A stretch of 64,000 bases of DNA from Thermovorax subterraneus (GTDB lineage: Bacteria > Bacillota > Thermosediminibacteria > Thermosediminibacterales > Thermosediminibacteraceae), in the NCBI GenBank assembly GCA_021608145.1, contig JAKIHM010000001.1:248001-312000 (forward strand). Reading direction: 5' to 3'. Each line of letters begins with the position of its first letter. The stretch's first letter is position 1. Below the pieces are notes generated by a model. That model was not told the DNA's origin. It worked only from the letters and a program-made list of their open reading frames with translations, and ran no database searches. The translations under genes were made by a program, and so were the position numbers. Below, piece after piece: positions 1-64,000 of the stretch.

Positions 1-327
1 CTTCCACGTAAGGAGAATGAGAATCAAAAGCGACACTGGGAAGTACACCGTCCCCAGGTCGGAGCTTTCCTGCCTTTCCATGCCCTTGAACAAATTGTTC
101 TTGTAAGAGTAGTAATTTAACACCACGAAAAGAGCAGGAGGTATGAGGGCGTACCGCATGTCGTCGATTAAAAGCATGGCCAAAAGCCACCAGTGGGAAA
201 CCCCTATGTGCACGAATTTCCTGGTAAATTCGGAGCCGAACCTTCCCGCTTTCCTCAAAATCTCAGAAACAATTATGATGGAAAAGACAAAGAGAATCGA
301 TACGATAACTCCCCAAAAGTCGTGCAA
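1..327 (-). CDS. Phytol/dolichol kinase-like membrane protein, N-terminal part (cut by window edge)
   Basis: The visible 109 codons begin at a TTG (complement of 325-327), preceded by AAGGGGG at good spacing, and run off the left edge. The first 20 residues form a hydrophobic helix. Then comes an E-I-L-R-K stretch and R-K-F-V-H at residues 36-40, resembling the E..RK..H signature of CTP-dependent phytol/dolichol/diacylglycerol kinase-type membrane enzymes. More membrane segments follow near residues 45-75 and 93-108. It lies 13 nt downstream of the next minus-strand gene and is probably co-transcribed with it. The family assignment comes from recalled motifs only; a related cytidylyltransferase is possible. 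Confidence 0.5.
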   Translation of the reverse strand, partial: MHDFWGVIVSILFVFSIIIVSEILRKAGRFGSEFTRKFVHIGVSHWWLLAMLLIDDMRYALIPPALFVVLNYYSYKNNLFKGMERQESSDLGTVYFPVSLLILILLTWK

Positions 328-340
328 TTTAAAAACCCCC

Positions 341-1468
341 TTAATAGTCTTCGCTTTTAACTGGCAGCGTTATAATGTACACCCTGCCCTTGTCGGTGCC
401 CGCGAGGACATTGCCGCCGGCCGCGGCAAACCATAAGACCCTGCCTTTGGGCCAGAGGCGGGTTCTGGTGTGGGGTCCCGTGATATCAATGGATTCCCTG
501 AAGCGGCCGTAAATCACTTCATATTCCCCCACCGATATGGGATGGGGATATTCGGGCTCAAATCCCCCCGCTCCCTCCTGGACCTTCCAGGATGTGACGG
601 TTCCCGTTTCAAGGTCTACCACCGATTGCAGGTGCCATAAGCCCAATGACGCGGAATAGCTGTACCCGCCGGGGTGTTCTTCATATTCGCCGATGTGGTA
701 AGGGTATTCCACAATAAGCATATTTTTCCCCTCGCGGCGGATGATGCTGAACCAGGGTCTGGGGGATCTTTGTCCAGGCGGGCTTGAGACGTTAGAGAAA
801 CCCTTGTCGGGAGTAAATCCGGCTTCTTCCGGATCCGGCATCGGAAGCCGCGCTATCACAGTTTTCTTTCCGGCGGCGAATTCAAACTTGTAAAGGTAGC
901 CCTCGCTGTCCACCAAAAACATGTGCTCCTTTTCGATGAGGGGGAAGCTCACCTCTTTGCGGCCAAAGCTTAGCTCTTTTACCACGATTCTCCTGCCGTA
1001 GTGTTGAACGGGTAATATTACTTTGAAACTCCCCGATAAGGAAAAGGTGATTATCACAAGGAGGATTTGAGCTGTTACCAGCCTGCGGCGCAGGACGTGC
1101 CACGGGGTTACGAGTTTATGCCGCAAAAACAGAACGGCGATAGATAAAACTACGGCGGAAAAGATGCATTTCAATGCGAAGGCAAGTATTTGGCCGCCAT
1201 ATCCGACCGGCGGAGCGGTCAAAAAAGAGACCAGACCCAAAAGAGGAGGGCCCGCGAAAATTACAAGCAGCACCGACGGCCATAGCTTCAAGCTGCCGGC
1301 GGAAGTTAAGAGAGAAATGCAAAAACAACCCATCAGCCCGAAATACCTCAGTATGGAGAAAGACTCGCCGGAATTTCTGGAATGCGCGATAAAACCCGCC
1401 AGCAAAAAAACACCGCTCACCGCCCACGAAACCAGGTTTTCGATTACCGCCGTCTTTTTTATTTTCAA
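341..1468 (-). CDS. Multi-pass membrane protein with C-terminal beta-rich domain, function unknown
   Basis: This 375-residue protein is not recognised. The first ~150 residues hold about five hydrophobic segments (near 10-28, 39-59, 63-85, 93-114 and 130-150). About 220 hydrophilic residues follow, with short repeating strand-like units (an LVDSEGYLYKFE type stretch near 195, and AGGNVLAGTDKGRVYII near the end) of the kind seen in PQQ/WD-like beta-propeller blades. The tail is therefore probably an extracytoplasmic propeller or sensor, which is inference. The gene is followed by the kinase-like membrane gene after 13 nt, so the two may act together in the membrane. Confidence 0.6.
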   Translation of the reverse strand: MKIKKTAVIENLVSWAVSGVFLLAGFIAHSRNSGESFSILRYFGLMGCFCISLLTSAGSLKLWPSVLLVIFAGPPLLGLVSFLTAPPVGYGGQILAFALKCIFSAVVLSIAVLFLRHKLVTPWHVLRRRLVTAQILLVIITFSLSGSFKVILPVQHYGRRIVVKELSFGRKEVSFPLIEKEHMFLVDSEGYLYKFEFAAGKKTVIARLPMPDPEEAGFTPDKGFSNVSSPPGQRSPRPWFSIIRREGKNMLIVEYPYHIGEYEEHPGGYSYSASLGLWHLQSVVDLETGTVTSWKVQEGAGGFEPEYPHPISVGEYEVIYGRFRESIDITGPHTRTRLWPKGRVLWFAAAGGNVLAGTDKGRVYIITLPVKSEDY

Positions 1469-1633
1469 TCCCCCCGTTTATAATTTTGAATAGCTTATTA
1501 CATCCTCTTTATGAATATTGCCGCAAGATTTCATGGGTGCCCCTTCCTTCCCCTTAATGTTACCGTATAACCACGATAAAAGTTTAATCCCCCGCTACTA
1601 TCGTATACCAACCGATGGCAAAAGACAAGGGAG

Positions 1634-1662
1634 TTGATTTTGCCCGCGGCAGGCATTATAAT
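1634..1662 (+). promoter_or_regulatory. Sigma-A promoter of dinB
   Basis: TTGATT at 1634-1639 and TATAAT at 1657-1662 are separated by exactly 17 bp. Transcription should start near 1669-1670, about 25 nt before the dinB ATG. An in-frame TTG inside the -35 hexamer would extend the reading frame by 20 codons, but it lies in the promoter and cannot be the translation start. Confidence 0.8.
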
Positions 1663-1669
1663 ATTAATA

Positions 1670-1683
1670 CAAACAAATGTTCG
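1670..1683. promoter_or_regulatory. LexA/SOS-box-like operator in the dinB leader
   Basis: The 14-mer CAAACAAATGTTCG lies at the expected transcription start. Its complement begins CGAAC and matches the Bacillus-type LexA box CGAAC-N4-GTTYG-like consensus at about 12 of 14 positions. dinB genes are classical SOS targets, and the same 14-mer recurs at 24380-24393. Confidence 0.65.
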
Positions 1684-1693
1684 AGGTGGTTTT

Positions 1694-2905
1694 ATGCTCA
1701 CCATCCTCCACGTGGACATGAACGCCTTTTACGCCTCCTGCCACCAGGCGGTAGACCCCTCGCTCAGGGGAAGGCCTGTGATAGTCGCCGGAGACCCCAA
1801 AAAGAGAAACGGCATAGTGCTCACCGCCTCCTATGAAGCGAGGAAGTTCGGGGTAAGGACTGCCATGCCCCTCTGGGAGGCAAAGAGGCTGTGCCCTAAA
1901 GCGGTTTTTCTAAAGCCCGACTACCGGCTCTACGTAGAATTCAGCCACCGGGCGATGGAAATCCTGAAGAGATTTACACCCCTTGTGGAAGTCTTCAGCA
2001 TAGACGAGGCCTGGCTGGACGTGGAAGGATGCGAGGGGCTTTTCGGGGATGCCATGACCATAGCGGAGAAAATCCAAAAATCGATGATGGAGGAACTTTC
2101 ACTGCCCTGCTCCGTGGGGGTCTCCTGCAACAAGCTTCTGTCAAAGATGGCCTCGGACATGAAAAAACCTATGGGCATTACCGTCATAACCCCCGACGAC
2201 GTGCAAAAGATGCTCTGGCCCCTGCCGGTGGAGGAACTCTACGGCGTGGGGCCCAGGATGGCGAAACACCTCAAAAAGATGAACGTAAACACCATCGGGG
2301 ACCTGGCGAGGATTCCCGCAGAATTCCTGCAGGCGGCCTTCGGAGTGGTGGGGCTTCGCCTTCACCGGTGGGCCAACGGCATCGACGATTCCCCGATGGA
2401 CCCCCATTCCGCGGATGAGGCCAAGTCCATGGGGCATTCGGTGACCTTGCCGCAGGACGTTACAACTCGGGAGGAAGCTGAGGCCGTGCTGCTTTCCCTT
2501 TCCGAACAGGTGGGAAGGAGGGTGAGGTGCGGCGGATACGTGGGGAGGGTGGTGACCGTTACCCTCCGGGACTCTTCCTTCGTCACCGTTACCCGCTCCG
2601 CCACAGTTCCCTACACGAACCTTACCGAAGACATATATAGGGCCGCAAAAAAACTCTTACACTCCAACTGGGACGGGAAAACGCCCCTTAGGCTCCTGGG
2701 GGTGAGCCTTTCCGGCCTCATAAAGGAATTCGACCAGATTTCCCTATTCGCGGAGGACGAAAAGAAAAAGAGGCTCGACCGGGCCGTGGACGAAATAAGG
2801 GAAAGATTCGGGGATGACGCCATCTTCCGGGCTTCCCTTTCGTCCCAGGACTTCCTAGGACGAAAGGGAAGCGTGGCTTTAGGACCTTTCTTAAAGCGAA
2901 ATTGA
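1694..2905 (+). CDS. dinB: DNA polymerase IV (Y-family translesion polymerase)
   Basis: A 403-residue Y-family polymerase that copies past damaged template bases. Catalytic carboxylates are visible as D8 (in HVDMNAF) and D104-E105 (in FSIDEAWLD). The fingers region has the TASYEAR motif near residue 45, helix-hairpin-helix DNA-binding segments lie near 170-215, and the little-finger domain follows. Near the C-terminus QISLF fits the QxxLF beta-clamp-binding peptide. The start is the ATG at 1694, 4 nt after GAGGTGG; an upstream in-frame TTG lies in the promoter. An SOS-like box between the -10 element and the start suggests DNA-damage induction, presumably via LexA. Confidence 0.95.
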   Translation: MLTILHVDMNAFYASCHQAVDPSLRGRPVIVAGDPKKRNGIVLTASYEARKFGVRTAMPLWEAKRLCPKAVFLKPDYRLYVEFSHRAMEILKRFTPLVEVFSIDEAWLDVEGCEGLFGDAMTIAEKIQKSMMEELSLPCSVGVSCNKLLSKMASDMKKPMGITVITPDDVQKMLWPLPVEELYGVGPRMAKHLKKMNVNTIGDLARIPAEFLQAAFGVVGLRLHRWANGIDDSPMDPHSADEAKSMGHSVTLPQDVTTREEAEAVLLSLSEQVGRRVRCGGYVGRVVTVTLRDSSFVTVTRSATVPYTNLTEDIYRAAKKLLHSNWDGKTPLRLLGVSLSGLIKEFDQISLFAEDEKKKRLDRAVDEIRERFGDDAIFRASLSSQDFLGRKGSVALGPFLKRN

Positions 2906-2996
2906 GACCTCCGCCTCATGGAATTTTTTTCAAAAAGATTTATCATAAAAGCAAAAGAGAAAGAAATGTAAAAATTTTCGATGAGGGGGTAAAAAG

Positions 2997-3176
2997 ATGG
3001 CTCTTATCAAAAACCTGTGGGCGGACGAAAAGGGACAGGCCATGGCCGAATACGGACTCATTCTGGCTTTGGTTGCCGTGGTGGTCATCGGCGCGCTGAC
3101 GCTACTTGGAAACAATATCAGTGCAAGATTTAACGAAGTAGCCGGTGAGATAGGCCCCAATACTTCGACCCCATAA
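2997..3176 (+). CDS. flp: Flp/Tad type IVb pilin
   Basis: A 59-residue major pilin subunit. A short basic leader and a GQAMAEYGLILALVA stretch (residues 13-27) give the Flp signature: a prepilin cleavage glycine, then the E-Y pair and a hydrophobic helix that forms the filament core. A polar tail of about 20 residues ends the protein. GAGGGGG sits 7 nt before the ATG. It is the first gene of the Tad locus, followed by a hairpin that could favour a separate abundant pilin message. The prepilin peptidase encoded next should process it. Confidence 0.9.
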   Translation: MALIKNLWADEKGQAMAEYGLILALVAVVVIGALTLLGNNISARFNEVAGEIGPNTSTP

Positions 3177-3198
3177 GCCCAACTACCTTTTTCCAAAA

Positions 3199-3225
3199 GG
3201 CCCTACTTAATTTTCAAGTAGGGCC
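3199..3225 (+). terminator. Hairpin after pilin gene (partial terminator or stabiliser)
   Basis: A perfect 10-bp inverted repeat, GGCCCTACTT and AAGTAGGGCC, encloses a 7-nt loop. The downstream tract is T-rich but interrupted, with a run of five Ts only at 3241-3245. It fits a leaky terminator or mRNA-stabilising hairpin between the highly expressed pilin and the assembly genes. Confidence 0.55.
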
Positions 3226-3261
3226 GATTTGTAACTTTAGTTTTTGCAAAGAGGGATGAAG

Positions 3262-3774
3262 GTGGTTCTTGATGCACTGCTTTTTGCCTTGCTCGGCATA
3301 AGCGTTTACACCGACTTAAAGCACAAAAAAATATACAACATCGTTCTTTTACCTGCGGTGGTGGCCGCGCTTTTTTTGAACTTTTACTTTTCGGGGATTG
3401 CAGGATGCGTGGAGAGCCTCAAGGGGATGCTTTTGGGGGCACTGCTTTTGATTTTGCCCTTCGCATTGGGAGGAATGGGAGGCGGAGACGTCAAGCTGAT
3501 GGCGGCGGTGGGGGCTTTTAAAGGGCCCGCTTTCGTGTGGAATGCCTTCATTTTTTCGACAATTATTGGGGGAATTTTGGCCCTGGCGGCGATGGTTGCG
3601 GAGGGGAAAGTCCTTTTCCGGTTAAGGGCGGTCTTTTTAACCCTTTTTTCCCTTTTGGGCTTCGTCCCCCGGGGGCTCGACCTGCTCGATAGCGGGGAAA
3701 AAAGCTCGCCCTCCCTTCCTTACGGTGTAGCCATTGCCGCGGGCACCCTGATGGCTTATCTATGGGGGAGGTGA
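3262..3774 (+). CDS. cpaA: Prepilin peptidase, A24 family (TadV/CpaA)
   Basis: A membrane aspartyl protease that removes the Flp prepilin leader. The first conserved aspartate is in the YTDLKHKKI stretch near residue 20, and the second is in the GGGD motif (G-M-G-G-G-D-V-K-L-M) near residue 80, matching the GxGD family signature. There are about six hydrophobic segments in 170 residues, the short form lacking the methylase domain. GAGGG at 3251-3255 sits ideally for the GTG at 3262; an ATG at 3256 directly abuts that ribosome site and is less likely. It follows the pilin hairpin and precedes the TadE gene by 7 nt. Confidence 0.9.
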   Translation: MVLDALLFALLGISVYTDLKHKKIYNIVLLPAVVAALFLNFYFSGIAGCVESLKGMLLGALLLILPFALGGMGGGDVKLMAAVGAFKGPAFVWNAFIFSTIIGGILALAAMVAEGKVLFRLRAVFLTLFSLLGFVPRGLDLLDSGEKSSPSLPYGVAIAAGTLMAYLWGR

Positions 3775-3781
3775 AGCCGGG

Positions 3782-4186
3782 ATGGACGTGATGAAACTTT
3801 TTCGTTCCCAGCGCGGCCAGGCGGTGGTGGAATTCGCCCTGGTGCTGCCCCTTCTTGTGCTCATCCTTTTCGGTGTCCTGGAATTCGGAAGGATTTTTCA
3901 CACTTACATAGTGATAACCAACGCCGCCCGGGAGGGGGCAAGGCTGGGGGCGGTCGGCAAATCGGACTCCGAAATAAGGGCCAGGATTTACGAGGCAGCA
4001 ATGCTTCCCGAATCCGACGGGAGGCTTCAGATAACGAAACTTGAGCCGGAAGAGAGTTTGCGGGCACCCGGAATCCCATTTAAGGTGGAAGTGACCTACT
4101 ATCTCACTCCCGTTACGCCTCTTTTCTCCGGTTTTTTACCCGATCCTGTGGTGCTTAAAGCCGCCACCGTAATGAGGGTGGAGTGA
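3782..4186 (+). CDS. tadE: TadE-like pseudopilin
   Basis: A 134-residue minor pilin-like protein. The N-terminus has basic residues and a GQAVVEFALVLPLLVLILF segment (residues 12-30): a prepilin-like glycine, a glutamate at +5 and a long hydrophobic helix. Then comes the typical E-F-G-R and N-A-A-R-E-G-A-R motifs of TadE proteins. It should be processed by the adjacent peptidase and act in pilus assembly at the membrane. GGAGGTG precedes the ATG. It ends 1 nt before the TadG-like gene, so the two are translationally coupled. Confidence 0.88.
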   Translation: MDVMKLFRSQRGQAVVEFALVLPLLVLILFGVLEFGRIFHTYIVITNAAREGARLGAVGKSDSEIRARIYEAAMLPESDGRLQITKLEPEESLRAPGIPFKVEVTYYLTPVTPLFSGFLPDPVVLKAATVMRVE

Positions 4187-4187
4187 A

Positions 4188-5126
4188 ATGAAGAGAATTA
4201 TCGGCATGCTGCTGAAGGATGAAAGGGGAACCGTGGCGCTCCTCGCAGCCGTCATGATGGCGGGCATGCTCGGCATGGCGGCGATGACCGTGGATGTGGG
4301 GAAAATAGCCCTCGAAAAGGCAAGGCTCAAGGCCGCCTGCGATGCTGCGGCCCTTGCAGCGGCGCGAGAGCTGCCTTCCGGGGACTCGGCCGTGGCAAAA
4401 GCCCGGGAATACCTGGAGTACAACGGCGTATCACCCGTGGAGGCATCGATCGCCGTGGACATCGGACAGGGTCGGGTGACGGTGGAAGCAAGAAGGCTCG
4501 TGAGCTACAGTTTTGCGAAGGTGCTGGGCCTTGAATCGACGTGGGTCAGCGCCAGGTCTTCCGCCGTGTTCGGCGCCGTTTCTGCCATGAGCGGCATTGT
4601 GCCCTTCGGTATCCCCGACCAGGTGCTGGAGTTCGGGCGTGAATACCGGCTGAAATCTGCTCCGGCCGAAGATTATTCCCCGGGGAATTACGGCGCCCTG
4701 GCCCTGGAGTTTAGGGGAGCCTCCAGCTACGAAAACAACTTAAAATACGGCTACAAGGGGTTTATAAGGGTCGGCGATTGGGTGTATACCGAAACGGGCA
4801 ATATGTCGGGGCCTACTGAAGAAGGCGTCAATTACCGGTTGAACGCGTGTCCCCACTATCCGAAATGCACTGTGGACCATTACGACCCGAACTGCCCAAT
4901 GATAATGATGGTGCCCATTTTTGACCCCGAGTCCCTGGCAGGAGGAAGAACCCAGGTTAGGATAGTGGGATTTGCGGCTTTCCTCCTCAAGGGAGTCGAA
5001 GGCTCCGGGGGCGAAAACGTGGTCACTGGATATTTTCTAAGGACAATACCTCAGGATGGACTGAAGTTTAACATAGATCCAAGCCAGCCCAATTATGGAC
5101 TGGCAGCAGCAAGGCTTATCGAATAA
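4188..5126 (+). CDS. tadG: TadG-like Flp pilus assembly protein
   Basis: A 312-residue protein with a single N-terminal hydrophobic helix (residues 14-38), preceded by D-E-R-G-T-V-A. The A-C-D-A-A-A-L-A-A-A-R-E-L motif near residue 60 is characteristic of TadE/TadG-like proteins. The remaining ~240 residues are probably outside the membrane and include a cysteine-containing loop (C-P-H-Y-P-K-C-T near 220). No von Willebrand A domain is obvious, so it is a short TadG variant. It sits between tadE and cpaB in the usual order. Confidence 0.82.
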   Translation: MKRIIGMLLKDERGTVALLAAVMMAGMLGMAAMTVDVGKIALEKARLKAACDAAALAAARELPSGDSAVAKAREYLEYNGVSPVEASIAVDIGQGRVTVEARRLVSYSFAKVLGLESTWVSARSSAVFGAVSAMSGIVPFGIPDQVLEFGREYRLKSAPAEDYSPGNYGALALEFRGASSYENNLKYGYKGFIRVGDWVYTETGNMSGPTEEGVNYRLNACPHYPKCTVDHYDPNCPMIMMVPIFDPESLAGGRTQVRIVGFAAFLLKGVEGSGGENVVTGYFLRTIPQDGLKFNIDPSQPNYGLAAARLIE

Positions 5127-5152
5127 ATTGGGCGTGGGAACGGAGGATTAAG

Positions 5153-5851
5153 ATGAAGAATAAGTGGATTTTCGTCTTGTCGCTGATTTTTTCACTGGCT
5201 GCGGGTTACGGGGTTTACGAGTATCTAGGAGAAATGAAGGCTTCCTATACCTCCACGGAAAATTTAAGGCAGGTGGTGGTCGCGAAAAAGAAAATCCCTC
5301 CAAGGGTCATAATTACAGAAGATATGGTGGAAGTCAGGGAAGTACCAGCAGCCTATCTGATTGAAGGGACAGTCACCGAAAAAAAGAATGCGGTGGGGAA
5401 ACTCAGCCGCAGTGAGATATATCCAGGGGAGATGCTGCTTTCTACTAAACTGCTGGACAGAGCCTCAACTGGGGCAGGGCTCTCTGCCAAAGTGGAGCCG
5501 GGAAAAAGGGCGATTTCAATTCCGGTAGACAATGTCGTGGGACTTCACGGACTTATCAATACCGGGGACCGCGTCGACGTCATAGTCACTTACGCGCTGC
5601 CGGAACAAAAAAACACCGTATCGGTGAGCGTGGTTCAGAATGTGCCTGTCCTCGCGGTGAACGCCAGCCTGGATACCCCCACACAGCTCAAGGAGGAACC
5701 GAAAACCATCACATTGATGGTCGAACCGAGGGATGCAGAAAAGATTGCGCTCGCCATCCAGCAGGGGAGCATCCAGCTGGTGCTGCGCTCGCCACAGGAT
5801 AATAAAATAAACCCCCTTTCCCCAGTCAGCCTTCAAAAATTGCTAGAGTAA
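5153..5851 (+). CDS. cpaB: CpaB/RcpC family Flp pilus assembly protein
   Basis: This 232-residue protein starts with a membrane anchor (residues 4-22). A SAF-like domain follows (about 40-105: V-V-V-A-K-K-K-I-P-P-R-V-I-I-T-E-D-M-V), then a second beta domain with G-K-R-A-I-S-I-P-V-D-N-V-V-G-L and G-D-R-V-D-V-I-V-T-Y, the conserved CpaB/RcpC motif. CpaB proteins act in the outer part of the Tad machine. In a single-membrane Firmicute the exact role is uncertain, perhaps binding wall polymer. GGAGG lies 6 nt before the ATG. Confidence 0.9.
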   Translation: MKNKWIFVLSLIFSLAAGYGVYEYLGEMKASYTSTENLRQVVVAKKKIPPRVIITEDMVEVREVPAAYLIEGTVTEKKNAVGKLSRSEIYPGEMLLSTKLLDRASTGAGLSAKVEPGKRAISIPVDNVVGLHGLINTGDRVDVIVTYALPEQKNTVSVSVVQNVPVLAVNASLDTPTQLKEEPKTITLMVEPRDAEKIALAIQQGSIQLVLRSPQDNKINPLSPVSLQKLLE

Positions 5852-5864
5852 TGGGGTGTTAAAA

Positions 5865-7079
5865 ATGCCCATAAGGGTTTTGATTGCCGACGACATACCT
5901 ACCACGCGGGAGGATATAAAGCGTCTTTTGTATTTCGAAGAAGACATCGAAGTAGTGGGTGAGGCCATAGATGGGCAGGATGCAGTGAGGATGGCAGTAG
6001 AGTTGAAACCTGATGTGGTGTTGATGGACATCAACATGCCGAACTTGGACGGCATCGCGGCCACCGAACAGATTGCAATAGTGGCCCCCCAGACGGCTAT
6101 AATAATCATTTCTATTCAGGGCGAATACGAATATCTGAGAAAGGCTATGGCAGCGGGTGCCAGAGAGTACCTGGTCAAGCCCTTTTCTGCAGAAGAGCTT
6201 GCCAATGCCATCCGACGAGTGCATGAAGCTCAAAAGAGGAGAAACGCACTTATCGCAAACTCTTCTTCGGTAAATTTGTCGAATTTTCCTAGCAAGAGAA
6301 AGGGGAAGATTATTACCTTCTTTTCAACAAAGGGAGGGGTAGGCAGGACTACTCTTTCGTGCAACCTGGCTGTGATGCTGGCACAAGAGACCAAGAAGGA
6401 TGTGGCACTATTAGATTTTGACCTGGAATCCGGCGATGTCACCGTAATGCTTAACATTTCTGCAAAGATAAGCCTGGCTGACCTGGCAAAAGAAGAAGAG
6501 AACATCGATATAAAGGCAGTAGAAGGATTTTTGATACCCCACATTTCCGGGGTCAAGGTGCTGCCGGCGCCGCTTTCGCCGGAGCAGGCGGAGCTCATCA
6601 CCCCCACCCATGTGGAGCAGCTTTTAAAGGTCATGAAAGAAAACTTCGATTTTTTGATAGTCGATACCTCGCCGCTTTACAGTGAAATTAACCTCATGGT
6701 GCTGGAACAGAGCGACATTGTGGTGTTGGTTCTGACCCAGGAACTCACCTCCATAAAACATGTGAAAACAGACGCTGAAATATTGAAGAAATTGAACTGC
6801 GACTTTAAGATAAGGTTCGTTTTGAACTGCCAGGATAACGAGGGAATCAAGGTTAAAGATGTGGAGCGAGCTTTGGGCAAGCCGATTTTGGCTGTGATAC
6901 CAGCCGATTCGAAGACTGTGAAAAATGCCGTAAACCAGGGTATTCCTTTTGTGATGGCACAACCTAATGCTAGGGTAACAGAGGGTATAAGAGAGCTCTT
7001 TGAAAAGCTTGAACTCAAAAATGACGAAATCCAAAAAGACAAGAAAAGACCGCTCATTATGCGCATGCTCAGTTTGTGA
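5865..7079 (+). CDS. cpaE: Receiver-CpaE/TadZ family ATPase
   Basis: A 404-residue fusion. Residues 1-120 form a response-regulator receiver domain with the acidic pair in I-A-D-D, the phospho-acceptor aspartate in V-V-L-M-D-I-N-M-P-N and the lysine in Y-L-V-K-P-F. Residues ~150-390 form a ParA/MinD-like ATPase with a deviant Walker A, KGGVGRT, and D-F-D-L-E-S-G-D. CpaE/TadZ proteins place the pilus machine at a cell location. The start is the ATG at 5865, with GGGGTG 6 nt upstream. Retained receiver residues suggest that phosphorylation could control pilus placement. The downstream kinase is a candidate partner, which is inference. Confidence 0.92.
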   Translation: MPIRVLIADDIPTTREDIKRLLYFEEDIEVVGEAIDGQDAVRMAVELKPDVVLMDINMPNLDGIAATEQIAIVAPQTAIIIISIQGEYEYLRKAMAAGAREYLVKPFSAEELANAIRRVHEAQKRRNALIANSSSVNLSNFPSKRKGKIITFFSTKGGVGRTTLSCNLAVMLAQETKKDVALLDFDLESGDVTVMLNISAKISLADLAKEEENIDIKAVEGFLIPHISGVKVLPAPLSPEQAELITPTHVEQLLKVMKENFDFLIVDTSPLYSEINLMVLEQSDIVVLVLTQELTSIKHVKTDAEILKKLNCDFKIRFVLNCQDNEGIKVKDVERALGKPILAVIPADSKTVKNAVNQGIPFVMAQPNARVTEGIRELFEKLELKNDEIQKDKKRPLIMRMLSL

Positions 7080-7091
7080 GGGTGATGAAAG

Positions 7092-8498
7092 ATGTCGCTG
7101 TTAAAAAGGCTAGAAGTTGCGAAAAATGTTGTCGAAAGAAAAAATCCCCATTTGGAATCGGATTTAAAGACCGAACTTCACAGGAAAATCGTGGACGAGC
7201 TTAAAGAGCTGCCGGCTGAGGAAAAGCAGGATGGAGAGAAGATGAAAAAAAAGATAGAAGAGCTGGTGGAAAAATATCTGGTGGAAGAAGGAAATAACCG
7301 CCTGTCCAAAGTAGACAGGATGAAGATTTCAAGCGAGATGATTGACGAGATACTGGCGTACGGCCCCATAACCCCGTTTATCAACGACCCCGAAGTCAAT
7401 GAAATCATGGTGAACGGACCGTATAAAGTCTACGTGGAAAAAAACGGGGTTTTGGAGCTCACCGGTGTGACTTTCAGGGATGAAGAACATGTAATGAACA
7501 TAATCGAGCGGATAGTAGCCCCCATAGGCCGCAGGATAGATGAAAGCATGCCCATGGTAGATGCCAGGCTTCCCGACGGTTCCCGCGTGAACGCCGTGAT
7601 TCCGCCTATATCACTGATAGGCCCGGTTATAACGATTCGAAAGTTCTCCCAGAGACCCTTGACTGTGGAGGACTTGATAAGATTCGGAACTTTAACGCCG
7701 GCGATGGCCACTTTTCTGGAAGCCTGCGTCAAGGCAAGACTCAACATCCTGGTCTCCGGCGGGACGAGCAGCGGGAAGACCACGACTTTGAACGTACTTT
7801 CCTCCTTCATTCCTCCAACCGAGAGAATAGTAACAATAGAGGATGCGGCTGAACTTCGGCTGCAGCAGCCCCACGTGATAACCTTAGAGAGCAGGCCGCC
7901 CAACATTGAGGGGAGGGGCGAGATAACAATAAGGGACCTGGTTAGAAACGCCCTGAGGATGAGGCCGGATCGAATTATAGTCGGAGAAGTGAGAGGCGGT
8001 GAGGCATTAGATATGCTCCAAGCCATGAATACGGGTCATGATGGGTCGCTTGCCACAGGCCATGCTAACTCGCCCAGGGACATGCTCTCGCGCCTGGAGA
8101 CCATGGTGCTGATGGCTGGTGTCGACCTGCCGGTGAGGGCCATCCGGGAGCAGATAGCGTCGGCAATTGACCTCATAATACACCAAAGCAGGTTAAAGGA
8201 TGGCTCGAGGCGCATAACCAGCATTGTGGAAGTGCAGGGAATGGAAGGCGACGTGATAGTCCTGCAGGACCTCTTTTCTTTCCGGCAGATTGGAGTGGGA
8301 GAGGATAGAAAGGTAAAAGGCGTTTTCGAAGCTACCGGGGTCCTTCCGAAGTTCATGGACAGATTTGAGGCATACGGAATCAATCTTCCGAGGGAGGTAT
8401 TCTTTCCCTCGCCTGTAGAGGAGGGCTCAGATGTCTGCACAAAAAATAGCAGTTTTAACCTTTACCGCCGTATTTCTGGCTTTAATAGGGTTAAGTGA
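7092..8498 (+). CDS. cpaF: CpaF/TadA secretion ATPase
   Basis: A 468-residue hexameric ATPase that powers Flp pilus assembly at the cytoplasmic face. Walker A is the G-G-T-S-S-G-K-T-T-T stretch near residue 225. The acidic and histidine boxes typical of type II/IV secretion ATPases follow (I-E-D-A-A-E-L, G-E-V-R-G-G-E-A, T-G-H-D-G-S-L-A-T-G-H-A-N). The N-terminal ~90 residues are a charged helical domain. The last ~22 residues are read through the start of tadB, giving an unusual 68-nt overlap. This tail may be a late frame extension. Confidence 0.95.
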   Translation: MSLLKRLEVAKNVVERKNPHLESDLKTELHRKIVDELKELPAEEKQDGEKMKKKIEELVEKYLVEEGNNRLSKVDRMKISSEMIDEILAYGPITPFINDPEVNEIMVNGPYKVYVEKNGVLELTGVTFRDEEHVMNIIERIVAPIGRRIDESMPMVDARLPDGSRVNAVIPPISLIGPVITIRKFSQRPLTVEDLIRFGTLTPAMATFLEACVKARLNILVSGGTSSGKTTTLNVLSSFIPPTERIVTIEDAAELRLQQPHVITLESRPPNIEGRGEITIRDLVRNALRMRPDRIIVGEVRGGEALDMLQAMNTGHDGSLATGHANSPRDMLSRLETMVLMAGVDLPVRAIREQIASAIDLIIHQSRLKDGSRRITSIVEVQGMEGDVIVLQDLFSFRQIGVGEDRKVKGVFEATGVLPKFMDRFEAYGINLPREVFFPSPVEEGSDVCTKNSSFNLYRRISGFNRVK

Positions 8499-9399
8499 AA
8501 TAATATTTCCCGACAGGGAACGGATGAACGAACGCTTGCGGCAGATCGGAGAGGCTGGAGTAAGGAAAAAGCAAAAGGGTACCGCGAGGCAGGATTTGAG
8601 AAGTCTTTGGAGGGATTTTCTGAGATGGGCCGGAAACCTTTCGCCCACGAGGACTTTAGGCAGAGCCCTGGATAGGAAGCTGACCGAGGCCGATATTCCG
8701 TTAAAAGGCGGGGAATTTATCGTAATGGTCGCCGTTTCGGCGATGGGCACCGGAGCTTTTGCCTTTGCCGTTACCTTTGACCTGAAGCTTTCGCTGGTGG
8801 TGGGAGCTTTTTCCGGAGTAATCCCGTTTATTGTGGTGAACGGAAAAAGACAGCGTTGGCTCTCACTCTTCAACCATCAGATGTGCGACGCCCTCACACT
8901 CCTTTCGACTTCCCTGCGGTCCGGCTTCAGCCTAATGCAGGGCATGGACCTGGTGGAGAAGGAACTTCAGGGGCCTGTGGGAAAGGAATTCGGGAGGACC
9001 ATAAGCGAAATAGGGCTCGGGACTTCCACCGAAGAGGCCTTGAAGAACATGGCGGCTAGGGTGAACAGCCGGGATTTGGACCTTGTGGTAACAGCAGTGC
9101 TTATCCAAAGGCAGGTGGGTGGGAATCTAGCGGAAGTTTTGGACAATATCGCTTCTGTAATCCGCGAGCGGGTGAACATGAAGCGGGAGATAAGGGCCCT
9201 TACCGCCCAGGGAAGAATGTCGGGACTTTTAATCGGCATGCTTCCGCTGATACTGGGAGCGTATATTATGGTCACAAATCCGCCTTACCTGCTGGAGCTC
9301 TTAACAGAGCCCCTGGGTCGTCTAATGCTGGTAGGAGCGGTTATCGGTGAAATACTGGGATTCTGGATGATAAAAAAAATTGTGGACATCGATGTATAA
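8431..9399 (+). CDS. tadB: TadB, inner-membrane platform protein
   Basis: A 322-residue type II secretion F-domain protein. Hydrophobic segments lie near residues 5-22, 100-135, 270-290 and 295-315. The GSPF motif region (Q-M-C-D-A-L-T-L-L-S-T-S-L-R-S-G-F-S near 150 and E-V-L-D-N-I-A near 235) lies between them. With TadC it forms the membrane platform driven by CpaF. The ATG at 8431 follows GAGGAGGGC and lies inside the 3' end of cpaF, suggesting coupled translation. Confidence 0.92.
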   Translation: MSAQKIAVLTFTAVFLALIGLSEIIFPDRERMNERLRQIGEAGVRKKQKGTARQDLRSLWRDFLRWAGNLSPTRTLGRALDRKLTEADIPLKGGEFIVMVAVSAMGTGAFAFAVTFDLKLSLVVGAFSGVIPFIVVNGKRQRWLSLFNHQMCDALTLLSTSLRSGFSLMQGMDLVEKELQGPVGKEFGRTISEIGLGTSTEEALKNMAARVNSRDLDLVVTAVLIQRQVGGNLAEVLDNIASVIRERVNMKREIRALTAQGRMSGLLIGMLPLILGAYIMVTNPPYLLELLTEPLGRLMLVGAVIGEILGFWMIKKIVDIDV

Positions 9400-9411
9400 A
9401 GAGGTGAAAAA

Positions 9412-10335
9412 ATGGAGCGCATATTTTTGCCAGCCGGTATCGCCGGCTTAACTTTTATAGCGGTGTACATTACGTTGAAATTTATTGTGGAAAGACGGGC
9501 TCGGGAGAAAAAGAGATTGGAGGAAATAGTGGGCTCTTCGCCAGTTCCGATACGAGAAGTGGAGCTTTCTGTCCCTCTTTTTCACCGTTTTTTCAGACCT
9601 ATATTAAAAAATACTGCCAGATTTGCTGTAAGACTCTTACCCCTTTTCGACGAAGAAGTCCTAACAAAAAAGCTAGTCGAAGCAGGAAGGCCTTATAATC
9701 TTTCGCCGAGGGAATTTGTGGCATTAAAATTCCTCTTAAGTGGGTTCCTGGGATTCATTATGTACTTGGGATTTGAGATAGCCACCTTTCCCGTTATTCA
9801 GCACCTTGCCTTATCGGCAGCTGGAGGACTTGGAGGGTGGCTATTGCCCGACGTATTTCTCAATTCGTTGATTAGAAATAGGAAGGAGAAAGTTGAAAAA
9901 GAGCTACCGGAAGTGTTAGATCTCATTACCGTCTGCATCGAAGCAGGGCTAGGCTTTGATGGGGCGATGACAAAGGTGGTAGAAAAATACAGCGGAATGC
10001 TCGCAGAAGAGATGTCTCAGGTTTTGTCTGAGGTCAGGATGGGAAAACCGCGTAGAGAGGCTCTTAGAAAGATGGCTGAAAGACTGGATGTAGACGACCT
10101 GTCTTCTTTTGTAAGCTCTGTGATAATGGCTGAGCAGCTTGGCATAAGTATGGGTAATGTCATGCGCGTCCAGTCTCGGGAAGTTAGGAACAAAAGGCGA
10201 CAGCGCATTCAGGAAGCGGTCATGAAGGCACCTATTAAAATGCTAATTCCCATAGTAGTTCTTATTTTCCCTTCCTTATTCATAATCCTTTTAGGCCCGG
10301 CGGTCATCCAGCTCATGCGCATTTTCGCAAAATAG
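9412..10335 (+). CDS. tadC: TadC, inner-membrane platform protein
   Basis: A 307-residue paralogue of TadB with an N-terminal membrane helix, two central helices near residues 105-145, the GSPF motif (P-E-V-L-D-L-I-T-V-C-I-E-A-G-L-G-F-D-G-A near 165) and a C-terminal helix pair. It pairs with TadB in the Tad platform. GAGGTG precedes the ATG by 6 nt, and it follows tadB by 12 nt. The next gene's ribosome site overlaps its stop codon. Confidence 0.92.
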   Translation: MERIFLPAGIAGLTFIAVYITLKFIVERRAREKKRLEEIVGSSPVPIREVELSVPLFHRFFRPILKNTARFAVRLLPLFDEEVLTKKLVEAGRPYNLSPREFVALKFLLSGFLGFIMYLGFEIATFPVIQHLALSAAGGLGGWLLPDVFLNSLIRNRKEKVEKELPEVLDLITVCIEAGLGFDGAMTKVVEKYSGMLAEEMSQVLSEVRMGKPRREALRKMAERLDVDDLSSFVSSVIMAEQLGISMGNVMRVQSREVRNKRRQRIQEAVMKAPIKMLIPIVVLIFPSLFIILLGPAVIQLMRIFAK

Positions 10336-10346
10336 GGGTGTTTTTA

Positions 10347-10703
10347 GTGAAGGCGGTCAATATGACCAAGAAAAGGGTTTTAGCTACCAAGGTAGAGGTA
10401 GCTTTGGGCTTTAAGAGATTCATCGGGCTCATTGGCAGGAAGAAACTGGATAGTAACTGCGGACTTTTAATTGTGCCCTGTCGGGGTATTCATACGTATT
10501 TCATGAAATATAATATCGATGCGGTTTATCTAGATGAAAAAGGCAGGGTGGTAAATGTCGCTCATGATATCCCCCCTCATACTTTGGGGCCTGTGTTGAA
10601 GAGGGCCAGAGCGGTGCTGGAATTACCTGCGGGAACATGCCGCAAAACCGGCACGGAGGAAGGTGACCTGCTGCAATTCGTGCAGGAGGAGGATGAAAGG
10701 TGA
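10347..10703 (+). CDS. DUF192 family protein
   Basis: A 118-residue DUF192 protein of unknown function. Family hallmarks are visible: an early T-K-V-E-V-A-L-G-F-K-R-F-I-G-L-I-G-R-K segment, the G-I-H-T-Y-F-M-K-Y-N-I-D-A-V-Y-L-D core near residue 50, and L-E-L-P-A-G-T near residue 92. No signal peptide is visible. The start is the GTG at 10347, behind GGGGTG at 10335-10340 that overlaps the tadC stop. Its place between tadC and a HAMP protein, with a 4-nt overlap into the latter, says it belongs to the pilus operon. DUF192 near pilus loci has no established role that I know of. Confidence 0.88.
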   Translation: MKAVNMTKKRVLATKVEVALGFKRFIGLIGRKKLDSNCGLLIVPCRGIHTYFMKYNIDAVYLDEKGRVVNVAHDIPPHTLGPVLKRARAVLELPAGTCRKTGTEEGDLLQFVQEEDER

Positions 10704-11641
10704 AAAGGATTGGATTCAGGAAGATAAATTTTTCTTTGGGCTTTCGCCTGAGCATGGGGTTTACCCTGATTTTAACCCTGCTTTTAGGGGCTATGGGGAC
10801 AACAATTTACCTTCGGGATAGGGAAGCCTTTATAGAAGAATTCAAAAGCCGCGGATGGGGTATAGCGAAGGCTGCAAACGGTTATGCATACCAGGCTATA
10901 AAGACTGGAGATAGCAAACTCCTTTCTGGAATAGTAAACAGCTTGGTGAATGAAAAGAACGTGATGCAAGCGGCTTTGCTCGAAAAGGACGGCAGGATCC
11001 TGGCGTCGGCAGGCCTAAAAGCCCCGATTCCGTCAAATATTAAGCTGTCCGCACAAGGATGGTCGAAAACTATGAGGGATGAAAAGGGGAATGTAAAAGC
11101 GATGGTATTTTTGTCGCCTGTGACCGCGGAGGATGGTACAGTGGGAGGTTATCTATACCTTCTTTGTAATTTTTCTCCCATTGCCGAGTACCTTCAAAAA
11201 ACGATGCACTATATAATCATCAACTACGTTGCGGTGTGCCTTATCGGACTTATAATGGTAAGGCGAGTTATACGCAACTTCGTGGAAAAGCCGGTCAAAG
11301 CCTTGATGGTAGCTACAGAGAGGGTTTCTATCGGCGACTTTTCCCAAAAATTGCAGATTATAAACAACGACGAACTAGGGCAGCTCGCTTGTGCTTTTAA
11401 TGCTATGATGGACCAGCTTGGGCTGCTTTTCGGCAACATAAAAAACATTACAAAGGATATGATCCAGAACTCGGATTTAATAAGCCAGCGCTCGGCTTAT
11501 GTGGAAAGATATGACTCAAGTGTCCTTGATGCCGGGAGAAAATCAGAATTGATGAAAGAGATAGCAACAGCCGCAAGGCGCATCGCGCGCATTGGCAACC
11601 AATTAGATTCTCTGGTTCAGCAATTTAAGACAAATTCTTGA
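10700..11641 (+). CDS. HAMP-domain membrane sensor without catalytic output
   Basis: A 313-residue protein with two transmembrane helices (about 14-37 and 172-192) bracketing a ~135-residue extracytoplasmic sensor domain (Cache/PAS-like pattern: M-Q-A-A-L-L-E-K-D-G-R-I-L-A-S near 87-101). A HAMP domain (V-E-K-P-V-K-A-L near 200) and a short coiled tail follow. There is no kinase, cyclase or methyl-accepting module, so it probably signals through protein contact. The GTG at 10700 overlaps the DUF192 stop. Standing just before a soluble DegS-like kinase gene, it could be the sensory partner of that kinase, which is inference. Confidence 0.8.
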   Translation: MKRIGFRKINFSLGFRLSMGFTLILTLLLGAMGTTIYLRDREAFIEEFKSRGWGIAKAANGYAYQAIKTGDSKLLSGIVNSLVNEKNVMQAALLEKDGRILASAGLKAPIPSNIKLSAQGWSKTMRDEKGNVKAMVFLSPVTAEDGTVGGYLYLLCNFSPIAEYLQKTMHYIIINYVAVCLIGLIMVRRVIRNFVEKPVKALMVATERVSIGDFSQKLQIINNDELGQLACAFNAMMDQLGLLFGNIKNITKDMIQNSDLISQRSAYVERYDSSVLDAGRKSELMKEIATAARRIARIGNQLDSLVQQFKTNS

Positions 11642-11720
11642 GTTTTTATAAAGGGAAACTGACATTTGATAACGAATATAAATTATATGGCAATATTTTG
11701 GCGGCGGGGACGGGTACGAA

Positions 11721-12860
11721 ATGGTGGATGTTACAAAACTTGAAAAAATAGTGAACAAGACGAGAAAAATAGTGGAAAAGAGCAAGGAAGAACTTTACCA
11801 GTTGGGGGAGTCTGCCAGGCGGGAGTACGAACGCACTAAATACGAGCTGGATTCTGTAAAAAAGCAAATATCGGACATTATAAGGGAAGTGGAAGAACTG
11901 GAAGAAGAATACATGAAAGCGCGGCTTTACTTGATGGAGGTCAGCAGGGAATTTAAAAAGTACAGCGAAGAAGAGATAAAATATGCCTACGAAAGGGCCC
12001 ACGAAAAGCAGCTGGAGCTTCTGAGCAAGAGGGAAAAGGAAAAAATGCTGAGGCTCACGCGGGATCACCTGGAGCGAAACTTAAAGAATCTGGAAGCTAC
12101 CATAAGGCGGGCGGAAGAGCTGATTGCCAACATAGGCATGGTGCTGAAGATTCTGGGCAACGACTTGGAGTCGATAAGTGTTGAAATAGGTGAAATCCAG
12201 CAGAGGCAGGCCCTCGGATTTTCCATAATCATGGCTCAGGAGGAGGAAAGGAAGAGGGTGGCCAGGGAAATTCACGACGGTCCCGCCCAGAGCCTCGCCA
12301 ACATAGTGATGAGGGCGGAGTACTGCCTGAAGCTCATGGAATTGGACCCTTCCAGAGTGAGAGAAGAACTTATAGCTTTGATGGAGATGGTGAGAAAAAG
12401 CCTTCAGGACGTGCGAAAGATAATTTTCGACTTAAGGCCCATGTCGCTGGATGACCTTGGACTTGTGCCGGCACTTAAAAAATATGTGGAAATATTTCAG
12501 AACGAGTGTGGGATTTTCGTGGAGCTCACTGTTTTAGGGGTAGAGTATCCACTCGAAAACGGTCAGGCAGTGGCTATATTCAGGGTGATACACGAGGCCA
12601 TGACGAATATAAAAAAATACGCAAGGGCTTCTCAAGTTGTTATTAAAGTAGAATTTCTCAAAAACAAAGTCAATGTGCTCGTACGGGACAATGGCATCGG
12701 TTTTGATGTGGAAAAGGTTTTTTCAGAAAAGCAGGGAAAAGCTTTCGGCATAATAGGTATGAGAGAAAGGATTCAACTATTAAATGGGAAGTTTGAGATA
12801 AAGTCCTCTCCTAACCGGGGAACGGAAGTATTTTTAAGCGTTCCTGTAGCGACGAGGTAA
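11721..12860 (+). CDS. degS: DegS-like cytoplasmic sensor histidine kinase
   Basis: A 379-residue kinase. Residues 1-170 form a long charged coiled coil as in DegS. Then comes the HisKA_3 dimerisation domain with the phospho-accepting histidine in R-E-I-H-D-G-P-A-Q-S near residue 190. The GHKL ATPase follows, with an N box (H-E-A-M-T-N-I-K-K-Y), a G1 box D-N-G-I-G-F-D and a G2 box F-G-I-I-G-M-R-E-R. There is no membrane segment. The response-regulator gene follows directly. The 79-nt gap upstream shows no convincing promoter, so it may be read with the tad operon. Confidence 0.92.
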   Translation: MVDVTKLEKIVNKTRKIVEKSKEELYQLGESARREYERTKYELDSVKKQISDIIREVEELEEEYMKARLYLMEVSREFKKYSEEEIKYAYERAHEKQLELLSKREKEKMLRLTRDHLERNLKNLEATIRRAEELIANIGMVLKILGNDLESISVEIGEIQQRQALGFSIIMAQEEERKRVAREIHDGPAQSLANIVMRAEYCLKLMELDPSRVREELIALMEMVRKSLQDVRKIIFDLRPMSLDDLGLVPALKKYVEIFQNECGIFVELTVLGVEYPLENGQAVAIFRVIHEAMTNIKKYARASQVVIKVEFLKNKVNVLVRDNGIGFDVEKVFSEKQGKAFGIIGMRERIQLLNGKFEIKSSPNRGTEVFLSVPVATR

Positions 12861-12889
12861 GTAATTTGGGGGCGGAGGGATCTAGCATT

Positions 12890-13555
12890 ATGGAAAAAGA
12901 AAAAATAAGGGTTATCGTAGCGGACGACCATGCTCTAGTAAGGGAAGGTATCGTAAAGATCATCTCTCTTGAGCCGGATATTTTAGTCGTGGGTGAAGCG
13001 TCCGATGGAGAAGAGGCTGTGCAACTTGCTGTTTCGCAAGAAGTCGATGTGGTTTTGATGGACATTAATATGCCGAAGATAAATGGCATCGAAGCTACAA
13101 GAATCATAAAAAGCAAAAAGCCTGAAGTAAATGTAATCGCCCTTACAATACACGAGCAGGAGGATTATCTTTTCGAAATGATAAAAAATGGAGTTTCAGG
13201 TTATGCGTTAAAAGATATACGGCCAGACGAACTGATAGTCACTATTAGAAATGTCGCAAAAGGTCAGGCCTTTATTCCGCCTTCGCTTATTCAAAAGGTA
13301 TTCGAGGAATTCAAGAGGCTTTCAAGGACTCGCGAAGGGGGTGTTAATGCTTTCGACCTGACGGAGCGGGAAATAGAAATCCTCCAGCACCTGGCTCGAG
13401 GTCTTTCCAACAGAGATATAGCAGAAAAGCTCTTTATAAGCGAAAAAACTGTGAAAAACCACCTCACCAATATTTTTCAAAAAATGGGTGTAACGGATAG
13501 AACACAGGCCTTGCTTTTGGCGATAAAACACGATATCGTAAAGATAGAAGTATAA
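12890..13555 (+). CDS. degU: NarL/DegU family response regulator
   Basis: A 221-residue two-domain regulator. The receiver domain has V-A-D-D-H, the phospho-aspartate in V-V-L-M-D-I-N-M-P-K and a lysine in Y-A-L-K-D-I. The C-terminal LuxR-type helix-turn-helix is clear (L-T-E-R-E-I-E-I-L-Q-H-L-A-R-G-L-S-N-R-D-I-A then T-V-K-N-H-L). The start is the ATG at 12890 behind GGAGGGA. It pairs with the upstream kinase and plausibly controls the pilus genes or degradative genes, as DegU does in Bacillus. Confidence 0.92.
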   Translation: MEKEKIRVIVADDHALVREGIVKIISLEPDILVVGEASDGEEAVQLAVSQEVDVVLMDINMPKINGIEATRIIKSKKPEVNVIALTIHEQEDYLFEMIKNGVSGYALKDIRPDELIVTIRNVAKGQAFIPPSLIQKVFEEFKRLSRTREGGVNAFDLTEREIEILQHLARGLSNRDIAEKLFISEKTVKNHLTNIFQKMGVTDRTQALLLAIKHDIVKIEV

Positions 13556-13572
13556 TTGGGAGGAATCTTCCT

Positions 13573-14352
13573 TTGATACTCGTTGCTACTTCAGGCTATT
13601 CTTACCGGGACTGGAGGGGGAAATATTACCCCGAGGACATGAAGGAAAGCGACATGCTTTCCTTTTACAGCAGGGAGTTTCCCTTTACCGAGGTCAACTC
13701 CAGTTACTACAGCCTGCCGTCCCCATACATGTTTTACCAGATGATGAAAAAGACCCCGGAAAACTTCATCTTCGTGGTAAAGGCTTACGGTGGCATGACC
13801 CACCAGGGTGACCTGGGGGAAACGACAGTGAGCAAGTTCAAAGATGCCTTAAAGCCGCTTGCTGAAGCAGGAAGGCTTGGGTGCGTGCTTGCCCAATTCC
13901 CTTACAGCTTCCACAACACGGAGAAAAACAGGGACTATCTGAAAAGGTTGCGGGAAAGGCTACAAGGTTTTCCCCTGGCCGTAGAGTTTAGGTCCGACGA
14001 CTGGCTGAGATTGGAGGTTTTAAAGCTGCTCAGAGAAAACGACATGGCTTTCGTGTGCGTGGACGAACCGCCAGTGAAAGGCCTTCTTCCGCCTGCAGTG
14101 ATAGCGACCAGCTCCATAGGATATGTCAGGTTCCACGGCAGGAATGCAGAAAAGTGGTATAACCATCAAAAGTCCTACGAGCGGTACGACTACCTTTATA
14201 CCGAAAGGGAACTGGCCGAATGGGTGCCCAGGATAAGGGAACTTTCCCGGAAGACCGAAGTAGTCTTTATAGCCATGAACAATCACTTCAACGCTTCGGC
14301 GGTTATAAACGCAAGGCAGCTCCTCGGGCTCTTAAAGGAGGCAGGATTATGA
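13573..14352 (+). CDS. DUF72 family protein
   Basis: A 259-residue DUF72 (YecE-like) TIM-barrel-type protein of unconfirmed function. The N-terminus S-G-Y-S-Y-R-D-W-R-G-K-Y-Y-P, the early E-V-N-S-S-Y-Y motif, and later V-E-F-R-S-D-D-W, Y-V-R-F-H-G-R-N and A-M-N-N-H-F-N-A-S-A motifs are typical. GGGAGG lies 9-10 nt before the TTG start. It is linked by a 4-nt overlap to the HAD phosphatase gene and sits 17 nt after the response-regulator stop. Confidence 0.92.
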   Translation: MILVATSGYSYRDWRGKYYPEDMKESDMLSFYSREFPFTEVNSSYYSLPSPYMFYQMMKKTPENFIFVVKAYGGMTHQGDLGETTVSKFKDALKPLAEAGRLGCVLAQFPYSFHNTEKNRDYLKRLRERLQGFPLAVEFRSDDWLRLEVLKLLRENDMAFVCVDEPPVKGLLPPAVIATSSIGYVRFHGRNAEKWYNHQKSYERYDYLYTERELAEWVPRIRELSRKTEVVFIAMNNHFNASAVINARQLLGLLKEAGL

Positions 14353-15251
14353 GCACACCTTACAAAATGATAGCCTTAGACGTGGACGGGACCTTGATTT
14401 CCAGCGGATACACCGTATCCAGCCGCACCCGGCAGGCTTTAAGAAAAGCGATGGGCATGGGGATGATAGTGACCCTTGCAACGGGCCGCTTTTGGGGAAG
14501 CGCGGTGCGCATCGCAAGGAGCATCCCGGTAAACGCGCCGGTAGTTTCGAACGACGGTGCCTTGATAAAGGACGTGTATTCGGGGAAGGAGCTTTTTTAC
14601 CGGCCTCTTCCCCTCGAAGTGGCAAAGCACGTATTAAAGGTGGCTGGTCGGTACCCGAGCTTCGAAGTGCAAATTTTTCTGAAAGGAAGAAAGATCTTTT
14701 CGGGTACCGCCTACTGGAAGATGCAGCTTAGGCGTTATTTTCGCTCCACAAGGAAATTTTCATTTCGGGGTTTTTACAATTACATGAAGGACTTTGTGCT
14801 ATTGCCGGTGGAGAATGCCGGGAGTTTGGAAAGGGCCTTGGAGCTTTTAAAAGAAGCGCCTACCAAGATAGTCATCTCTGGAAAGCCGGAGGAGATAAGG
14901 GAATTTTCCGAAGAACTTGCAAAAGACCTAGATGACAGGATTTATATAACCTCGGCTATAAAAAACAGCATAGACATTTTAGAAGGCAGCGTGTCCAAGG
15001 CAAAGGGCCTCGAAGTGCTCTCGGGAATCTTAGGCATAAAAAGGGAAGAAATAATCGCAGTGGGAGATAACTTTAACGACCTTGAGATGCTTAAATTCGC
15101 AGGACTCGGGGTGGCAATGGGAAACGCGCCGGAGACGGTAAAGCAAAGGGCGGACTTCGTGACGGCAAAAAACGACGAAGATGGGGTCGCCTTTCTCGTG
15201 GAAAGCGTTTTGTGTTCGAAAAAAGGGGGGCGGATTTGGGCAGGGTTGTAG
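14349..15251 (+). CDS. Cof-type HAD-superfamily phosphatase
   Basis: A 300-residue HAD IIB (Cof/YwpJ-like) hydrolase, probably a sugar-phosphate or small-phosphate phosphatase. Motif I is A-L-D-V-D-G-T-L near residue 12. Motif II lies in T-L-A-T-G-R near 42, motif III is a lysine near residue 217 (S-V-S-K-A-K-G-L), and motif IV is G-D-N-F-N-D-L-E-M-L. A C2-type cap domain lies between residues 90 and 190. The ATG at 14349 lies 9 nt after AAAGGAGG and overlaps the DUF72 stop. The transcript probably ends at the hairpin after 15265. Confidence 0.92.
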   Translation: MSTPYKMIALDVDGTLISSGYTVSSRTRQALRKAMGMGMIVTLATGRFWGSAVRIARSIPVNAPVVSNDGALIKDVYSGKELFYRPLPLEVAKHVLKVAGRYPSFEVQIFLKGRKIFSGTAYWKMQLRRYFRSTRKFSFRGFYNYMKDFVLLPVENAGSLERALELLKEAPTKIVISGKPEEIREFSEELAKDLDDRIYITSAIKNSIDILEGSVSKAKGLEVLSGILGIKREEIIAVGDNFNDLEMLKFAGLGVAMGNAPETVKQRADFVTAKNDEDGVAFLVESVLCSKKGGRIWAGL

Positions 15252-15264
15252 AAGGCCTCGGATG

Positions 15265-15296
15265 AAAAAAGGGTATCCAGCAGGATACCCTAATTT
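15265..15296. terminator. Bidirectional terminator between convergent genes
   Basis: GGGTATCC at 15271-15278 and GGATACCC at 15283-15290 form a hairpin with a 4-nt loop. Six As lie on its left (a T run for the minus strand) and TAATTT on its right. It separates the plus-strand HAD gene from the minus-strand ATP-grasp gene and overlaps the latter's stop codon. Confidence 0.75.
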
Positions 15297-16255
15297 AATC
15301 CATATCTTTCTAAAGCGCTTTTCACAATGGCTCCGATAAACTCGGCCCTGCTCATGCCCAAAGTTTTGGCCATGTAGCCCATGTAGCCGTGATGGGTGCC
15401 GTCTTTAGACATGGTAAGCCCGGCGAAGGTGTTTATCTCGAGGAAGTACGGCACTCCATCTTCGCCAAGGATCATGTCTATCCTCCCGTAATCCCTCGCG
15501 TTCAGGACTTTGTAAATCGCCAGGGCGGTTTCCTTTACCCTTTTTTCTTCTTCCTGCGAAAGCCTTGCGGGACAGTGGATTATCTCGTTGTCATACATCT
15601 TATGTTCGAAGGTATTAGTTCTTACGGAGTTATATTCGATTTCCACCGGCGGCAGCACCTTCGGAGCTTTATAGCCGATGATTCCGACGGTTATCTCCCT
15701 TCCTCTGATGAATTCCTCTACGAGCGCTGCCTGGCCAATTTTACCTGTTATCTTGGCCACCACACGCGGTAGGTCTTCGGGGCTTTCCACAATGTTTTCC
15801 TCGCTTATTCCGGCACTGCCGCGGCCCCGGATAGGCTTTACGAAAAGGGGAAACCTTAAATCATGGTCCGAGATATTTTCCGGGTCCTCCACCACTATAA
15901 ACCTGGGAGTGGGAAGATTATGAAATGCCACTATCTTTTTTCTTGTAGCTTTATCAATAGCCACGAGGTCGATGCCGGACCCGGCGAAGGGGATTCCGAA
16001 GGCCTCAAGAAAGGCCACTTCCTGAAGGGATGAAGCGTTGAACACGAGGTCTACCTTTTCTTCCAGCACTTTTTGCAAGGTCTCCATCGGATTTTCGCTC
16101 TTCCATTCTATTAAGGTAGCGTCGTAACCCGCCTCTTTTATCGCCGAGTAGTGCTGGTAGGCCTCTTCGTAGGCGTCGTCGTAGATGTTTTCTCCTGAGA
16201 CTTTCATCTGAAGTTCCACGTTGCGGAATTTGCGCCAGAATACTCCTACCTTCAT
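15290..16255 (-). CDS. D-alanine--D-alanine ligase-like ATP-grasp enzyme
   Basis: A 321-residue ATP-grasp ligase of the D-Ala-D-Ala ligase group. A Rossmann-like N-terminal third ends near F-G-I-P-F-A-G-S-G-I-D, followed by F-V-K-P-I-R-G-R-G-S-A-G-I (ATP-binding lysine and glycine loop), V-E-E-F-I-R-G-R-E-I-T-V, and R-I-D-M-I-L with F-L-E-I-N-T (metal ligands). It may make a D-Ala-D-X cell-wall unit, but peptide substrates are equally possible. The ATG at 16255 is spaced 8 nt from GGGGG; a GTG at 16258 is the alternative. Expression is probably controlled by the c-di-AMP riboswitch and terminator just upstream. Confidence 0.88.
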   Translation of the reverse strand: MKVGVFWRKFRNVELQMKVSGENIYDDAYEEAYQHYSAIKEAGYDATLIEWKSENPMETLQKVLEEKVDLVFNASSLQEVAFLEAFGIPFAGSGIDLVAIDKATRKKIVAFHNLPTPRFIVVEDPENISDHDLRFPLFVKPIRGRGSAGISEENIVESPEDLPRVVAKITGKIGQAALVEEFIRGREITVGIIGYKAPKVLPPVEIEYNSVRTNTFEHKMYDNEIIHCPARLSQEEEKRVKETALAIYKVLNARDYGRIDMILGEDGVPYFLEINTFAGLTMSKDGTHHGYMGYMAKTLGMSRAEFIGAIVKSALERYGLN

Positions 16256-16301
16256 CACATTCGCCCCCTTCTTTTAAAGATTTAGAAGTTAAATGTTAAA
16301 C

Positions 16302-16330
16302 AAAAAAAGCTATGGAGGACCATAGCTTTT
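16302..16330 (-). terminator. Intrinsic terminator of the c-di-AMP riboswitch
   Basis: On the minus strand AGCTATGG, a 4-nt loop and CCATAGCT are extended by AAAA/TTTT pairing and end in a run of seven Ts. It lies between the aptamer and the ATP-grasp gene, so it is the probable expression platform of an off-switch. Confidence 0.85.
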
Positions 16331-16361
16331 CGGCAAAACTTCCCGGCAATCTACCCCCTCT

Positions 16362-16515
16362 TTAACGCTTACGAGGTTAGCTGACGGGTTCGGGTCAAGA
16401 GGCTAACCCTACTCCTTCTTGATACAGGAACGTCCCCTATATAAGAAGGAGATTCACCCCAAAAAAAGTGGGTCCCCCGCTTCCTTCCTCTCAAGGGGAA
16501 GGAATTCAGCGATTC
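16362..16515 (-). ncRNA. ydaO/yuaA c-di-AMP riboswitch
   Basis: Read on the minus strand, the leader shows the conserved blocks of the ydaO motif in order: GCTGAAT, GGGGGACCCA, TGGGGTGAATC, GTAGGG, then CCCGAACCCGTCAGCTAACC followed by TCGTAAGCG. The closing P1 helix is CGCT at 16508-16511 (complement) with AGCG at 16366-16369. A perfect hairpin terminator follows, and a sigma-A promoter precedes. ydaO riboswitches bind c-di-AMP and usually lower expression of cell-wall and potassium/osmolyte genes. Here the target is a D-Ala-D-Ala ligase-like gene. Confidence 0.95.
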
Positions 16516-16538
16516 CAGAAAATTCACTTGTATACATT

Positions 16539-16567
16539 ATTCTACCATGATATGAGGGACGAGTCAA
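16539..16567 (-). promoter_or_regulatory. Sigma-A promoter of the riboswitch leader
   Basis: On the minus strand TTGACT (16562-16567) and TAGAAT (16539-16544) are separated by exactly 17 bp. Transcription would begin just upstream of the c-di-AMP aptamer. Confidence 0.8.
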
Positions 16568-16666
16568 TTAAAAAATTTAATTTTCATTTATCGAATTTGG
16601 ACAAAATTTGCTATAATTTGATATAATATCCATAAAGCAATACCAAATTATCCGGAGGGTTGTAAG

Positions 16667-18289
16667 ATGTTTCAAAAGACATTGATAACGCTCGCCCTTT
16701 TTCTTTCCCTTCCGCCTTCATTGGTACTTCTTGCCGGGAATTGGCTGACGGGTGCCAGTGCAAAGTCCTTATTTATCGTATTTTTTGTTTTTTTAGCAGC
16801 GTTTTTTGCCGCATATCTGGTATTGAGGTCTTTGTTCTCCCGGCTTTTTGTGATAGCTGAGGTCATAGGACAGTTTTCGAAAGGGGAGCTCCCCTCTATA
16901 AATCGACTAAAAGGAATGCAGGGGAATTTGTCTTTTCTTGTAAAACCCGTGCTCAATTCTTTTGAGCAGGTCTTTGGGCTGATGGGAAAGCTCCAAAGAG
17001 CCTCGGAAGAAATAAATTACTTTTTTGGCCGGTTTAGCGAGAGCATGGGCCATATAAATGAAGCCGCAGGGCAGATAGCTACTTCTATCGAAGAAATTGC
17101 CCAGGGAGCAGGGGAGCAGGCCGAAGCTGCCCAGGAGACATCGGACAACGTGAGCTCCCTTTCTTCGCTGGCGGGAAAAATTGCCCAGCAGACAAAAGAA
17201 AGGGAAGTGGGGATAAAGACCATAATAGAAAAGATTAGGGGAACCAGGGGAGTGCTAAAGGACCTCCTGGAGCAGCTTGCCCTTTCTTCAGAGACCAGCT
17301 CCCTTTCGGCGGCCAAAATGAAGGAACTGGAAAGCCTTACCGCAAGTATCAACAATTTTGTACAGACTATCACGGAAATAGCTGACCAGACAAATCTCCT
17401 TGCGCTCAACGCTGCTATAGAGGCGGCCAGGGCAGGAGAGCAGGGTCGGGGATTTGCGGTGGTTGCCGACGAAGTGAGAAAGCTGGCAGAACAGTCCGGA
17501 AAGGCGGCGGAAGAAATAAAAGAACTTGCAGAGAAAATCCAGAGGGAAGCAAAAGAGACGGCAGCTCAAGTTGAAAAAAACCAGCAGGTGATGAATGAAA
17601 ACATAAAAAAGGGAAATGAATCCATGGCCGCTTTTGACGAGATAGTGGAAGAAATTTCGGGCTTTAAGATTTCCATGGATAAAATAGGCAATTTAGTGAG
17701 GGAACAAGAGGAAAAGGTACAGAAAGTGCTTCAGGCGTCGGAAAAAATGGCCGCGGTCTCGCAGGAGACGGCAGCGGGAGTGGAGGAGATAGCCGCTTCC
17801 AGCCAGGAACAAAAGAACATGGTGAGGGCTATTTCCGATGAGGCATCAAAGCTAAGCCGCATGGCTGGTGAATTAATGGAGATTTCCGAGATGTACAGCA
17901 GAAATTTCAGGCTTTCGGATGAAGTGATGCAAAGGGTAGAAATTGTAAAAGAAAAATTGGTAAAGCTCGCTGGGGAAAGTTTCGTAGTTGATGGAGATGA
18001 AAAGGCGTGGCCTGAGAATTTTGAAAAAATAAAGCGGGAAAATCCCGCCGTGCTGGAAATCGTGCTCTTGGACGAAGAAGGAAATGTGGAGTTTTCCACC
18101 GGCGAACTTCCGGTTAAAAACCTGGCTTTTAGGTCCTGGTTCCAAAAGGCAGTAAAAGGCCAGGTGTACATCTCAAAACCGTACATAGATATCGCCTCAA
18201 ACCGCATGACGGTGACGGTATCGGCGCCTATAATAGCTGAAGGAGGCCGGATAAGGGGAGTGCTCGCGGCTGACGTGGATATAAGTTGA
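16667..18289 (+). CDS. Methyl-accepting chemotaxis protein with C-terminal Cache-like domain
   Basis: A 540-residue chemoreceptor. Two adjacent membrane helices (about 5-25 and 33-53) leave almost no periplasmic part. A cytoplasmic helical bundle with the conserved tip [21 protein letters not shown] near 240 follows. After the signalling bundle, residues ~425-540 look like a PDC/Cache sensor (F-R-S-W-F-Q-K-A near 490, [22 protein letters not shown] at the end). Cache domains are normally outside the cell, so a cytoplasmic C-terminal one is odd. CCGGAGGG lies 8 nt before the ATG. It converges on the HD-GYP gene with 3 nt between stops. Confidence 0.9.
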
Positions 18290-18292
18290 GCC

Positions 18293-19351
18293 TTAGGAGA
18301 TGAGCTGCCTCATTTCCTCCGGAGAAAGCACTTTCTCTATCACCAGGGAAAGCTCCCTTTCTAAGTCGTATATTTCCCCCGAAGGCCATACCTTGACTTT
18401 AGGCCTGAAGGGGAGGGAGTCGTTTTGGGATACGACGCAGGCAATTTTACCGTTGCTGAGCTTTACCATAGTGCCCACAGGGTAGGGTTTTATGCAGGAC
18501 AAAAAAGCGCTTACCGCGTCTTTGTCGAATTTTGAATTGCACGAGGCGAGAAGCATTTCGTAAACTTCATGGGCCGGGAAGGCCTTCCTGTAGACTCTAT
18601 CGGTGGTCATGGCGTTATAAACATCGGATACTGCGCAGATGGCGGAGAAGGGGTCTATCTCCCCTGCCTTGAGCTTCCTCGGGTAGCCGCTGCCGTCATA
18701 CCTTTCGTGGTGGTTTAAGATCATTTTTTTTGAGCGGGGGTGAATGGCATCCCCTTCCCTTTCTTCCACCAGTTTCCAGCCTCTTAGGGGGTGGGTCATT
18801 ATAACTTCGAATTCCTGTTGGGTCAGTTTGCCGGGTTTGTTTAAGATCTCCGGCTCGATGAGGGTTTTCCCCAGGTCGTGCAAAATGGCCCCTACCCCTA
18901 ACGCAAGGAGCTTCTCCCTGTTAAAACCAAGCCTCATGCCTGTGAGCAGTGAAAGCACGCACACGTCAACCGAGTGGGCGAAGGTGTACATGTCGAGAGA
19001 GCATACGTCCACCAGCTGGTCTATGACCTCCCTGCCCGACAGGATTTCTTCAAGGAGGACCTCTACGGACTCTTTTATACTGACGATGGATATGTCTTTC
19101 CTATTGACAAAGGAATAAAGCTGCTGCATTGCACCCGCTCTTATTACGACGGAGAGCTCTTCTTTGACCTCCACTTCCTTTAACGGTATAGGCCCTTCCA
19201 CCTCAACTACGAGCACGTTGTTCTTCTTTAAGGCTTCTATGTAGCGCTTTGTGAGGACTATGTTGCGGTTTAAAAGAAGTTCGCCACAGCTTCCATACAC
19301 CGGCTTTTCCAATTTCATGCCAGGTTTTAGATGTGTCGTGGGGAGCTTCAA
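18293..19351 (-). CDS. HD-GYP c-di-GMP phosphodiesterase
   Basis: A 352-residue protein. The N-terminal ~110 residues resemble the small DUF3391-like segment often found before HD-GYP. The phosphodiesterase domain follows, with I-L-H-D-L-G-K (HD pair), H-P-L-R-G-W and [11 protein letters not shown] (GYP motif), and [15 protein letters not shown]. These residues predict hydrolysis of c-di-GMP. The start is a TTG at 19351 with AAAGGAGG upstream. It is the third gene after cheW and MCP on the minus strand, downstream of the GEMM riboswitch, which could form a feedback loop on c-di-GMP. Confidence 0.93.
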
Positions 19352-19418
19352 TTTTGCAAAATCCTCCTTTAATTAAGGATGCCCCCCTTCCCCCCCTTAG
19401 GGGAAGGGGGCATCGAGC

Positions 19419-21446
19419 TTATATAATAAATCTTTCGCTTTCCTTTTTCAGGTCCTCAGCAAGGGCGACTAACCTGCTCGCACTTGAGCTTATCGTCTGG
19501 GCTGCCGAGCTCATCTCCTGGGCCGATGCGGCGATCTCTTCGGAAGATGCCGCGTTCTCCTCGGAAATGGCGGCAGCATTGGCCACTTCCTCGCTTATCT
19601 TCCTGCTGTTTTCGCCTACTGCTTTGGCCTTTTCTTCTATTTCCTTCAGAAGTTCCGACACCTTTCGTGCTCCGTCGGCAATCTTCCTGAACTGCGACAT
19701 TGCCTCTCCTCCAATGGAAGCCTGCTCCACGATCAAGCCTACCACTTCCTCCGTTACTTTGTTGGAATTCTCGATGTTTTCCGCGACCTTTTTCACTATC
19801 CTGTTTATCTCGCCGGCCTGCTGGCTCGACTGCTCCGCCAATTTTCTTATCTCCTCAGCCACTACCGCAAAGCCCCTTCCGGCTTCGCCCGCCCTTGCCG
19901 CTTCTATAGCCGCATTGAGGGCAAGGAGGTTTGTCTGCTCGGCGATTCCCGTTATTATGTCGGTTATGCCGGAGATTTCCCTGGCGTGTACGATTAGGCC
20001 TGCCATGGCAGACTTTATGTCCTCCGCCTTGGAGGATACGAGGTCCATCTTGCTTATGAGCTCCTGCATGGTTTTGTCGCCTTTTTCGGTGTTCTGTGCG
20101 GTTTCGGCTGTGTTCTGGCGTATTATGCCGATATTTTCCACCAAAGCCTCGATTCCTTTGGTTGAATTTTCAACTGCGGCCGAAATATTTTCAGCATTCT
20201 GGGCCATGTCCTGGGCGCCTTGAGAAATCTGGTTTATGGTCTCTGCTACCTGCTCGGCTGCCTGGGCGGTATCCTGGGCCCCCTGGGATATGTCCCTTGC
20301 GGCTGCCTCCAGGTTCTGTATGGATATTTTCAGTGTTTCCAACACACTTTTCGTATTTTCGACCATCTTTTTAAGCGATACGGCCAGAGTCCCGAATTCG
20401 CCGAAAAAGTTGGTAGGCACATCCACCCTCATGTCGCCCGTCGCGATGGTGTCTGCCACTTTGCTGAGCCTTGCGAGAGGCGTCGATATCTGTCGGCTGA
20501 AGGCAAGTGATACCAGGACTATTACGACAGCAGCAACTGCTATTACAGAAAAGGTAGTGAATAAGAATCCTTCAAGACCTTTATATATTTCGGATGTAGG
20601 TGCGGTCACGCATACCGACCAGCCGGTAAAGGCGACGGGGGAAATAGCTGCTATTTTGTCCACATTCTCAAAGTTGTAATGTACTACGGCCTCTTCACCT
20701 CTTATCATGCGCTGACCTACGCTGTTTAAGGACTCAGAACCGGTGTTGGTTATGTTTAAATTCATGACCTTGCTCTGGTCAGGGTGGGCGATGACGAGCC
20801 CCTTTTTGTCAGCTATAAAGGCATATCCGGTATCAGCGTATTTAGTAGAGTTTACAATTTGAGAAAGTACGTCGGCGCTGATGTCGGCGCCGATAATGCC
20901 CGTAATGCCGCTCGAGCCTTTTACAGGAGAAGCTATAACGAGTATCTTCCCACCTGTCACCTTGTCGATTACTATATCGGATATAACCGTCCTTCCTGTC
21001 GAAAGAAGATCTTTATAATACTGGCGGTCGGTGATATCGCCTATAGGTACTGTCACGTCCTCGTTTATGTAGCTGTATATCTTTCCGTCAGGTGTGGCGT
21101 ACCAAAGGAGCTGGACGTCCGAGACCATGGGCTGGGTATTCTTAAGCAACTCTACCAGGCTCTTTATATCGCCGCTTTTTACCACCTGGTTTTCGGCGAT
21201 GGCCTCGACTACCTTTATCTTTTCACCTATCCACCACTCCAAGGTGTCGGCCGTATGGGAGGCTTTGCTCAAGAGCTCACGGTCCACCGTCTGCATGAGG
21301 GTATTGCGGGAAACGGTAAAGTTAAAAACGCTTAAGCTCAATAAGGGCAAAAGGGATACTACGAGAAAAAGCGTAACGAGCCTTGCCCTTATCGTACCTT
21401 TCCTTCTGCCTTCAAAGCCCGCGGACTTTCTTTTAAATAGCTTCAT
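19419..21446 (-). CDS. Methyl-accepting chemotaxis protein, dCache-HAMP type
   Basis: A 675-residue receptor. Transmembrane helix 1 is near residues 25-46. A ~240-residue extracytoplasmic dCache_1 domain follows ([10 protein letters not shown] near 105, R-Q-Y-Y-K-D-L near 130, I-I-G-A-D-I-S-A near 180, G-Y-A-F-I-A-D near 204). Helix 2 lies near 290-312, then HAMP, and a long bundle with the hairpin tip [18 protein letters not shown] near 500. dCache domains usually bind amino acids or similar small ligands. Its ATG overlaps the cheW stop (ATGA), so the two are coupled. Confidence 0.95.
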
Positions 21447-21904
21447 CCTTCCATCCCCTCTTTTGATGATTTTTCCAGCTCTTGTTTTTCCTTAACGCTC
21501 AATATTTCATCGGCTTTAAGGAGGACCACAATCCTTTCTCCCATCTTTGCAAGGCCTCTTATGAACCGGCCTTCAATTTCGAGCACGGCAGGGGGTGGCT
21601 CTATATCTTTATCCTCTACATCCGCTACTTCGTGCACGTGGTCCACTACGAGCCCTGCGGTCTGTCCCCCCACATCGGCTACCAGTATCCTTTTCTCCTC
21701 CGGATTTTCATTCCCATCGATTCCCAACTTTTTCTTCAAGTCGATGACAGGTATTATTTTTCCGCGCAAGTTTATGACCCCTTCTATAAAGGAAGGCGCC
21801 TTGGGTATGCGGGTTATTTCTGCCATCCTTATTATCTCTTTCAACTCAAAAATATCCATTCCGTATAGTTCCTTTCCCAGGCTAAAGATGACCACCTTCT
21901 CCAA
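21443..21904 (-). CDS. cheW: CheW chemotaxis coupling protein
   Basis: A 153-residue CheW that links receptors to CheA. Core motifs are visible: [12 protein letters not shown] near the start, [25 protein letters not shown] near 30-55, and [10 protein letters not shown] near 88. The TTG at 21904 is 7 nt after AAAGGGGG; a TTG 18 nt upstream overlaps that ribosome site and is unlikely. It is the first gene after the c-di-GMP riboswitch. Confidence 0.93.
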
Positions 21905-21929
21905 CCGAAAACCCCCTTTCAAAATATAA

Positions 21930-21959
21930 TAAAAATGCAGCCCCTGGTAAAAAGGCTGC
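21930..21959 (-). terminator. Terminator of the c-di-GMP riboswitch
   Basis: On the minus strand GCAGCC (21954-21959) pairs with GGCTGC (21937-21942) and is followed by ATTTTTATT. It lies between the GEMM aptamer and the cheW ribosome site and is the likely on/off element. Confidence 0.7.
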
Positions 21960-21971
21960 TAGCTTCAGTCA

Positions 21972-22064
21972 GCCGGCAGCCTGGCGACCGTAGCCCTTTT
22001 CAAGAGAGCCGTAGGCCCATGGCTTTGCGTCCCTGCCTTTCGACAGGTTTGCCCTTTTCGGCGA
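21972..22064 (-). ncRNA. GEMM-I c-di-GMP riboswitch
   Basis: On the minus strand the GEMM-I consensus is plain: AAAAGGGCAAACC, a GAAA-capped hairpin (CTGTC-GAAA-GGCAG), GGGACGCAAAGCC, GGGCCTACGG, then GGGCTACGGTCGCCAGGCTGCCG. Spacing and the conserved GACGCAAAGCC core match class I c-di-GMP aptamers. It precedes a terminator and then cheW, an MCP gene and an HD-GYP phosphodiesterase gene, so c-di-GMP probably tunes this chemotaxis/turnover operon. Confidence 0.95.
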
Positions 22065-22224
22065 TATTTTGTCGAATATTGTGTCAAAATGCTAGTAATA
22101 TTTTACAATTTCTCAAAAGAGCAGTCAAGAAAAATTTACCACGGGTTTATACTGCCGGTATGACGTACCTGCCAGGAGGAAAAGGTAGCTTTTTGGCGAA
22201 TATTATCGCTAAGGGGGGGATAAT

Positions 22225-22623
22225 ATGGCGATAAAGTGGACGGAAGACCTTTCGACGGGAATGGAAAAAATTGACGAACAGCACAAGGAACTTATCAGGC
22301 GGGTAAACGACCTGATGGAGGCGTGCACAAAAGGAAAAGGAAAGGAGGAGGTTGTGAAGGTCATCGGTTTTCTCGGCGATTATGTAGTGATGCATTTCGG
22401 CGAAGAAGAGAAAATAATGAAGGCGGAAAACTACCCTGGCTATGATGGGCACAAGACTCAGCACGAGAGCTTTATAAAAAAATTCACGGAATTTAAGGAA
22501 AAACTCGAGCAAAGCGGCCCGACAGTGGATCTCGTCGTGAAGATGAACGGCTTCCTGGTCGACTGGCTTTTAAACCACATAAAAAAGACCGACAGGGCTT
22601 TGGGGGATTACTTAAAAAGATAA
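22225..22623 (+). CDS. Bacteriohemerythrin
   Basis: A 132-residue hemerythrin that binds oxygen at a di-iron site. All ligands are visible: H20 in D-E-Q-H-K-E-L, H57 and E61 in H-F-G-E-E-E, H76 and H80 in G-H-K-T-Q-H-E-S-F, and H118 and D123 in N-H-I-K-K-T-D. It is a single-domain cytoplasmic protein, likely used by an anaerobe for oxygen sensing or scavenging. GGGGGG lies 6 nt before the ATG. Its neighbours are chemotaxis genes, which fits a role in aerotaxis, though that is inference. Confidence 0.95.
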   Translation: MAIKWTEDLSTGMEKIDEQHKELIRRVNDLMEACTKGKGKEEVVKVIGFLGDYVVMHFGEEEKIMKAENYPGYDGHKTQHESFIKKFTEFKEKLEQSGPTVDLVVKMNGFLVDWLLNHIKKTDRALGDYLKR

Positions 22624-22699
22624 CCTGTGAAAGGGAGCCCTTATTTAAGTCCTACCGGTCCCATTGCATCGAAATTGAAGGACTTTTGGGGTGAAAAGC

Positions 22700-23737
22700 A
22701 TGATAAAAGTGCTCGTAGTAGACGATTCTGCCTTAATGAGGCTTATTATAAAGGACGTGCTCGAAAAAGACCCGGATATAAAGGTGGTCGATACGGCAAA
22801 AAACGGAAGCGAAGCATTAGAAAAAGCGGAGAAGCTTCGCCCTGATGTCATAACAATGGATGTCAACATGCCGGGGATGGACGGGCTATCGGCTCTGGAA
22901 AAGATAAAGGAAAAAAATTTGGGAGAAGTATTGATGCTCTCTTCCGAGACGAAAAAAGGGGCCGATGTGACTCTGAGGGCTCTGGAACTTGGCGCCTTCG
23001 ATTTTGTGGCAAAGCCTCAAGGGGTGAGACTGGGATTAAAGGATTTCGAAGAGGAGCTAATCGCCAAGGTAAAAGCTGGGGCGAGGACGATAAGATCTTC
23101 TAAGGAAAATCCGGTGAAGATGCCCGAAGAATACATTTTGTCCGATGGCGATATGAAGGCCGTAGTCATAGGGATCTCCACGGGAGGGCCGAGGTCCATC
23201 ATGAAGGTGCTCCCTTATTTGCCCGCACGCCTTAACGCCGCGGTGTTCCTCGTGCAGCATATGCCGCCCGCCTTCACGGGCCCTTTTGCAAAAAGGCTCG
23301 ATGAGCAATGTGCGATGAAGGTAGTCGAGGCAGAAGACGGCATGGAGATAAAGCCTGGCGTATGCTATGTGGGGAAAGGCGGTTACAACCTCCTGGTAAC
23401 AGAAGAAGGGAAGAAAAAGAAGATAGTGCTCACCGACAGCCCAAAGCACCGTTTCATGCCATCGGTGGACGTCACGATGGGTTCTGTCCTTTCGATCTTC
23501 GGCAAAGACACTATAGGAGTCCTCATGACCGGCATGGGTGACGACGGGGCCGAGGCCATGGTCAAGATAAGGAAGTCCGGCGGCAGGACCATCGCCGAAT
23601 CTCCAGAAACCGCTGTGATTTTTGGGATGCCACGGGTTGCCATCGAAAAAAATGGTGCGGAATTCGTGCTGCCGAACTACGAAATAGCCTCAAAAATAAT
23701 TGAGCTCGTCGGAGTGAGGGAAATAAAAAAGATATGA
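22700..23737 (+). CDS. cheB: CheB protein-glutamate methylesterase
   Basis: A 345-residue CheB. The receiver domain has V-V-D-D-S and the phospho-aspartate in V-I-T-M-D-V-N-M-P-G. The methylesterase domain has the serine in I-G-I-S-T-G-G-P-R-S, the histidine in V-Q-H-M-P-P-A-F-T and the aspartate in G-M-G-D-D-G-A-E-A-M. It demethylates or deamidates receptor glutamates during adaptation. The ATG at 22700 is 6 nt after GGGGTG. No cheR or cheA is seen nearby, so the rest of the system must be elsewhere. Confidence 0.95.
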   Translation: MIKVLVVDDSALMRLIIKDVLEKDPDIKVVDTAKNGSEALEKAEKLRPDVITMDVNMPGMDGLSALEKIKEKNLGEVLMLSSETKKGADVTLRALELGAFDFVAKPQGVRLGLKDFEEELIAKVKAGARTIRSSKENPVKMPEEYILSDGDMKAVVIGISTGGPRSIMKVLPYLPARLNAAVFLVQHMPPAFTGPFAKRLDEQCAMKVVEAEDGMEIKPGVCYVGKGGYNLLVTEEGKKKKIVLTDSPKHRFMPSVDVTMGSVLSIFGKDTIGVLMTGMGDDGAEAMVKIRKSGGRTIAESPETAVIFGMPRVAIEKNGAEFVLPNYEIASKIIELVGVREIKKI

Positions 23738-23743
23738 CGGCGG

Positions 23744-24328
23744 TCAAAACCCGCCGCTTTTTTCTAGAATTTGAAGCAGGAGTTTTACAAGTTCCTCCCG
23801 GAGATGCTCTTTTTCCCCGTAAGCCAATTTATCTTCGTTGATGCGGTTTTTGCCACTTTTTTGCCTTTCATCGTAAAGGCTAGCAATAAGCCTTGCGTCC
23901 TTCATGTATTCCATGAGCGTAGATTTTGCGATAAGTATTTTGAGTTCCCGTCCGCATGAAAGCAGGACCCGGCAGCCCAGGGCTTCCTCCGAAACCTTCT
24001 GGATCTCGTAATACGATAGGTACCCCACGGTGCCATCGTTCTCGCTCAGTGGCCTTTCCCGGAACTTTACAGGGATGAGGATTAAAGAGGAAGAAAGGGG
24101 AATAGGCACGTAATTTTTCCGGTTTACAGCCTTTCCGTAATTCTTCCGAAGGGCGGAAAGGTCGGCCCCGTAAGCCCGGGCTACCCTTTTTAACACTGTC
24201 TTTACCGTTTTCGGTATGAGGTGTTCTCCTCCGTCGGAAGTGATGAGGCGGGTGACGTTACCCTGGCCGCTTTCGTAAACAGGCACTAAAGCCGCGATGC
24301 CCGAATTTAAAAAGGCCTCTATATTCAA
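23744..24328 (-). CDS. ComK-like competence regulator
   Basis: A 194-residue protein resembling the ComK family in layout and motifs: an early A-L-V-P-V-Y-E-S-G-Q-G-N-V-T-R, then P-K-T-V-K-T-V-L-K-R-V-A-R-A-Y-G-A-D-L, V-P-I-P-L-S-S-S-L-I-L-I-P-V-K, G-Y-L-S-Y-Y-E-I and a late A-R-L-I-A-S-L-Y. ComK activates DNA-uptake genes. I place it in this family from memory of the pattern, not a search. The start is a TTG at 24328, 6 nt after GGAGGTG; a longer frame would run through the promoter. Its promoter has consensus boxes with an SOS-like operator between them. The stop lies 6 nt from that of cheB. Confidence 0.55.
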   Translation of the reverse strand: MNIEAFLNSGIAALVPVYESGQGNVTRLITSDGGEHLIPKTVKTVLKRVARAYGADLSALRKNYGKAVNRKNYVPIPLSSSLILIPVKFRERPLSENDGTVGYLSYYEIQKVSEEALGCRVLLSCGRELKILIAKSTLMEYMKDARLIASLYDERQKSGKNRINEDKLAYGEKEHLREELVKLLLQILEKSGGF

Positions 24329-24371
24329 TTGCAACACCTCCAGATTCTGGCGAAGGCGGAACTTTAAGACA

Positions 24372-24400
24372 ATTATAACCAAACAAATGTTCGATGTCAA
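24372..24400 (-). promoter_or_regulatory. Consensus sigma-A promoter of the ComK-like gene
   Basis: On the minus strand perfect TTGACA (24395-24400) and TATAAT (24372-24377) hexamers are 17 bp apart. The promoter overlaps the 3' end of the amidase gene by 4 bp. Such a perfect promoter implies strong activity unless repressed. Confidence 0.85.
24380..24393. promoter_or_regulatory. LexA/SOS-box-like operator inside the ComK-like promoter
   Basis: The 14-mer is identical to the one in the dinB leader (1670-1683). On the minus strand it reads CGAACATTTGTTTG and fills most of the 17-bp spacer, where a bound repressor would block RNA polymerase. Confidence 0.6.
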
Positions 24401-24912
24401 GACCAAAAAGAAAAGGAAAATCTGTCGCCTGGACATTCGGTTTTCGCACCTATGACTTCCGAGTGCTTCAGCACCGACTGCGGGGGTATGAAGTAGACGT
24501 CCATCAAAAAGAATATCAGCTCCTTCAAGGCTTTTAGCTGGGCTGGCGTAGGCGCTGTATGGCCTTTTTTGCCCGTAGGGTTGTCTTTGGAAGAAAAGTT
24601 ACCCGTGAGGGCTATGCCTATTGATCGGGAATTCATACCAGCTGCGGCGCAGTGGGCCCCCGGGGCAAAATCGGGCCTGCCCCTTTCTACAGTGCCGTCG
24701 GCCCTGATGAGGTAGTGGTAGCCGATGCTCACGACGGCTGCATCGCCTTCGCAGGGGAAACCCCGTTTTCGGTATTCTTCTACCAGGGAATGGGGCTCCG
24801 ATATCTTTATCCCGTAACCCCTTGCAGCGTGCATCCTGTTTATCTCTAAGGCCGAAACGTCGTGCCCTGCGGTATGGTGGACCACTATAAATCTGGGGTA
24901 GAGCCTTTCCAT
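24397..24912 (-). CDS. N-acetylmuramoyl-L-alanine amidase (amidase_2/PGRP fold)
   Basis: A 171-residue peptidoglycan amidase. V-V-H-H-T-A-G at residues 10-16 gives the first zinc histidine, Y-H-Y-L-I near 67 and G-A-H-C-A-A-A-G-M-N near 85 are fold motifs, and H-S-E-V with T-E-C-P-G-D near the end supplies the second histidine and a cysteine ligand. No signal peptide or wall-binding domain is present, so it resembles a phage-type endolysin. AAGAGGATAAAGG precedes the ATG, and a 9-bp hairpin lies just upstream (24927-24955). The neighbouring YvrJ and DUF1659/2922 genes follow a common Firmicute grouping. Confidence 0.9.
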   Translation of the reverse strand: MERLYPRFIVVHHTAGHDVSALEINRMHAARGYGIKISEPHSLVEEYRKRGFPCEGDAAVVSIGYHYLIRADGTVERGRPDFAPGAHCAAAGMNSRSIGIALTGNFSSKDNPTGKKGHTAPTPAQLKALKELIFFLMDVYFIPPQSVLKHSEVIGAKTECPGDRFSFSFWS

Positions 24913-25023
24913 GTCCTTTATCCTCTTGCCCGAACCGTAAGTTGCTGTTCGGGCAGCCGGGCTATTTTTACCGCCTTTTTAAAGAGCGCCCTTCCCAGCA
25001 GGCGGTATTAGGCACTCCAAAGC

Positions 25024-25176
25024 TTATTTTGGGATTTTCAACCCTTCTATAACCTTTGAAAGCTCGTGGATGCTGACCGTGAGACTCTCCATCTTGGATT
25101 CTATGCGCACGAGGAGATATATAGAAATCACGATGGGAAAGCCCACGTTAGCAACCTGAGCTATCAGTTCTTCCAT
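25024..25176 (-). CDS. YvrJ family small membrane protein
   Basis: A 50-residue protein. The N-terminus M-E-E-L-I-A-Q-V-A-N-V-G-F-P-I, one hydrophobic helix (about 10-25) and the L-L-V-R-I-E-S-K-M-E motif match the YvrJ family. A short amphipathic tail ends it. Function is unknown. Its size and its place before an amidase gene recall holin-like partners, but that is speculation. GGAGG lies just upstream of the ATG. Confidence 0.85.
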   Translation of the reverse strand: MEELIAQVANVGFPIVISIYLLVRIESKMESLTVSIHELSKVIEGLKIPK

Positions 25177-25205
25177 TGTCGCACCTCCTTCAGATTAAAT
25201 TAAAG

Positions 25206-25225
25206 CCCCGGGCGAAAGCCCGGGG
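25206..25225 (-). terminator. GC-rich hairpin between DUF2922 and yvrJ
   Basis: A perfect 8-bp stem, CCCCGGGC and GCCCGGGG, has a 4-nt loop and lies just after the DUF2922 stop. On the minus strand it is followed by CTTTAATTTAAT, a weak U tract, so termination may be partial. Confidence 0.6.
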
Positions 25226-25230
25226 GAGAA

Positions 25231-25452
25231 TTATCCGGCGGATATTATTTCCACGGCGTCCCTTATGATTATCCTGGCCCCGAGGGCTTTTACGATGTCG
25301 CCGCCGCTGGTGGAGAAGATGTTCTTTGCGACCACTAGGTCCATCACCGGCTGCACTTCCGCAGGGGTCAGATTTTCCTTCGGGTCGGCGATGAGGATCC
25401 GGGCGGTCCTGCCGGCTTCGTTTTGAAAGCTGAGCTCTAAGGTCTGGGCCAT
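25231..25452 (-). CDS. DUF2922 family protein
   Basis: A 73-residue protein with the DUF2922 pattern: M-A-Q-T-L-E-L-S-F-Q-N at the start, I-A-D-P-K-E-N-L-T-P-A-E-V near 22-34, and V-V-A-K-N-I-F-S-T-S-G-G-D near 40-52. Function is unknown. The family nearly always sits beside DUF1659 and often YvrJ genes in Firmicutes, as here. AAAGGAGGTG precedes the ATG. Confidence 0.88.
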   Translation of the reverse strand: MAQTLELSFQNEAGRTARILIADPKENLTPAEVQPVMDLVVAKNIFSTSGGDIVKALGARIIIRDAVEIISAG

Positions 25453-25485
25453 GGGCTACACCTCCTTTCTGCGTTTTAGATTTTC

Positions 25486-25713
25486 TTATTGTTCCTCGGT
25501 CAGGGCGATTTCCACCACCTTTACGATGGAGTCCACGGGATGGGACTGAAGGTTGGCGAAGGCCTTTGCCACCGCCATCACGTCGTCGTCCACAGCGGAG
25601 GGCTTTAAGTTCCTGAAGGACCTCGTCCTTGTTACAGGCCTTCCGCCTTGGTCGGTCCCGGTCTGGACTACTACCTGCAGGGTGGCGTCTACGGGAGTCG
25701 CGATAACCGCCAT
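25486..25713 (-). CDS. DUF1659 family protein
   Basis: A 75-residue protein. M-A-V-I-A-T-P-V-D-A-T-L-Q, then a G-R-P-V-T-R-T-R-S-F-R-N-L motif and a C-terminal V-D-S-I-V-K-V-V-E-I-A-L, fit DUF1659. Function is unknown. It is probably co-transcribed with DUF2922 and yvrJ. The ATG at 25713 is 6 nt after AGGTG. The IS607 element ends roughly 30 nt upstream, so its native promoter may have been displaced. Confidence 0.82.
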   Translation of the reverse strand: MAVIATPVDATLQVVVQTGTDQGGRPVTRTRSFRNLKPSAVDDDVMAVAKAFANLQSHPVDSIVKVVEIALTEEQ

Positions 25714-25741
25714 CGGCTTCACCTGGTTCAAAAAACTTGAC

Positions 25742-26060
25742 TGTTTTTATCTCCAGCCAAGCCGGCCCCCAGACCAGGATTTCGCCTCGTTCCCGGATAT
25801 TTGATTTGCCCTCCGAGGGGCAGGGCGACAGGGGGCCTCGGCCCGGGAGTCCCACCCGGAACCCGGACGGAGAGGTTATCCCCTCCCGTACCCCAGACTC
25901 GCCTGCTCGGACTGACGGGGTGTTTTTCAACACCCGCAGGTCTGAGTGAACTGGAGTAGAGGCGGTGTGCTCACCGCCGCCCGAGCCGTCCTGTCAGGAC
26001 GCCTACCGGTTTGTCCGACACCGGCTAAACGGGGTCACCGTAAGGACAGGGCAAGCTTTT
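25742..26060 (-). ncRNA. Probable omega RNA (reRNA) at the tnpB 3' end
   Basis: This GC-rich stretch begins at the tnpB stop and runs to the apparent element end. On the minus strand it holds stacked hairpins: CGTCCTG/CAGGACG, GGCGGTG-AGCA-CACCGCC, GGGTGTT/AACACCC and others. TnpB loci make a guide RNA from the tnpB 3' end through the element's right end, the last ~16-20 nt being the guide taken from flanking DNA. Position, strand and structure fit. The exact 3' boundary is not determined. Confidence 0.65.
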
Positions 26061-27723
26061 TGAGGTCATGCCAGACGGAATAATACGCCTCCTGCAGCCA
26101 CCGGGCAAGCCCGTTGTGCTGCAGGAGCTTCCCCTCCAGCCGCCTCAAGCAGGCCCTGACCCTGCGGGTCATCCCTCTTCCTTCCCTCGGTGTATTAGGA
26201 TCGACCTTACAGGTCAGGTTTTGCTTGATTTGGGCTACTAGTTGTTTAAGTTCTATAGTTACCCGTTCCTTAAAGCCCATCGCCCGGCGACCAATAACCA
26301 ATGCCGCCGCGCAGTGCACCGGAACGGCGTAACGCTCCATGTACTTCCAGTAACCTATGGTGGACGTGTGCCGGGCAGGTACGAGCTTGAAGGGCATTCC
26401 TTCATTGACAGCCCTCCGGCACACCACCTCCACCATTTTGGCAAAGGGAAAGTTTGAAGCCATTCGGTTAAACTTTTTGTTGGTATCCAGCCTGTCTTTG
26501 CCGAAATCCAGGTCCTCCAGGACTATGGGTTTGCCCAGGGAGAAAGCCACGTCAGTGATTACCCTAGCTAAAACGCCTATAAGATAGTCCCTCCGGAAGC
26601 CACAAGCATAGGCTAAGTCGGGTATCCTGATGTAGAGAAAGCCGTTCAGGTAAGTGATAACTTGAAACTCTCCCTCGTACTTGCCCAGGTTGCCGGGGTA
26701 AGGTATATTAAAACCTTCCGGCCACTGCTCCGGCTGGCCTGAGGCGTTTACATTGCATAAGGCCACGCCGTCAGGATTGATGTCCAGGGCTAAACAACCT
26801 TTAGTAAAATCGGGTTCCTTCATCCCGCCCAAATCCAACGTCAGATGCGCTATATAGCGGTCCTGCGGGGTGCGGACCAGCTCTACTGTGTAGGGCAGCT
26901 TCATAGCTAGCCATATCCGCACCAGGTCCCGGTGCTTCTCCGGCAGCCACAATCTCCCTTCTACTCTGGGGGCTTTGCTCATCTTCGGGCGGCCAAGTTT
27001 ATCCGTGCCTGTCTGTTCGGAAAGGTGGGATATGGAGATAGCCAAGTGAAACTCTTGCCCGCCAAAGGATACCTTAATGTTAGGGTTGCCGCCCTTGGTC
27101 TCGTCTCCCCGGGAGTAGAGGCGGTTTTTGCGGGATGCTCGCCACTCTTCCTGCGTGGCCTGCCCCTTGCAGACCCTTTTCCAGAGTTTTCTCCCGCCAA
27201 ACACCACCTTGGGTACGGTCCCGTTTTCCCGGTGGGCCTCCAGTTCGGCCAACTTCTCCTCTAAAGACGCTACCCGGTTGTTCCGCCCCTTGACTGCCAG
27301 GCGGAGTTTTTCAACAATATCCGGGGCATCGCCTTTCCTCTCTGCTTTTACCAGCTTTCTCATAGCAAGGCCGAGCTTCTTCCTCGCCCGGCGTAGCTTG
27401 TTTTTTGTTTCCTCAATCTCCAGCTCCAGCAGCTCTTTTTGGGAGTCCAGCACGGCCTGTGCCTTAAGCCTGGCATCGTCCACATAGCGGGAGTTGATTC
27501 CGAAAAGATCTTGCCCCCATTTCTTTATTTCATCGCGGGATGCACCCTCTAGTAGCCGGTTGAAGGCCCAACGCTGGCAGGCAGAGAAAAGGCGCATCTC
27601 CGTCTCAAGAGGGTCTTCCTCCCCACGGCCCCATTTCTGTGAACGAAAGGCCGGGTAAACTTCCGGAAAGAACTCTCCACAAACTGTCATGCTAAATTTG
27701 TCCTTCTTGTGTTTCTTCGGCAT
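26035..27723 (-). CDS. tnpB: TnpB-related protein with atypical RuvC site
   Basis: A 562-residue TnpB-family protein. RuvC motif I is L-A-L-D-I-N-P-D-G near 310, and motif II is I-V-L-E-D-L-D-F near 412. At motif III the usual D-x-N-A-A block appears as V-P-V-H-C-A-A-A-L-V-I-G-R-R, so histidine or cysteine replaces the third aspartate. The CxxC...CxxC zinc finger of typical TnpB is absent. A long charged coiled region lies at 95-170. It overlaps tnpA by 32 nt and carries the omega RNA at its 3' end. This looks like the long TnpB-related subfamily; whether it still cuts DNA is uncertain. Confidence 0.85.
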   Translation of the reverse strand: MPKKHKKDKFSMTVCGEFFPEVYPAFRSQKWGRGEEDPLETEMRLFSACQRWAFNRLLEGASRDEIKKWGQDLFGINSRYVDDARLKAQAVLDSQKELLELEIEETKNKLRRARKKLGLAMRKLVKAERKGDAPDIVEKLRLAVKGRNNRVASLEEKLAELEAHRENGTVPKVVFGGRKLWKRVCKGQATQEEWRASRKNRLYSRGDETKGGNPNIKVSFGGQEFHLAISISHLSEQTGTDKLGRPKMSKAPRVEGRLWLPEKHRDLVRIWLAMKLPYTVELVRTPQDRYIAHLTLDLGGMKEPDFTKGCLALDINPDGVALCNVNASGQPEQWPEGFNIPYPGNLGKYEGEFQVITYLNGFLYIRIPDLAYACGFRRDYLIGVLARVITDVAFSLGKPIVLEDLDFGKDRLDTNKKFNRMASNFPFAKMVEVVCRRAVNEGMPFKLVPARHTSTIGYWKYMERYAVPVHCAAALVIGRRAMGFKERVTIELKQLVAQIKQNLTCKVDPNTPREGRGMTRRVRACLRRLEGKLLQHNGLARWLQEAYYSVWHDLKKLALSLR

Positions 27724-28339
27724 CTCTTATCAGCTCCCGAAAACCCTGCCGGATTTTCTTGCCACCCCTCGCACCATACAGCCGGGCTGAAAAAAAAGTC
27801 ACTACAGCCAGTAAATCCTGGACCAGTTCCGTATGTGCATCTTCAGCCTCCTTCTGCGAGGTGATTTCTATCTCCACACCGCAGTACTTAAGATGGCGTT
27901 CCAAATAGGCATACCCGAATCTTGCCAGCCTGTCGGGGTATTCGATGAGCAATTTCTTAAACTCGCCCTTCTCAGCCACTTTCAGCATACGCTCCAGACC
28001 CCGGCGGTTCTGGTTTAAACCCGAAGCCACATCCGAATACTCCGCCACCACACGGTAACCCTTCTCCTGTGCGTATGCCCGCAGCCTCTCCATCTGACGC
28101 TCAAGATTTCCAGCATCAGCCTGTTTCTTCGTAGACACCCTGGCGTAGAGGGCAACCGCGTCCGGCTCTGCCTTTATCCCTCCCGTTCCTAAAATGCGGT
28201 TGATTTCCTCCACCGGGTATCTCCGCTGGCCGCTGGGCAACCGCACAGGCCTGATTAGTCCCTGTTTTTCCCATGCCCGAAGCCTGTTCGGGTGTACACC
28301 TAATCTTTTTGCTGCTTCTCCAATGGATAAGAGTTCCAT
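27692..28339 (-). CDS. tnpA: IS607-type serine recombinase TnpA
   Basis: A 215-residue transposase. Residues 1-50 are a MerR-like helix-turn-helix (I-G-E-A-A-K-R-L-G-V-H-P-N-R-L-R). The serine recombinase domain follows, with the catalytic serine in Y-A-R-V-S-T-K-K-Q near 69 and the arginines in Y-P-D-R-L-A-R-F-G-Y near 133. It is small as IS607 TnpA proteins are, lacking the large-recombinase C-terminal domain. The ATG lies only 6 nt after the -10 box, so the message is probably leaderless. Confidence 0.93.
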   Translation of the reverse strand: MELLSIGEAAKRLGVHPNRLRAWEKQGLIRPVRLPSGQRRYPVEEINRILGTGGIKAEPDAVALYARVSTKKQADAGNLERQMERLRAYAQEKGYRVVAEYSDVASGLNQNRRGLERMLKVAEKGEFKKLLIEYPDRLARFGYAYLERHLKYCGVEIEITSQKEAEDAHTELVQDLLAVVTFFSARLYGARGGKKIRQGFRELIRDAEETQEGQI

Positions 28340-28345
28340 GTTTCT

Positions 28346-28374
28346 ATTGTAGCAAGGTAGTTAAATATAGTCAA
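28346..28374 (-). promoter_or_regulatory. Sigma-A promoter giving a leaderless tnpA transcript
   Basis: On the minus strand TTGACT (28369-28374) and TACAAT (28346-28351) are 17 bp apart. Only AGAAAC separates the -10 box from the tnpA ATG, so transcription should start at or next to the start codon. No ribosome site is present. Confidence 0.75.
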
Positions 28375-28452
28375 TTATAGTATAGTTTCTTGTAGCTGCT
28401 GCCAACCTCCTTTCGCTTGCGATTTCACCTCCATTATATCCGGCGGCGCGAA

Positions 28453-28595
28453 AAAACAAAAAAGCCGGCCGGGAGCGGGCGAGCTCTCAGACCGGCTACG
28501 GGGAGATTGCATTTTTGGATTTTTAGGCTGTGCGGCAGGGCCTATGGGGCTTAACCGGCTGTATTACGAATTGGCCTGGGGGGAGTCATTTAATT
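28453..28595. repeat. 143-bp direct repeat, copy 1 (3' of hicB)
   Basis: This copy matches 29356-29498 base for base except for seven substitutions, with no gaps (about 95% identity). Read on the minus strand it starts just after the hicB stop and ends in a hairpin (AGCCGG...CCGGCT) followed by TTTTTTGTTTT, a terminator. It has no significant open frame. It may be a shared 3' non-coding element or a duplication footprint. Confidence 0.95.
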
Positions 28596-28628
28596 TCTTA
28601 TCTCTTATTCTTATGTCCGGAGGCAGAA

Positions 28629-29015
28629 TCAAACACCAATATCAATGGTTACCGAAGTTTCTTTACGCCCGACTTCTTTAGAAAGAGCATATAGTATCAG
28701 TTGATTCAAACTGACACCTTGCTCCTGCGCAATTTCGGCCAATTCTTTATGAAGCTTTTTTGGGATTCTTACTGTTAATCTACCGCTATAATCCTCTTCA
28801 TCTTTATAAAAAGTAGGTTCAGGGATAGGTCTGCCTTCGGCCTTTGCTGCTTCTATCCATGATTCTATAGCCTCTTTTGCATTTTTTATAGCTTCTTCAA
28901 GAGTATCGCCGTCAGCCATGCAACCCGGAAGGTCGGGAACCTCTACAAAAAATCCTCCACCATCTTCTTCAGTCAATACACTTATCTTCAGGCCGTATTT
29001 GTAATTTTCACTCAT
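28629..29015 (-). CDS. hicB: HicB-type antitoxin
   Basis: A 128-residue antitoxin. The N-terminal partial RNase-H-like HicB fold shows G-G-F-F-V-E-V-P-D-L-P-G-C-M-A-D-G-D-T and E-A-I-K-N-A-K-E-A-I near residues 20-50. The C-terminal ribbon-helix-helix shows R-L-T-V-R-I-P-K-K-L-H-K-E-L and G-V-S-L-N-Q-L-I near 78-110. It should neutralise HicA and autoregulate. The start overlaps the frame-restored hicA end, the classical hicAB arrangement. Its partner gene is frameshifted. Confidence 0.92.
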   Translation of the reverse strand: MSENYKYGLKISVLTEEDGGGFFVEVPDLPGCMADGDTLEEAIKNAKEAIESWIEAAKAEGRPIPEPTFYKDEEDYSGRLTVRIPKKLHKELAEIAQEQGVSLNQLILYALSKEVGRKETSVTIDIGV

Positions 29016-29287
29016 TATTCTTTACCTCCTTGAAATGCGGGTTAACTTCATCAAAATATTTCATACATTTTTTAACATAAATAGGTTTTAAAGGCTTACG
29101 CCCACCTCTCGTATCTATAAACAATTCTTATATCTGGAAAATCTGGATGTGAAAAGATCCAGTGATCACCTTTCCCGGGTCTATCATTAAAACCTCCAAC
29201 TTTTGTCATGAGAGTCCGAAGCTCATCGAACGTTACATCTTTGGGATTATTTTTAATCTTAAAATAAAGTTTTTCATAATAACTCAT
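29008..29287 (-). pseudogene. hicA: hicA toxin gene disrupted by a one-base frameshift
   Basis: The 5' part (63 codons from ATG at 29287) reads as HicA up to G-K-G-D-H-W-I-F-S-H-P-D-F-P-D-I-R-I-V, then ends early at a TAA at 29096. Dropping one T from the GTTT near 29115 restores I-D-T-R-G-G-R-K-P-L-K-P-I-Y-V-K-K and a tail that stops at 29008, overlapping the hicB start. HicA is an mRNA interferase; the histidine of the SH/DH motif survives. Either the toxin was inactivated recently or a base-call error is present. Confidence 0.8.
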
Positions 29288-29355
29288 AAAGTGCCTCCAG
29301 AGGATAAAAAATTATGACACCATATATGATATCATATTTAAATAAAAAGTCAACT

Positions 29356-29498
29356 AAAACAAAAAGGCCGGCTGGGAGCGGGCGAGCTCTCCGACCGGCT
29401 GCGGGGAGATTGCATTTTTGGATTTTTAGGCTGTGCGGCAGGGCCTGTGGAGCTTAACCGGCTGTATTACGAATTGGCCTGGGGTGAGTCATTTAATT
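29356..29498. repeat. 143-bp direct repeat, copy 2 (3' of hepT)
   Basis: Second copy of the element at 28453-28595 in the same orientation. Its edge overlaps the hepT stop codon, as copy 1 starts just beyond the hicB stop. The pair therefore brackets the hicAB module and places the same terminator-bearing block after two unrelated toxin-antitoxin operons. Confidence 0.95.
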
Positions 29499-29928
29499 AT
29501 AATTTTTGTGATTTTGCATACCTTAATATCAAATCGATAAAATGTTCAAAATCATAAAGTCCATTTGATGCCAATTCGTATACCCTTTCATCGGATACAT
29601 CCTCATATCCATGAACCACTCTATTTCTAAAACCTACCATCTGGCTAAAAGTCAAAAAATCCCGTTCTGTAATTATATTTTTATCGAGCAACATATTGAA
29701 ACTGTCTCTTGCATCAACAGGAGCTTTTTTAAAATGTTTGGCACAAATGTGGAAAGTAATATCAATCATTGTTTCAATGGCTGTCTGAAGTGAATATTTG
29801 AGACCTTTAATGAGCCATTGGTCTTTTAAAATTTCCTCCTTGCTTTTATTTGATAAAAGCAGCTTTATATCATTTATTTGTTCCCTAATGAAAGCTATTT
29901 TTCTTTCAATGATTTCATTTTTCATCAC
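29497..29928 (-). CDS. hepT: HepT-like HEPN ribonuclease toxin
   Basis: A 143-residue all-helical DUF86/HEPN protein. The R-N-R-V-V-H-G-Y motif near residue 100 is the RX4-6H nuclease signature, followed by a tyrosine of the kind AMPylated by MntA. Helical segments flank it. In the HepT-MntA pair the toxin cleaves RNA and is silenced by AMPylation. It overlaps the upstream mntA by 14 nt, so the two are coupled. Its stop overlaps the 143-bp repeat. Confidence 0.9.
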   Translation of the reverse strand: MMKNEIIERKIAFIREQINDIKLLLSNKSKEEILKDQWLIKGLKYSLQTAIETMIDITFHICAKHFKKAPVDARDSFNMLLDKNIITERDFLTFSQMVGFRNRVVHGYEDVSDERVYELASNGLYDFEHFIDLILRYAKSQKL

Positions 29929-30355
29929 AATTCACCCCAATTATCAGCTCTAGAGCCTTTTTGTACCTCGGGTATACGTCGGCATACTTGCGGCTGACCT
30001 TCTCTATGAGGTCTGAAACCACATCATCGTCCTTTATGAATATCGGTATTCCATGCCGCAGAATTTCGAAGGCAAGGATTACATTTGCGTGTGCTACTGA
30101 AACAAGGTCGAACGGGTGCCCCTCAAAATTTCTGAGGGCAAGATGCAACCTTTCCAAAAAAAGTTCAACTTCCTCTTCGGAGCTTACTGCTCCAGGAATC
30201 GTTATTATCCCCAAATCTATGTCGCTTTCGGGCCTCATTTTGTCGACGGCGGAGCCGAAAAGATATACTCCGCCGATTTCGTCGAAACGGTAAAGCTTTT
30301 CTGTCACATAGGCCTTCAGCTTTTCGCGGTCGATTTCGATAAGTTCTCTGGGCAT
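29915..30355 (-). CDS. mntA: MntA-like nucleotidyltransferase antitoxin
   Basis: A 146-residue minimal nucleotidyltransferase. Y-L-F-G-S-A-V followed by S-D-I-D-L-G gives the G-S-X(10)-D-X-D signature near residues 33-48, and a third acidic residue lies in H-P-F-D-L-V-S-V. It should inactivate HepT by AMPylation. AAAGGGGGAATCG precedes the ATG. Together with hepT it forms an intact-looking operon on the minus strand. Confidence 0.92.
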   Translation of the reverse strand: MPRELIEIDREKLKAYVTEKLYRFDEIGGVYLFGSAVDKMRPESDIDLGIITIPGAVSSEEEVELFLERLHLALRNFEGHPFDLVSVAHANVILAFEILRHGIPIFIKDDDVVSDLIEKVSRKYADVYPRYKKALELIIGVNCDEK

Positions 30356-30508
30356 TTTCGATTCCCCCTTTGATTTAAAGCCCTTAACAAAATTCTATTC
30401 CAGAAAAAGAGAAAGTCAAGAAAATTGATGACATTGCCGTATAGGTCGGCTATAATATGGTATAATATATTCGAAAGTCAACAATTTCCAGCGCCAGAGG
30501 TGGCGATT

Positions 30509-30796
30509 ATGAATTTTGCGGATCTAAAAGAAAAAATAGTGCCTTTGCTTAAAAAGAACGATGTTGTGAATGCAGCCGTATTTGGTTCATACGCGCGGGG
30601 AGAAGAAAAACCAAGTAGCGATTTAGATATAGTTATTAAATTTAGAGAAGGAAAGATAAAAACCTTATTTGATTTGATAAGACTGCAACAGGAATTGGAA
30701 AGCATTTTGAAAATTAAGGTTGATATAAATACCTATGATTCGCTTTCGCCTTTAATAAAAAAAGAGATTGAAAAAGAAATGCGGGTGATAATTTGA
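30509..30796 (+). CDS. MntA-like nucleotidyltransferase, orphan
   Basis: A 95-residue minimal nucleotidyltransferase with V-F-G-S-Y-A-R-G followed by S-S-D-L-D-I (GSX10DXD) and a later D-I-N-T acidic site. No HEPN partner is next to it; the following gene is truD, which overlaps its stop by 4 nt. The ribosome site GAGG sits in the loop of a small hairpin (CGCCA/TGGCG, 30492-30505) just before the ATG, which may modulate translation. Two TATAAT-like boxes lie upstream (30450-30470). It is probably an antitoxin that lost or never had a partner here. Confidence 0.85.
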   Translation: MNFADLKEKIVPLLKKNDVVNAAVFGSYARGEEKPSSDLDIVIKFREGKIKTLFDLIRLQQELESILKIKVDINTYDSLSPLIKKEIEKEMRVII

Positions 30797-31956
30797 AGAT
30801 AAAAGTCATGCCCGAAGACTTCATAGTAAAAGAACTTGCCGACATAAAGTACTCATCGGACGGGCCGTACCGCATATACCTCCTCGAAAAAAGGCACTGG
30901 AACACCATGGACGCCCTCAAATTTATTTCCCGGGAAAACAAAGTGCCTCTTTCCAAAATAGGCTCGGGCGGCAGGAAGGACCGCCACGCCCTGACGAGCC
31001 AGTACATATCGGTGCCGAAAAAGTATGAGCTCAAGTTCGAAAGGCCCAACGTGAAGCTCTCCTTCCTGGGATTTGCCGACGACTTCGTATCCCCGGCGAT
31101 ACTCGAGGGCAATTACTTTGAGATAACGCTGAGGAAACTAAAACCTGAAGAGGAGGAAAAAATAAAAGAAAGGCTTCCTGAAGTGGAAAAGTTCGGCTAC
31201 TCCAACTTCTTCGATGACCAGAGGTTCGGCAGCGTGGAAAACCCGCAGGAATTTCTGGCAGAGAGGATAATAAAAAAGCACTATAGCGGTGCTTTGAAAC
31301 TATACTTTACGGTAGTTCATCCGGAGGACTCCAGGAATGAAAAGGAAAGGAAGAGGGAAATAGATAGGCTGTGGGGGAACTGGGAAGCGATCCTTCCCCT
31401 TTGCAGGACTTCCGTGGAGAAGGAAATTGTTAAGATACTCATAGAAAATTCTGGGAAAAAAGGTCTTTTAGCAGCATTAAACACCATCCCGAAGGAAGAG
31501 CTTTCCATGTTCTTTTCTGCCTACCAGAGCTTCCTCTGGAATCTGACTTTAAAGAAACTTTTGCCAAACTATGTTTCCGAGCTCTTCGAAGTAAAAGGCA
31601 AAATAATGGACTATTACTTTTACAGAACCATTCCCGATGGAAGCTTAAAGTGCCTTAGGAAAATGGAAATCCCAACGGTCTCGTCCCGGATTCCGGAATG
31701 CCTACCGGAGGTTAAAAAGGCCATCGATGAAGTCCTCGCCGAAAGAGGAGTAAAGCCTTCGGACTTCAATCTGAAGAAGATAAGGAAGTCTTTCTTTAAG
31801 TCCTTCATGAGACCTGCTATAGTTTTCCCGGAAGGACTTTATGTAAGCCCCTTCGAGGAGGACGACCTTTACCCGGGCTACAAAAAAGTCACGCTGAAGT
31901 TCACGCTTCCTCCCGGTTCCTTTGCGACTATGATGGTGAAGTCGTTGGGAGTGTAG
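30793..31956 (+). CDS. truD: tRNA pseudouridine(13) synthase
   Basis: A 387-residue TruD that makes pseudouridine at position 13 of tRNA. The catalytic aspartate is D63 in G-G-R-K-D-R-H-A-L-T-S-Q. N-F-F-D-D-Q-R-F-G near 138 is the family NFFGxQRFG-like motif, and A-Y-Q-S-F-L-W-N near 242 is also conserved. The TruD insertion domain spans about 150-230. The start is a TTG overlapping the preceding stop codon. TruD is patchy in Firmicutes, mostly seen in anaerobes. Confidence 0.93.
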   Translation: MKIKVMPEDFIVKELADIKYSSDGPYRIYLLEKRHWNTMDALKFISRENKVPLSKIGSGGRKDRHALTSQYISVPKKYELKFERPNVKLSFLGFADDFVSPAILEGNYFEITLRKLKPEEEEKIKERLPEVEKFGYSNFFDDQRFGSVENPQEFLAERIIKKHYSGALKLYFTVVHPEDSRNEKERKREIDRLWGNWEAILPLCRTSVEKEIVKILIENSGKKGLLAALNTIPKEELSMFFSAYQSFLWNLTLKKLLPNYVSELFEVKGKIMDYYFYRTIPDGSLKCLRKMEIPTVSSRIPECLPEVKKAIDEVLAERGVKPSDFNLKKIRKSFFKSFMRPAIVFPEGLYVSPFEEDDLYPGYKKVTLKFTLPPGSFATMMVKSLGV

Positions 31957-32121
31957 CTATTTATTTTATGGAAAATTTTGATATTATGTGATATTATACC
32001 GGTAGATGAATTTCTGTAGCGTCAGAGTGGCTAGTAGCATATGGCGGGTTGAAATTCAAAGCATGTCAGGCGGAAATTCTCAAATACGCCGTGGAATTAA
32101 AATGAATTGGGGGGACTTATA

Positions 32122-33033
32122 TTGAAGATAAAAAAAGCCGTAATACCCGCTGCAGGCCTTGGCACCCGCTTTTTGCCGGCTACCAAGGCCCAGCCCAAGG
32201 AGATGCTGCCCATAGTGGACAAACCCACCATCCAGTACATAGTGGAAGAGGCGGTAGCCTCCGGGATAGAAGAGATCCTTATAATAACCGGAAGGAATAA
32301 GAGGGCCATAGAAGACCATTTCGACAAATCCGTGGAACTAGAGCTAGAGCTCAAGAAAAAGGGAAACGGGGAACTCTTGAAAATAGTGGAGGACATATCC
32401 AACATGGTGGATATCCACTACGTCCGCCAAAAGGAACCAAGAGGCCTCGGACATGCCATCTACTGCGCCAGGACCTTCGTGGGCAACGAGCCCTTTGCCG
32501 TGATGCTGGGGGATGACGTGATGTGCTCCGAAAAGCCGGTGCTGAAGCAGATGATGGAAATATACGAGAGGTACAACTGCACCATCCTAGGCGTCCAGCA
32601 GGTGAGAGAGGAAGACGTGAGCAAGTACGGCATCGTGGACGGCGCCTTTATCGAAGATAGAATATACAAGGTGAACGACCTGGTGGAAAAACCGAAAAAA
32701 GAAAAGGCCCCGTCGCGCATGGCAATTCTGGGAAGGTACATAATAACGCCGCGGATTTTCGGAATTTTAGAACACACAAAGCCGGGAGCCGGAGGCGAGA
32801 TCCAGCTCACCGATGCGTTAAAGGAACTTTTGAACTACGAGGTCATATACGCCTACGAATTCGAAGGAAAGAGGTACGACGTTGGAGACAAGTTGGGCTA
32901 CCTTATCGCAACGGTGGAGTTTGCCATGATGAGGGACGACCTGAAGGAAGACTTCAAAAAATACCTGATCGACCTCATCAAAGAGGACCTTCCCGGCTAC
33001 CGCGAAGCCGCAACGGGGGACGGTATGAATTGA
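32122..33033 (+). CDS. galU: UTP--glucose-1-phosphate uridylyltransferase
   Basis: A 303-residue enzyme that makes UDP-glucose for polysaccharide synthesis. The N-terminal A-A-G-L-G-T-R-F-L-P-A-T-K motif binds nucleotide. P-K-E-M-L-P-I-V-D-K-P, M-L-G-D-D near 131, V-E-K-P near 190 and G-E-I-Q-L-T-D-A near 230 are GalU hallmarks. The start is a TTG at 32122, 7 nt after GGGGGG. It feeds the UDP-glucose dehydrogenase encoded 7 kb downstream. Confidence 0.95.
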   Translation: MKIKKAVIPAAGLGTRFLPATKAQPKEMLPIVDKPTIQYIVEEAVASGIEEILIITGRNKRAIEDHFDKSVELELELKKKGNGELLKIVEDISNMVDIHYVRQKEPRGLGHAIYCARTFVGNEPFAVMLGDDVMCSEKPVLKQMMEIYERYNCTILGVQQVREEDVSKYGIVDGAFIEDRIYKVNDLVEKPKKEKAPSRMAILGRYIITPRIFGILEHTKPGAGGEIQLTDALKELLNYEVIYAYEFEGKRYDVGDKLGYLIATVEFAMMRDDLKEDFKKYLIDLIKEDLPGYREAATGDGMN

Positions 33034-33058
33034 TTTATATCGAAAGGAAGAAAGTATT

Positions 33059-33505
33059 ATGATCAAATACGGCAGAAAACTGCCAAAAGATATATTGACA
33101 AAAGCTATAGAAAGACTTCCTGCTGTTTTCGAAAAAAGGCCCGAAATCGTAGCGGCGTATATTTTCGGCTCCCTTGCTACCGGCAAAACCACCGACCTTA
33201 GCGACATAGATATAGCCGTCTTATTGCGGGATAAAATCGGTTTGGAAGAAGAACTGGAATTGATCGGGGATGTATCAGAAGCTCTCGGGACTTATGATTT
33301 CGATCTTGTAATTCTGAACAATTGCCCGCCGTATATTCAATATGAAGTTATTTCTACGGGGAAAATTATCTACGAAAGGGATAAGGATGCAAGGTGCGAA
33401 TTCCAGGTAAGGGCCCTTCAGCGGTATTTTGATGTAAAGCACATCTACGATGAGTATAATTATTACCTTAAAAAGAGGATAAAAGAAGGTAGGATGCTAT
33501 CATGA
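33059..33505 (+). CDS. MntA-like nucleotidyltransferase next to a lost hepT
   Basis: A 148-residue minimal nucleotidyltransferase with Y-I-F-G-S-L-A-T-G followed by L-S-D-I-D-I near 39-55 and F-D-L-V-I-L near 88. GAAAGGAAG lies before the ATG. The C-terminus Y-L-K-K-R-I-K-E-G-R is typical of MntA coupled to hepT, and indeed a new ATG overlaps its stop. However, that second gene is cut short after about a dozen codons, so this antitoxin is now alone. Confidence 0.88.
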   Translation: MIKYGRKLPKDILTKAIERLPAVFEKRPEIVAAYIFGSLATGKTTDLSDIDIAVLLRDKIGLEEELELIGDVSEALGTYDFDLVILNNCPPYIQYEVISTGKIIYERDKDARCEFQVRALQRYFDVKHIYDEYNYYLKKRIKEGRMLS

Positions 33506-33543
33506 ACGAAGAAAAGGTACTAAAACAATTGTGCCACGCTGTG
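33502..33543 (+). pseudogene. hepT remnant (first ~13 codons)
   Basis: An ATG overlapping the mntA-like stop opens a frame M-N-E-E-K-V-L-K-Q-L, the usual start of a coupled HepT protein. It then runs straight into the bidirectional terminator of the neighbouring gene, so the rest has been deleted. Confidence 0.6.
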
Positions 33544-33567
33544 AAAGGCCGCTTTTATGCGGCCTTT
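33544..33567. terminator. Bidirectional terminator
   Basis: A perfect 9-bp stem, AAAGGCCGC and GCGGCCTTT, has a 6-nt loop and lies between the plus-strand mntA-like gene and the convergent minus-strand gene. The stem itself ends in A and T triplets, but no long T run follows. Confidence 0.65.
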
Positions 33568-33569
33568 CC

Positions 33570-33953
33570 TCATTCCTTCAGCATATTTGCAATCATCGAA
33601 GCCGTGAGGTTCTGAAACTCCGGCGTCTTCATAAGCCCCAGGAACATCGGAAGCCAGGCGGAGCTCAAAGCGGATGCGCTTCCTATGCCGTCCTTTTTGC
33701 CTGCACTGCTCAAGATTTCCCTCGCCTTTTCCACCACCTGAGCCATGCTCTCCACCGCCGACTTTGTAACTTCCAGGGAACCTGAGACGTTTCCCAGGGC
33801 GAGAGATAATTTGCCGCTTGATACTGCCTCCCGGAGAGCCTTCTTAAACATCGGCGGAAATTTCTCCATGGTAATTTCGGCATCTTTCTCCTTTGAACTT
33901 TTTCTTTCCCCGTCAAATCCCCTAACTTCTTCATTTTTTTCCATTTCTTCCAT
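33570..33953 (-). CDS. Hypothetical protein, 127 residues
   Basis: Not recognised. The first ~30 residues are highly charged (E/K rich). The rest is predicted helical, with alternating hydrophobic residues and glycine/serine patches (A-V-S-S-G-K-L-S-L-A-L-G-N-V-S-G-S near 48-64; a late F-L-G-L-M-K-T-P-E-F-Q-N-L stretch). No signal peptide or clear transmembrane helix is visible. The ATG at 33953 has the better spacing to GGGGGG; an ATG at 33962 abuts it. It is divergent from the subtilase gene and could share its control region. Confidence 0.65.
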   Translation of the reverse strand: MEEMEKNEEVRGFDGERKSSKEKDAEITMEKFPPMFKKALREAVSSGKLSLALGNVSGSLEVTKSAVESMAQVVEKAREILSSAGKKDGIGSASALSSAWLPMFLGLMKTPEFQNLTASMIANMLKE

Positions 33954-34062
33954 CAGTTTCATCCCCCCTTTATTGCCTTCTTCATCTTTATGATATGCTA
34001 ATTCACCTGCGGTTGCCCCCTTGAATAATGTAGTATTAGAGTTTACGAAAGGGGGACTTTAA

Positions 34063-35235
34063 GTGATTCCCGCGCTTTTTTTATACTACTCGTTTCTTGC
34101 CCTGACATTGGGGGCCTTGAACAAAAAAAGCAGGAAAAAGCGATACAAAATAGTAGGCTTCAAAGAAGGTATAGGGGTCCTGCAGTCCCGGAATATTCTC
34201 GAAAATTACGGAATAAAGATTAAAAAAGAATTGCCGCTTGTAGATGCCTGCCTCTGCGAGGTGGAGCCGCATAATGCCAGAATCCAGCAGCTTTCCCAAG
34301 ACCCCTTCATCGAATACATCGAAGACGACTACGAGGCTGCCATTCAGGTTATGCCTTACGGTGTAAGCGTAAAGCTCGAAGGTCAAGAGATACCGTGGGG
34401 GGTCAAAAAAATCTCGGCCCAGCAGGTGTGGAAGACAACAAAAGGCGAGGGAGTGCGCGTGGGGATTGTGGATACCGGCGTTGACCTATCCCATCCGGAT
34501 TTAAAGGACAATATCAAGGAGGCCTACGGCGTTTTGGACTGCAAAAACGTCATCGACGACAACGGCCACGGTAGCCACGTGGCCGGGACCATTGCAGCCC
34601 TGGACAACGACATAGGGGTGGTAGGAGTTGCGCCTAAAGTTGAAATATATTCGGTAAAGGCCTTCGACAAAGAGGGAAAAAGCACTGTTTCCGGCATCGT
34701 GGAGGCCTTGAACTGGTGCCTTGAGAAGGAAGTCCAAGTGGTCAACATGAGCTTTGGCATCAAAAACAACAGCATCACTCTCCGGCGGGCGGTTAAAGCC
34801 CTGAACAAAAGCGGCGTCGTGCTGGTAGCGGCTGCGGGCAACGCAGGAGGAGAAAATTCGGTGCTTTATCCTGCCAAATATCCCGAGGTTATCGCAGTAG
34901 CAGCCTGCAATAGGGACGACCGACTAGCAAGCTTTTCCAGTATCGGGCCCGAAGTGGATATTGCTGCACCCGGGGTCGACATCCTCTCCACCTACAAAGA
35001 CGGCAATTACAAGCTGATGAGCGGCACTTCCATGGCCGCGCCTCACGTCTCGGGGGCGGCAGCCTTACTTCTTTCGATTCACAAAATTACTTGCGAACAA
35101 GTAAAAGAAATTCTAAAGGGCTCTGCAAAGGACCTCGGCTTTCCTGAAGAAAAGCAGGGGGCGGGCCTTGTAGATGTCGAAAAAGCGGTATTGAGCATAA
35201 ATAAAGTCAGGAGGTGTGAAAATGAAGGAATTTGA
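34063..35235 (+). CDS. Subtilisin-like serine protease (S8)
   Basis: A 390-residue subtilase. A hydrophobic N-terminus (2-18) acts as signal or anchor, and an I9-type propeptide follows (about 25-95, ending F-I-E-Y-I-E-D-D-Y). The catalytic triad is D in G-I-V-D-T-G-V-D, H in N-G-H-G-S-H-V-A-G-T, and S in S-G-T-S-M-A-A-P-H-V. The oxyanion asparagine is in A-A-A-G-N-A-G-G. It is probably exported and self-processed. The GTG start follows AAAGGGGG. The next small gene overlaps its 3' end by 14 nt. Confidence 0.93.
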   Translation: MIPALFLYYSFLALTLGALNKKSRKKRYKIVGFKEGIGVLQSRNILENYGIKIKKELPLVDACLCEVEPHNARIQQLSQDPFIEYIEDDYEAAIQVMPYGVSVKLEGQEIPWGVKKISAQQVWKTTKGEGVRVGIVDTGVDLSHPDLKDNIKEAYGVLDCKNVIDDNGHGSHVAGTIAALDNDIGVVGVAPKVEIYSVKAFDKEGKSTVSGIVEALNWCLEKEVQVVNMSFGIKNNSITLRRAVKALNKSGVVLVAAAGNAGGENSVLYPAKYPEVIAVAACNRDDRLASFSSIGPEVDIAAPGVDILSTYKDGNYKLMSGTSMAAPHVSGAAALLLSIHKITCEQVKEILKGSAKDLGFPEEKQGAGLVDVEKAVLSINKVRRCENEGI

Positions 35236-35536
35236 GGAAATCAGAAAAGAGATCGAAAAATCCGGAAAGACCCCGGAAGAAATCGCGCGGATTTTTTCCT
35301 CCTTCGGCCTTACCCCGGATAACCCGGAGTTTGCGAAGAAAATCCTCGAAGATGCCGGGCTTGAGGACCTCACCCCAGAGAAGATATCCGAGATGATGAA
35401 GAAACTCTCCGACAGCATCCCGCCGGAGCTGAAAAAGAAGATAGCAGACTTCATAGTAGAACTATCCAAGTATATTCCTGCTGGACCAATGCCGGAGGAC
35501 TTAAAAAAATTCCTGGAAGGCTGGAAAGGAGAATAA
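35222..35536 (+). CDS. Hypothetical protein coupled to the subtilase
   Basis: Not recognised. It has 104 residues, is very charged, contains no cysteine, and shows predicted helices with repeated T-P-E/D-N-P-E and L-T-P-E-K motifs. It has no signal peptide or membrane helix. The ATG at 35222 has GGAGGTG 4-5 nt upstream and overlaps the subtilase end, so the two proteins are made together. A chaperone, inhibitor or cytoplasmic partner of the protease is possible but unsupported. A terminator follows 13 nt after the stop. Confidence 0.75.
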   Translation: MKEFEEIRKEIEKSGKTPEEIARIFSSFGLTPDNPEFAKKILEDAGLEDLTPEKISEMMKKLSDSIPPELKKKIADFIVELSKYIPAGPMPEDLKKFLEGWKGE

Positions 35537-35549
35537 AAGATTACATCTT

Positions 35550-35569
35550 GCCCCATTAGGGGCTTTTTT
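35550..35569 (+). terminator. Rho-independent terminator after the subtilase operon
   Basis: GCCCC, a 4-nt loop and GGGGC are followed by six Ts. It separates the protease pair from the polysaccharide cluster. Confidence 0.85.
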
Positions 35570-35677
35570 AAATTTAAGGAAAAGTTTTCCCTTGCAAGGA
35601 GGAAAATTGTATTTTTATGTAGAAAAAATAAAAAAGCAAATACAGCACAAAAATACCCAGCCACAAGGAGGATAACG

Positions 35678-36961
35678 ATGGAAGAAGAAATTAGCCTAAG
35701 AGAACTTATCGAAATACTGATTCGAGGGAAATGGTTGATAGCCATCATAACGATGATAACAGTTGCGGTAAGCGGCATATTAAGTTTTTTTGTCATTTCT
35801 CCCACTTACGAAGCTGCAGCAATATTGATGGCATCCCCTCTTTCTCCCAAAAGCCAGCCGCAGGGGTCGGATTATGAAACTCTTCTTAACTACCTTTCCC
35901 AATTTCCTCAAATGACTCTGGAGACATACAGGGCGCAGGTGACAAACCCCCACATCTTAAATTCGGTGATAAAAGAACTCAATTTGGATACTACAAAATA
36001 CAGCGTCAACTCCCTGAAGGAAGCTGTAAGCGTAGAGGCTGTAAAGGATACAAACCTTATAAGGATCACCGTAAAGGATAAAGACCCTCAGATGGCTGCT
36101 AATATTGCAAATACCTTATCTTCAAAATTTGTGGAATTCGTTTCGGAGACATTGAAGGCCCAGATGGGAAAGACGGCAGAGTATCTAGAAAGCCAGATGA
36201 AAGAGGAACAAAAAAACCTAGACCAGATTACGGAAGAGATGAAAAACTTCATGGCAAAGCCCCAGAGCGTAGATGAGCTTTCTGCAGACATTCAGGCAAA
36301 GCTTGCACTTCTTACAGAGTTCAAGACCGAACTTGCAAAACTCGAGGTGCACGAAAAGGCAGTAAGGTCTTCCCTTGAAACTATTGAAAAGAGACTTTCA
36401 AAAGAGCCGCGCTTACTAGAACTTAAAAAATCCATAATAGACGACCCTGCGATGATGGGAATAGCGTCAGGGAAAGTTACAAATTCTGATATAACTGGTC
36501 TTTCATTGAAAACACAGGAAATAAACCAGACTTACGATATGCTGAGCCAGAAGGCGGCAGAACTTGAGGCTGAACTTGCCGGTATTATATCCCAGAAGGC
36601 TGCAATAGAAAACTCAATTAAAAAAACTCAATCCGAGCTGGAAAGCCTGCAGGCCTTATATGCTGAGAAAAAGACCGAATACAGCCGCCTGCAGGAGAAA
36701 TACAATATAGCCCTTGAAACCTACAACACATTCCTCAAAAAATACCAGGAAGCCCGCATAACAACATCGGGAAAAATCGGCGATTTCAACATAATGGTAG
36801 TCTCACCCGCAATAGTTCCGGAAAAGCCGGTAGCTCCTAAGAAACTTTTGAACGTTGCATTGGCGACCGTGCTCGGCCTTATGGTAGGAGTCTTTGCGGT
36901 GTTTTTTGCGGACTACTGGAAGAGGTCGGGAGAAGGATTGGCAAAAACCTCGGCAATTTAA
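35678..36961 (+). CDS. wzz: Wzz-like polysaccharide chain-length regulator
   Basis: A 427-residue polysaccharide co-polymerase. A first membrane helix lies near residues 19-40. A long extracytoplasmic coiled-coil region spans 50-380 and includes the P-T-Y-E-A-A-A-I-L motif after helix 1. A proline-rich P-A-I-V-P-E-K-P-V-A-P-K segment precedes the second helix (about 393-412). There is no attached tyrosine kinase domain and no separate kinase gene here. It opens the polysaccharide cluster. AAGGAGG lies 7 nt before the ATG. Confidence 0.9.
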   Translation: MEEEISLRELIEILIRGKWLIAIITMITVAVSGILSFFVISPTYEAAAILMASPLSPKSQPQGSDYETLLNYLSQFPQMTLETYRAQVTNPHILNSVIKELNLDTTKYSVNSLKEAVSVEAVKDTNLIRITVKDKDPQMAANIANTLSSKFVEFVSETLKAQMGKTAEYLESQMKEEQKNLDQITEEMKNFMAKPQSVDELSADIQAKLALLTEFKTELAKLEVHEKAVRSSLETIEKRLSKEPRLLELKKSIIDDPAMMGIASGKVTNSDITGLSLKTQEINQTYDMLSQKAAELEAELAGIISQKAAIENSIKKTQSELESLQALYAEKKTEYSRLQEKYNIALETYNTFLKKYQEARITTSGKIGDFNIMVVSPAIVPEKPVAPKKLLNVALATVLGLMVGVFAVFFADYWKRSGEGLAKTSAI

Positions 36962-37010
36962 TAAAAAAATATAAAATAATTCGGAAGTCGAAAAATAGGC
37001 GGTGAATGAC

Positions 37011-39923
37011 TTGACAAAGAAAAAAAAGCAGATCAAAAAAGAATTAAAAAAAGCAAAATCGCCCATATTTTTCGCGGCTTTATTATTGCTCCTCTTTTAC
37101 CCTCCCTACTTCAGGGGGCTTTTCTTCGAAAGAGAGCTTCTTCCCACCCAGATAATAACCGGGATAATATTCCTTTCATGGATTATATATAAGTTTTCGG
37201 TACTACAAGAGAGGAAATTTTTTCGGGACCAGGCGGATATTGCCGCCCTTGCTCTTGTGGGAGCTTACCTCATTTCCTTTTTTGGAGCGGCAAACTACCG
37301 AGACGCTTTAGGAGAATTTCTGAAGTACACAAACTACTTCATAGTATATTATCTGGCTTCCGACATAATCAGGGATGAAAAAGAAAAAAGGATAGTGCTT
37401 TGGACCTTGCTCCTTTCCGCCTTCGGCGTAGCCCTCGTAGGCATCGGCGCAGCGGCGGGCACCGTAAAATATCCCGGGGCCTTCGTAGGGGGCAGGATAA
37501 ATTCTACCCTGCAGTACCCGAATACCCTTGCTGCGTACCTCACGGCAGCCCTGATGCTGGGCCTTGGGCTTCAGGCTGTGACGGAAAAGCGCTGGCAAAA
37601 AGCCCTACTTTCTGCGATTAACTACACGCTGTTTCTAGCCTTCCTATTTACACTCTCCAGGGCCGCATGGCTGATGTTCCCTTTGTTTTACCTGATACTG
37701 CTTGCAGGAATACCTGGGGCTTACAGGCTGAAGGTATTCGGCTATTCCCTGCAATGCTTTGCGGTGGGCATCCTAGTATCACCAGGCTTCGGGACCGGGA
37801 TTTCAAGCGGCCAGGGCGGGAAAGTATGGCTTTGGTACTTCATCGGTCTTGTACTGACACCGGCGGTATTTTACATCTTTGAGAAGCTGGGCGAGCGCTT
37901 TGTAGTCCGCATAAGCCCGAAAATATTGCTTGTTGTTTTGATTACAACAGTAATTATAGCGGGAACAGGCCTCTACGTAGCATTCAATACGGAGGAGCCT
38001 CTTTACCTTTCCCACGAAGAAGGCGAAACCGAAAGCTGGAAGACATCCTGGTATACGGTGGGAAACGTAAAGCCCGACACCGAATACGTGCTTCAAGTGA
38101 CGGTAACGGCAAACCCCGGAGAGAAAGAAGGCTGGTGGGGCGGCGCCGTATTAATAAACAACGTGGACGAAAAAAACAAATCTCAGAGGATAAAAAACGA
38201 GTACTTTAATGAACCTTTAGAAAATCAGTCGATAGAAATACGCTTTAGAACCCCGCAAGATGCTGTAAAGCTTCAAATAGGCTTTGCCAACCGATATCCT
38301 GGGACATCGGCGGTGTTCAGCAGCGCGAGGATATATGACGCTTCAGATAAGGCCGAAGGCCAGCGCATTATCCTGGCCTACAAGTACATACCGGAAGCTG
38401 TGGCAAAGAGGATCGAAAGCATAAGCTTCGGCGAACAAAGCGTTCAGGGAAGGCTCTCCTTTTACAGGGATGCTTTGAAGATGATAAAGGAACGGCCGTT
38501 ACTTGGCTGGGGAGGCGGAGGCTGGAAGGCGGCGTATTTTGCCTACCAATCGTACCGGTACTTCACAACGGAAGTCCATAGTTTCTTCCTGCAGCTTATA
38601 GTGGAGACAGGAATATTGGGATTAGCTGCCTTCCTGATATTAATGGCGCTGATTGGAAAAAATTTCGCCTTAAAGAAATTCGATGATGTGGAAAGCGCCA
38701 CCGTGAACTGGTCCATGCTTTCCTCTTCCCTTGCAATCCTTGGGCATAGCGCAGTAGATTTTAACCTCTCCCTTTCGGCGGTTGCGATATTTCTGTGGGC
38801 AGTGTTCGGGCTTATGGTTTCGAGCAGCGCGACCTCTTCCACAGTGTCGAAAAAGAAGAAAGAAATTTTTGGGCCTTACGGATCATGGGCTGCAGGAGCC
38901 CTTGCCTTCATTTTAATCCTTGGCTCCGGGACGTTATATGCCGGTTACACTTATGGCCAGAAGGCCGTCGAAGCGCTGCAAAATGGCGATATAGCGAAAG
39001 CGAAGAAGTACTTCGAAAAAGCGTCAAAGTACGATCCACTTACCGCTTCCTTCAAAGCTGACCTTTCGCAGATTTATGAAATAATTGGCGAGCAGGCGGA
39101 AGACAAGGGATATAAGGAAAAGGCGATAAAGCTAAAGGAAGAAGCAGTTGCTCTTGATCCATATAACGCCAAAATAAAGAGTTTACTTGCTGCAGCTTAT
39201 CTTAAAGAAGGAAAACTCACGGAAGGCCTTTCGCTTCTGGAAGAAGCGGCAAGGCTCAATCCTTACAACATTACCGTATGGGAAACATTAGCGGAAGCTT
39301 ATGAGAAATCGGCGGAAGTATATATTGCAAAGGGTGAAAAAGCTAACGCGAAGAAGATTTCGCAAAAATGCCTCGCTATCCCTGAGAAAATAGTGGAGCT
39401 CAACAGGGAATCACCTAAAAATGACCCGGGAGTGGAAAAACTTGCAGCGACGAAAAACCTCATGCTCTACCTTGCAAAGGCGGAAAAACTGATGGAGAGC
39501 CCAGATGTGAGTACGGTAAAGACGTTAAAAGACTTAATCTTTGCAGCTAATTTCGGATTGGACCTCGATGAAAACGATATACCAGACCTCTGGCGCTTTT
39601 CGGGAGAGGGCAAGTTAGAAGTTAAACAAGGTGAATATACAAGGATAAGACCTTCTGGCAGCTCTCAACTCAGCCTTTATACTTCCGGGGTGTTTGACTT
39701 GGAAGAGGGCGAATCCTATGAAATAAACGTAGAGGCCGAAGCGCCAATTGGAAGCTATAAAGTAGAAGTTATTGTAGACAGTAAAGTCATATCAAGTTCT
39801 GAAAGAGAGGTATTACAATTAACCGCGCCTGGAGGGACGGACGGCAAAGAAGCGGGAATTAGAATTGTCTTAAAGCCGGATGGTGAAGCAATTTTGAAAA
39901 GGGTTTTGATGTATAAAAGATAA
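37011..39923 (+). CDS. O-antigen ligase-like membrane protein with TPR repeats
   Basis: A protein of about 970 residues. The first ~620 residues hold around a dozen membrane helices and one large outer loop (about 330-450). The Wzy_C/O-antigen ligase signature P-L-L-G-W-G-G-G-G-W and V-H-S-F-F-L-Q-L-I-V-E-T-G appear near 495-535. Residues ~650-800 are TPR-like (Y-D-P-L-T-A, L-D-P-Y-N-A, L-N-P-Y-N-I), and the tail is a beta-rich jelly-roll-like domain. It probably ligates or polymerises surface glycan. TTG 37011 fits GGCGGTG best; a GTG at 37002 is possible. Confidence 0.88.
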   Translation: MTKKKKQIKKELKKAKSPIFFAALLLLLFYPPYFRGLFFERELLPTQIITGIIFLSWIIYKFSVLQERKFFRDQADIAALALVGAYLISFFGAANYRDALGEFLKYTNYFIVYYLASDIIRDEKEKRIVLWTLLLSAFGVALVGIGAAAGTVKYPGAFVGGRINSTLQYPNTLAAYLTAALMLGLGLQAVTEKRWQKALLSAINYTLFLAFLFTLSRAAWLMFPLFYLILLAGIPGAYRLKVFGYSLQCFAVGILVSPGFGTGISSGQGGKVWLWYFIGLVLTPAVFYIFEKLGERFVVRISPKILLVVLITTVIIAGTGLYVAFNTEEPLYLSHEEGETESWKTSWYTVGNVKPDTEYVLQVTVTANPGEKEGWWGGAVLINNVDEKNKSQRIKNEYFNEPLENQSIEIRFRTPQDAVKLQIGFANRYPGTSAVFSSARIYDASDKAEGQRIILAYKYIPEAVAKRIESISFGEQSVQGRLSFYRDALKMIKERPLLGWGGGGWKAAYFAYQSYRYFTTEVHSFFLQLIVETGILGLAAFLILMALIGKNFALKKFDDVESATVNWSMLSSSLAILGHSAVDFNLSLSAVAIFLWAVFGLMVSSSATSSTVSKKKKEIFGPYGSWAAGALAFILILGSGTLYAGYTYGQKAVEALQNGDIAKAKKYFEKASKYDPLTASFKADLSQIYEIIGEQAEDKGYKEKAIKLKEEAVALDPYNAKIKSLLAAAYLKEGKLTEGLSLLEEAARLNPYNITVWETLAEAYEKSAEVYIAKGEKANAKKISQKCLAIPEKIVELNRESPKNDPGVEKLAATKNLMLYLAKAEKLMESPDVSTVKTLKDLIFAANFGLDLDENDIPDLWRFSGEGKLEVKQGEYTRIRPSGSSQLSLYTSGVFDLEEGESYEINVEAEAPIGSYKVEVIVDSKVISSSEREVLQLTAPGGTDGKEAGIRIVLKPDGEAILKRVLMYKR

Positions 39924-39962
39924 ATTTTGACATGATTCGAAATAAAAGCAGGGGGCATGACA

Positions 39963-41324
39963 TTGAATGTCACGATAATCGGAGCCGGTTATGTCGGACT
40001 TACCACCGGCCTTGCGTTATCCTATATAGGACACAATGTATGTATAGTGGAAAAAGAGAAACGAAAAATTGAACTTTTAAAAGCAGGCAAAAGCCCTATA
40101 TATGAAAAAGGCTTAGAAGAACTCCTTGCTCTTGTTAAAAAAAATGTTGTTTTTTTAGAAACGCCTGGAAAAGAAGTGTCAAATTCTGATGTCATCATAA
40201 TTGCCGTAGGCACACCGCCGCTTGAAAACGGTGAGGCAGATGTTTCTTATGTGGAAAGGGCTGCAAAAGAAGTGGCCGACTGCCTATTGCGCGGGAAAAG
40301 CTATACTATAGTTATAAAGTCTACGGTGCCGATAGGAACTAACGATAAAGTATCATGGCAAATAAAACAAAGACTAAAAGAAAATAAAATATCCTGCGAA
40401 GTGAATATGGCATCAAATCCCGAATTTTTAAGGGAAGGTATGGCCTTATATGATGCTTTATATCCCGATAGGATAGTGGTAGGTGCAAGGTCAGAGAAGG
40501 CAATTTCGGATCTGCAACAACTTTACAACCCTATACTGCAACAGACCTTTACCCCTCCGCATTTCCTGCCGAGGCCAAACGGTACGAAACTCCCGCATTT
40601 TATTGTAACAGACATCATCAGTGCCGAAATGATAAAGTACGCTGCCAATGCTTTTTTGGCCTTAAAGATAAGCTTTATAAACGAAATAGCCGGCCTTTGC
40701 GAGAAGGTGGGGGCCGATGTGGTGGATGTAGCAAAGGGTATCGGCACTGACAAAAGGATAGGGATGAGCTTTTTAAATGCGGGGATAGGCTGGGGAGGAA
40801 GTTGCTTCCCCAAAGATACTTCGGCGCTTTTGGAATTTGCAAAGAAGATAGGATACGACATGCCTATTGTATCTGCAGCAAGAGAAGTAAACTACAGGGC
40901 AAGGAGGGCGGTAGTCGATAAGTTAAAAGCTTATTTTGGGGATTTAATGGGAAAGACAATAGCGGTATTGGGCCTTGCCTTCAAGCCCGGTACCGATGAT
41001 GTAAGAGAATCACCTGCGATAGATATAATAAAAATTCTTCTTGTTGAAGGGGCAAATGTAAAAGCCTGCGATCCGATAGCTATAGAAAATGCTAGAAAAG
41101 TCCTGGGAGCAAATGAAGAAATCGGCTTTTTCGAAGACCCTTATAAAGCTACAGAAGATGCGGATGCGGTAATCCTTGCAACTGAATGGCCAAATTGGGC
41201 AAACATGGATTTTGAAAAGCTCGCAAGCAAGATGAGAAATCTGCTATTTATTGACGGACGAAACTACTATGAGCCGGAAGAAGTGAAAAAGGCGGGATTT
41301 ATATACATGGGGGTAGGCAGGTGA
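39963..41324 (+). CDS. ugd: UDP-glucose 6-dehydrogenase
   Basis: A 453-residue enzyme that oxidises UDP-glucose to UDP-glucuronate. The NAD-binding G-A-G-Y-V-G-L motif lies at the start, the catalytic lysine region is in A-A-N-A-F-L-A-L-K near 230, and the catalytic cysteine is in G-G-S-C-F-P-K-D near 282. A C-terminal UDP-binding domain carries G-L-A-F-K-P-G-T-D-D-V-R-E-S. TTG 39963 is spaced 7 nt from GGGGG; the ATG at 39957 is too close. It is coupled to a broken epimerase gene that originally used its product. Confidence 0.94.
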   Translation: MNVTIIGAGYVGLTTGLALSYIGHNVCIVEKEKRKIELLKAGKSPIYEKGLEELLALVKKNVVFLETPGKEVSNSDVIIIAVGTPPLENGEADVSYVERAAKEVADCLLRGKSYTIVIKSTVPIGTNDKVSWQIKQRLKENKISCEVNMASNPEFLREGMALYDALYPDRIVVGARSEKAISDLQQLYNPILQQTFTPPHFLPRPNGTKLPHFIVTDIISAEMIKYAANAFLALKISFINEIAGLCEKVGADVVDVAKGIGTDKRIGMSFLNAGIGWGGSCFPKDTSALLEFAKKIGYDMPIVSAAREVNYRARRAVVDKLKAYFGDLMGKTIAVLGLAFKPGTDDVRESPAIDIIKILLVEGANVKACDPIAIENARKVLGANEEIGFFEDPYKATEDADAVILATEWPNWANMDFEKLASKMRNLLFIDGRNYYEPEEVKKAGFIYMGVGR

Positions 41325-41506
41325 AACACGCATTTGTCACGGAAGGCGCTGCATTTAATGGGTTAAAGACTCAATTACCTATCAGAAATTAAACGTTAAA
41401 GGCACCCAACCTTCTTGAAATGGAAAGGTACTTAGGGGTAAAGCAGTTCATGTTCGGCTCGTCCAGCAGTATTTGCGGAATAAATCGGAGTGGTTCAGTT
41501 AGATAG
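41321..41506 (+). pseudogene. Remnant of an NAD-dependent sugar epimerase (UDP-glucuronate 4-epimerase-like)
   Basis: A GTG overlapping the ugd stop opens K-H-A-F-V-T-E-G-A-A-F-N-G, a mutated copy of the usual K-H-A-L-V-T-G-G-A-G-F-I-G Rossmann start. It stops after 23 codons. About 35 nt later another stretch reads E-M-E-R-Y-L-G-V-K-Q-F-M-F-G-S-S-S-S-I-C-G, a decayed form of the F-G-S-S-S-S-V-Y-G catalytic block. Most of the gene is deleted. A further 20-codon frame (Y-G-M-G-K-K-A-L-L-R-Y-L) lies at 41510-41600 and is another fragment of unknown origin. Confidence 0.75.
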
Positions 41507-41596
41507 ATTAAAGGGCTTTTATAAATATGGTATGGGCAAGAAGGCGCTTTTAAGGTATCTCGATGAAAATAAAGTTCAAAAATGGATGTGGATAAT

Positions 41597-42805
41597 ATGA
41601 ATGTATTATTTTTAACGATATCTAATATGGAGAATGTTGATGAACGAGGAATATATACTGATCTTGTAAGAGAATTCGCAAATAGGGGTATAAATATATA
41701 TGTTGTTTCACCGAGAGAAAAAAGAACAGGTTTACCGACGGAGCTAATATCTAAAGATAAAATACATATTCTATTGGTTAAGACTGGGAATATAACTAAA
41801 ACGGCAAACTTTATAGAAAAAGGTATCTCGACACTTCTTATAGAGAGGCAATATTTAAAAGCTATTTTGAAGTATTTTAAAGATGTTCATTTTGATATGG
41901 TTATATATGCGACGCCTCCCATAACATTTGAAAGAATCGTAAGGTATTTTAAAAACAAGCATAATAGCAAGACTTATTTAATGTTAAAAGATATTTTCCC
42001 TCAAAATGCGGTAGATATTGGGCTTATGAAAAAGGGAAGTTTAATATGGAAGTATTTTAGAGAAAAAGAAAAAAGGTTATATGAAATATCTGATGTAATT
42101 GGATGTATGTCGGAAGGTAATGTTAACTATTTGCTTAAACACAATCCTTATATAGATAAATCAAAAGTAGAGGTTTTCCCAAATTCTATAAAACCAATTG
42201 AAAGAGTTGATAGAATAAAAAAAGATAAGTTTCTATTAGATAAATATGGTATTCCTGAAGATGCTGTAGTATTTATATATGGCGGTAATCTAGGAAAACC
42301 GCAGGGAATAGACTTTTTGTTGGAAGTAATTAATAACTTCCACAAAATAAAAAATGGTTACTTATTGATTGTAGGTTCAGGGACGGAATATGGAAGGATA
42401 GAAGAGTATATAAACGATGTAAAGCCTAAAAATGTAAAATTGTTAGAAAAGCTTCCTAAAGCGGAATATGACAAATTACTCACAATAGCAGATGTCGGGT
42501 TGATTTTCTTAGATAAAAGATTTACTATTCCTAATTTTCCTTCTAGATTAACTTCATATATGGAATATTCATTACCTGTACTGGCAGCGACAGATAAGAA
42601 TACGGATCTAAAAGACATCTTGATTAATTCAAATAGCGGCTTTTGGTGTGAAAGTGGAGATATTTCTTCTTTTATGGAATACGCGAATAGACTTTCTTCT
42701 GACAAAGATTTACGAATAAAAATGGGCGAAAATGCAAGGAAGTATCTGGAAGATAATTATGATATTACTAAAAATATAGACGTTATACTAAAACATATTT
42801 TGTGA
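41597..42805 (+). CDS. Glycosyltransferase family 4, WbuB-like
   Basis: A 402-residue GT4 enzyme. The N-terminus N-V-L-F-L-T-I-S-N and the D-I-F-P-Q-N-A-V-D-I-G segment near 130 resemble WbuB-type L-fucosaminyltransferases. The C-terminal domain has Y-G-G-N-L-G-K-P-Q-G near 230 and F-P-S-R-L-T-S-Y-M-E-Y near 315, in place of the canonical E-x7-E. Because capE, capF and capG follow, it probably transfers L-FucNAc. The ATG at 41597 is chosen over one 15 nt upstream because of the weak GGAT site. Codon and base use become AT-rich from here on. Confidence 0.85.
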   Translation: MNVLFLTISNMENVDERGIYTDLVREFANRGINIYVVSPREKRTGLPTELISKDKIHILLVKTGNITKTANFIEKGISTLLIERQYLKAILKYFKDVHFDMVIYATPPITFERIVRYFKNKHNSKTYLMLKDIFPQNAVDIGLMKKGSLIWKYFREKEKRLYEISDVIGCMSEGNVNYLLKHNPYIDKSKVEVFPNSIKPIERVDRIKKDKFLLDKYGIPEDAVVFIYGGNLGKPQGIDFLLEVINNFHKIKNGYLLIVGSGTEYGRIEEYINDVKPKNVKLLEKLPKAEYDKLLTIADVGLIFLDKRFTIPNFPSRLTSYMEYSLPVLAATDKNTDLKDILINSNSGFWCESGDISSFMEYANRLSSDKDLRIKMGENARKYLEDNYDITKNIDVILKHIL

Positions 42806-42819
42806 GGGATTGAGCAAAA

Positions 42820-43848
42820 ATGAGTATATTTAAAGGCAAAACACTTCTAATTACAGGAGGCACTGGTTCGTTTGGCAATGCTGTATTAAAAAGGTTTTTA
42901 AATACTGATATTGGAGAGATTCGTATTTTTTCCCGTGATGAGAAAAAGCAAGATGACATGCGAAGATTTTACAAAAACGACAAAATTAAGTTTTATATCG
43001 GCGACGTAAGAGACTTGGCCAGCGTTAAAAATGCCATGTATGGTGTTGATTTCGTTTTTCATGCGGCTGCTTTGAAGCAGGTCCCTACTTGTGAATTTTT
43101 CCCGCTTGAAGCTGTAAAGACCAATGTATTGGGGACGGATAATGTACTTACAGCTGCGATAGAATGCGGAGTTAAAAAAGTGATTTGCCTTTCGACGGAT
43201 AAAGCTGCTTATCCCATAAACGCAATGGGCCTCTCTAAAGCTCTAATGGAAAAGGTTTTTATAGCTAAATCCAGGACAGTATCCCCAGATAAAACTTTAA
43301 TTTGTGGCACGCGTTATGGTAACGTTATGGCATCGCGCGGTTCTGTAATCCCTCTTTTTGTTCAGCAGATAAAAAGTGGACAACCTTTAACGGTCACAAA
43401 TCCTAACATGACTAGATTTTTGATGAGCCTTGATGAATCTGTTGACCTTGTACTATACGCCTTTGAACATGGACAGTCTGGAGATATATTTGTCCAGAAA
43501 GCTCCGGCTTGTACAATAGGCGATTTAGCAAAAGCACTATTGGAAATATTCGAGGCTGACAATGAAATAAAAATAATTGGTACAAGACATGGTGAAAAAT
43601 TATATGAAACTCTTCTCACTAAAGAGGAATACTTAGTTGCCGAAGATTTAGGCAAGTATTTTAGGGTCCCTGCTGATAATAGGGATTTGAACTATGATAA
43701 ATATTTTGTTAAGGGTGATGAAAGATTGTCAATTGAAAGAGAATATAACTCCCATAATGCCGAGCGCCTAAATGTCGAGCAGATAAAAGAAAAACTGTTG
43801 GCACTGGATTATATACAGGAAGAATTGAAGGGATGGAAAAAACGATGA
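42820..43848 (+). CDS. capE: UDP-GlcNAc 4,6-dehydratase/5-epimerase (CapE/FnlA type)
   Basis: A 342-residue SDR enzyme that starts the UDP-L-FucNAc route from UDP-GlcNAc. G-G-T-G-S-F-G-N at residues 13-20 binds the cofactor. The active region reads S-T-D-K-A-A-Y-P-I-N-A-M-G-L-S-K near 125-140, where the usual tyrosine-lysine pair is M-x3-K as in CapE/FlaA1 relatives. It is the soluble short form without membrane domain. Directly followed by capF with a 4-nt ATGA overlap and then capG, which is the complete pathway order. Confidence 0.93.
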   Translation: MSIFKGKTLLITGGTGSFGNAVLKRFLNTDIGEIRIFSRDEKKQDDMRRFYKNDKIKFYIGDVRDLASVKNAMYGVDFVFHAAALKQVPTCEFFPLEAVKTNVLGTDNVLTAAIECGVKKVICLSTDKAAYPINAMGLSKALMEKVFIAKSRTVSPDKTLICGTRYGNVMASRGSVIPLFVQQIKSGQPLTVTNPNMTRFLMSLDESVDLVLYAFEHGQSGDIFVQKAPACTIGDLAKALLEIFEADNEIKIIGTRHGEKLYETLLTKEEYLVAEDLGKYFRVPADNRDLNYDKYFVKGDERLSIEREYNSHNAERLNVEQIKEKLLALDYIQEELKGWKKR

Positions 43849-44954
43849 AAATATTGGTTACGGGTTCGAAAGGGTTTGTTGGGAAAAATCTTGTCGTAGA
43901 ATTGAAAAATAGAGGATACAAAGATATTTTTGAATTTAACAGAGATACTGATAAGTCCCTTTTGGATAGATATACTGAGGAATGTGAATTTGTATTTCAT
44001 CTTGCAGGAGTTAACCGCCCCAAAGATGAAAATGAATTCATGGAAGGAAATTTTGGATTTACTTCTGAGTTGCTCACACTTTTAAAGAAACACAACAATA
44101 AAGCGCCTGTGCTTTTTACGTCTTCCATCCAATCAGAAAGAGATAATCCATACGGTAGAAGCAAAAAGGCAGCGGAAGATTTAATTTTTAAATATGGCGA
44201 AGAAAACGGTGTAAAAGTGTTGGTATACAGGCTTCCGAATCTGTTTGGCAAATGGTGCAGACCTAATTATAATTCTGTTGTAGCAACGTTTTGCTATAAT
44301 ATAGCAAGAGATCTTGAAATTCAAATACATGATCCAAATATAGAACTTACGCTGTGTTATATAGATGATGTTGTGAATGAATTTATCTCTGCCTTAGAAG
44401 GCAAGGAAACAAGAGATGGTATGTTCTGTAAAGTGCCTAAAACATACAAGGTTAAATTAGGAGAGCTTGCTGAAAAGCTTTATTCATTCAGGAGAAGCAG
44501 GGATACCCTTATCATGCCGTCACTTGAAAGTGAGTTTGACAGGGCATTGTATGGGACTTATTTATCCTACTTGCCAGAGAATCAATTTTCCTATAAGTTA
44601 GAGAAAAAAGAGGATAATAGAGGCTGGCTCGCTGAGTTTATTAAGTCAAAAAGTATGGGACAGATATTTATTTCAAGGACTAAACCTGGCATTACAAGGG
44701 GCAACCACTGGCATCATACCAAAGCTGAAAAATTTCTCGTTGTTCAAGGAGAAGCTGTTATTAGATTTAGAAAAATAGACAGTGATGAGGTAATAGAATA
44801 CAGAGTAAGTGGAGAAGTGCCGGAGGTTGTGGATATCCCTACTGGTTATACCCATTCCATTGAAAATGTTGGGAAAAAGGACGTTATTACAATTTTCTGG
44901 GCAAGTGAAATATTTGATCCTCAAAAACCAGACACGTATTACTTGGAGGTATAA
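43845..44954 (+). CDS. capF: CapF-type bifunctional reductase/epimerase
   Basis: A 369-residue protein with an SDR domain (G-S-K-G-F-V-G-K-N at the start, S-S-I-Q-S-E with Y-G-R-S-K-K near 90-105) that reduces the 4-keto sugar. The C-terminal cupin domain (about 250-369) has G-N-H-W-H-H-T-K-A-E-K-F and later P-T-G-Y-T-H-S-I metal ligands for the 3-epimerase step. Together these make the 6-deoxy-talosamine intermediate. The ATG at 43845 overlaps the capE stop. Confidence 0.93.
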   Translation: MKILVTGSKGFVGKNLVVELKNRGYKDIFEFNRDTDKSLLDRYTEECEFVFHLAGVNRPKDENEFMEGNFGFTSELLTLLKKHNNKAPVLFTSSIQSERDNPYGRSKKAAEDLIFKYGEENGVKVLVYRLPNLFGKWCRPNYNSVVATFCYNIARDLEIQIHDPNIELTLCYIDDVVNEFISALEGKETRDGMFCKVPKTYKVKLGELAEKLYSFRRSRDTLIMPSLESEFDRALYGTYLSYLPENQFSYKLEKKEDNRGWLAEFIKSKSMGQIFISRTKPGITRGNHWHHTKAEKFLVVQGEAVIRFRKIDSDEVIEYRVSGEVPEVVDIPTGYTHSIENVGKKDVITIFWASEIFDPQKPDTYYLEV

Positions 44955-44960
44955 TTGCTG

Positions 44961-46091
44961 ATGGAAAAACTTAAGGTAATGACAGTAGTTGGGACGAGGC
45001 CGGAAATTATAAGATTATCAGAAGTTATAAAAGCCTGCGATAGGTATTTTAATCATATACTGGTTCATACAGGCCAGAATTGGGATTATACTTTAAATCA
45101 GATTTTCTTTGAGGAATTGGGAATAAGACAGCCGGATTATTATTTAAATGCAGCGGGCAAACATTTAGGTGAAACTATAGGGAACATCATTGCCAGATCA
45201 TATGAAGTGATGTTGAAAGAAAAGCCTGATGCTTTGTTAATACTGGGAGATACTAATTCAGCTTTGTGTGCTATATCTGCCAAAAGACTTAAGATTCCGA
45301 TTTTCCACATGGAGGCAGGGAACAGGTGTTTTGATCAAAATGTGCCGGAGGAGATTAACAGAAAAATAGTCGATCATATATCGGATATCAATTTGCCTTA
45401 TACAGAGCATAGTAGAAGATATCTTCTTGCTGAGGGGATAAGGAAAGAGTATATATTTGTCACTGGTTCTCCGATGACAGAGGTATTACGCAAGAACATA
45501 GAAAAAATAAATCAAAGTAAAGTGTTAGAAGAACTTCAGCTTCAGCCGGGAAAATATATCGTCGTTTCGGCGCACAGGGAAGAGAATATTGACAATGAAA
45601 AAAATTTTTTTTCTCTGATGAATGCTTTGAATGCTATTGCTGAAAGGTATCAACTTCCAATCGTGTATTCTACCCATCCACGAAGCTGGAAGATGATTGA
45701 GAAAAGAGGGTTTAAATTTCATCCACTGATTAGAAAACTGAGGCCTTTTGGATTTTTTGATTATAACAAATTACAGTTAAATTCATTTTGTGTGTTGTCT
45801 GATAGTGGTACACTGTCAGAAGAGTCCGCGATACTGGGTTTTCCTGCTGTGCTTATTAGAACCTCTACAGAAAGACCAGAAGTACTAGATAAAGGAACTA
45901 TTGTGATAGGAGGTATAACCGAAAAGGATATTGTACAAGCCGTAGAATTAAGCAGAGCAATGTGGGAGAATAAAGAAAAGACCGCTCTAGCTAATGATTA
46001 CGTTGATGAAAATGTTTCGGTAAAAGTAGTTAAAATAATACAAAGTTATGCTAAGATAGTAGATAAATTTGTTTGGGGGAAAATGGATTGA
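44961..46091 (+). CDS. capG: UDP-HexNAc 2-epimerase (CapG/FnlC type)
   Basis: A 376-residue WecB-family epimerase. G-T-R-P-E-I-I-R-L near residue 9, H-T-G-Q-N-W-D-Y near 35, H-M-E-A-G-N-R near 117, S-A-H-R-E-E-N near 200 and D-S-G-T-L-S-E-E near 275 are conserved. The N-W-D-Y after H-T-G-Q-N and the G-N-R variant fit the FnlC/CapG branch, which finishes UDP-L-FucNAc. GGAGGT lies 10 nt before the ATG. A TTG at 44955 is the other candidate start. Confidence 0.9.
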   Translation: MEKLKVMTVVGTRPEIIRLSEVIKACDRYFNHILVHTGQNWDYTLNQIFFEELGIRQPDYYLNAAGKHLGETIGNIIARSYEVMLKEKPDALLILGDTNSALCAISAKRLKIPIFHMEAGNRCFDQNVPEEINRKIVDHISDINLPYTEHSRRYLLAEGIRKEYIFVTGSPMTEVLRKNIEKINQSKVLEELQLQPGKYIVVSAHREENIDNEKNFFSLMNALNAIAERYQLPIVYSTHPRSWKMIEKRGFKFHPLIRKLRPFGFFDYNKLQLNSFCVLSDSGTLSEESAILGFPAVLIRTSTERPEVLDKGTIVIGGITEKDIVQAVELSRAMWENKEKTALANDYVDENVSVKVVKIIQSYAKIVDKFVWGKMD

Positions 46092-47236
46092 AGGAAAAAG
46101 TATTGATAATGACTGGATATTATATTCCCAGTGTCAAGGGTGGAGGTCCTATTCAGTCCATAAAAAATTTAGTAGATAAACTTTCAGATAGGATAGATTT
46201 TTATATTGTTACTAGCGACAGGGATCTAGGGGACAAAGAGCCGTTTAAGAATATTCAAATAGATACCTGGACAAAAGTTGGAAATGCTAAGGTCTTTTAT
46301 ACTGATGTAAAAAAATTATCTTGGAAAAAAATAATTGATTTAATCAATAATATAGACTTTGATGTGTTATATTTAAACAGCTTTTTTTCATATAAATTTA
46401 GCATTATACCAGTCATATTAAGAAAGATAAAGAAAATACCGGAGAAACGAATAATAATAGCTCCAAGAGGTGAATTTTCTAAAGGTGCATTGGGATTTAA
46501 GAAATTGAAAAAGCAGCTTTTTATTGCTTTTTCCAAAATAACAGGATTACATAGTGATGTAGTTTGGCATGCTACTACTGAATTGGAAAAATGTGATATA
46601 AAACAAATATTTGGAGAAAAAATCGAAATAATTGTTGCAAATAATTTAGCTGCTGGACATGATATTATAGAATACGAAAAAAAAATAACAAAAAAAGAAG
46701 GGGAATTAAAAATTGTATTTGTATCGAGAATACATCCTAAGAAAAATCTCAAGAAAGCAATTGAATTAGTGAAAAATGTTGAAGGGAAAATTGAATTTAA
46801 CATTTACGGACCTATAGAAGACACAAAATATTGGATGAAGTGTTTACAAGTAATAAACGAATTACCTTCAAATATAAAGGTTGAATACAAGGGAGTGGCA
46901 ACACACGATAAAATAATTGATATCTTTAGAGAACATCATGTTTTCTTGTTTCCAACTCTCGGGGAAAATTTTGGGCATGTGATTATAGAAGCGTTAATAG
47001 GGGGTTGTCCCGTAATTATTAGTGATCAGACTCCATGGATAAATTTGGAAGCAGTACATGCTGGATGGGATATTCCTTTGGATAATGAAAAGAAATATAT
47101 TGAGGTAATTCAATATTGCGTAGATTTGGGTAATGAGGAATATAAATTTTTGTCGAAGAAAGCTTTTACATTAGGAATGAAAATATCGAATGATGAAAAA
47201 GAAATTGATAATTATTGCAAGCTCTTTTTGTTATGA
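46088..47236 (+). CDS. Glycosyltransferase family 4
   Basis: A 382-residue GT-B enzyme. The N-terminus has M-T-G-Y-Y-I-P-S-V-K-G-G-G-P-I, the acceptor-side glycine loop. P-R-G-E-F-S-K-G-A-L near 135 and a donor-side F-V-S-R-I-H-P-K-K-N-L near 215 follow. The motif E-N-F-G-H-V-I-I-E-A-L near 300 is the E-x7-E retaining signature. Substrate is unknown. TTG 46088 is 7 nt after GGGGGA and overlaps the capG stop. Confidence 0.9.
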   Translation: MKEKVLIMTGYYIPSVKGGGPIQSIKNLVDKLSDRIDFYIVTSDRDLGDKEPFKNIQIDTWTKVGNAKVFYTDVKKLSWKKIIDLINNIDFDVLYLNSFFSYKFSIIPVILRKIKKIPEKRIIIAPRGEFSKGALGFKKLKKQLFIAFSKITGLHSDVVWHATTELEKCDIKQIFGEKIEIIVANNLAAGHDIIEYEKKITKKEGELKIVFVSRIHPKKNLKKAIELVKNVEGKIEFNIYGPIEDTKYWMKCLQVINELPSNIKVEYKGVATHDKIIDIFREHHVFLFPTLGENFGHVIIEALIGGCPVIISDQTPWINLEAVHAGWDIPLDNEKKYIEVIQYCVDLGNEEYKFLSKKAFTLGMKISNDEKEIDNYCKLFLL

Positions 47237-47251
47237 AAAGGATGTTGGGAT

Positions 47252-48535
47252 ATGTTTAATTTCGCAAAAAAGCTAGTTAGTGCTTGGCCTCTGCTTCTTT
47301 TAATTTCAACTTTTGGGCCGTATATTTCACCAGATTCTGGAATCAAGATAGATAGTATCGTTATATATCTAACTTTATTGTTAGCAGTAATAAGATTATT
47401 ATTAAGGCCGAGAATAGAAATTAATATAGAGTTACTTGTAATATTCTATTTGTGGTTATCAGTATTTTTGTATTTGGTTACATTAACTTTATTAAACAAA
47501 GGATACTTAAATATTTATGCATTTTTAGCTGAAATAGATAATTTTCTTCAACCCCTAGCAATAATATTTAGTTTTCTTGTTTTAATTTATAAGAAAGATT
47601 TAAATTATATATCGATGCTGTTAAAAAAAAGTTGCTTAATTCTAATTTTATTACTAAGCGTGAATACATTATGGATATTTTTAGGGTTTAATTTCGATTT
47701 GTCACACATTAATCAGTATTTTGTAAGAGGAGTTGCACAGAATGCAGCAACTCTAGGCAGATTTACAGGAGTATTTAATCAACCAATAGAGGCGGGTATA
47801 GCGTATTCCATAGGTTTATTCTCTTGGTTATATCTGATTTCTAAAAGAATTGTTAAGCTAAATATTAAGTACATAATTGCATTGTTACTTTTGATAATTG
47901 GTGGTGCTATAAATGTTTCGAAAGCATTTATATTTGGCGGACTTATAATTTTTACAATTAATTTACTTAAAAAATTTACTATACTTAGGAAAGTTTTATC
48001 AAAAACACTTGTAGTGATAGTTTTGTTATCACCAATTTTATTCTTTTTAATAAATAGATGGGAAGGACTAACATATTTAAGCAGATTATTTTATATAGGT
48101 AATTATCAAAAATATGGTTTGATATATTTCATTACTGCGGGTCGATATGGAGGTAAAACCTCTCAACAACGATTTCTATTTCAGAAGGTATGGCAGATTT
48201 CTCCACTGTTTGGTTTAGGTATGGGATCTCAAAGGATTTATGACAGTGCATTCTTTCACTTTTTTAGTAGTGGAGGAATTATAGCGTTATTAGTTTATTT
48301 ATTGATATTAATTTTCCTATTTCTATATGGTTGGAAATTCTTTTCTGTGAAAAATTGTCGAGAAGAAGCGATTCTACTGTTTGATATTATACTTATAATC
48401 ATTTTTTCAAGTTTTGGTGTACCGGTTTTGACCATTAATAGAGTATCAGTTATTATTTGGGTTTATATTTGTATTTTATTTTGGTATGTAAGTAAAATCG
48501 AAAATTGTAAGGATTATAAAAAGAATCTTAGATAA
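47252..48535 (+). CDS. wzy: Wzy-like O-antigen/capsule polymerase
   Basis: A 427-residue, extremely hydrophobic protein with about twelve membrane helices and no strong sequence identity that I can recall. It shows a loop with R-F-T-G-V-F-N-Q-P-I-E-A-G near 170-182 and the G-L-G-M-G-S-Q-R loop near 325, which fit the Wzy/O-antigen ligase pattern. As such it would polymerise lipid-linked repeat units outside the membrane. The DNA is very AT-rich, common for wzy genes in variable loci. It is the last gene before the ISNCY-type element. Confidence 0.8.
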   Translation: MFNFAKKLVSAWPLLLLISTFGPYISPDSGIKIDSIVIYLTLLLAVIRLLLRPRIEINIELLVIFYLWLSVFLYLVTLTLLNKGYLNIYAFLAEIDNFLQPLAIIFSFLVLIYKKDLNYISMLLKKSCLILILLLSVNTLWIFLGFNFDLSHINQYFVRGVAQNAATLGRFTGVFNQPIEAGIAYSIGLFSWLYLISKRIVKLNIKYIIALLLLIIGGAINVSKAFIFGGLIIFTINLLKKFTILRKVLSKTLVVIVLLSPILFFLINRWEGLTYLSRLFYIGNYQKYGLIYFITAGRYGGKTSQQRFLFQKVWQISPLFGLGMGSQRIYDSAFFHFFSSGGIIALLVYLLILIFLFLYGWKFFSVKNCREEAILLFDIILIIIFSSFGVPVLTINRVSVIIWVYICILFWYVSKIENCKDYKKNLR

Positions 48536-48623
48536 TTGAGAAATAAGAAGGAAAGAATTAACGTACTCACTATTTAGCCCCTAATGGAGTAGGAGGAAAA
48601 TTTTGATATTGCGAGAAAGTTAA

Positions 48624-50226
48624 TTAGTTTCCATTGAAAAACAATTCCCTCAAACCCGCAAAAAACCAGCATCTTCATCCCAAAAAAGAGGATATCTACG
48701 GTAAAATATAGCAAGAAGGAGAGGGATGGAGAATGCTGATAATTAAAAACGAAGACTTTGAACAATTAAGCGTATTCGACCAAATGCTTCCAAAATCATG
48801 TCTGGAACTTAAAGGAGAACTGGCTGTTGTCGATAAAATACTGGATGACGAAAGCTTACTTGCGCCGTTTATAGAAAAGTTTAATTCCAAATGCGGAAGA
48901 CACACCACTCCTGTTGATACATACATTCGAATGATGTATCTCAATTCAGATATAACCTTGGATACGAAACCTTATGCAAAGAAGTATCAGACAGCATCTC
49001 ATGGAAAGTATTCTGCCATATACCAGTTTGTGCCGAAGTGCCTGACTATACCACTCTGGCGAAACTTACCAAGAGATTTGGCGAAGATACTTTGGAGAAA
49101 TTAAACACCCTAATCCTTCGAAAAGCCTTAGAGAAAAGCTAATAAAAGCTAGGAAAATAAGGATAGATACAACAGTCGTAAAATCCAACATTCACCATCC
49201 TACCGATGCAAGCCTCCTCTCAGACGGAGTTAAAGTATTGACAAGACTGGTCAAGAAGGTAAAAGATGCAGGCATGGCAGTTAAAAGTAAATTTCAGGAT
49301 AGAACAAGATCAGTTAAAAAAAGGATACTGAATATAGTAAAATTCGCCCATAACAGGACCAATGAAGCAAAGGAAAATGTTCGAAAAACAGTAAAAGAAC
49401 TGGTAGAAATAGCAAAGGAATGTATTACACTCAGCCAGCAAAGTTTCCGCTTTGGCAAAGTATGAGATGAAGAAAACAAAAGAGGCCCATAAATCATCAA
49501 AAAATTGCTCTTATTCAAAAACTGGATGATGCTATTTCTGCAGTAAGTAAAATCATAAACCAGACGAATGAAGTATTAAAAGGAAACACATCCATTCCCG
49601 ACAGGATAGTAAGCATTTTCGACCAGGGAGCAAGGCCTATAATAAAGAGGCAAGTCAAAAGCAGAAGTAGAATTTGGCAGAAAAGTAGCATTTGCAGAAT
49701 CAGAAGAAGGTTTGATAATTTCAAGCCGAGTTGAAGAAGGTAATCCTTGCGATAAAACCCTGGCCGTGCCAATGGTAAAAAAGTGTATAGAGGTTTTAAA
49801 TAAAGCTCCCGAAGAAGTTGCCGCAGATAGAGGTTTTTACTCCAGCGAAAATGAAAGAGAGATACTGCGCCTTAATGTAGAACATGTAGCTATACCCAAG
49901 CCAGGCAAGAAGAGCGAGAAGAGATTAAAGCACGAACATCAGCATTGGTTTAAAAGACTAATACGATGGAGGTCTGGCGGTGAAGCCACTATTGGGCTGC
50001 TAAAAAGGAAATACGGATTTGATGTATGTCTGTTTCATGGTGAAAATACAGGCATATGGATTAATCTGTCCATTTTTAGCTACAATGTAACCAGGTTAGC
50101 AAAACTGATGGTTCAAACCTGCTAAAAAATGGCAGGGGATGGGAGAATAAATGGATAATGATTAAGCAGTCGAAGGCCATTGAAAAGGGACAAGGTCTAA
50201 AATTTGCATTTTTCAATGGCAACTAA
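48624..50226 (+). mobile_element. Degenerate ISNCY-type insertion sequence
   Basis: 18-bp terminal inverted repeats are visible: TTAGTTTCCATTGAAAAA at 48624-48641 and its complement with one mismatch at 50209-50226. They enclose one transposase gene broken by frameshifts. Length is about 1.6 kb. A target-site duplication is not clear. It separates wzy from the next glycosyltransferase gene. Confidence 0.8.
48733..50125 (+). pseudogene. ISNCY-type DDE transposase, frameshifted
   Basis: The N-terminal frame (E-Q-L-S-V-F-D-Q-M-L-P, then C-G-R-H-T-T-P-V-D-T-Y-I-R-M-M-Y-L) is typical of the DUF772-type transposases called ISNCY. Near 48944 one base is missing; the alternative frame continues F-R-Y-N-L-G-Y-E-T-L. 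Further pieces follow: R-I-D-T-T-V-V-K-S-N-I-H-H-P-T-D near 49160, A-A-D-R-G-F-Y-S near 49820 and G-G-E-A-T-I-G-L-L-K-R-K near 49980. At least three frame changes make it inactive. Confidence 0.88.
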
Positions 50227-50344
50227 GTAGTAACCCTGTTTTCTGAATATCTCAAAACCAACACAAATTAATTTTTGAAGTTATACTTGATTATCAAGAA
50301 ACTAACTAAAATGATTCTTTAGAAATTATGAAGGGCGGATTGGT

Positions 50345-51550
50345 ATGAAAGGTAAATTGAAAATCATAATGCTTTCAACAGACTATTTACCGAATATTGG
50401 TGGAGTAGCTGCTCATATTTTTAATCTTACTAATGCTCTACAAAAAATGGGCCATGAGATATGCGTTGTAAATCCTATTCAAGGACAGGAATGGAAAATA
50501 AATTTAACGATTGAAAATGGGGTGCAAGTGTGCAGGCTAGTATACCCATTTGATGAAAAGAAGCTGAATCGTTTTTTGAATCGTATTAAGATTACAGTTA
50601 AAGGTATTAACCAAGTTATAAAAACATTAGGCGGAGTGGATATAATACATCAACATGATTACATAGGTTTGAATTTAGCTATTTTAATGCAACGCAAAAA
50701 TAGAACTAGCTTGATTAAACCCAAATGGATATGGACAAATCATACGTCGCAATTTGTAAAAGATTATAAGAAAGTTATAAAACGTCAATTTTTAAAAATA
50801 GCTTATAAAGGTGTTGATGGTATAATTACGGTTAGTCGTGAAATAGAAAATATGACAAAAGAAATCTTTAAAGAAAAACCTGTATGTTATATTCCAAACG
50901 GCGTAGATATAGAAAGATTTAATCCTTATATTAATGTAGAACGGAAAAAATATGGACTTAGTGATGAAGATTTTGTAATTCTTTGTCCCAGACGAATGGT
51001 TGAAAAAAATGGAATAATTTATCTTGCGTATGCTGTACACAAATTAATAAATAAATATCCAAGCATAAAGTGGAAATTTGTTTTTATGGGTGATGAACCA
51101 TCTATAAATACGGATAAAAATTATATTCGGACTGTTAAAGATGTATTAACTGAACCTTATAACAAGGGTTATGTTAAGTATCTGGGAAATGTACCTATGG
51201 AAAAAATGCCAGAAATTAACGCACTTGCTGATATTGTAGTAATACCATCCCTCATAGAGGCGGTTAGCTTATCTGCTTTAGAAGCTTTAGCAAGTGGCAA
51301 ACCAGTTATTGCTACTGATGTAGGTGGATTGCCTGAAATAATATTTCATAACAATACGGGAATTTTGGTTCCACCACGGGAACCTGAAGCAATTGCTGTT
51401 GCCTTAGAGAGACTTTATTTTGATGATGTTGCTAGACGGAGATTAGCAATGAATGGAACAGATATGGTTAGCAAAAAGTATTCATGGAGTTCAATTGCAC
51501 AAATGACTGAAGAATTTTATAAAACATTATTGTTAAAAAATCAAATTTAG
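50345..51550 (+). CDS. Glycosyltransferase family 4
   Basis: A 401-residue retaining GT4 enzyme. N-I-G-G-V-A-A-H-I-F-N-L near 16-27 is the acceptor glycine loop. T-V-S-R-E-I-E near 163 and Y-I-P-N-G-V-D near 184 are typical. The donor domain has P-R-R-M-V-E-K-N-G near 219 and the signature P-S-L-I-E-A-V-S-L-S-A-L-E-A-L near 303-317 (E-x7-E). Sugar specificity is unknown. AAGGGCGG precedes the ATG. It lies between two dead mobile or decayed regions, yet it is intact. Confidence 0.93.
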   Translation: MKGKLKIIMLSTDYLPNIGGVAAHIFNLTNALQKMGHEICVVNPIQGQEWKINLTIENGVQVCRLVYPFDEKKLNRFLNRIKITVKGINQVIKTLGGVDIIHQHDYIGLNLAILMQRKNRTSLIKPKWIWTNHTSQFVKDYKKVIKRQFLKIAYKGVDGIITVSREIENMTKEIFKEKPVCYIPNGVDIERFNPYINVERKKYGLSDEDFVILCPRRMVEKNGIIYLAYAVHKLINKYPSIKWKFVFMGDEPSINTDKNYIRTVKDVLTEPYNKGYVKYLGNVPMEKMPEINALADIVVIPSLIEAVSLSALEALASGKPVIATDVGGLPEIIFHNNTGILVPPREPEAIAVALERLYFDDVARRRLAMNGTDMVSKKYSWSSIAQMTEEFYKTLLLKNQI

Positions 51551-52171
51551 GCCACATAGGTAAAATCTTATAGTGAACACGTGATAATATCCACATGGTA
51601 AAGTAGTGAAGTAGAAAGATTAGTTTATAGAAGCTTTATGTGAGAGGTTATTATATCGTTGTAATTACGTCTAGTCTCGAAGGTGGTATAAGTATGAACG
51701 TAATCGATAGAATAAAAGTTTATTATGTTCTTGCGGATTCCTTAATAACAAGATATCTCTTATTGGAAGGAGCCTAAAAATGGCAATACGCAAAACTTTA
51801 CCATGGAAGAAAAATTTGCATCCTTACAGAGAAAGAAAGCTCATCTATAAAATAGGTGCTATAGAAAATACGTCATATCAAAAACTTGTCAATTACTGGA
51901 AAGAGCACTTTTTAAGCACTGAAAAACATTAAAAAAAATAACTTGGCTAAACTCAGAAAAAAATGTTATGATACGTTCAATTATCGTGTATCGTGGGGAA
52001 AAACTTTGAAATAACGTATATAAAAGGACCTATTGAAAAGATAAATCGAATTTAAAAAATAAATCTAGATAGTAGACAAGTTTAAATCGACATGGTGTTA
52101 ATGCGACTTTCTCATTCAAAATGGTTGGGATTTCAAAAAGTACGTTCAAAAGCTGTTTTTATTTCAACTGA
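51551..52171. other. Decayed intergenic stretch with small frames
   Basis: No intact gene is visible. Two short plus-strand frames with start codons occur: 27 codons at 51694-51777, with AAGGTGG upstream, and about 50 codons from 51780. Neither is recognised. Given the tupA-like fragment just downstream, this is probably the ruined 5' part of one or more polysaccharide genes. Confidence 0.5.
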
Positions 52172-52465
52172 GAGGAAGTTTATATCTTTACTAATAAATA
52201 TAAAACAGTAGATGTATTACCAGAAAAGCCACATTCTTTAGATACAATGGTTAAAGCAGCTGCGAAATTAAGTAAGCCATTTCCATTTGTGCGAGTTAAT
52301 TTTTATCAATATAACAATAAGGCTATTTTGTGTGAGATGACCTTTACTCCAGGGGCAGGAATATATGTTTTACAAACGGATATTAACAGAGTATCAATGG
52401 GAGAGTTACTTGATATATGTCACCGCCGGTATATAATTGACCCAGGAACAACGAAAAGGAATTGA
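52172..52465 (+). pseudogene. C-terminal fragment of a TupA-like ATP-grasp protein
   Basis: The frame from 52172 reads V-Y-I-F-T-N-K-Y, then P-H-S-L-D-T-M-V-K-A-A-A-K-L-S-K-P-F-P-F-V-R-V-N-F-Y and E-M-T-F-T-P-G-A-G, the C-terminal block of TupA-like ATP-grasp proteins (teichuronopeptide-type synthesis). A stop codon precedes it, and most of the N-terminal ~200 residues are unrecognisable. It ends at the left repeat of the IS21 element. Confidence 0.75.
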
Positions 52466-52523
52466 CCCACCCCCCGGCGAAATATCCCTCTGATACCAAG
52501 CACAAAAGATCGGAGGGAAATAA

Positions 52524-53200
52524 ATGCTGAGGAGTGGATCTATTATCATGTTACACGAACTAAAAGCAAATGGCAAGAGCATTCGTGCAATCGCACGAGA
52601 AACCGGCCTTTCGAGGATACAGTGAGAAAATACCTCAGAGCACAATGAATTCCCGAAAGGAAGCCTCATCCAAAAAGAGGCTCAAAAATTGACCTATACA
52701 CGGATACCATTCAAGAGCTCATGAATCTCGGTATATTCAATTGCGAAGTCATCTACGAAAGAATCAAAGAAGAGGGCTACACGGGCGGACGCACTATCTT
52801 GAGGGACTATGTAAGACAATTCAGGCCTCCAAAAAAGACCCCTGCCGTATGCCGCTATGAAACCAAGCCCGGCCAGCAGGCACAAGTCGACTGGGTGAAT
52901 ACACATACATTGATGAGGAAACCGGCGAAATACGCAAGCTCTATCTCTTCGTTATGGTACTGGGATATTCCAGGGCCATATACGTGGAATTCACAAACCG
53001 GTGCGATGTCAATATCTTCACCCGCTGCCTTATACACGGATTCGAATATCTCGGGGGGAGTAACTGACGGTATTGCTCACCGACAGGATGAAAACCGTAA
53101 TCCTCGGCACCGACGAAAACAAAAAAAGAAGCCGAAGGTATGCTTTATCCCAATCCGCGAGCATACAAGGTCTCTTCTCCGGAAGTTGAAAAGCTCTCTT
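52524..53200 (+). pseudogene. istA: istA transposase, fragmented and internally deleted
   Basis: The start codes H-E-L-K-A-N-G-K-S-I-R-A-I-A-R-E-T-G-L-S, the IstA helix-turn-helix, and stops after 33 codons. A later frame from 52721 gives E-G-Y-T-G-G-R-T-I-L-R-D-Y-V-R and K-P-G-Q-Q-A-Q-V-D-W, the start of the catalytic domain with its first aspartate. Frameshifts and a large deletion follow, since a full IstA would need roughly 1.2-1.5 kb. Confidence 0.85.
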
Positions 53201-53235
53201 TGGGTTTACGAAAGCCTGTTGGAGGTGGGCACAGT

Positions 53236-54006
53236 ATGATAGACCTTGAAAAAGCCAAATCCCACCTTGAAGAACTGGGGCTTTTAAGCGCAGCGGTTTT
53301 CCTCGATGCTCTCCTTGAAAGAGCTCAACGCGAGAATACGACGTATCTTGAGTTCTTAAACGACCTGCTCGAAGCTGAACTTAGCGAGAGACAAAGGCGG
53401 AACATCGAAGTGAGGTCAAAACTTGCCCGCCTTCCGTATAGAAAGACCCTAAAGGAATTTGACTTTACGTTCCAGCCCAGTATTGATGAAAAGTTGATAA
53501 GAGAACTTGCCACAATGGCTTTTGTCTACAGAGCGGAAAACGTAATATTCCTTGGCCCACCCGGAGTAGGGAAGACACACCTTGCAGTAGGCCTTGCAAT
53601 AGAAGCCCTACCACAGGGTATGTCAGTATACTTTACGAGCCTTTCAAGGCTAATTGAAGACCTCAAGAAGGCACATAAGGAAAACCGTTTGGAAAAGAGG
53701 ATGAGTATCTACACTGGCCCTAAACTTCTAATTATCGACGAAGTAGGTTATCTTCCGCTTGATGGCCTTGGCTCTAACCTCTTTTTCCAGCTGATAAGCG
53801 CCCTGTATGAAAGGGGTAGTATTATACTCACCAGCAACAAAGGTTTTGGAGAATGGGGAGAGCTTATGGGAGACACAGTGCTTGCAACCGCAGTATTGGA
53901 TAGGCTATTACATCATGCCAATATAATCAACATAAGGGGTAACAGCTATCGCTTAAAGGATAGGCTAAAGACTGAGTTATATAATAATTCACATAACAAT
54001 ACTTAG
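53236..54006 (+). CDS. istB: IS21 helper ATPase IstB
   Basis: A 256-residue AAA+ protein of the DnaC/IstB group, the transposition helper. Walker A is G-P-P-G-V-G-K-T-H near residue 113, Walker B is L-L-I-I-D-E-V-G-Y-L near 170, and sensor I is I-L-T-S-N-K-G-F near 203. The N-terminal helical part is typical. GGAGGTG lies 8-9 nt before the ATG. The gene appears intact although its partner istA is broken, so it could only act in trans with another IS21 copy. Confidence 0.94.
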   Translation: MIDLEKAKSHLEELGLLSAAVFLDALLERAQRENTTYLEFLNDLLEAELSERQRRNIEVRSKLARLPYRKTLKEFDFTFQPSIDEKLIRELATMAFVYRAENVIFLGPPGVGKTHLAVGLAIEALPQGMSVYFTSLSRLIEDLKKAHKENRLEKRMSIYTGPKLLIIDEVGYLPLDGLGSNLFFQLISALYERGSIILTSNKGFGEWGELMGDTVLATAVLDRLLHHANIINIRGNSYRLKDRLKTELYNNSHNNT

Positions 54007-54163
54007 ATTTTAAAAAAGCCGGGGTGGGTCAATTTAAATCCGTTGATAATGGGTCATTTTAATTCCGCTACTGACATATATCGAATTACATAAAATAACT
54101 GAAAATGACTGTAATAAGAAAAAACATTTGAAAAGAAGTTTTATTGTTTTAAGAAGTGCCAAA

Positions 54164-54633
54164 ATGCAGGAAAAAATAAGCTACAAAAAAGCAACGCTCA
54201 TAGTAATGATAATAACCCTCCTGAGCAAAATTACGGGGTTTTTCAGGGAAATAGTCCTGTGGAGCACTACGGTGCGACGTACGTCACCGATGCCTATCTT
54301 GTTTCGCAGACCATCCCCCAGATATTATTTGCAAGCGTGACTGCGGCCATAGCCACCACTTATATTCCCCTTTATTCCAGGATAGGGGTTGATAGGGGCA
54401 GTAAAGAGGCGGTAAGGTTTACAAATAAGATTATAAATGCGATGCTCTTTGGAAGCATAGTCATAACCTTATTAGGCGTCATTTTCGCAAGACCCATAGT
54501 GTCGTTTATCGCCAGGGGTTTTGAGGGAGAGGTTTTGAAGCGCGCGGTGGGCTTTACGAGGATTGCCTTCCCCATGGTGATATTCATAGGCTTGAGCAAT
54601 ATTCTCCAGGGTTTTCTTCAGGTAAATATATAG
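54164..54633 (+). pseudogene. murJ/wzx-type flippase, frameshifted and truncated
   Basis: The first frame reads A-T-L-I-V-M-I-I-T-L-L-S-K-I-T-G-F-F-R-E-I-V-L, the standard MurJ/MviN N-terminus. It then shifts near 54260 to Y-G-A-T-Y-V-T-D-A-Y-L-V-S-Q-T-I-P, continuing through three or four helices to a stop at 54631-54633. About two thirds of the usual ~500 residues are missing. The cluster therefore has no intact flippase of its own in this window. Confidence 0.85.
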
Positions 54634-54899
54634 GATTCGGTGAAGTGCTTTATTTTGCATTGATTTATGTTTTAAAGGTATATGAAATGGAGTGGCTTTT
54701 TTCGATGGCGAAGAAATACGTCAGGAATTTTCGGTGATGGAAATATAAGGAATTATGAAGGAAATTGGAAAGCATTGGAGAAGTATATGAAGTATATTTA
54801 ATATCGGATTTTAATTCCACATAATATTAGCGGAGAAATGAGCTATATATCATCACTAGACACTTCATTTTAAGATATATTTTTTGAAGGGGGGTCTTC
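54634..54899. other. Spacer with a short decayed frame before pglC
   Basis: A short plus-strand frame (V-L-Y-F-A-L-I-Y-V-L-K-V-Y-E-M, about 54644-54740) looks like debris of a coding region, but its family is not recognised. The rest is AT-rich and shows no gene. GGGGGG-like AAGGGGGG lies just before the pglC ATG. Confidence 0.5.
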
Positions 54900-55520
54900 A
54901 TGAAATACTTTATAAAAAGGGCTATGGATATTGTACTGTCGGCGGTTCTTTTGTTACTTTTATCTCCTATTATGATCCTGATAGCATTGCTGGTCTACAT
55001 AAACTTGGGATCTCCCGTTATTTTTAAACAGATGAGACCTGGCTTACATGGCAAGCCGTTTTGTATTTACAAATTCAGGACGATGAAGGATTTGAGAGAT
55101 GAAAATTGTAATCTTTTACCCGATGAACTGCGATTGACAAAGTTTGGAGCATTTTTACGTTCGACGAGTCTAGATGAACTTCCCGAATTGATAAATGTAT
55201 TAAAAGGTGAAATGAGCCTTGTGGGTCCAAGACCGCTTTTGATGGAGTACCTTGACAGGTACACTCCAGAGCAGGCAAGACGGCATGAAGTAAAGCCGGG
55301 CATTACTGGCTGGGCTCAGGTTAACGGCAGAAATGCAATTTCTTGGGAAGAAAAATTTAAGCTAGATGTTTGGTACGTGGACAATTGGAGTATATGGCTT
55401 GATTTGAAGATACTTTTTATTACATTATTAAAAGTGTTGCAAAGAGAAGGTATAAGAGCAAGAAATCATGTCACAATGCCAAAATTCACCGGGAGTGGTA
55501 CTGTAAATGACGGTTTCTGA
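54900..55520 (+). CDS. pglC: Initiating phosphoglycosyl transferase (PglC-like)
   Basis: A 206-residue monotopic transferase that moves a phospho-sugar from UDP onto a lipid carrier. A basic N-terminus and one reentrant hydrophobic helix (about 10-33) come first. The catalytic core follows: Y-K-F-R-T-M near 58, [10 protein letters not shown] near 85-95 (the D-E pair), G-P-R-P-L near 109 and K-P-G-I-T-G-W-A-Q near 130. Its place before pglD/E/F indicates diacetylbacillosamine phosphate as donor. It overlaps pglD by 14 nt. Confidence 0.93.
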
Positions 55521-56142
55521 ACCTATTGTTGTTATAGGTGCGGGCGGGCATGCGAAAGTAGTGGCCGCAACTTTAATTGAAGCGGGTTTCAAAGTGGCTT
55601 TTTTTCTAGATGAGGATGAGAAAAAATGGGGTGGAAAAATTTTTGATATACCTATAGTTGGGCCAGGTGAACTTGTAAAAAAGAAATGTAAAAAATTAAA
55701 GAGTGTCGTTGCAATCGGAGATAATTTACTCAGGGAAAAAGTGGTTAATAAATATAGCGGTTATTTTGATTGGATGAGCGTAATTCATCCCAGAGCTTAC
55801 GTCCATCCGAGCGTGAGGATAGGAGAGGGTACTGTTGTATTTGCAGGTGCAATTATCCAGCCAGATACGGTTATAGGTGAACATGTAATAATTAACACTG
55901 GCGCTACTATAGATCATGACTGTGTGGTGGGGGATTTCGTTCATATAGCTCCCGGCACTAACTTAGCGGGAGGAGTTACTGTAGAAAAAGGGGCATTTTT
56001 GGGGATAGGGACAAAAGTGATACCGGGTGTGAAAATAGGAATGTGGTCAAAAATAGGGGCCGGCAGTGTCGTTATAAAAGATATAGAATCTAATGTAACC
56101 GCAGTTGGTGTTCCTGCGAAGGTAATAAAAAAATTGAATTGA
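55507..56142 (+). CDS. pglD: Sugar N-acetyltransferase (PglD/NeuD type)
   Basis: A 211-residue acetyltransferase for the 4-amino sugar. The N-terminal Rossmann-like part has G-A-G-G-H-A-K-V at residues 11-18. The C-terminal left-handed beta-helix has hexapeptide repeats (I-G-E-G-T-V, I-I-Q-P-D-T, V-G-D-F-V-H). The catalytic base should be the histidine in D-H-D-C near 137. It ends with G-V-P-A-K-V-I-K-K, usual for the family. It starts inside the pglC 3' end. Confidence 0.92.
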
Positions 56143-56154
56143 GAGGTGAAAACA

Positions 56155-57261
56155 TTGAAAATTCCACTTTCTAGGCCTGATATAACAGAAAGAGAAAAAA
56201 AGCTAGTGCTTAAAGTCCTCGACTCAAATATTCTCAGCATTGGTCCCATGGTTGAAGAATTCGAAAAAAAAATCGCCGAATACATAGGCGTCAAATACGC
56301 CGTAGCAGTAAACAGCGGCACTAGCGGCCTTCATCTTGCAGTTAGGGCTTTGGGTATAAAAGACGGTGATGAAGTTATAACGACTCCTTTCAGCTTTGTG
56401 GCATCGAGCAACTGTATACTTTTTGAACGGGCGAAGCCGGTTTTTGTGGATATCGACCCTGACATTTTGAATATGGACCTGTCGAAGATAGAGGAGAGGA
56501 TAAATTCAAGGACGAAGGCGATTTTGCCGGTGGATGTTTTCGGACAAGCCATAGATATGAAGTCAATTATGGATATAGCTGAAAGGCACGGTTTAAGAGT
56601 CATTGAAGATGCCTGCGAAGCTTTGGGAGCGGAATACGACGGCAATAAGGCGGGTTCTCTTGCCCATGCGGCCGTGTTTGCCTTTTACCCAAATAAGCAA
56701 ATTACCACTGCCGAAGGTGGAGTCATAGTTACCAATGACGAGAAAGTGGCCAAGCTTTGCCGCAGTATGAGGAGCCAGGGAAGGCCTATAACGGGCCTCT
56801 GGCTTGAGCACGAAAGGCTTGGGTACAACTACAGGATGAGCGAGCTTCACGCTGCGCTCGGAGTGGCGCAAATGGAGCGGATAGAGGAAATTCTGGCAAA
56901 GAGGCAGAAAGTTGCCGATATGTATAATGAGCGTCTTAAAGATGTAGATGGAGTAAAGATACCGCATGTCCATCCCAAGGTGAAGATGAGCTGGTTCGTA
57001 TACGTCATAAGGCTGGAAGAGGGCATTGATAGGAATAAAGTTATGGAGTATCTTTTGGAAAACGGCATAGGATGCAGGCCATACTTTACGCCGATACACC
57101 TTCAGCCGTTTTACAGGGAGATGGGCTATAAGGAAGGGGATTTCCCGGTGACGGAAGCGGTGGCGAAAACCACGATTGCGCTGCCTTTTTACAACAACCT
57201 GACCGAAGAGGAGATAGACTACGTGGTGGAAAGGCTGAAAGAAGCCATTTCACGCGCTTGA
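56155..57261 (+). CDS. pglE: UDP-4-keto-sugar aminotransferase (PglE, DegT/DnrJ family)
   Basis: A 368-residue PLP enzyme that installs the C4 amino group. The N-terminus I-P-L-S-R-P-D-I, N-S-G-T-S-G-L-H-L near 55, E-D-A-C-E-A-L-G-A near 152 and F-A-F-Y-P-N-K-Q-I-T-T-A-E-G-G near 178-192 (PLP lysine) are conserved. TTG 56155 fits GAGAGGTG best; a GTG at 56146 overlaps that site. The base composition returns to the GC level of the flanks within this gene. Confidence 0.93.
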   Translation: MKIPLSRPDITEREKKLVLKVLDSNILSIGPMVEEFEKKIAEYIGVKYAVAVNSGTSGLHLAVRALGIKDGDEVITTPFSFVASSNCILFERAKPVFVDIDPDILNMDLSKIEERINSRTKAILPVDVFGQAIDMKSIMDIAERHGLRVIEDACEALGAEYDGNKAGSLAHAAVFAFYPNKQITTAEGGVIVTNDEKVAKLCRSMRSQGRPITGLWLEHERLGYNYRMSELHAALGVAQMERIEEILAKRQKVADMYNERLKDVDGVKIPHVHPKVKMSWFVYVIRLEEGIDRNKVMEYLLENGIGCRPYFTPIHLQPFYREMGYKEGDFPVTEAVAKTTIALPFYNNLTEEEIDYVVERLKEAISRA

Positions 57262-57356
57262 TTTTTAATGGAAATAAAAGTAAATTAGCAGGAAAAAGAA
57301 AATTTCTGGAGAAATACCTATAAAATAGAAAATTATGCGGGATGAGGAGAAACGTC

Positions 57357-59237
57357 ATGGGGAAGCACGTCAAAACTTTAATCAAAACTTTAAAGAGGAA
57401 ATTATTTCTTTTTTTGCTCATAGTTCTGGATGCGGTGCTGGTGCACTTTTCCCTCTTCTTTTCCTTTTACCTGAGATTTGAGGGGAATATAGCGACTCAA
57501 TATTACGAACAGTACTCCAGCACCTGGATTGAGGTTACTGCCATCTGCCTTCTTTCTTTTGTGTTTTTTAGGCTGTACGACAGGCTTTGGAGGTTTGCCA
57601 GCATAGGGGAGCTTTTATCCATTACTTTTGCAACTTTCATAGGCACGATGGGCGTTCTTTTTTACACTTTCATGATGGGAAACCCGTATCCAAGGAGCAT
57701 ATACATAATATTCTGGCTTCTTCTTACCAGCCTTATAGGTTTTTCAAGGCTTGTCTTCAGGGCTTCCGGCGATTTTGCGGAGACCTTCAGGTACATAAAA
57801 AACGGCAAAAAAAGGGTTCTCGTCGTCGGCGCGGGACATGCGGGCTCCATGGTTATAAAAGAGTTCAAGCAGAATCCAGAGCTTGAGATGATTCCGGTAG
57901 GTCTCATAGACGATGATAGGACGAAGCACGGCCTCAGCATATACGGCGTGAAGGTGCTCGGCGGGAGGGAGAAAATCCCCCAGGTAGTGGAAGCAAAGAA
58001 GGTGGAAGAGATAATAATAGCGATGCCTTCCGCCGACAGACGGGAAGTGAAAAGGATAGCAGAAATATGCTATTCCACGAAATGCAGAGTTAAAATAGTT
58101 CCAGGGATATATGAGCTTTTGAACGGCAGGGTGGACGTAAAAAGGATAAGGGATGTTAAGATCGAGGACCTGCTAGGAAGGGAACCTGTAAAAATAAACA
58201 TGGAAGCTGCTGCAGGTTACCTTAAAGGCAAGACGGTACTCGTTACTGGTGCGGGAGGTTCCATAGGTTCGGAGCTCGTAAGGCAGGCGGCGAGATTCGA
58301 GCCGGAATTAATACTTCTTTTTGACATAAGCGAAAATGGCGTTTTCGAGCTGGAGCATGAGCTGAAGAGGAATTTCCCCCGGCAAAAGTACATACCAATA
58401 ATAGGGAGCATAAGGGACCTTGCCAAAGTGGAGGAGGTTTTTGCAAAATACAGGCCCGAGGTGGTATTTCATGCGGCGGCGCACAAGCACGTTCCGCTCA
58501 TGGAGCTAAATCCCAAAGAAGCCGTGAAAAACAATGTATTCGGCACCTTGCACGTGGCGGAAACGGCGAAGAAGTACAGGGCTGAAAGGTTCATACTCAT
58601 TTCCACCGATAAGGCAGTGAACCCCACCAATGTGATGGGCGCTTCCAAACGTGTAGCCGAAATAATTATCCAGATGATGGCAAAAAGTGGCGATACGAGA
58701 TTTGCGGCGGTGAGGTTCGGCAACGTGCTCGGGAGTGCGGGAAGCGTGATACCACTTTTCAGAAAGCAGATAGAAGCCGGCGGACCCATTACCGTAACCC
58801 ATCCTGAAGTGACCCGCTACTTCATGACAATACCTGAAGCCGTGCAGCTTGTAATTCAGGCTGGAGCTATGGCAAAAGGCGGCGAGATATTCGTCCTGGA
58901 CATGGGAGAGCCAGTGAAAATACTCGACCTTGCTAGAGAGATGATAAGGCTTAGCGGCCTTGAGCCGGAAAAGGACATAAAGATAGAGTTCATAGGCTTA
59001 AGGCCGGGGGAAAAGCTTCACGAAGAGCTTTTCTACGACAAGGAAGATGTGATAAAGACGGAATTTGAAAAAATATACCTTGCAAGGACGGATGAAAGCT
59101 TTGCGGAATTCAAAAAGGAATTGGAATACCTCATAAACACCTTCATGCCATCCGACCCTGAAGTGAAGATGATGTTTTCTAAATTTGACGCGAAGCTTTT
59201 CATGCAGGATGGGAAGAAGATTACGGTATTGCCTTGA
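57357..59237 (+). CDS. pglF: Membrane UDP-GlcNAc 4,6-dehydratase (PglF/CapD type)
   Basis: A 626-residue enzyme that makes the 4-keto-6-deoxy sugar for bacillosamine. Four N-terminal membrane helices (about 10-130) are followed by a first Rossmann domain (G-A-G-H-A-G-S near 158) and a catalytic SDR domain (G-A-G-G-S-I-G-S near 298; S-T-D-K-A-V-N-P-T-N-V-M-G-A-S-K near 422-437). The late G-L-R-P-G-E-K-L-H-E-E-L motif is family-specific. GAGGAG is 7 nt before the ATG at 57357; an ATG 15 nt earlier is less likely. It closes the operon. Confidence 0.94.
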   Translation: MGKHVKTLIKTLKRKLFLFLLIVLDAVLVHFSLFFSFYLRFEGNIATQYYEQYSSTWIEVTAICLLSFVFFRLYDRLWRFASIGELLSITFATFIGTMGVLFYTFMMGNPYPRSIYIIFWLLLTSLIGFSRLVFRASGDFAETFRYIKNGKKRVLVVGAGHAGSMVIKEFKQNPELEMIPVGLIDDDRTKHGLSIYGVKVLGGREKIPQVVEAKKVEEIIIAMPSADRREVKRIAEICYSTKCRVKIVPGIYELLNGRVDVKRIRDVKIEDLLGREPVKINMEAAAGYLKGKTVLVTGAGGSIGSELVRQAARFEPELILLFDISENGVFELEHELKRNFPRQKYIPIIGSIRDLAKVEEVFAKYRPEVVFHAAAHKHVPLMELNPKEAVKNNVFGTLHVAETAKKYRAERFILISTDKAVNPTNVMGASKRVAEIIIQMMAKSGDTRFAAVRFGNVLGSAGSVIPLFRKQIEAGGPITVTHPEVTRYFMTIPEAVQLVIQAGAMAKGGEIFVLDMGEPVKILDLAREMIRLSGLEPEKDIKIEFIGLRPGEKLHEELFYDKEDVIKTEFEKIYLARTDESFAEFKKELEYLINTFMPSDPEVKMMFSKFDAKLFMQDGKKITVLP

Positions 59238-59370
59238 ACGTTCTTGAGATGATTTGGAGTAAAATGAATGAGTAATTTTGCGGAAGAACTGACATCTTGG
59301 TATTTTCGTTTGATTGTTATGATTATATTCGTGCCGTTGTATGAAGTGTAGTGAAATAGGAAAAAGATAA

Positions 59371-59401
59371 AGCCCGCCTTTGGAGGCGGGCTCTTTTTTT
59401 G
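59371..59401. terminator. Terminator at the end of the polysaccharide operon
   Basis: AGCCCGCC and GGCGGGCT form an 8-bp stem with a 6-nt loop and are followed by CTTTTTTT on the plus strand. The minus-strand corrinoid gene converges here, and the hairpin may serve both. Confidence 0.9.
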
Positions 59402-59426
59402 GTGTGCCTGGCGCTTGTTCAATTTT

Positions 59427-60059
59427 TTATTCTACCCCATAAACACTTTTTGCAAATTTTACTCCGGTCATTGCATCGTTAGCATACGCGTCAGCGCCGG
59501 TAAATTTTCGCACGTTTTCGGTACAAATAGTCCCACCGATTATAACCTTTACGTTTTCCCTTAAACCTGCTTCTTCTAATGCATCGACCACATTTTTCAT
59601 TTCTTGATATGTGGAATTGAGTAAGGCGCTCATTCCTAAGACCTTTGCACCCGATTGTTTCACGGCTTCGATAAATTTTTCGGCGGGGACGTCAACGCCC
59701 AAATCGATAACTTCGAACCCATGAGTTTTTAGCAGACTAACGACAATACTTTTGCCGATGTCGTGAATATCGCCTTTTACTGTGCCAATTACCACTGTGC
59801 CCAGCGTATTTTGTTTATTTTCGGTATTTGAGATCAATGGCTCTAATTTTTCCATAACGGCTTGCATTATTTCCGCCGAAAACATGAGTTCCGTGAGATA
59901 GTATTGACCCAAAGCAAAAAGTTCTCCGACTTCTGTTAATCCTTGGTTGCATTCTTTTATTATGTCTAAAGGAGAAACTCCTTCGCTAATTTTTTGATCT
60001 ACAAGCTTATATACGGTTTGCTCATCAAGCTGTACGAAAGCATTTGCTAATTCCGACAT
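59427..60059 (-). CDS. Corrinoid (B12-binding) methyl-carrier protein
   Basis: A 210-residue protein. Residues 1-85 form the helical cap, and the B12-binding domain has the D-x-H-x-x-G signature as G-D-I-H-D-I-G-K near 104-111. S-A-L-L-N-S-T near 150 and I-I-G-G-T near 179 follow. Such proteins (MtbC/MttC/MtvC-like) carry a methyl group between two methyltransferases. It lies 20 nt after the decarboxylase-like methyltransferase gene. AAGGAGGAATC precedes the ATG. Confidence 0.94.
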   Translation of the reverse strand: MSELANAFVQLDEQTVYKLVDQKISEGVSPLDIIKECNQGLTEVGELFALGQYYLTELMFSAEIMQAVMEKLEPLISNTENKQNTLGTVVIGTVKGDIHDIGKSIVVSLLKTHGFEVIDLGVDVPAEKFIEAVKQSGAKVLGMSALLNSTYQEMKNVVDALEEAGLRENVKVIIGGTICTENVRKFTGADAYANDAMTGVKFAKSVYGVE

Positions 60060-60079
60060 TTGCGATTCCTCCTTTTGAG

Positions 60080-61444
60080 TTATTGGCTCATTACCCAGTT
60101 ATATGCCATACTTTCGAGCCTATCCCACCAATATTTAATCAATTTTTCATCTCCGGGAATAGACCAGCCATTTTCTTCCTTAATGACTTCCCAGGGAGTT
60201 ATTACTTTAGGTTCGGGTAAATCTAGATTTTCGGGAGTGGGTGGGGCTTGCTTGGGCTCGGGAGGAGGGCCATCGGAGTAACGGCCATACTCTAATATTG
60301 CGTCGATTAAAGCTCTGAAATTTTCAGGTTTTGTATTTTCTGGGATATGTCCGCCGCCATTTGGAGCCCAACCGCCATCTTTGCCCACTGTTTCGCATAA
60401 AAGTTTTACTCTCTGCTTTATATCTTCTGGAGTGCCGAGGATTAATATATCATTTGGAATTCCTCCGGTAATGCACTGCTGGTGTCCAAAGGCTTCTTTA
60501 GCTTTGAATATATCAGCTTCATTATCTATGTCGCAGAGCAATTTTCCTTTTGGGAGTTCTGCTAAGTGGTGCCAATGAGCCGACCAATCGCCTTCCAAGA
60601 ATACGCGTATCGTGTATCCCGCTTCTATCAGCTTCAACACGCCTTTTTTAAATGTGGGCCAATAGAAGGTGTCGAATTGTTTAGGAGACATAAAACAAGG
60701 TTTGTGTGTTGCGATGAATATGGGATATCTCTTTTTTGGATCTGCCGAAGCAAGGGCCCTTGAAATTAGGTCAGGTAGAATTGCTTCGCAGGCTTCCAAA
60801 ACATTGTCCGGTTGCCTAAACATATCGCGCATTATGCCGTGTAAGCCGCGGTAATTATCAGCAATGTAATCAAAAGGTGCTGTAAAGCCTCCCATGCAGG
60901 GCATTGGGACTCCTACTTCATTTTCCAACCTTGAAATCCTTTCCCGGTTCATCGCCGCGACCAATCCTTGGGCAAAACCTGCTTTTAGGAAAGCTATATA
61001 AGAACGGACTGTTCCTTTTTCCTTGAATTCGCCTAACACTCTAGGTAAATACACTTCCATCCTGTAGCCTACGGGATCCTCTATGAACATCCTGTATTCG
61101 TCGGCTTTCATCCACTCTTTTTCTACGAATTGCTGCAAAGAAGTTGGAGGTATGTCCCTCCCCGGTACCCTCCATAGTTGATGGTTTAGAATATCCCACG
61201 TAGGTGCCCAGACCAGGTTTGTTCTAAAGGTGTCGACTTCGGGGTACTTTTTTGAAAAATCGACTTCTACTTGGGCCCATATTTGAGGATCGTACATAAT
61301 TTGCTGATAAGTATATCCGGAAATTTTTTCTGCGTAATAAACTGTATTAAAGATGAGGGGTACCCGGTCGGTGGGCTCTAAAGCAATTGCCGCTTGAAAG
61401 CGACCCAGCCTTTCATTATAAAGTTTTTTTATTTCTTCAGACAT
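60080..61444 (-). CDS. Uroporphyrinogen decarboxylase-like methyltransferase
   Basis: A 454-residue protein of the URO-D superfamily, longer than true HemE (about 350). Features include R-F-Q-A-A-I-A-L-E-P-T-D-R-V-P-L near 14-29 and G-G-F-T-A-P-F-D near 200. A late N-G-G-G-H-I-P-E-N-T motif with D-I-D-N and T-G-G-I-P supplies zinc or substrate residues. Family members near corrinoid proteins transfer methyl groups (MtaA/MtbA type or O-demethylases). The substrate is unknown. AAAGGAGG precedes the ATG. It is the middle gene of the operon. Confidence 0.88.
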   Translation of the reverse strand: MSEEIKKLYNERLGRFQAAIALEPTDRVPLIFNTVYYAEKISGYTYQQIMYDPQIWAQVEVDFSKKYPEVDTFRTNLVWAPTWDILNHQLWRVPGRDIPPTSLQQFVEKEWMKADEYRMFIEDPVGYRMEVYLPRVLGEFKEKGTVRSYIAFLKAGFAQGLVAAMNRERISRLENEVGVPMPCMGGFTAPFDYIADNYRGLHGIMRDMFRQPDNVLEACEAILPDLISRALASADPKKRYPIFIATHKPCFMSPKQFDTFYWPTFKKGVLKLIEAGYTIRVFLEGDWSAHWHHLAELPKGKLLCDIDNEADIFKAKEAFGHQQCITGGIPNDILILGTPEDIKQRVKLLCETVGKDGGWAPNGGGHIPENTKPENFRALIDAILEYGRYSDGPPPEPKQAPPTPENLDLPEPKVITPWEVIKEENGWSIPGDEKLIKYWWDRLESMAYNWVMSQ

Positions 61445-61480
61445 AAAAAAGGCCTCCTTTTTTTAATAATTGAAGTTAAA

Positions 61481-62767
61481 TTATACGGCAGCGCCTTGCT
61501 TTTTAACGGCTGGTTTTGCAGTTTCTGTCATGCCTATGATTACCAATCCTATGACCACATAAGTTGCAGCGAGGGCTTTGATTACAATGGAAAAATCGCC
61601 TCCGCTTTGGTCGAGGATAAAGCCTAAGACGACTGGGAATATAACAGAGCCTAACTGACAAACTCCGTTATATATTCCCATGGCTCTTCCAGCATAGGGT
61701 CCTGCTGCTGTATCCGCTTGAAGTGTATTTACTGAATTGCCCAAGAAAGCTCCTAAGATTATGCGCAAAAACAATATTATCAATAAGCTTGAATAAGTGT
61801 TCGAATACAGTAATGATAGCGTAAAAATGAATGTGCCTATAGCACCGACATAAGCTGTTTTTTTGCGTGTTTTTAATAAATCTGAAACTATACCTGACAA
61901 AGTGCTGCTGAAAAGTCCTGCAGAACTTGTAATAGCCATGAGTGCCCCGGCTGATGTAAGTGAGAATCCTTTAACCTGTGTAAGATATAAAATGCTCCAC
62001 GTAGTAAATCCTTGGTTTGCTCCAATTCCAAGCATTTGAGCGATTGTCCCCAATACAAAGGATTTTTTAAATAGAACGGAGAGCAGCCCTTTTCTATCTT
62101 CTGCCTTTTCTTCTGCGGTTTTATCGGTTTTGGGTTTTGCAGTTATTAAAGAACGTTCTTTTGCAAAAAGGAAGGTTGCTATTGCTATGATTAAACAAGC
62201 AAGACCTGCGTAAGAAAATCCAGCCCGCCAGCCTTTTGAATTAATTATAGGCGCAAAAACTCCGCTTGCTATCATCGTCCCAAGTGCAGGACCTGACATG
62301 ATGAATCCCATAGCCGTCGCTCTAGATTTGGGGCTAAACCATGTATGTTGGAATTTGACTCCTCCAGAAAATAGTGGACCGCTTGCAATTCCAGCTCCTA
62401 CCCTTAAAAGGAAAATAGCTGAATAACTTTTTGCGAATGGAATCAGCAATGTAAAAAAGCCCGTCAGAAGTGATGCTGCCGCGAGAGTTTTTCTAGGCCC
62501 TAAACTGTCTACAAAAAATCCGGAGAAGAAATTAGATAATACGTAGCCCACATAGTAAGCTGTCATTAGCCCGCCAGCAGCAGCCATGCTCAAGTTAAGT
62601 TCGGGTGCGGCCTTCGGTATCGCGGTAGACCAAACGTTTCTTGAAATAAAGGATACTGCATAAGTGAGAAGGCATAGCGAAGCGACGACCCAACTGTACC
62701 AGGTGGTTACCACTTCTTGTTGACTTTTAGTTTCCGCTGGTTTGCCTCCATTTTGGGCAGAAACCAT
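61481..62767 (-). CDS. Major facilitator superfamily transporter
   Basis: A 428-residue transporter with about twelve membrane helices and a charged central loop (residues ~200-225, K-P-K-T-D-K-T-A-E-E-K-A-E-D-R-K). The helix 2-3 loop F-V-D-S-L-G-P-R-K-T is the MFS signature. S-R-N-V-W-S-T-A-I-P near 42 resembles anion/sugar-phosphate cotransporter relatives. It probably imports the methylated substrate used by the next two genes. AAAAGGAGGGG lies before the ATG, and it is first in the operon. Confidence 0.93.
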   Translation of the reverse strand: MVSAQNGGKPAETKSQQEVVTTWYSWVVASLCLLTYAVSFISRNVWSTAIPKAAPELNLSMAAAGGLMTAYYVGYVLSNFFSGFFVDSLGPRKTLAAASLLTGFFTLLIPFAKSYSAIFLLRVGAGIASGPLFSGGVKFQHTWFSPKSRATAMGFIMSGPALGTMIASGVFAPIINSKGWRAGFSYAGLACLIIAIATFLFAKERSLITAKPKTDKTAEEKAEDRKGLLSVLFKKSFVLGTIAQMLGIGANQGFTTWSILYLTQVKGFSLTSAGALMAITSSAGLFSSTLSGIVSDLLKTRKKTAYVGAIGTFIFTLSLLYSNTYSSLLIILFLRIILGAFLGNSVNTLQADTAAGPYAGRAMGIYNGVCQLGSVIFPVVLGFILDQSGGDFSIVIKALAATYVVIGLVIIGMTETAKPAVKKQGAAV

Positions 62768-63086
62768 AAAATCCCCTCCTTTTTAAATGAAAATTATAAA
62801 AATTGCCACAAGGACAATTATATAAATTATCAATATTAGCTCAATAAAAAATATATTAAAGGAGTAGATAAAATAGAATATTTGTTGCTTGGATTCCTTC
62901 TAAAATATTGCTTTACATTACTAAAATCATTAGCTGTCCATCAATCTCAATATCGCCCATACGATTTGACGACAAAAAATGAAACATGAATGGAAGGATT
63001 TTGTATATTCGACGGCGAAATTCTATACAATCTGAAATTTTTGTTTTGTCGCTATGCTGGAAAATTTGTTTTTTGGAGGGATTTTC
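62768..63086. other. Divergent intergenic region
   Basis: An AT-rich region between the MFS operon and the DUF5362 gene. Besides the promoter at 62817-62844 it holds an inverted repeat, TTGTATA at 63001-63007 and TATACAA at 63024-63030, which could be an operator for the plus-strand gene. No other coding signal is seen. Confidence 0.5.
62817..62844 (-). promoter_or_regulatory. Probable sigma-A promoter of the MFS/methyltransferase operon
   Basis: On the minus strand TTGAGC (62839-62844) and TATAAT (62817-62822) are 16 bp apart, about 50 nt before the transporter ATG. Confidence 0.55.
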
Positions 63087-63431
63087 ATGGATTTAAAGAA
63101 GAAACTGGAGGAATTCAGCACATGGGCTGCGGTTGTGGGTTGGGTTACGGTAATTTCCGGAGCTGTCGAGGCATTAGTGGGACTTTTTGCATTTGTCATA
63201 GGTGCGTTGCCGGGTGCGATAATGCTATTTGCCGGTATTAAACTTTTAAGAGCGAGAAATCATGCAAGAAACCTAGTGCTGTCCCAGGAATATTCCGAAC
63301 AGGAAATGGTGTTGCTAATGCAGGAAATGACCACATATTTTAAAGTTCAGGGAATTTTGATTATAATCAGCGTTGTTTTAACTGTTCTGCTGGGAGTTAC
63401 GGCGGGCCTAATAGCCAGCTTGTCTTTATAG
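63087..63431 (+). CDS. DUF5362-like two-helix membrane protein
   Basis: A 114-residue protein with two long hydrophobic segments: about 13-50, interrupted by glycines, and 86-112. Between them is a charged amphipathic stretch (E-Y-S-E-Q-E-M-V-L-L-M-Q-E-M-T-T-Y-F-K). This layout and the F-K-V-Q-G-I-L-I-I-I motif resemble DUF5362 proteins of unknown function. GGAGGG lies 6 nt before the ATG at 63087. A nearby inverted repeat may control it. Confidence 0.65.
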   Translation: MDLKKKLEEFSTWAAVVGWVTVISGAVEALVGLFAFVIGALPGAIMLFAGIKLLRARNHARNLVLSQEYSEQEMVLLMQEMTTYFKVQGILIIISVVLTVLLGVTAGLIASLSL

Positions 63432-63460
63432 AAGTTTGCTCCTTTTGGGTGGGGAGAAGG

Positions 63461-63833
63461 ATGAGGGGGATAAAAGACTGCGGAAGTTTGGTGGAATGTG
63501 ACAGGTATTTAGAAGGCTTGCTGGAATCTTTGGGAAATACAAGACTTCTTGGTTATATCGAGCTTGATGCGGATGAGATCAAGTATATGGCAAATTTGAT
63601 ATCTAAAGAACTTGCGAAACCTTATTTTTGAATCCCTTGCTATATCGGTTTTCCTCGTGTGGGTAGGCATACTTTATTATCAAGAAGGGAATTTTTGGGT
63701 TCATGTTTACGGTATGCTCAGATTGCCTTTAGAGCAATCATTGTGGCAAAGGCGTTTGGGCGAAATTTTCTTGAGAACGATAAAAAAATATAGTTTAGCA
63801 GAACCTGAATCCGTGATAAGGATTGCAATATAA
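63461..63833 (+). pseudogene. Uncharacterised gene with a probable homopolymer frameshift
   Basis: From the ATG at 63461 (GGGGAGAAGG before it) 56 codons run to a TGA at 63629. Skipping one T in the T5 run near 63626 continues in frame as Y-F-E-S-L-A-I-S-V-F-L-V-W-V-G-I-L-Y-Y then W-Q-R-R-L-G-E-I-F-L-R-T-I-K-K to a stop at 63833. The joined ~123 residues read as one helical protein. I vaguely recall this Y-Y-x-x-G-N-F-W...L-G-E-x-F-L pattern from the start of larger unannotated proteins, so it may also be truncated. Function is unknown. Confidence 0.5.
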
Positions 63834-63875
63834 TCCATAAATACGGGAATTTCCATAGAAAGCTCTTCTTAAAAA

Positions 63876-64000
63876 CTAAAATTTTCCATTGTGCTGTAAT
63901 GAAAACGGTATTTTGAAATTGTCATAGACAACTTCATCTAAAAAACCGTTTTTTGGCAATATTAATGCTTCCCCTCCAATGAACGGTTTTGGAGGAGATT
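63876..64000 (-). CDS. C-terminal end of an unidentified protein (cut by window edge)
   Basis: On the minus strand the last 40 codons of a gene enter from the right edge: P-P-K-P-F-I-G-G-E-A-L-I-L-P-K-N-G-F, then D-E-V-V-Y-D-N-F-K-I-P-F and a TAG at 63876-63878. Codon-like regularity and lack of stops over the visible stretch support coding. The family is not recognised. Confidence 0.6.
   Translation of the reverse strand, partial: SPPKPFIGGEALILPKNGFLDEVVYDNFKIPFSLQHNGKF

Follow-up and report, generated by a model that had tools for sequence, protein, structure and literature searches.

The ComK-like gene and its promoter

On its minus strand, the window (i.e., the whole 64-kb stretch of DNA that was analysed) holds a gene for a ComK-like protein, the most likely start codon of which is the TTG at 24328 that follows the ribosome-binding sequence GGAGGTG (Table 1). 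The gene is preceded, on the same strand, by a sigma-70-type promoter that matches the consensus at 12 of 12 positions, with a spacer of 17 bp of which positions 24393 to 24380 are taken up by a 14-mer. This is the arrangement described in the initial annotation, which had reported a perfect TTGACA-17-TATAAT promoter with the 14-mer in its spacer (24400–24372) without giving its strand. Since the upstream amidase gene ends at this promoter, read-through is possible and the expression of comK-like could be partly independent of LexA.

Table 1. Coordinates of the main features in the window.
Feature	Position	Strand	Evidence or remark
LexA operator (predicted), identical	1670..1683	+	just downstream of the dinB –10
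dinB (Y-family DNA polymerase)	1694..2905	+	Pfam IMS, 182 bits
ComK-like gene, 194 aa, TTG start	23744..24328	-	Pfam ComK; 20-member order alignment; tblastn to Geobacillus ComK
Ribosome-binding site GGAGGTG	24335..24341	-	sequence
–10 TATAAT	24372..24377	-	sequence
LexA operator (predicted) CGAACATTTGTTTG	24380..24393	-	promoter spacer of the comK-like gene; conserved in order and phylum
–35 TTGACA	24395..24400	-	shares bases with the stop codon of the amidase gene upstream
N-acetylmuramoyl-L-alanine amidase (Amidase_2)	24397..24912	-	Pfam Amidase_2, 84.5 bits; adjoins comK-like across the order (synteny)
Small protein, DUF2922-like by eye	25231..25452	-	ORF list; order conserved in relatives
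Small protein, DUF1659-like by eye	25486..25731	-	ORF list; sub-cutoff match to SroA; order conserved

The 14-mer (CAAACAAATGTTCG) had been reported from the dinB leader and from the promoter of the ComK-like gene, and both copies were indeed present (at 1670–1683 and 24380–24393, respectively). A genome-wide pattern search moreover found these to be the only two exact copies in the whole 2.45-Mb genome, so that the 14-mer is confined to two promoters rather than scattered over random sites. Read on the minus strand, the copy at the ComK-like gene becomes CGAACATTTGTTTG, which is of the GAACN4GTTC type (i.e., that of the Firmicute LexA operator). A chance scan of the 64-kb window alone was uninformative at three mismatches. 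What speaks for this operator is that the match is exact, that it sits in a promoter and that it is conserved.

LexA boxes and the SOS system of the source genome

A LexA-type DNA-binding domain was detected in just one protein of the genome, which scores 242.7 bits on the NCBIfam lexA equivalog model and passes it. This protein has the features of self-cleavage (i.e., an Ala-Gly cleavage site together with both dyad residues, Ser and Lys), and recA is encoded in the same genome as this canonical lexA. A pattern search with RAACATNNGTTY returned 21 sites, those located at promoters preceding recA, lexA, dinB, a dnaE-type polymerase gene, comK-like and a phage-type integrase gene, and most of the remaining ones lying inside ORFs. 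Specifically, the lexA promoter carries TAAACATTTGTTTG, the recA box (AAACATGTGTTT) lies over the ribosome-binding region, and the boxes of the dnaE-type polymerase and phage-type integrase genes read CGAACATACGTTTG and CGAACATAAGTTCA, respectively. At dinB, the box is situated past the –10 and outside the spacer of the promoter (TTGATT-17-TATAAT, 1634–1662). The autoregulatory box of lexA is of the same type as the box of comK-like, both here and in relatives, which bears out the SOS-type assignment made in the initial annotation.

The ComK-like protein and its possible targets

The product of the gene passed the Pfam ComK profile (PF06338) with 24.6 bits against a cutoff of 22.3 (E 2.4e-5), covering 145 of the 152 profile positions (7–151), and aligned by tblastn with an annotated Geobacillus ComK (E 8e-4, 27.5% identity). 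A profile comparison with a sequence standing for B. subtilis ComK gave a weak match (E 6e-4, probability 29%); since that sequence itself scores 213 bits on Pfam ComK, it is usable for this purpose. Within the order, 12 of 20 members matched ComK at E 1e-3. Most members from the wider phylum fell under the Pfam cutoff (9 of 10 sampled ones did not match), and these relatives were detected with a profile of the order's proteins instead. The AlphaFold model of the protein was good (pLDDT 84.7), and its fold comparison against the PDB yielded no match at E 0.001 or better (best E 0.01, TM-score 0.25). Judged from its sequence, the protein is a distant ComK homologue, with a homology to B. subtilis ComK that extends over nearly the whole Pfam domain and with the same overall size. 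A phage origin of the gene was rejected, no relative being found in viral contigs or phage records.

This distant homology, along with gene content, suggests that the ComK-like protein may activate DNA uptake. Genes for ComEC and type II/IV secretion ATPases occur in each of the order's 14 high-quality genomes. Across the phylum, however, ComEC is so close to universal (374 of 398 genomes) that its co-occurrence with comK-like says little, and the association was indeed weak (124/126 genomes with comK-like vs. 250/272 others, p 0.011).

It could also be that LexA controls the gene but that the ComK-like protein runs another SOS output than DNA uptake, an alternative with odds somewhat below even. 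The homology to ComK is distant only, and no consistent AAAAN5TTTT site was found before comEC or the pilB/pilus operon, bearing in mind that this consensus is that of ComK and may not be that of the present branch. Moreover, the neighbourhood of the gene offers two other candidate outputs. One is recombinational repair: a co-directional RecD2-type helicase gene lies 3′ of comK-like and downstream of the LexA box in some relatives (loci L223, L224, L164, L169, L171 and L179, with the RecD2 identity confirmed by Pfam in L223 only), the adjacency being seen in relatives from the class and in one other family. RecD2 is a helicase of DNA recombination. The other is cell-wall lysis, as the cassette upstream of comK-like (24397–25731, minus strand), consisting of the Amidase_2 hydrolase and two small proteins, is kept throughout the order. 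Against such other outputs stand the direct matches to ComK by three routes (i.e., Pfam, tblastn and profile comparison) and the above-mentioned uptake genes in every high-quality genome of the order.

Conservation of the operator within and beyond the order

The comK-like gene was found in 19 of the 22 genomes of the order (14/14 high-quality ones; named members include Fervidicola ferrireducens, Thermosediminibacter and Tepidanaerobacter), and 18 of these 19 have the operator at its promoter. This promoter is laid out in at least three ways, with the box located within the spacer (most genomes), after the –10 (G021), or as two boxes flanking the –10 (genera g5 and g9). Substitutions in the operator mainly affect its degenerate positions (2 and 6–9), as would be expected under selection for a LexA site. 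The sole exception, G013, lacks the canonical box at both comK-like and lexA. Genome G005 has a second, divergent comK-like copy that is also without a box.

Similar half-sites for a regulator other than LexA (for instance the ComK-like protein, or a phage repressor resembling LexA) are conceivable, but it is very improbable that such a regulator is what binds the palindrome, given the joint absence of the box at both genes in G013, the presence of the same box before lexA, recA and dinB in the source genome, and the single LexA-type DNA-binding domain found there.

When the phylum was searched with a profile built from the order's proteins, the gene was detected in 126 of 398 genomes, most of these loci were retrieved, and the operator was also present at comK-like promoters of relatives from the class. 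Outside the order, a perfect CRAACN4GTTYG was found in 26 of 89 comK-like promoters, compared to 2 of 186 other promoters from the same loci that served as controls (p 2e-12). With at most one mismatch and within about 170 bp, these numbers rose to 44/89 vs. 6/186 (p 1e-19), and dinucleotide shuffles produced a perfect operator in 0.04% of cases. Families with a box numbered 16 (perfect) or 22 (at most one mismatch) of 43, and the boxed comK-like genes are spread over the protein tree. Roughly one in two comK-like genes from the phylum has no recognisable box; at two loci where comK-like has no box of its own (L173 and L211), a box precedes the upstream gene, possibly in the same operon. The box is thus conserved before ComK-like orthologues, both within the order and, by strong enrichment, across the phylum. 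Although the 14-mer is short and close relatives in the genus have most of the promoter in common anyway, its sharing through chance or through functionless drift from a common ancestor is refuted by the enrichment over shuffles and neighbouring promoters and by the retention of the box where the promoter layout changed.

A proposed model for damage-induced expression of the ComK-like gene

The CGAACATTTGTTTG element in the core promoter of comK-like is almost certainly a LexA operator, and would place the gene under direct LexA control. The predicted operator and promoter, the complete LexA and the phylum-wide wiring draw their support from sequence and conservation, and LexA binding, repression and induction at comK-like would follow from known LexA biology. 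In an undamaged cell, LexA would sit between the –35 and –10 of the comK-like promoter and block RNA polymerase. Upon DNA damage, RecA filaments would trigger the self-cleavage of LexA, the loss of which would free the near-consensus promoter, so that the ComK-like protein would be made alongside DinB, RecA and LexA. By activating the transcription of genes for DNA uptake and recombination, this protein would then turn competence into an arm of the SOS response. Since the release of a strong promoter by damage is standard LexA behaviour, no other reading is as well supported as direct LexA control.

For this explanation as a whole, we estimate a probability of roughly 0.85, the step from the ComK-like protein to DNA uptake being less certain than the LexA control. 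The initial annotation had suggested that a competence-type regulator is switched on by DNA damage in this organism; the regulatory half of this suggestion is well supported by the predicted operator, the promoter and their conservation, and its competence half is what we infer. None of the three refuting outcomes named in that annotation (random genomic sites, a different lexA box, no conservation before orthologues) was seen. As a more general and tentative proposal, with a chance just short of even, competence could be a direct SOS arm across much of the clostridial phylum, with LexA repressing a ComK-type master regulator. This would help to account for the many bacteria of this kind in which genes for DNA uptake are present but transformation seems to be absent, the inducer lacking so far being DNA damage.

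If true, a direct LexA-ComK link would merge the programmes of DNA repair and DNA uptake via one phylum-wide operator, in a wiring that reaches from the thermophilic source organism to many relatives in its phylum. The prediction that follows from it is simple: in these bacteria, in which genetic manipulation is difficult, competence should be induced by DNA damage. The link would also be relevant to the long-standing question of a role of transformation in DNA repair.

Comparison with known systems

The LexA proteins of C. difficile and C. thermocellum use a GAACN4GTTC-type motif, and the main texts of the C. difficile LexA-regulon and C. thermocellum DAP-seq papers do not mention comK (PMC4234289, PMC8457756). 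The present system resembles the LexA (DinR) regulon of Bacillus and Clostridium in operator sequence, in the location of the operator in the core promoter, and in its partners lexA, recA and dinB, but differs from it by including a ComK-like regulator. The comK gene of B. subtilis is regulated through quorum sensing, proteolysis and repressors, and is not known to be under LexA control. No report of a LexA-controlled comK was found in the open-licence literature.

A link in the reverse direction is described for B. subtilis, where ComK is reported to overcome the repression of a promoter by LexA (Hamoen 2001, as cited in PMC9380542). Genotoxic stress is known to trigger DNA uptake in S. pneumoniae and H. 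pylori, in both cases without LexA, and the damage-induced competence of H. pylori is accompanied by the induction of a lysozyme (PMC8394987, PMC2912397). In contrast to both, the link predicted here would consist of LexA acting on a ComK-type regulator, and while the amidase gene adjoins comK-like in a way that recalls the H. pylori lysozyme, the window shows no LexA box for the amidase gene itself.

Other features of the window and of related loci

In several relatives (L058, L061, L063–L065 and L049–L055), a conserved element (CTTTCGCCTC or GTTTCGCCTTCGCC) lies in the comK-like leader, downstream of the –10 and ahead of the start codon; it is hairpin-like in g5 and g9, and an Rfam search of the leader gave no match. 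The upstream cassette of some relatives contains an extra small YvrJ-like protein, and the boxed gene upstream of comK-like in L211 and L173 encodes an AAA-ATPase with a winged helix-like C-terminus.

Within the window, a short Flp-pilin-like protein is encoded directly 3′ of dinB (2998–3176, plus strand), and a transposase-like protein beside a serine recombinase with a MerR-like start (26035–28339, minus strand) resembles an IS607-type element. Elsewhere in the source genome (L020/L033, G000:C11:18148), the phage-type integrase gene lies directly behind its LexA box, as expected of a damage-inducible mobile element.
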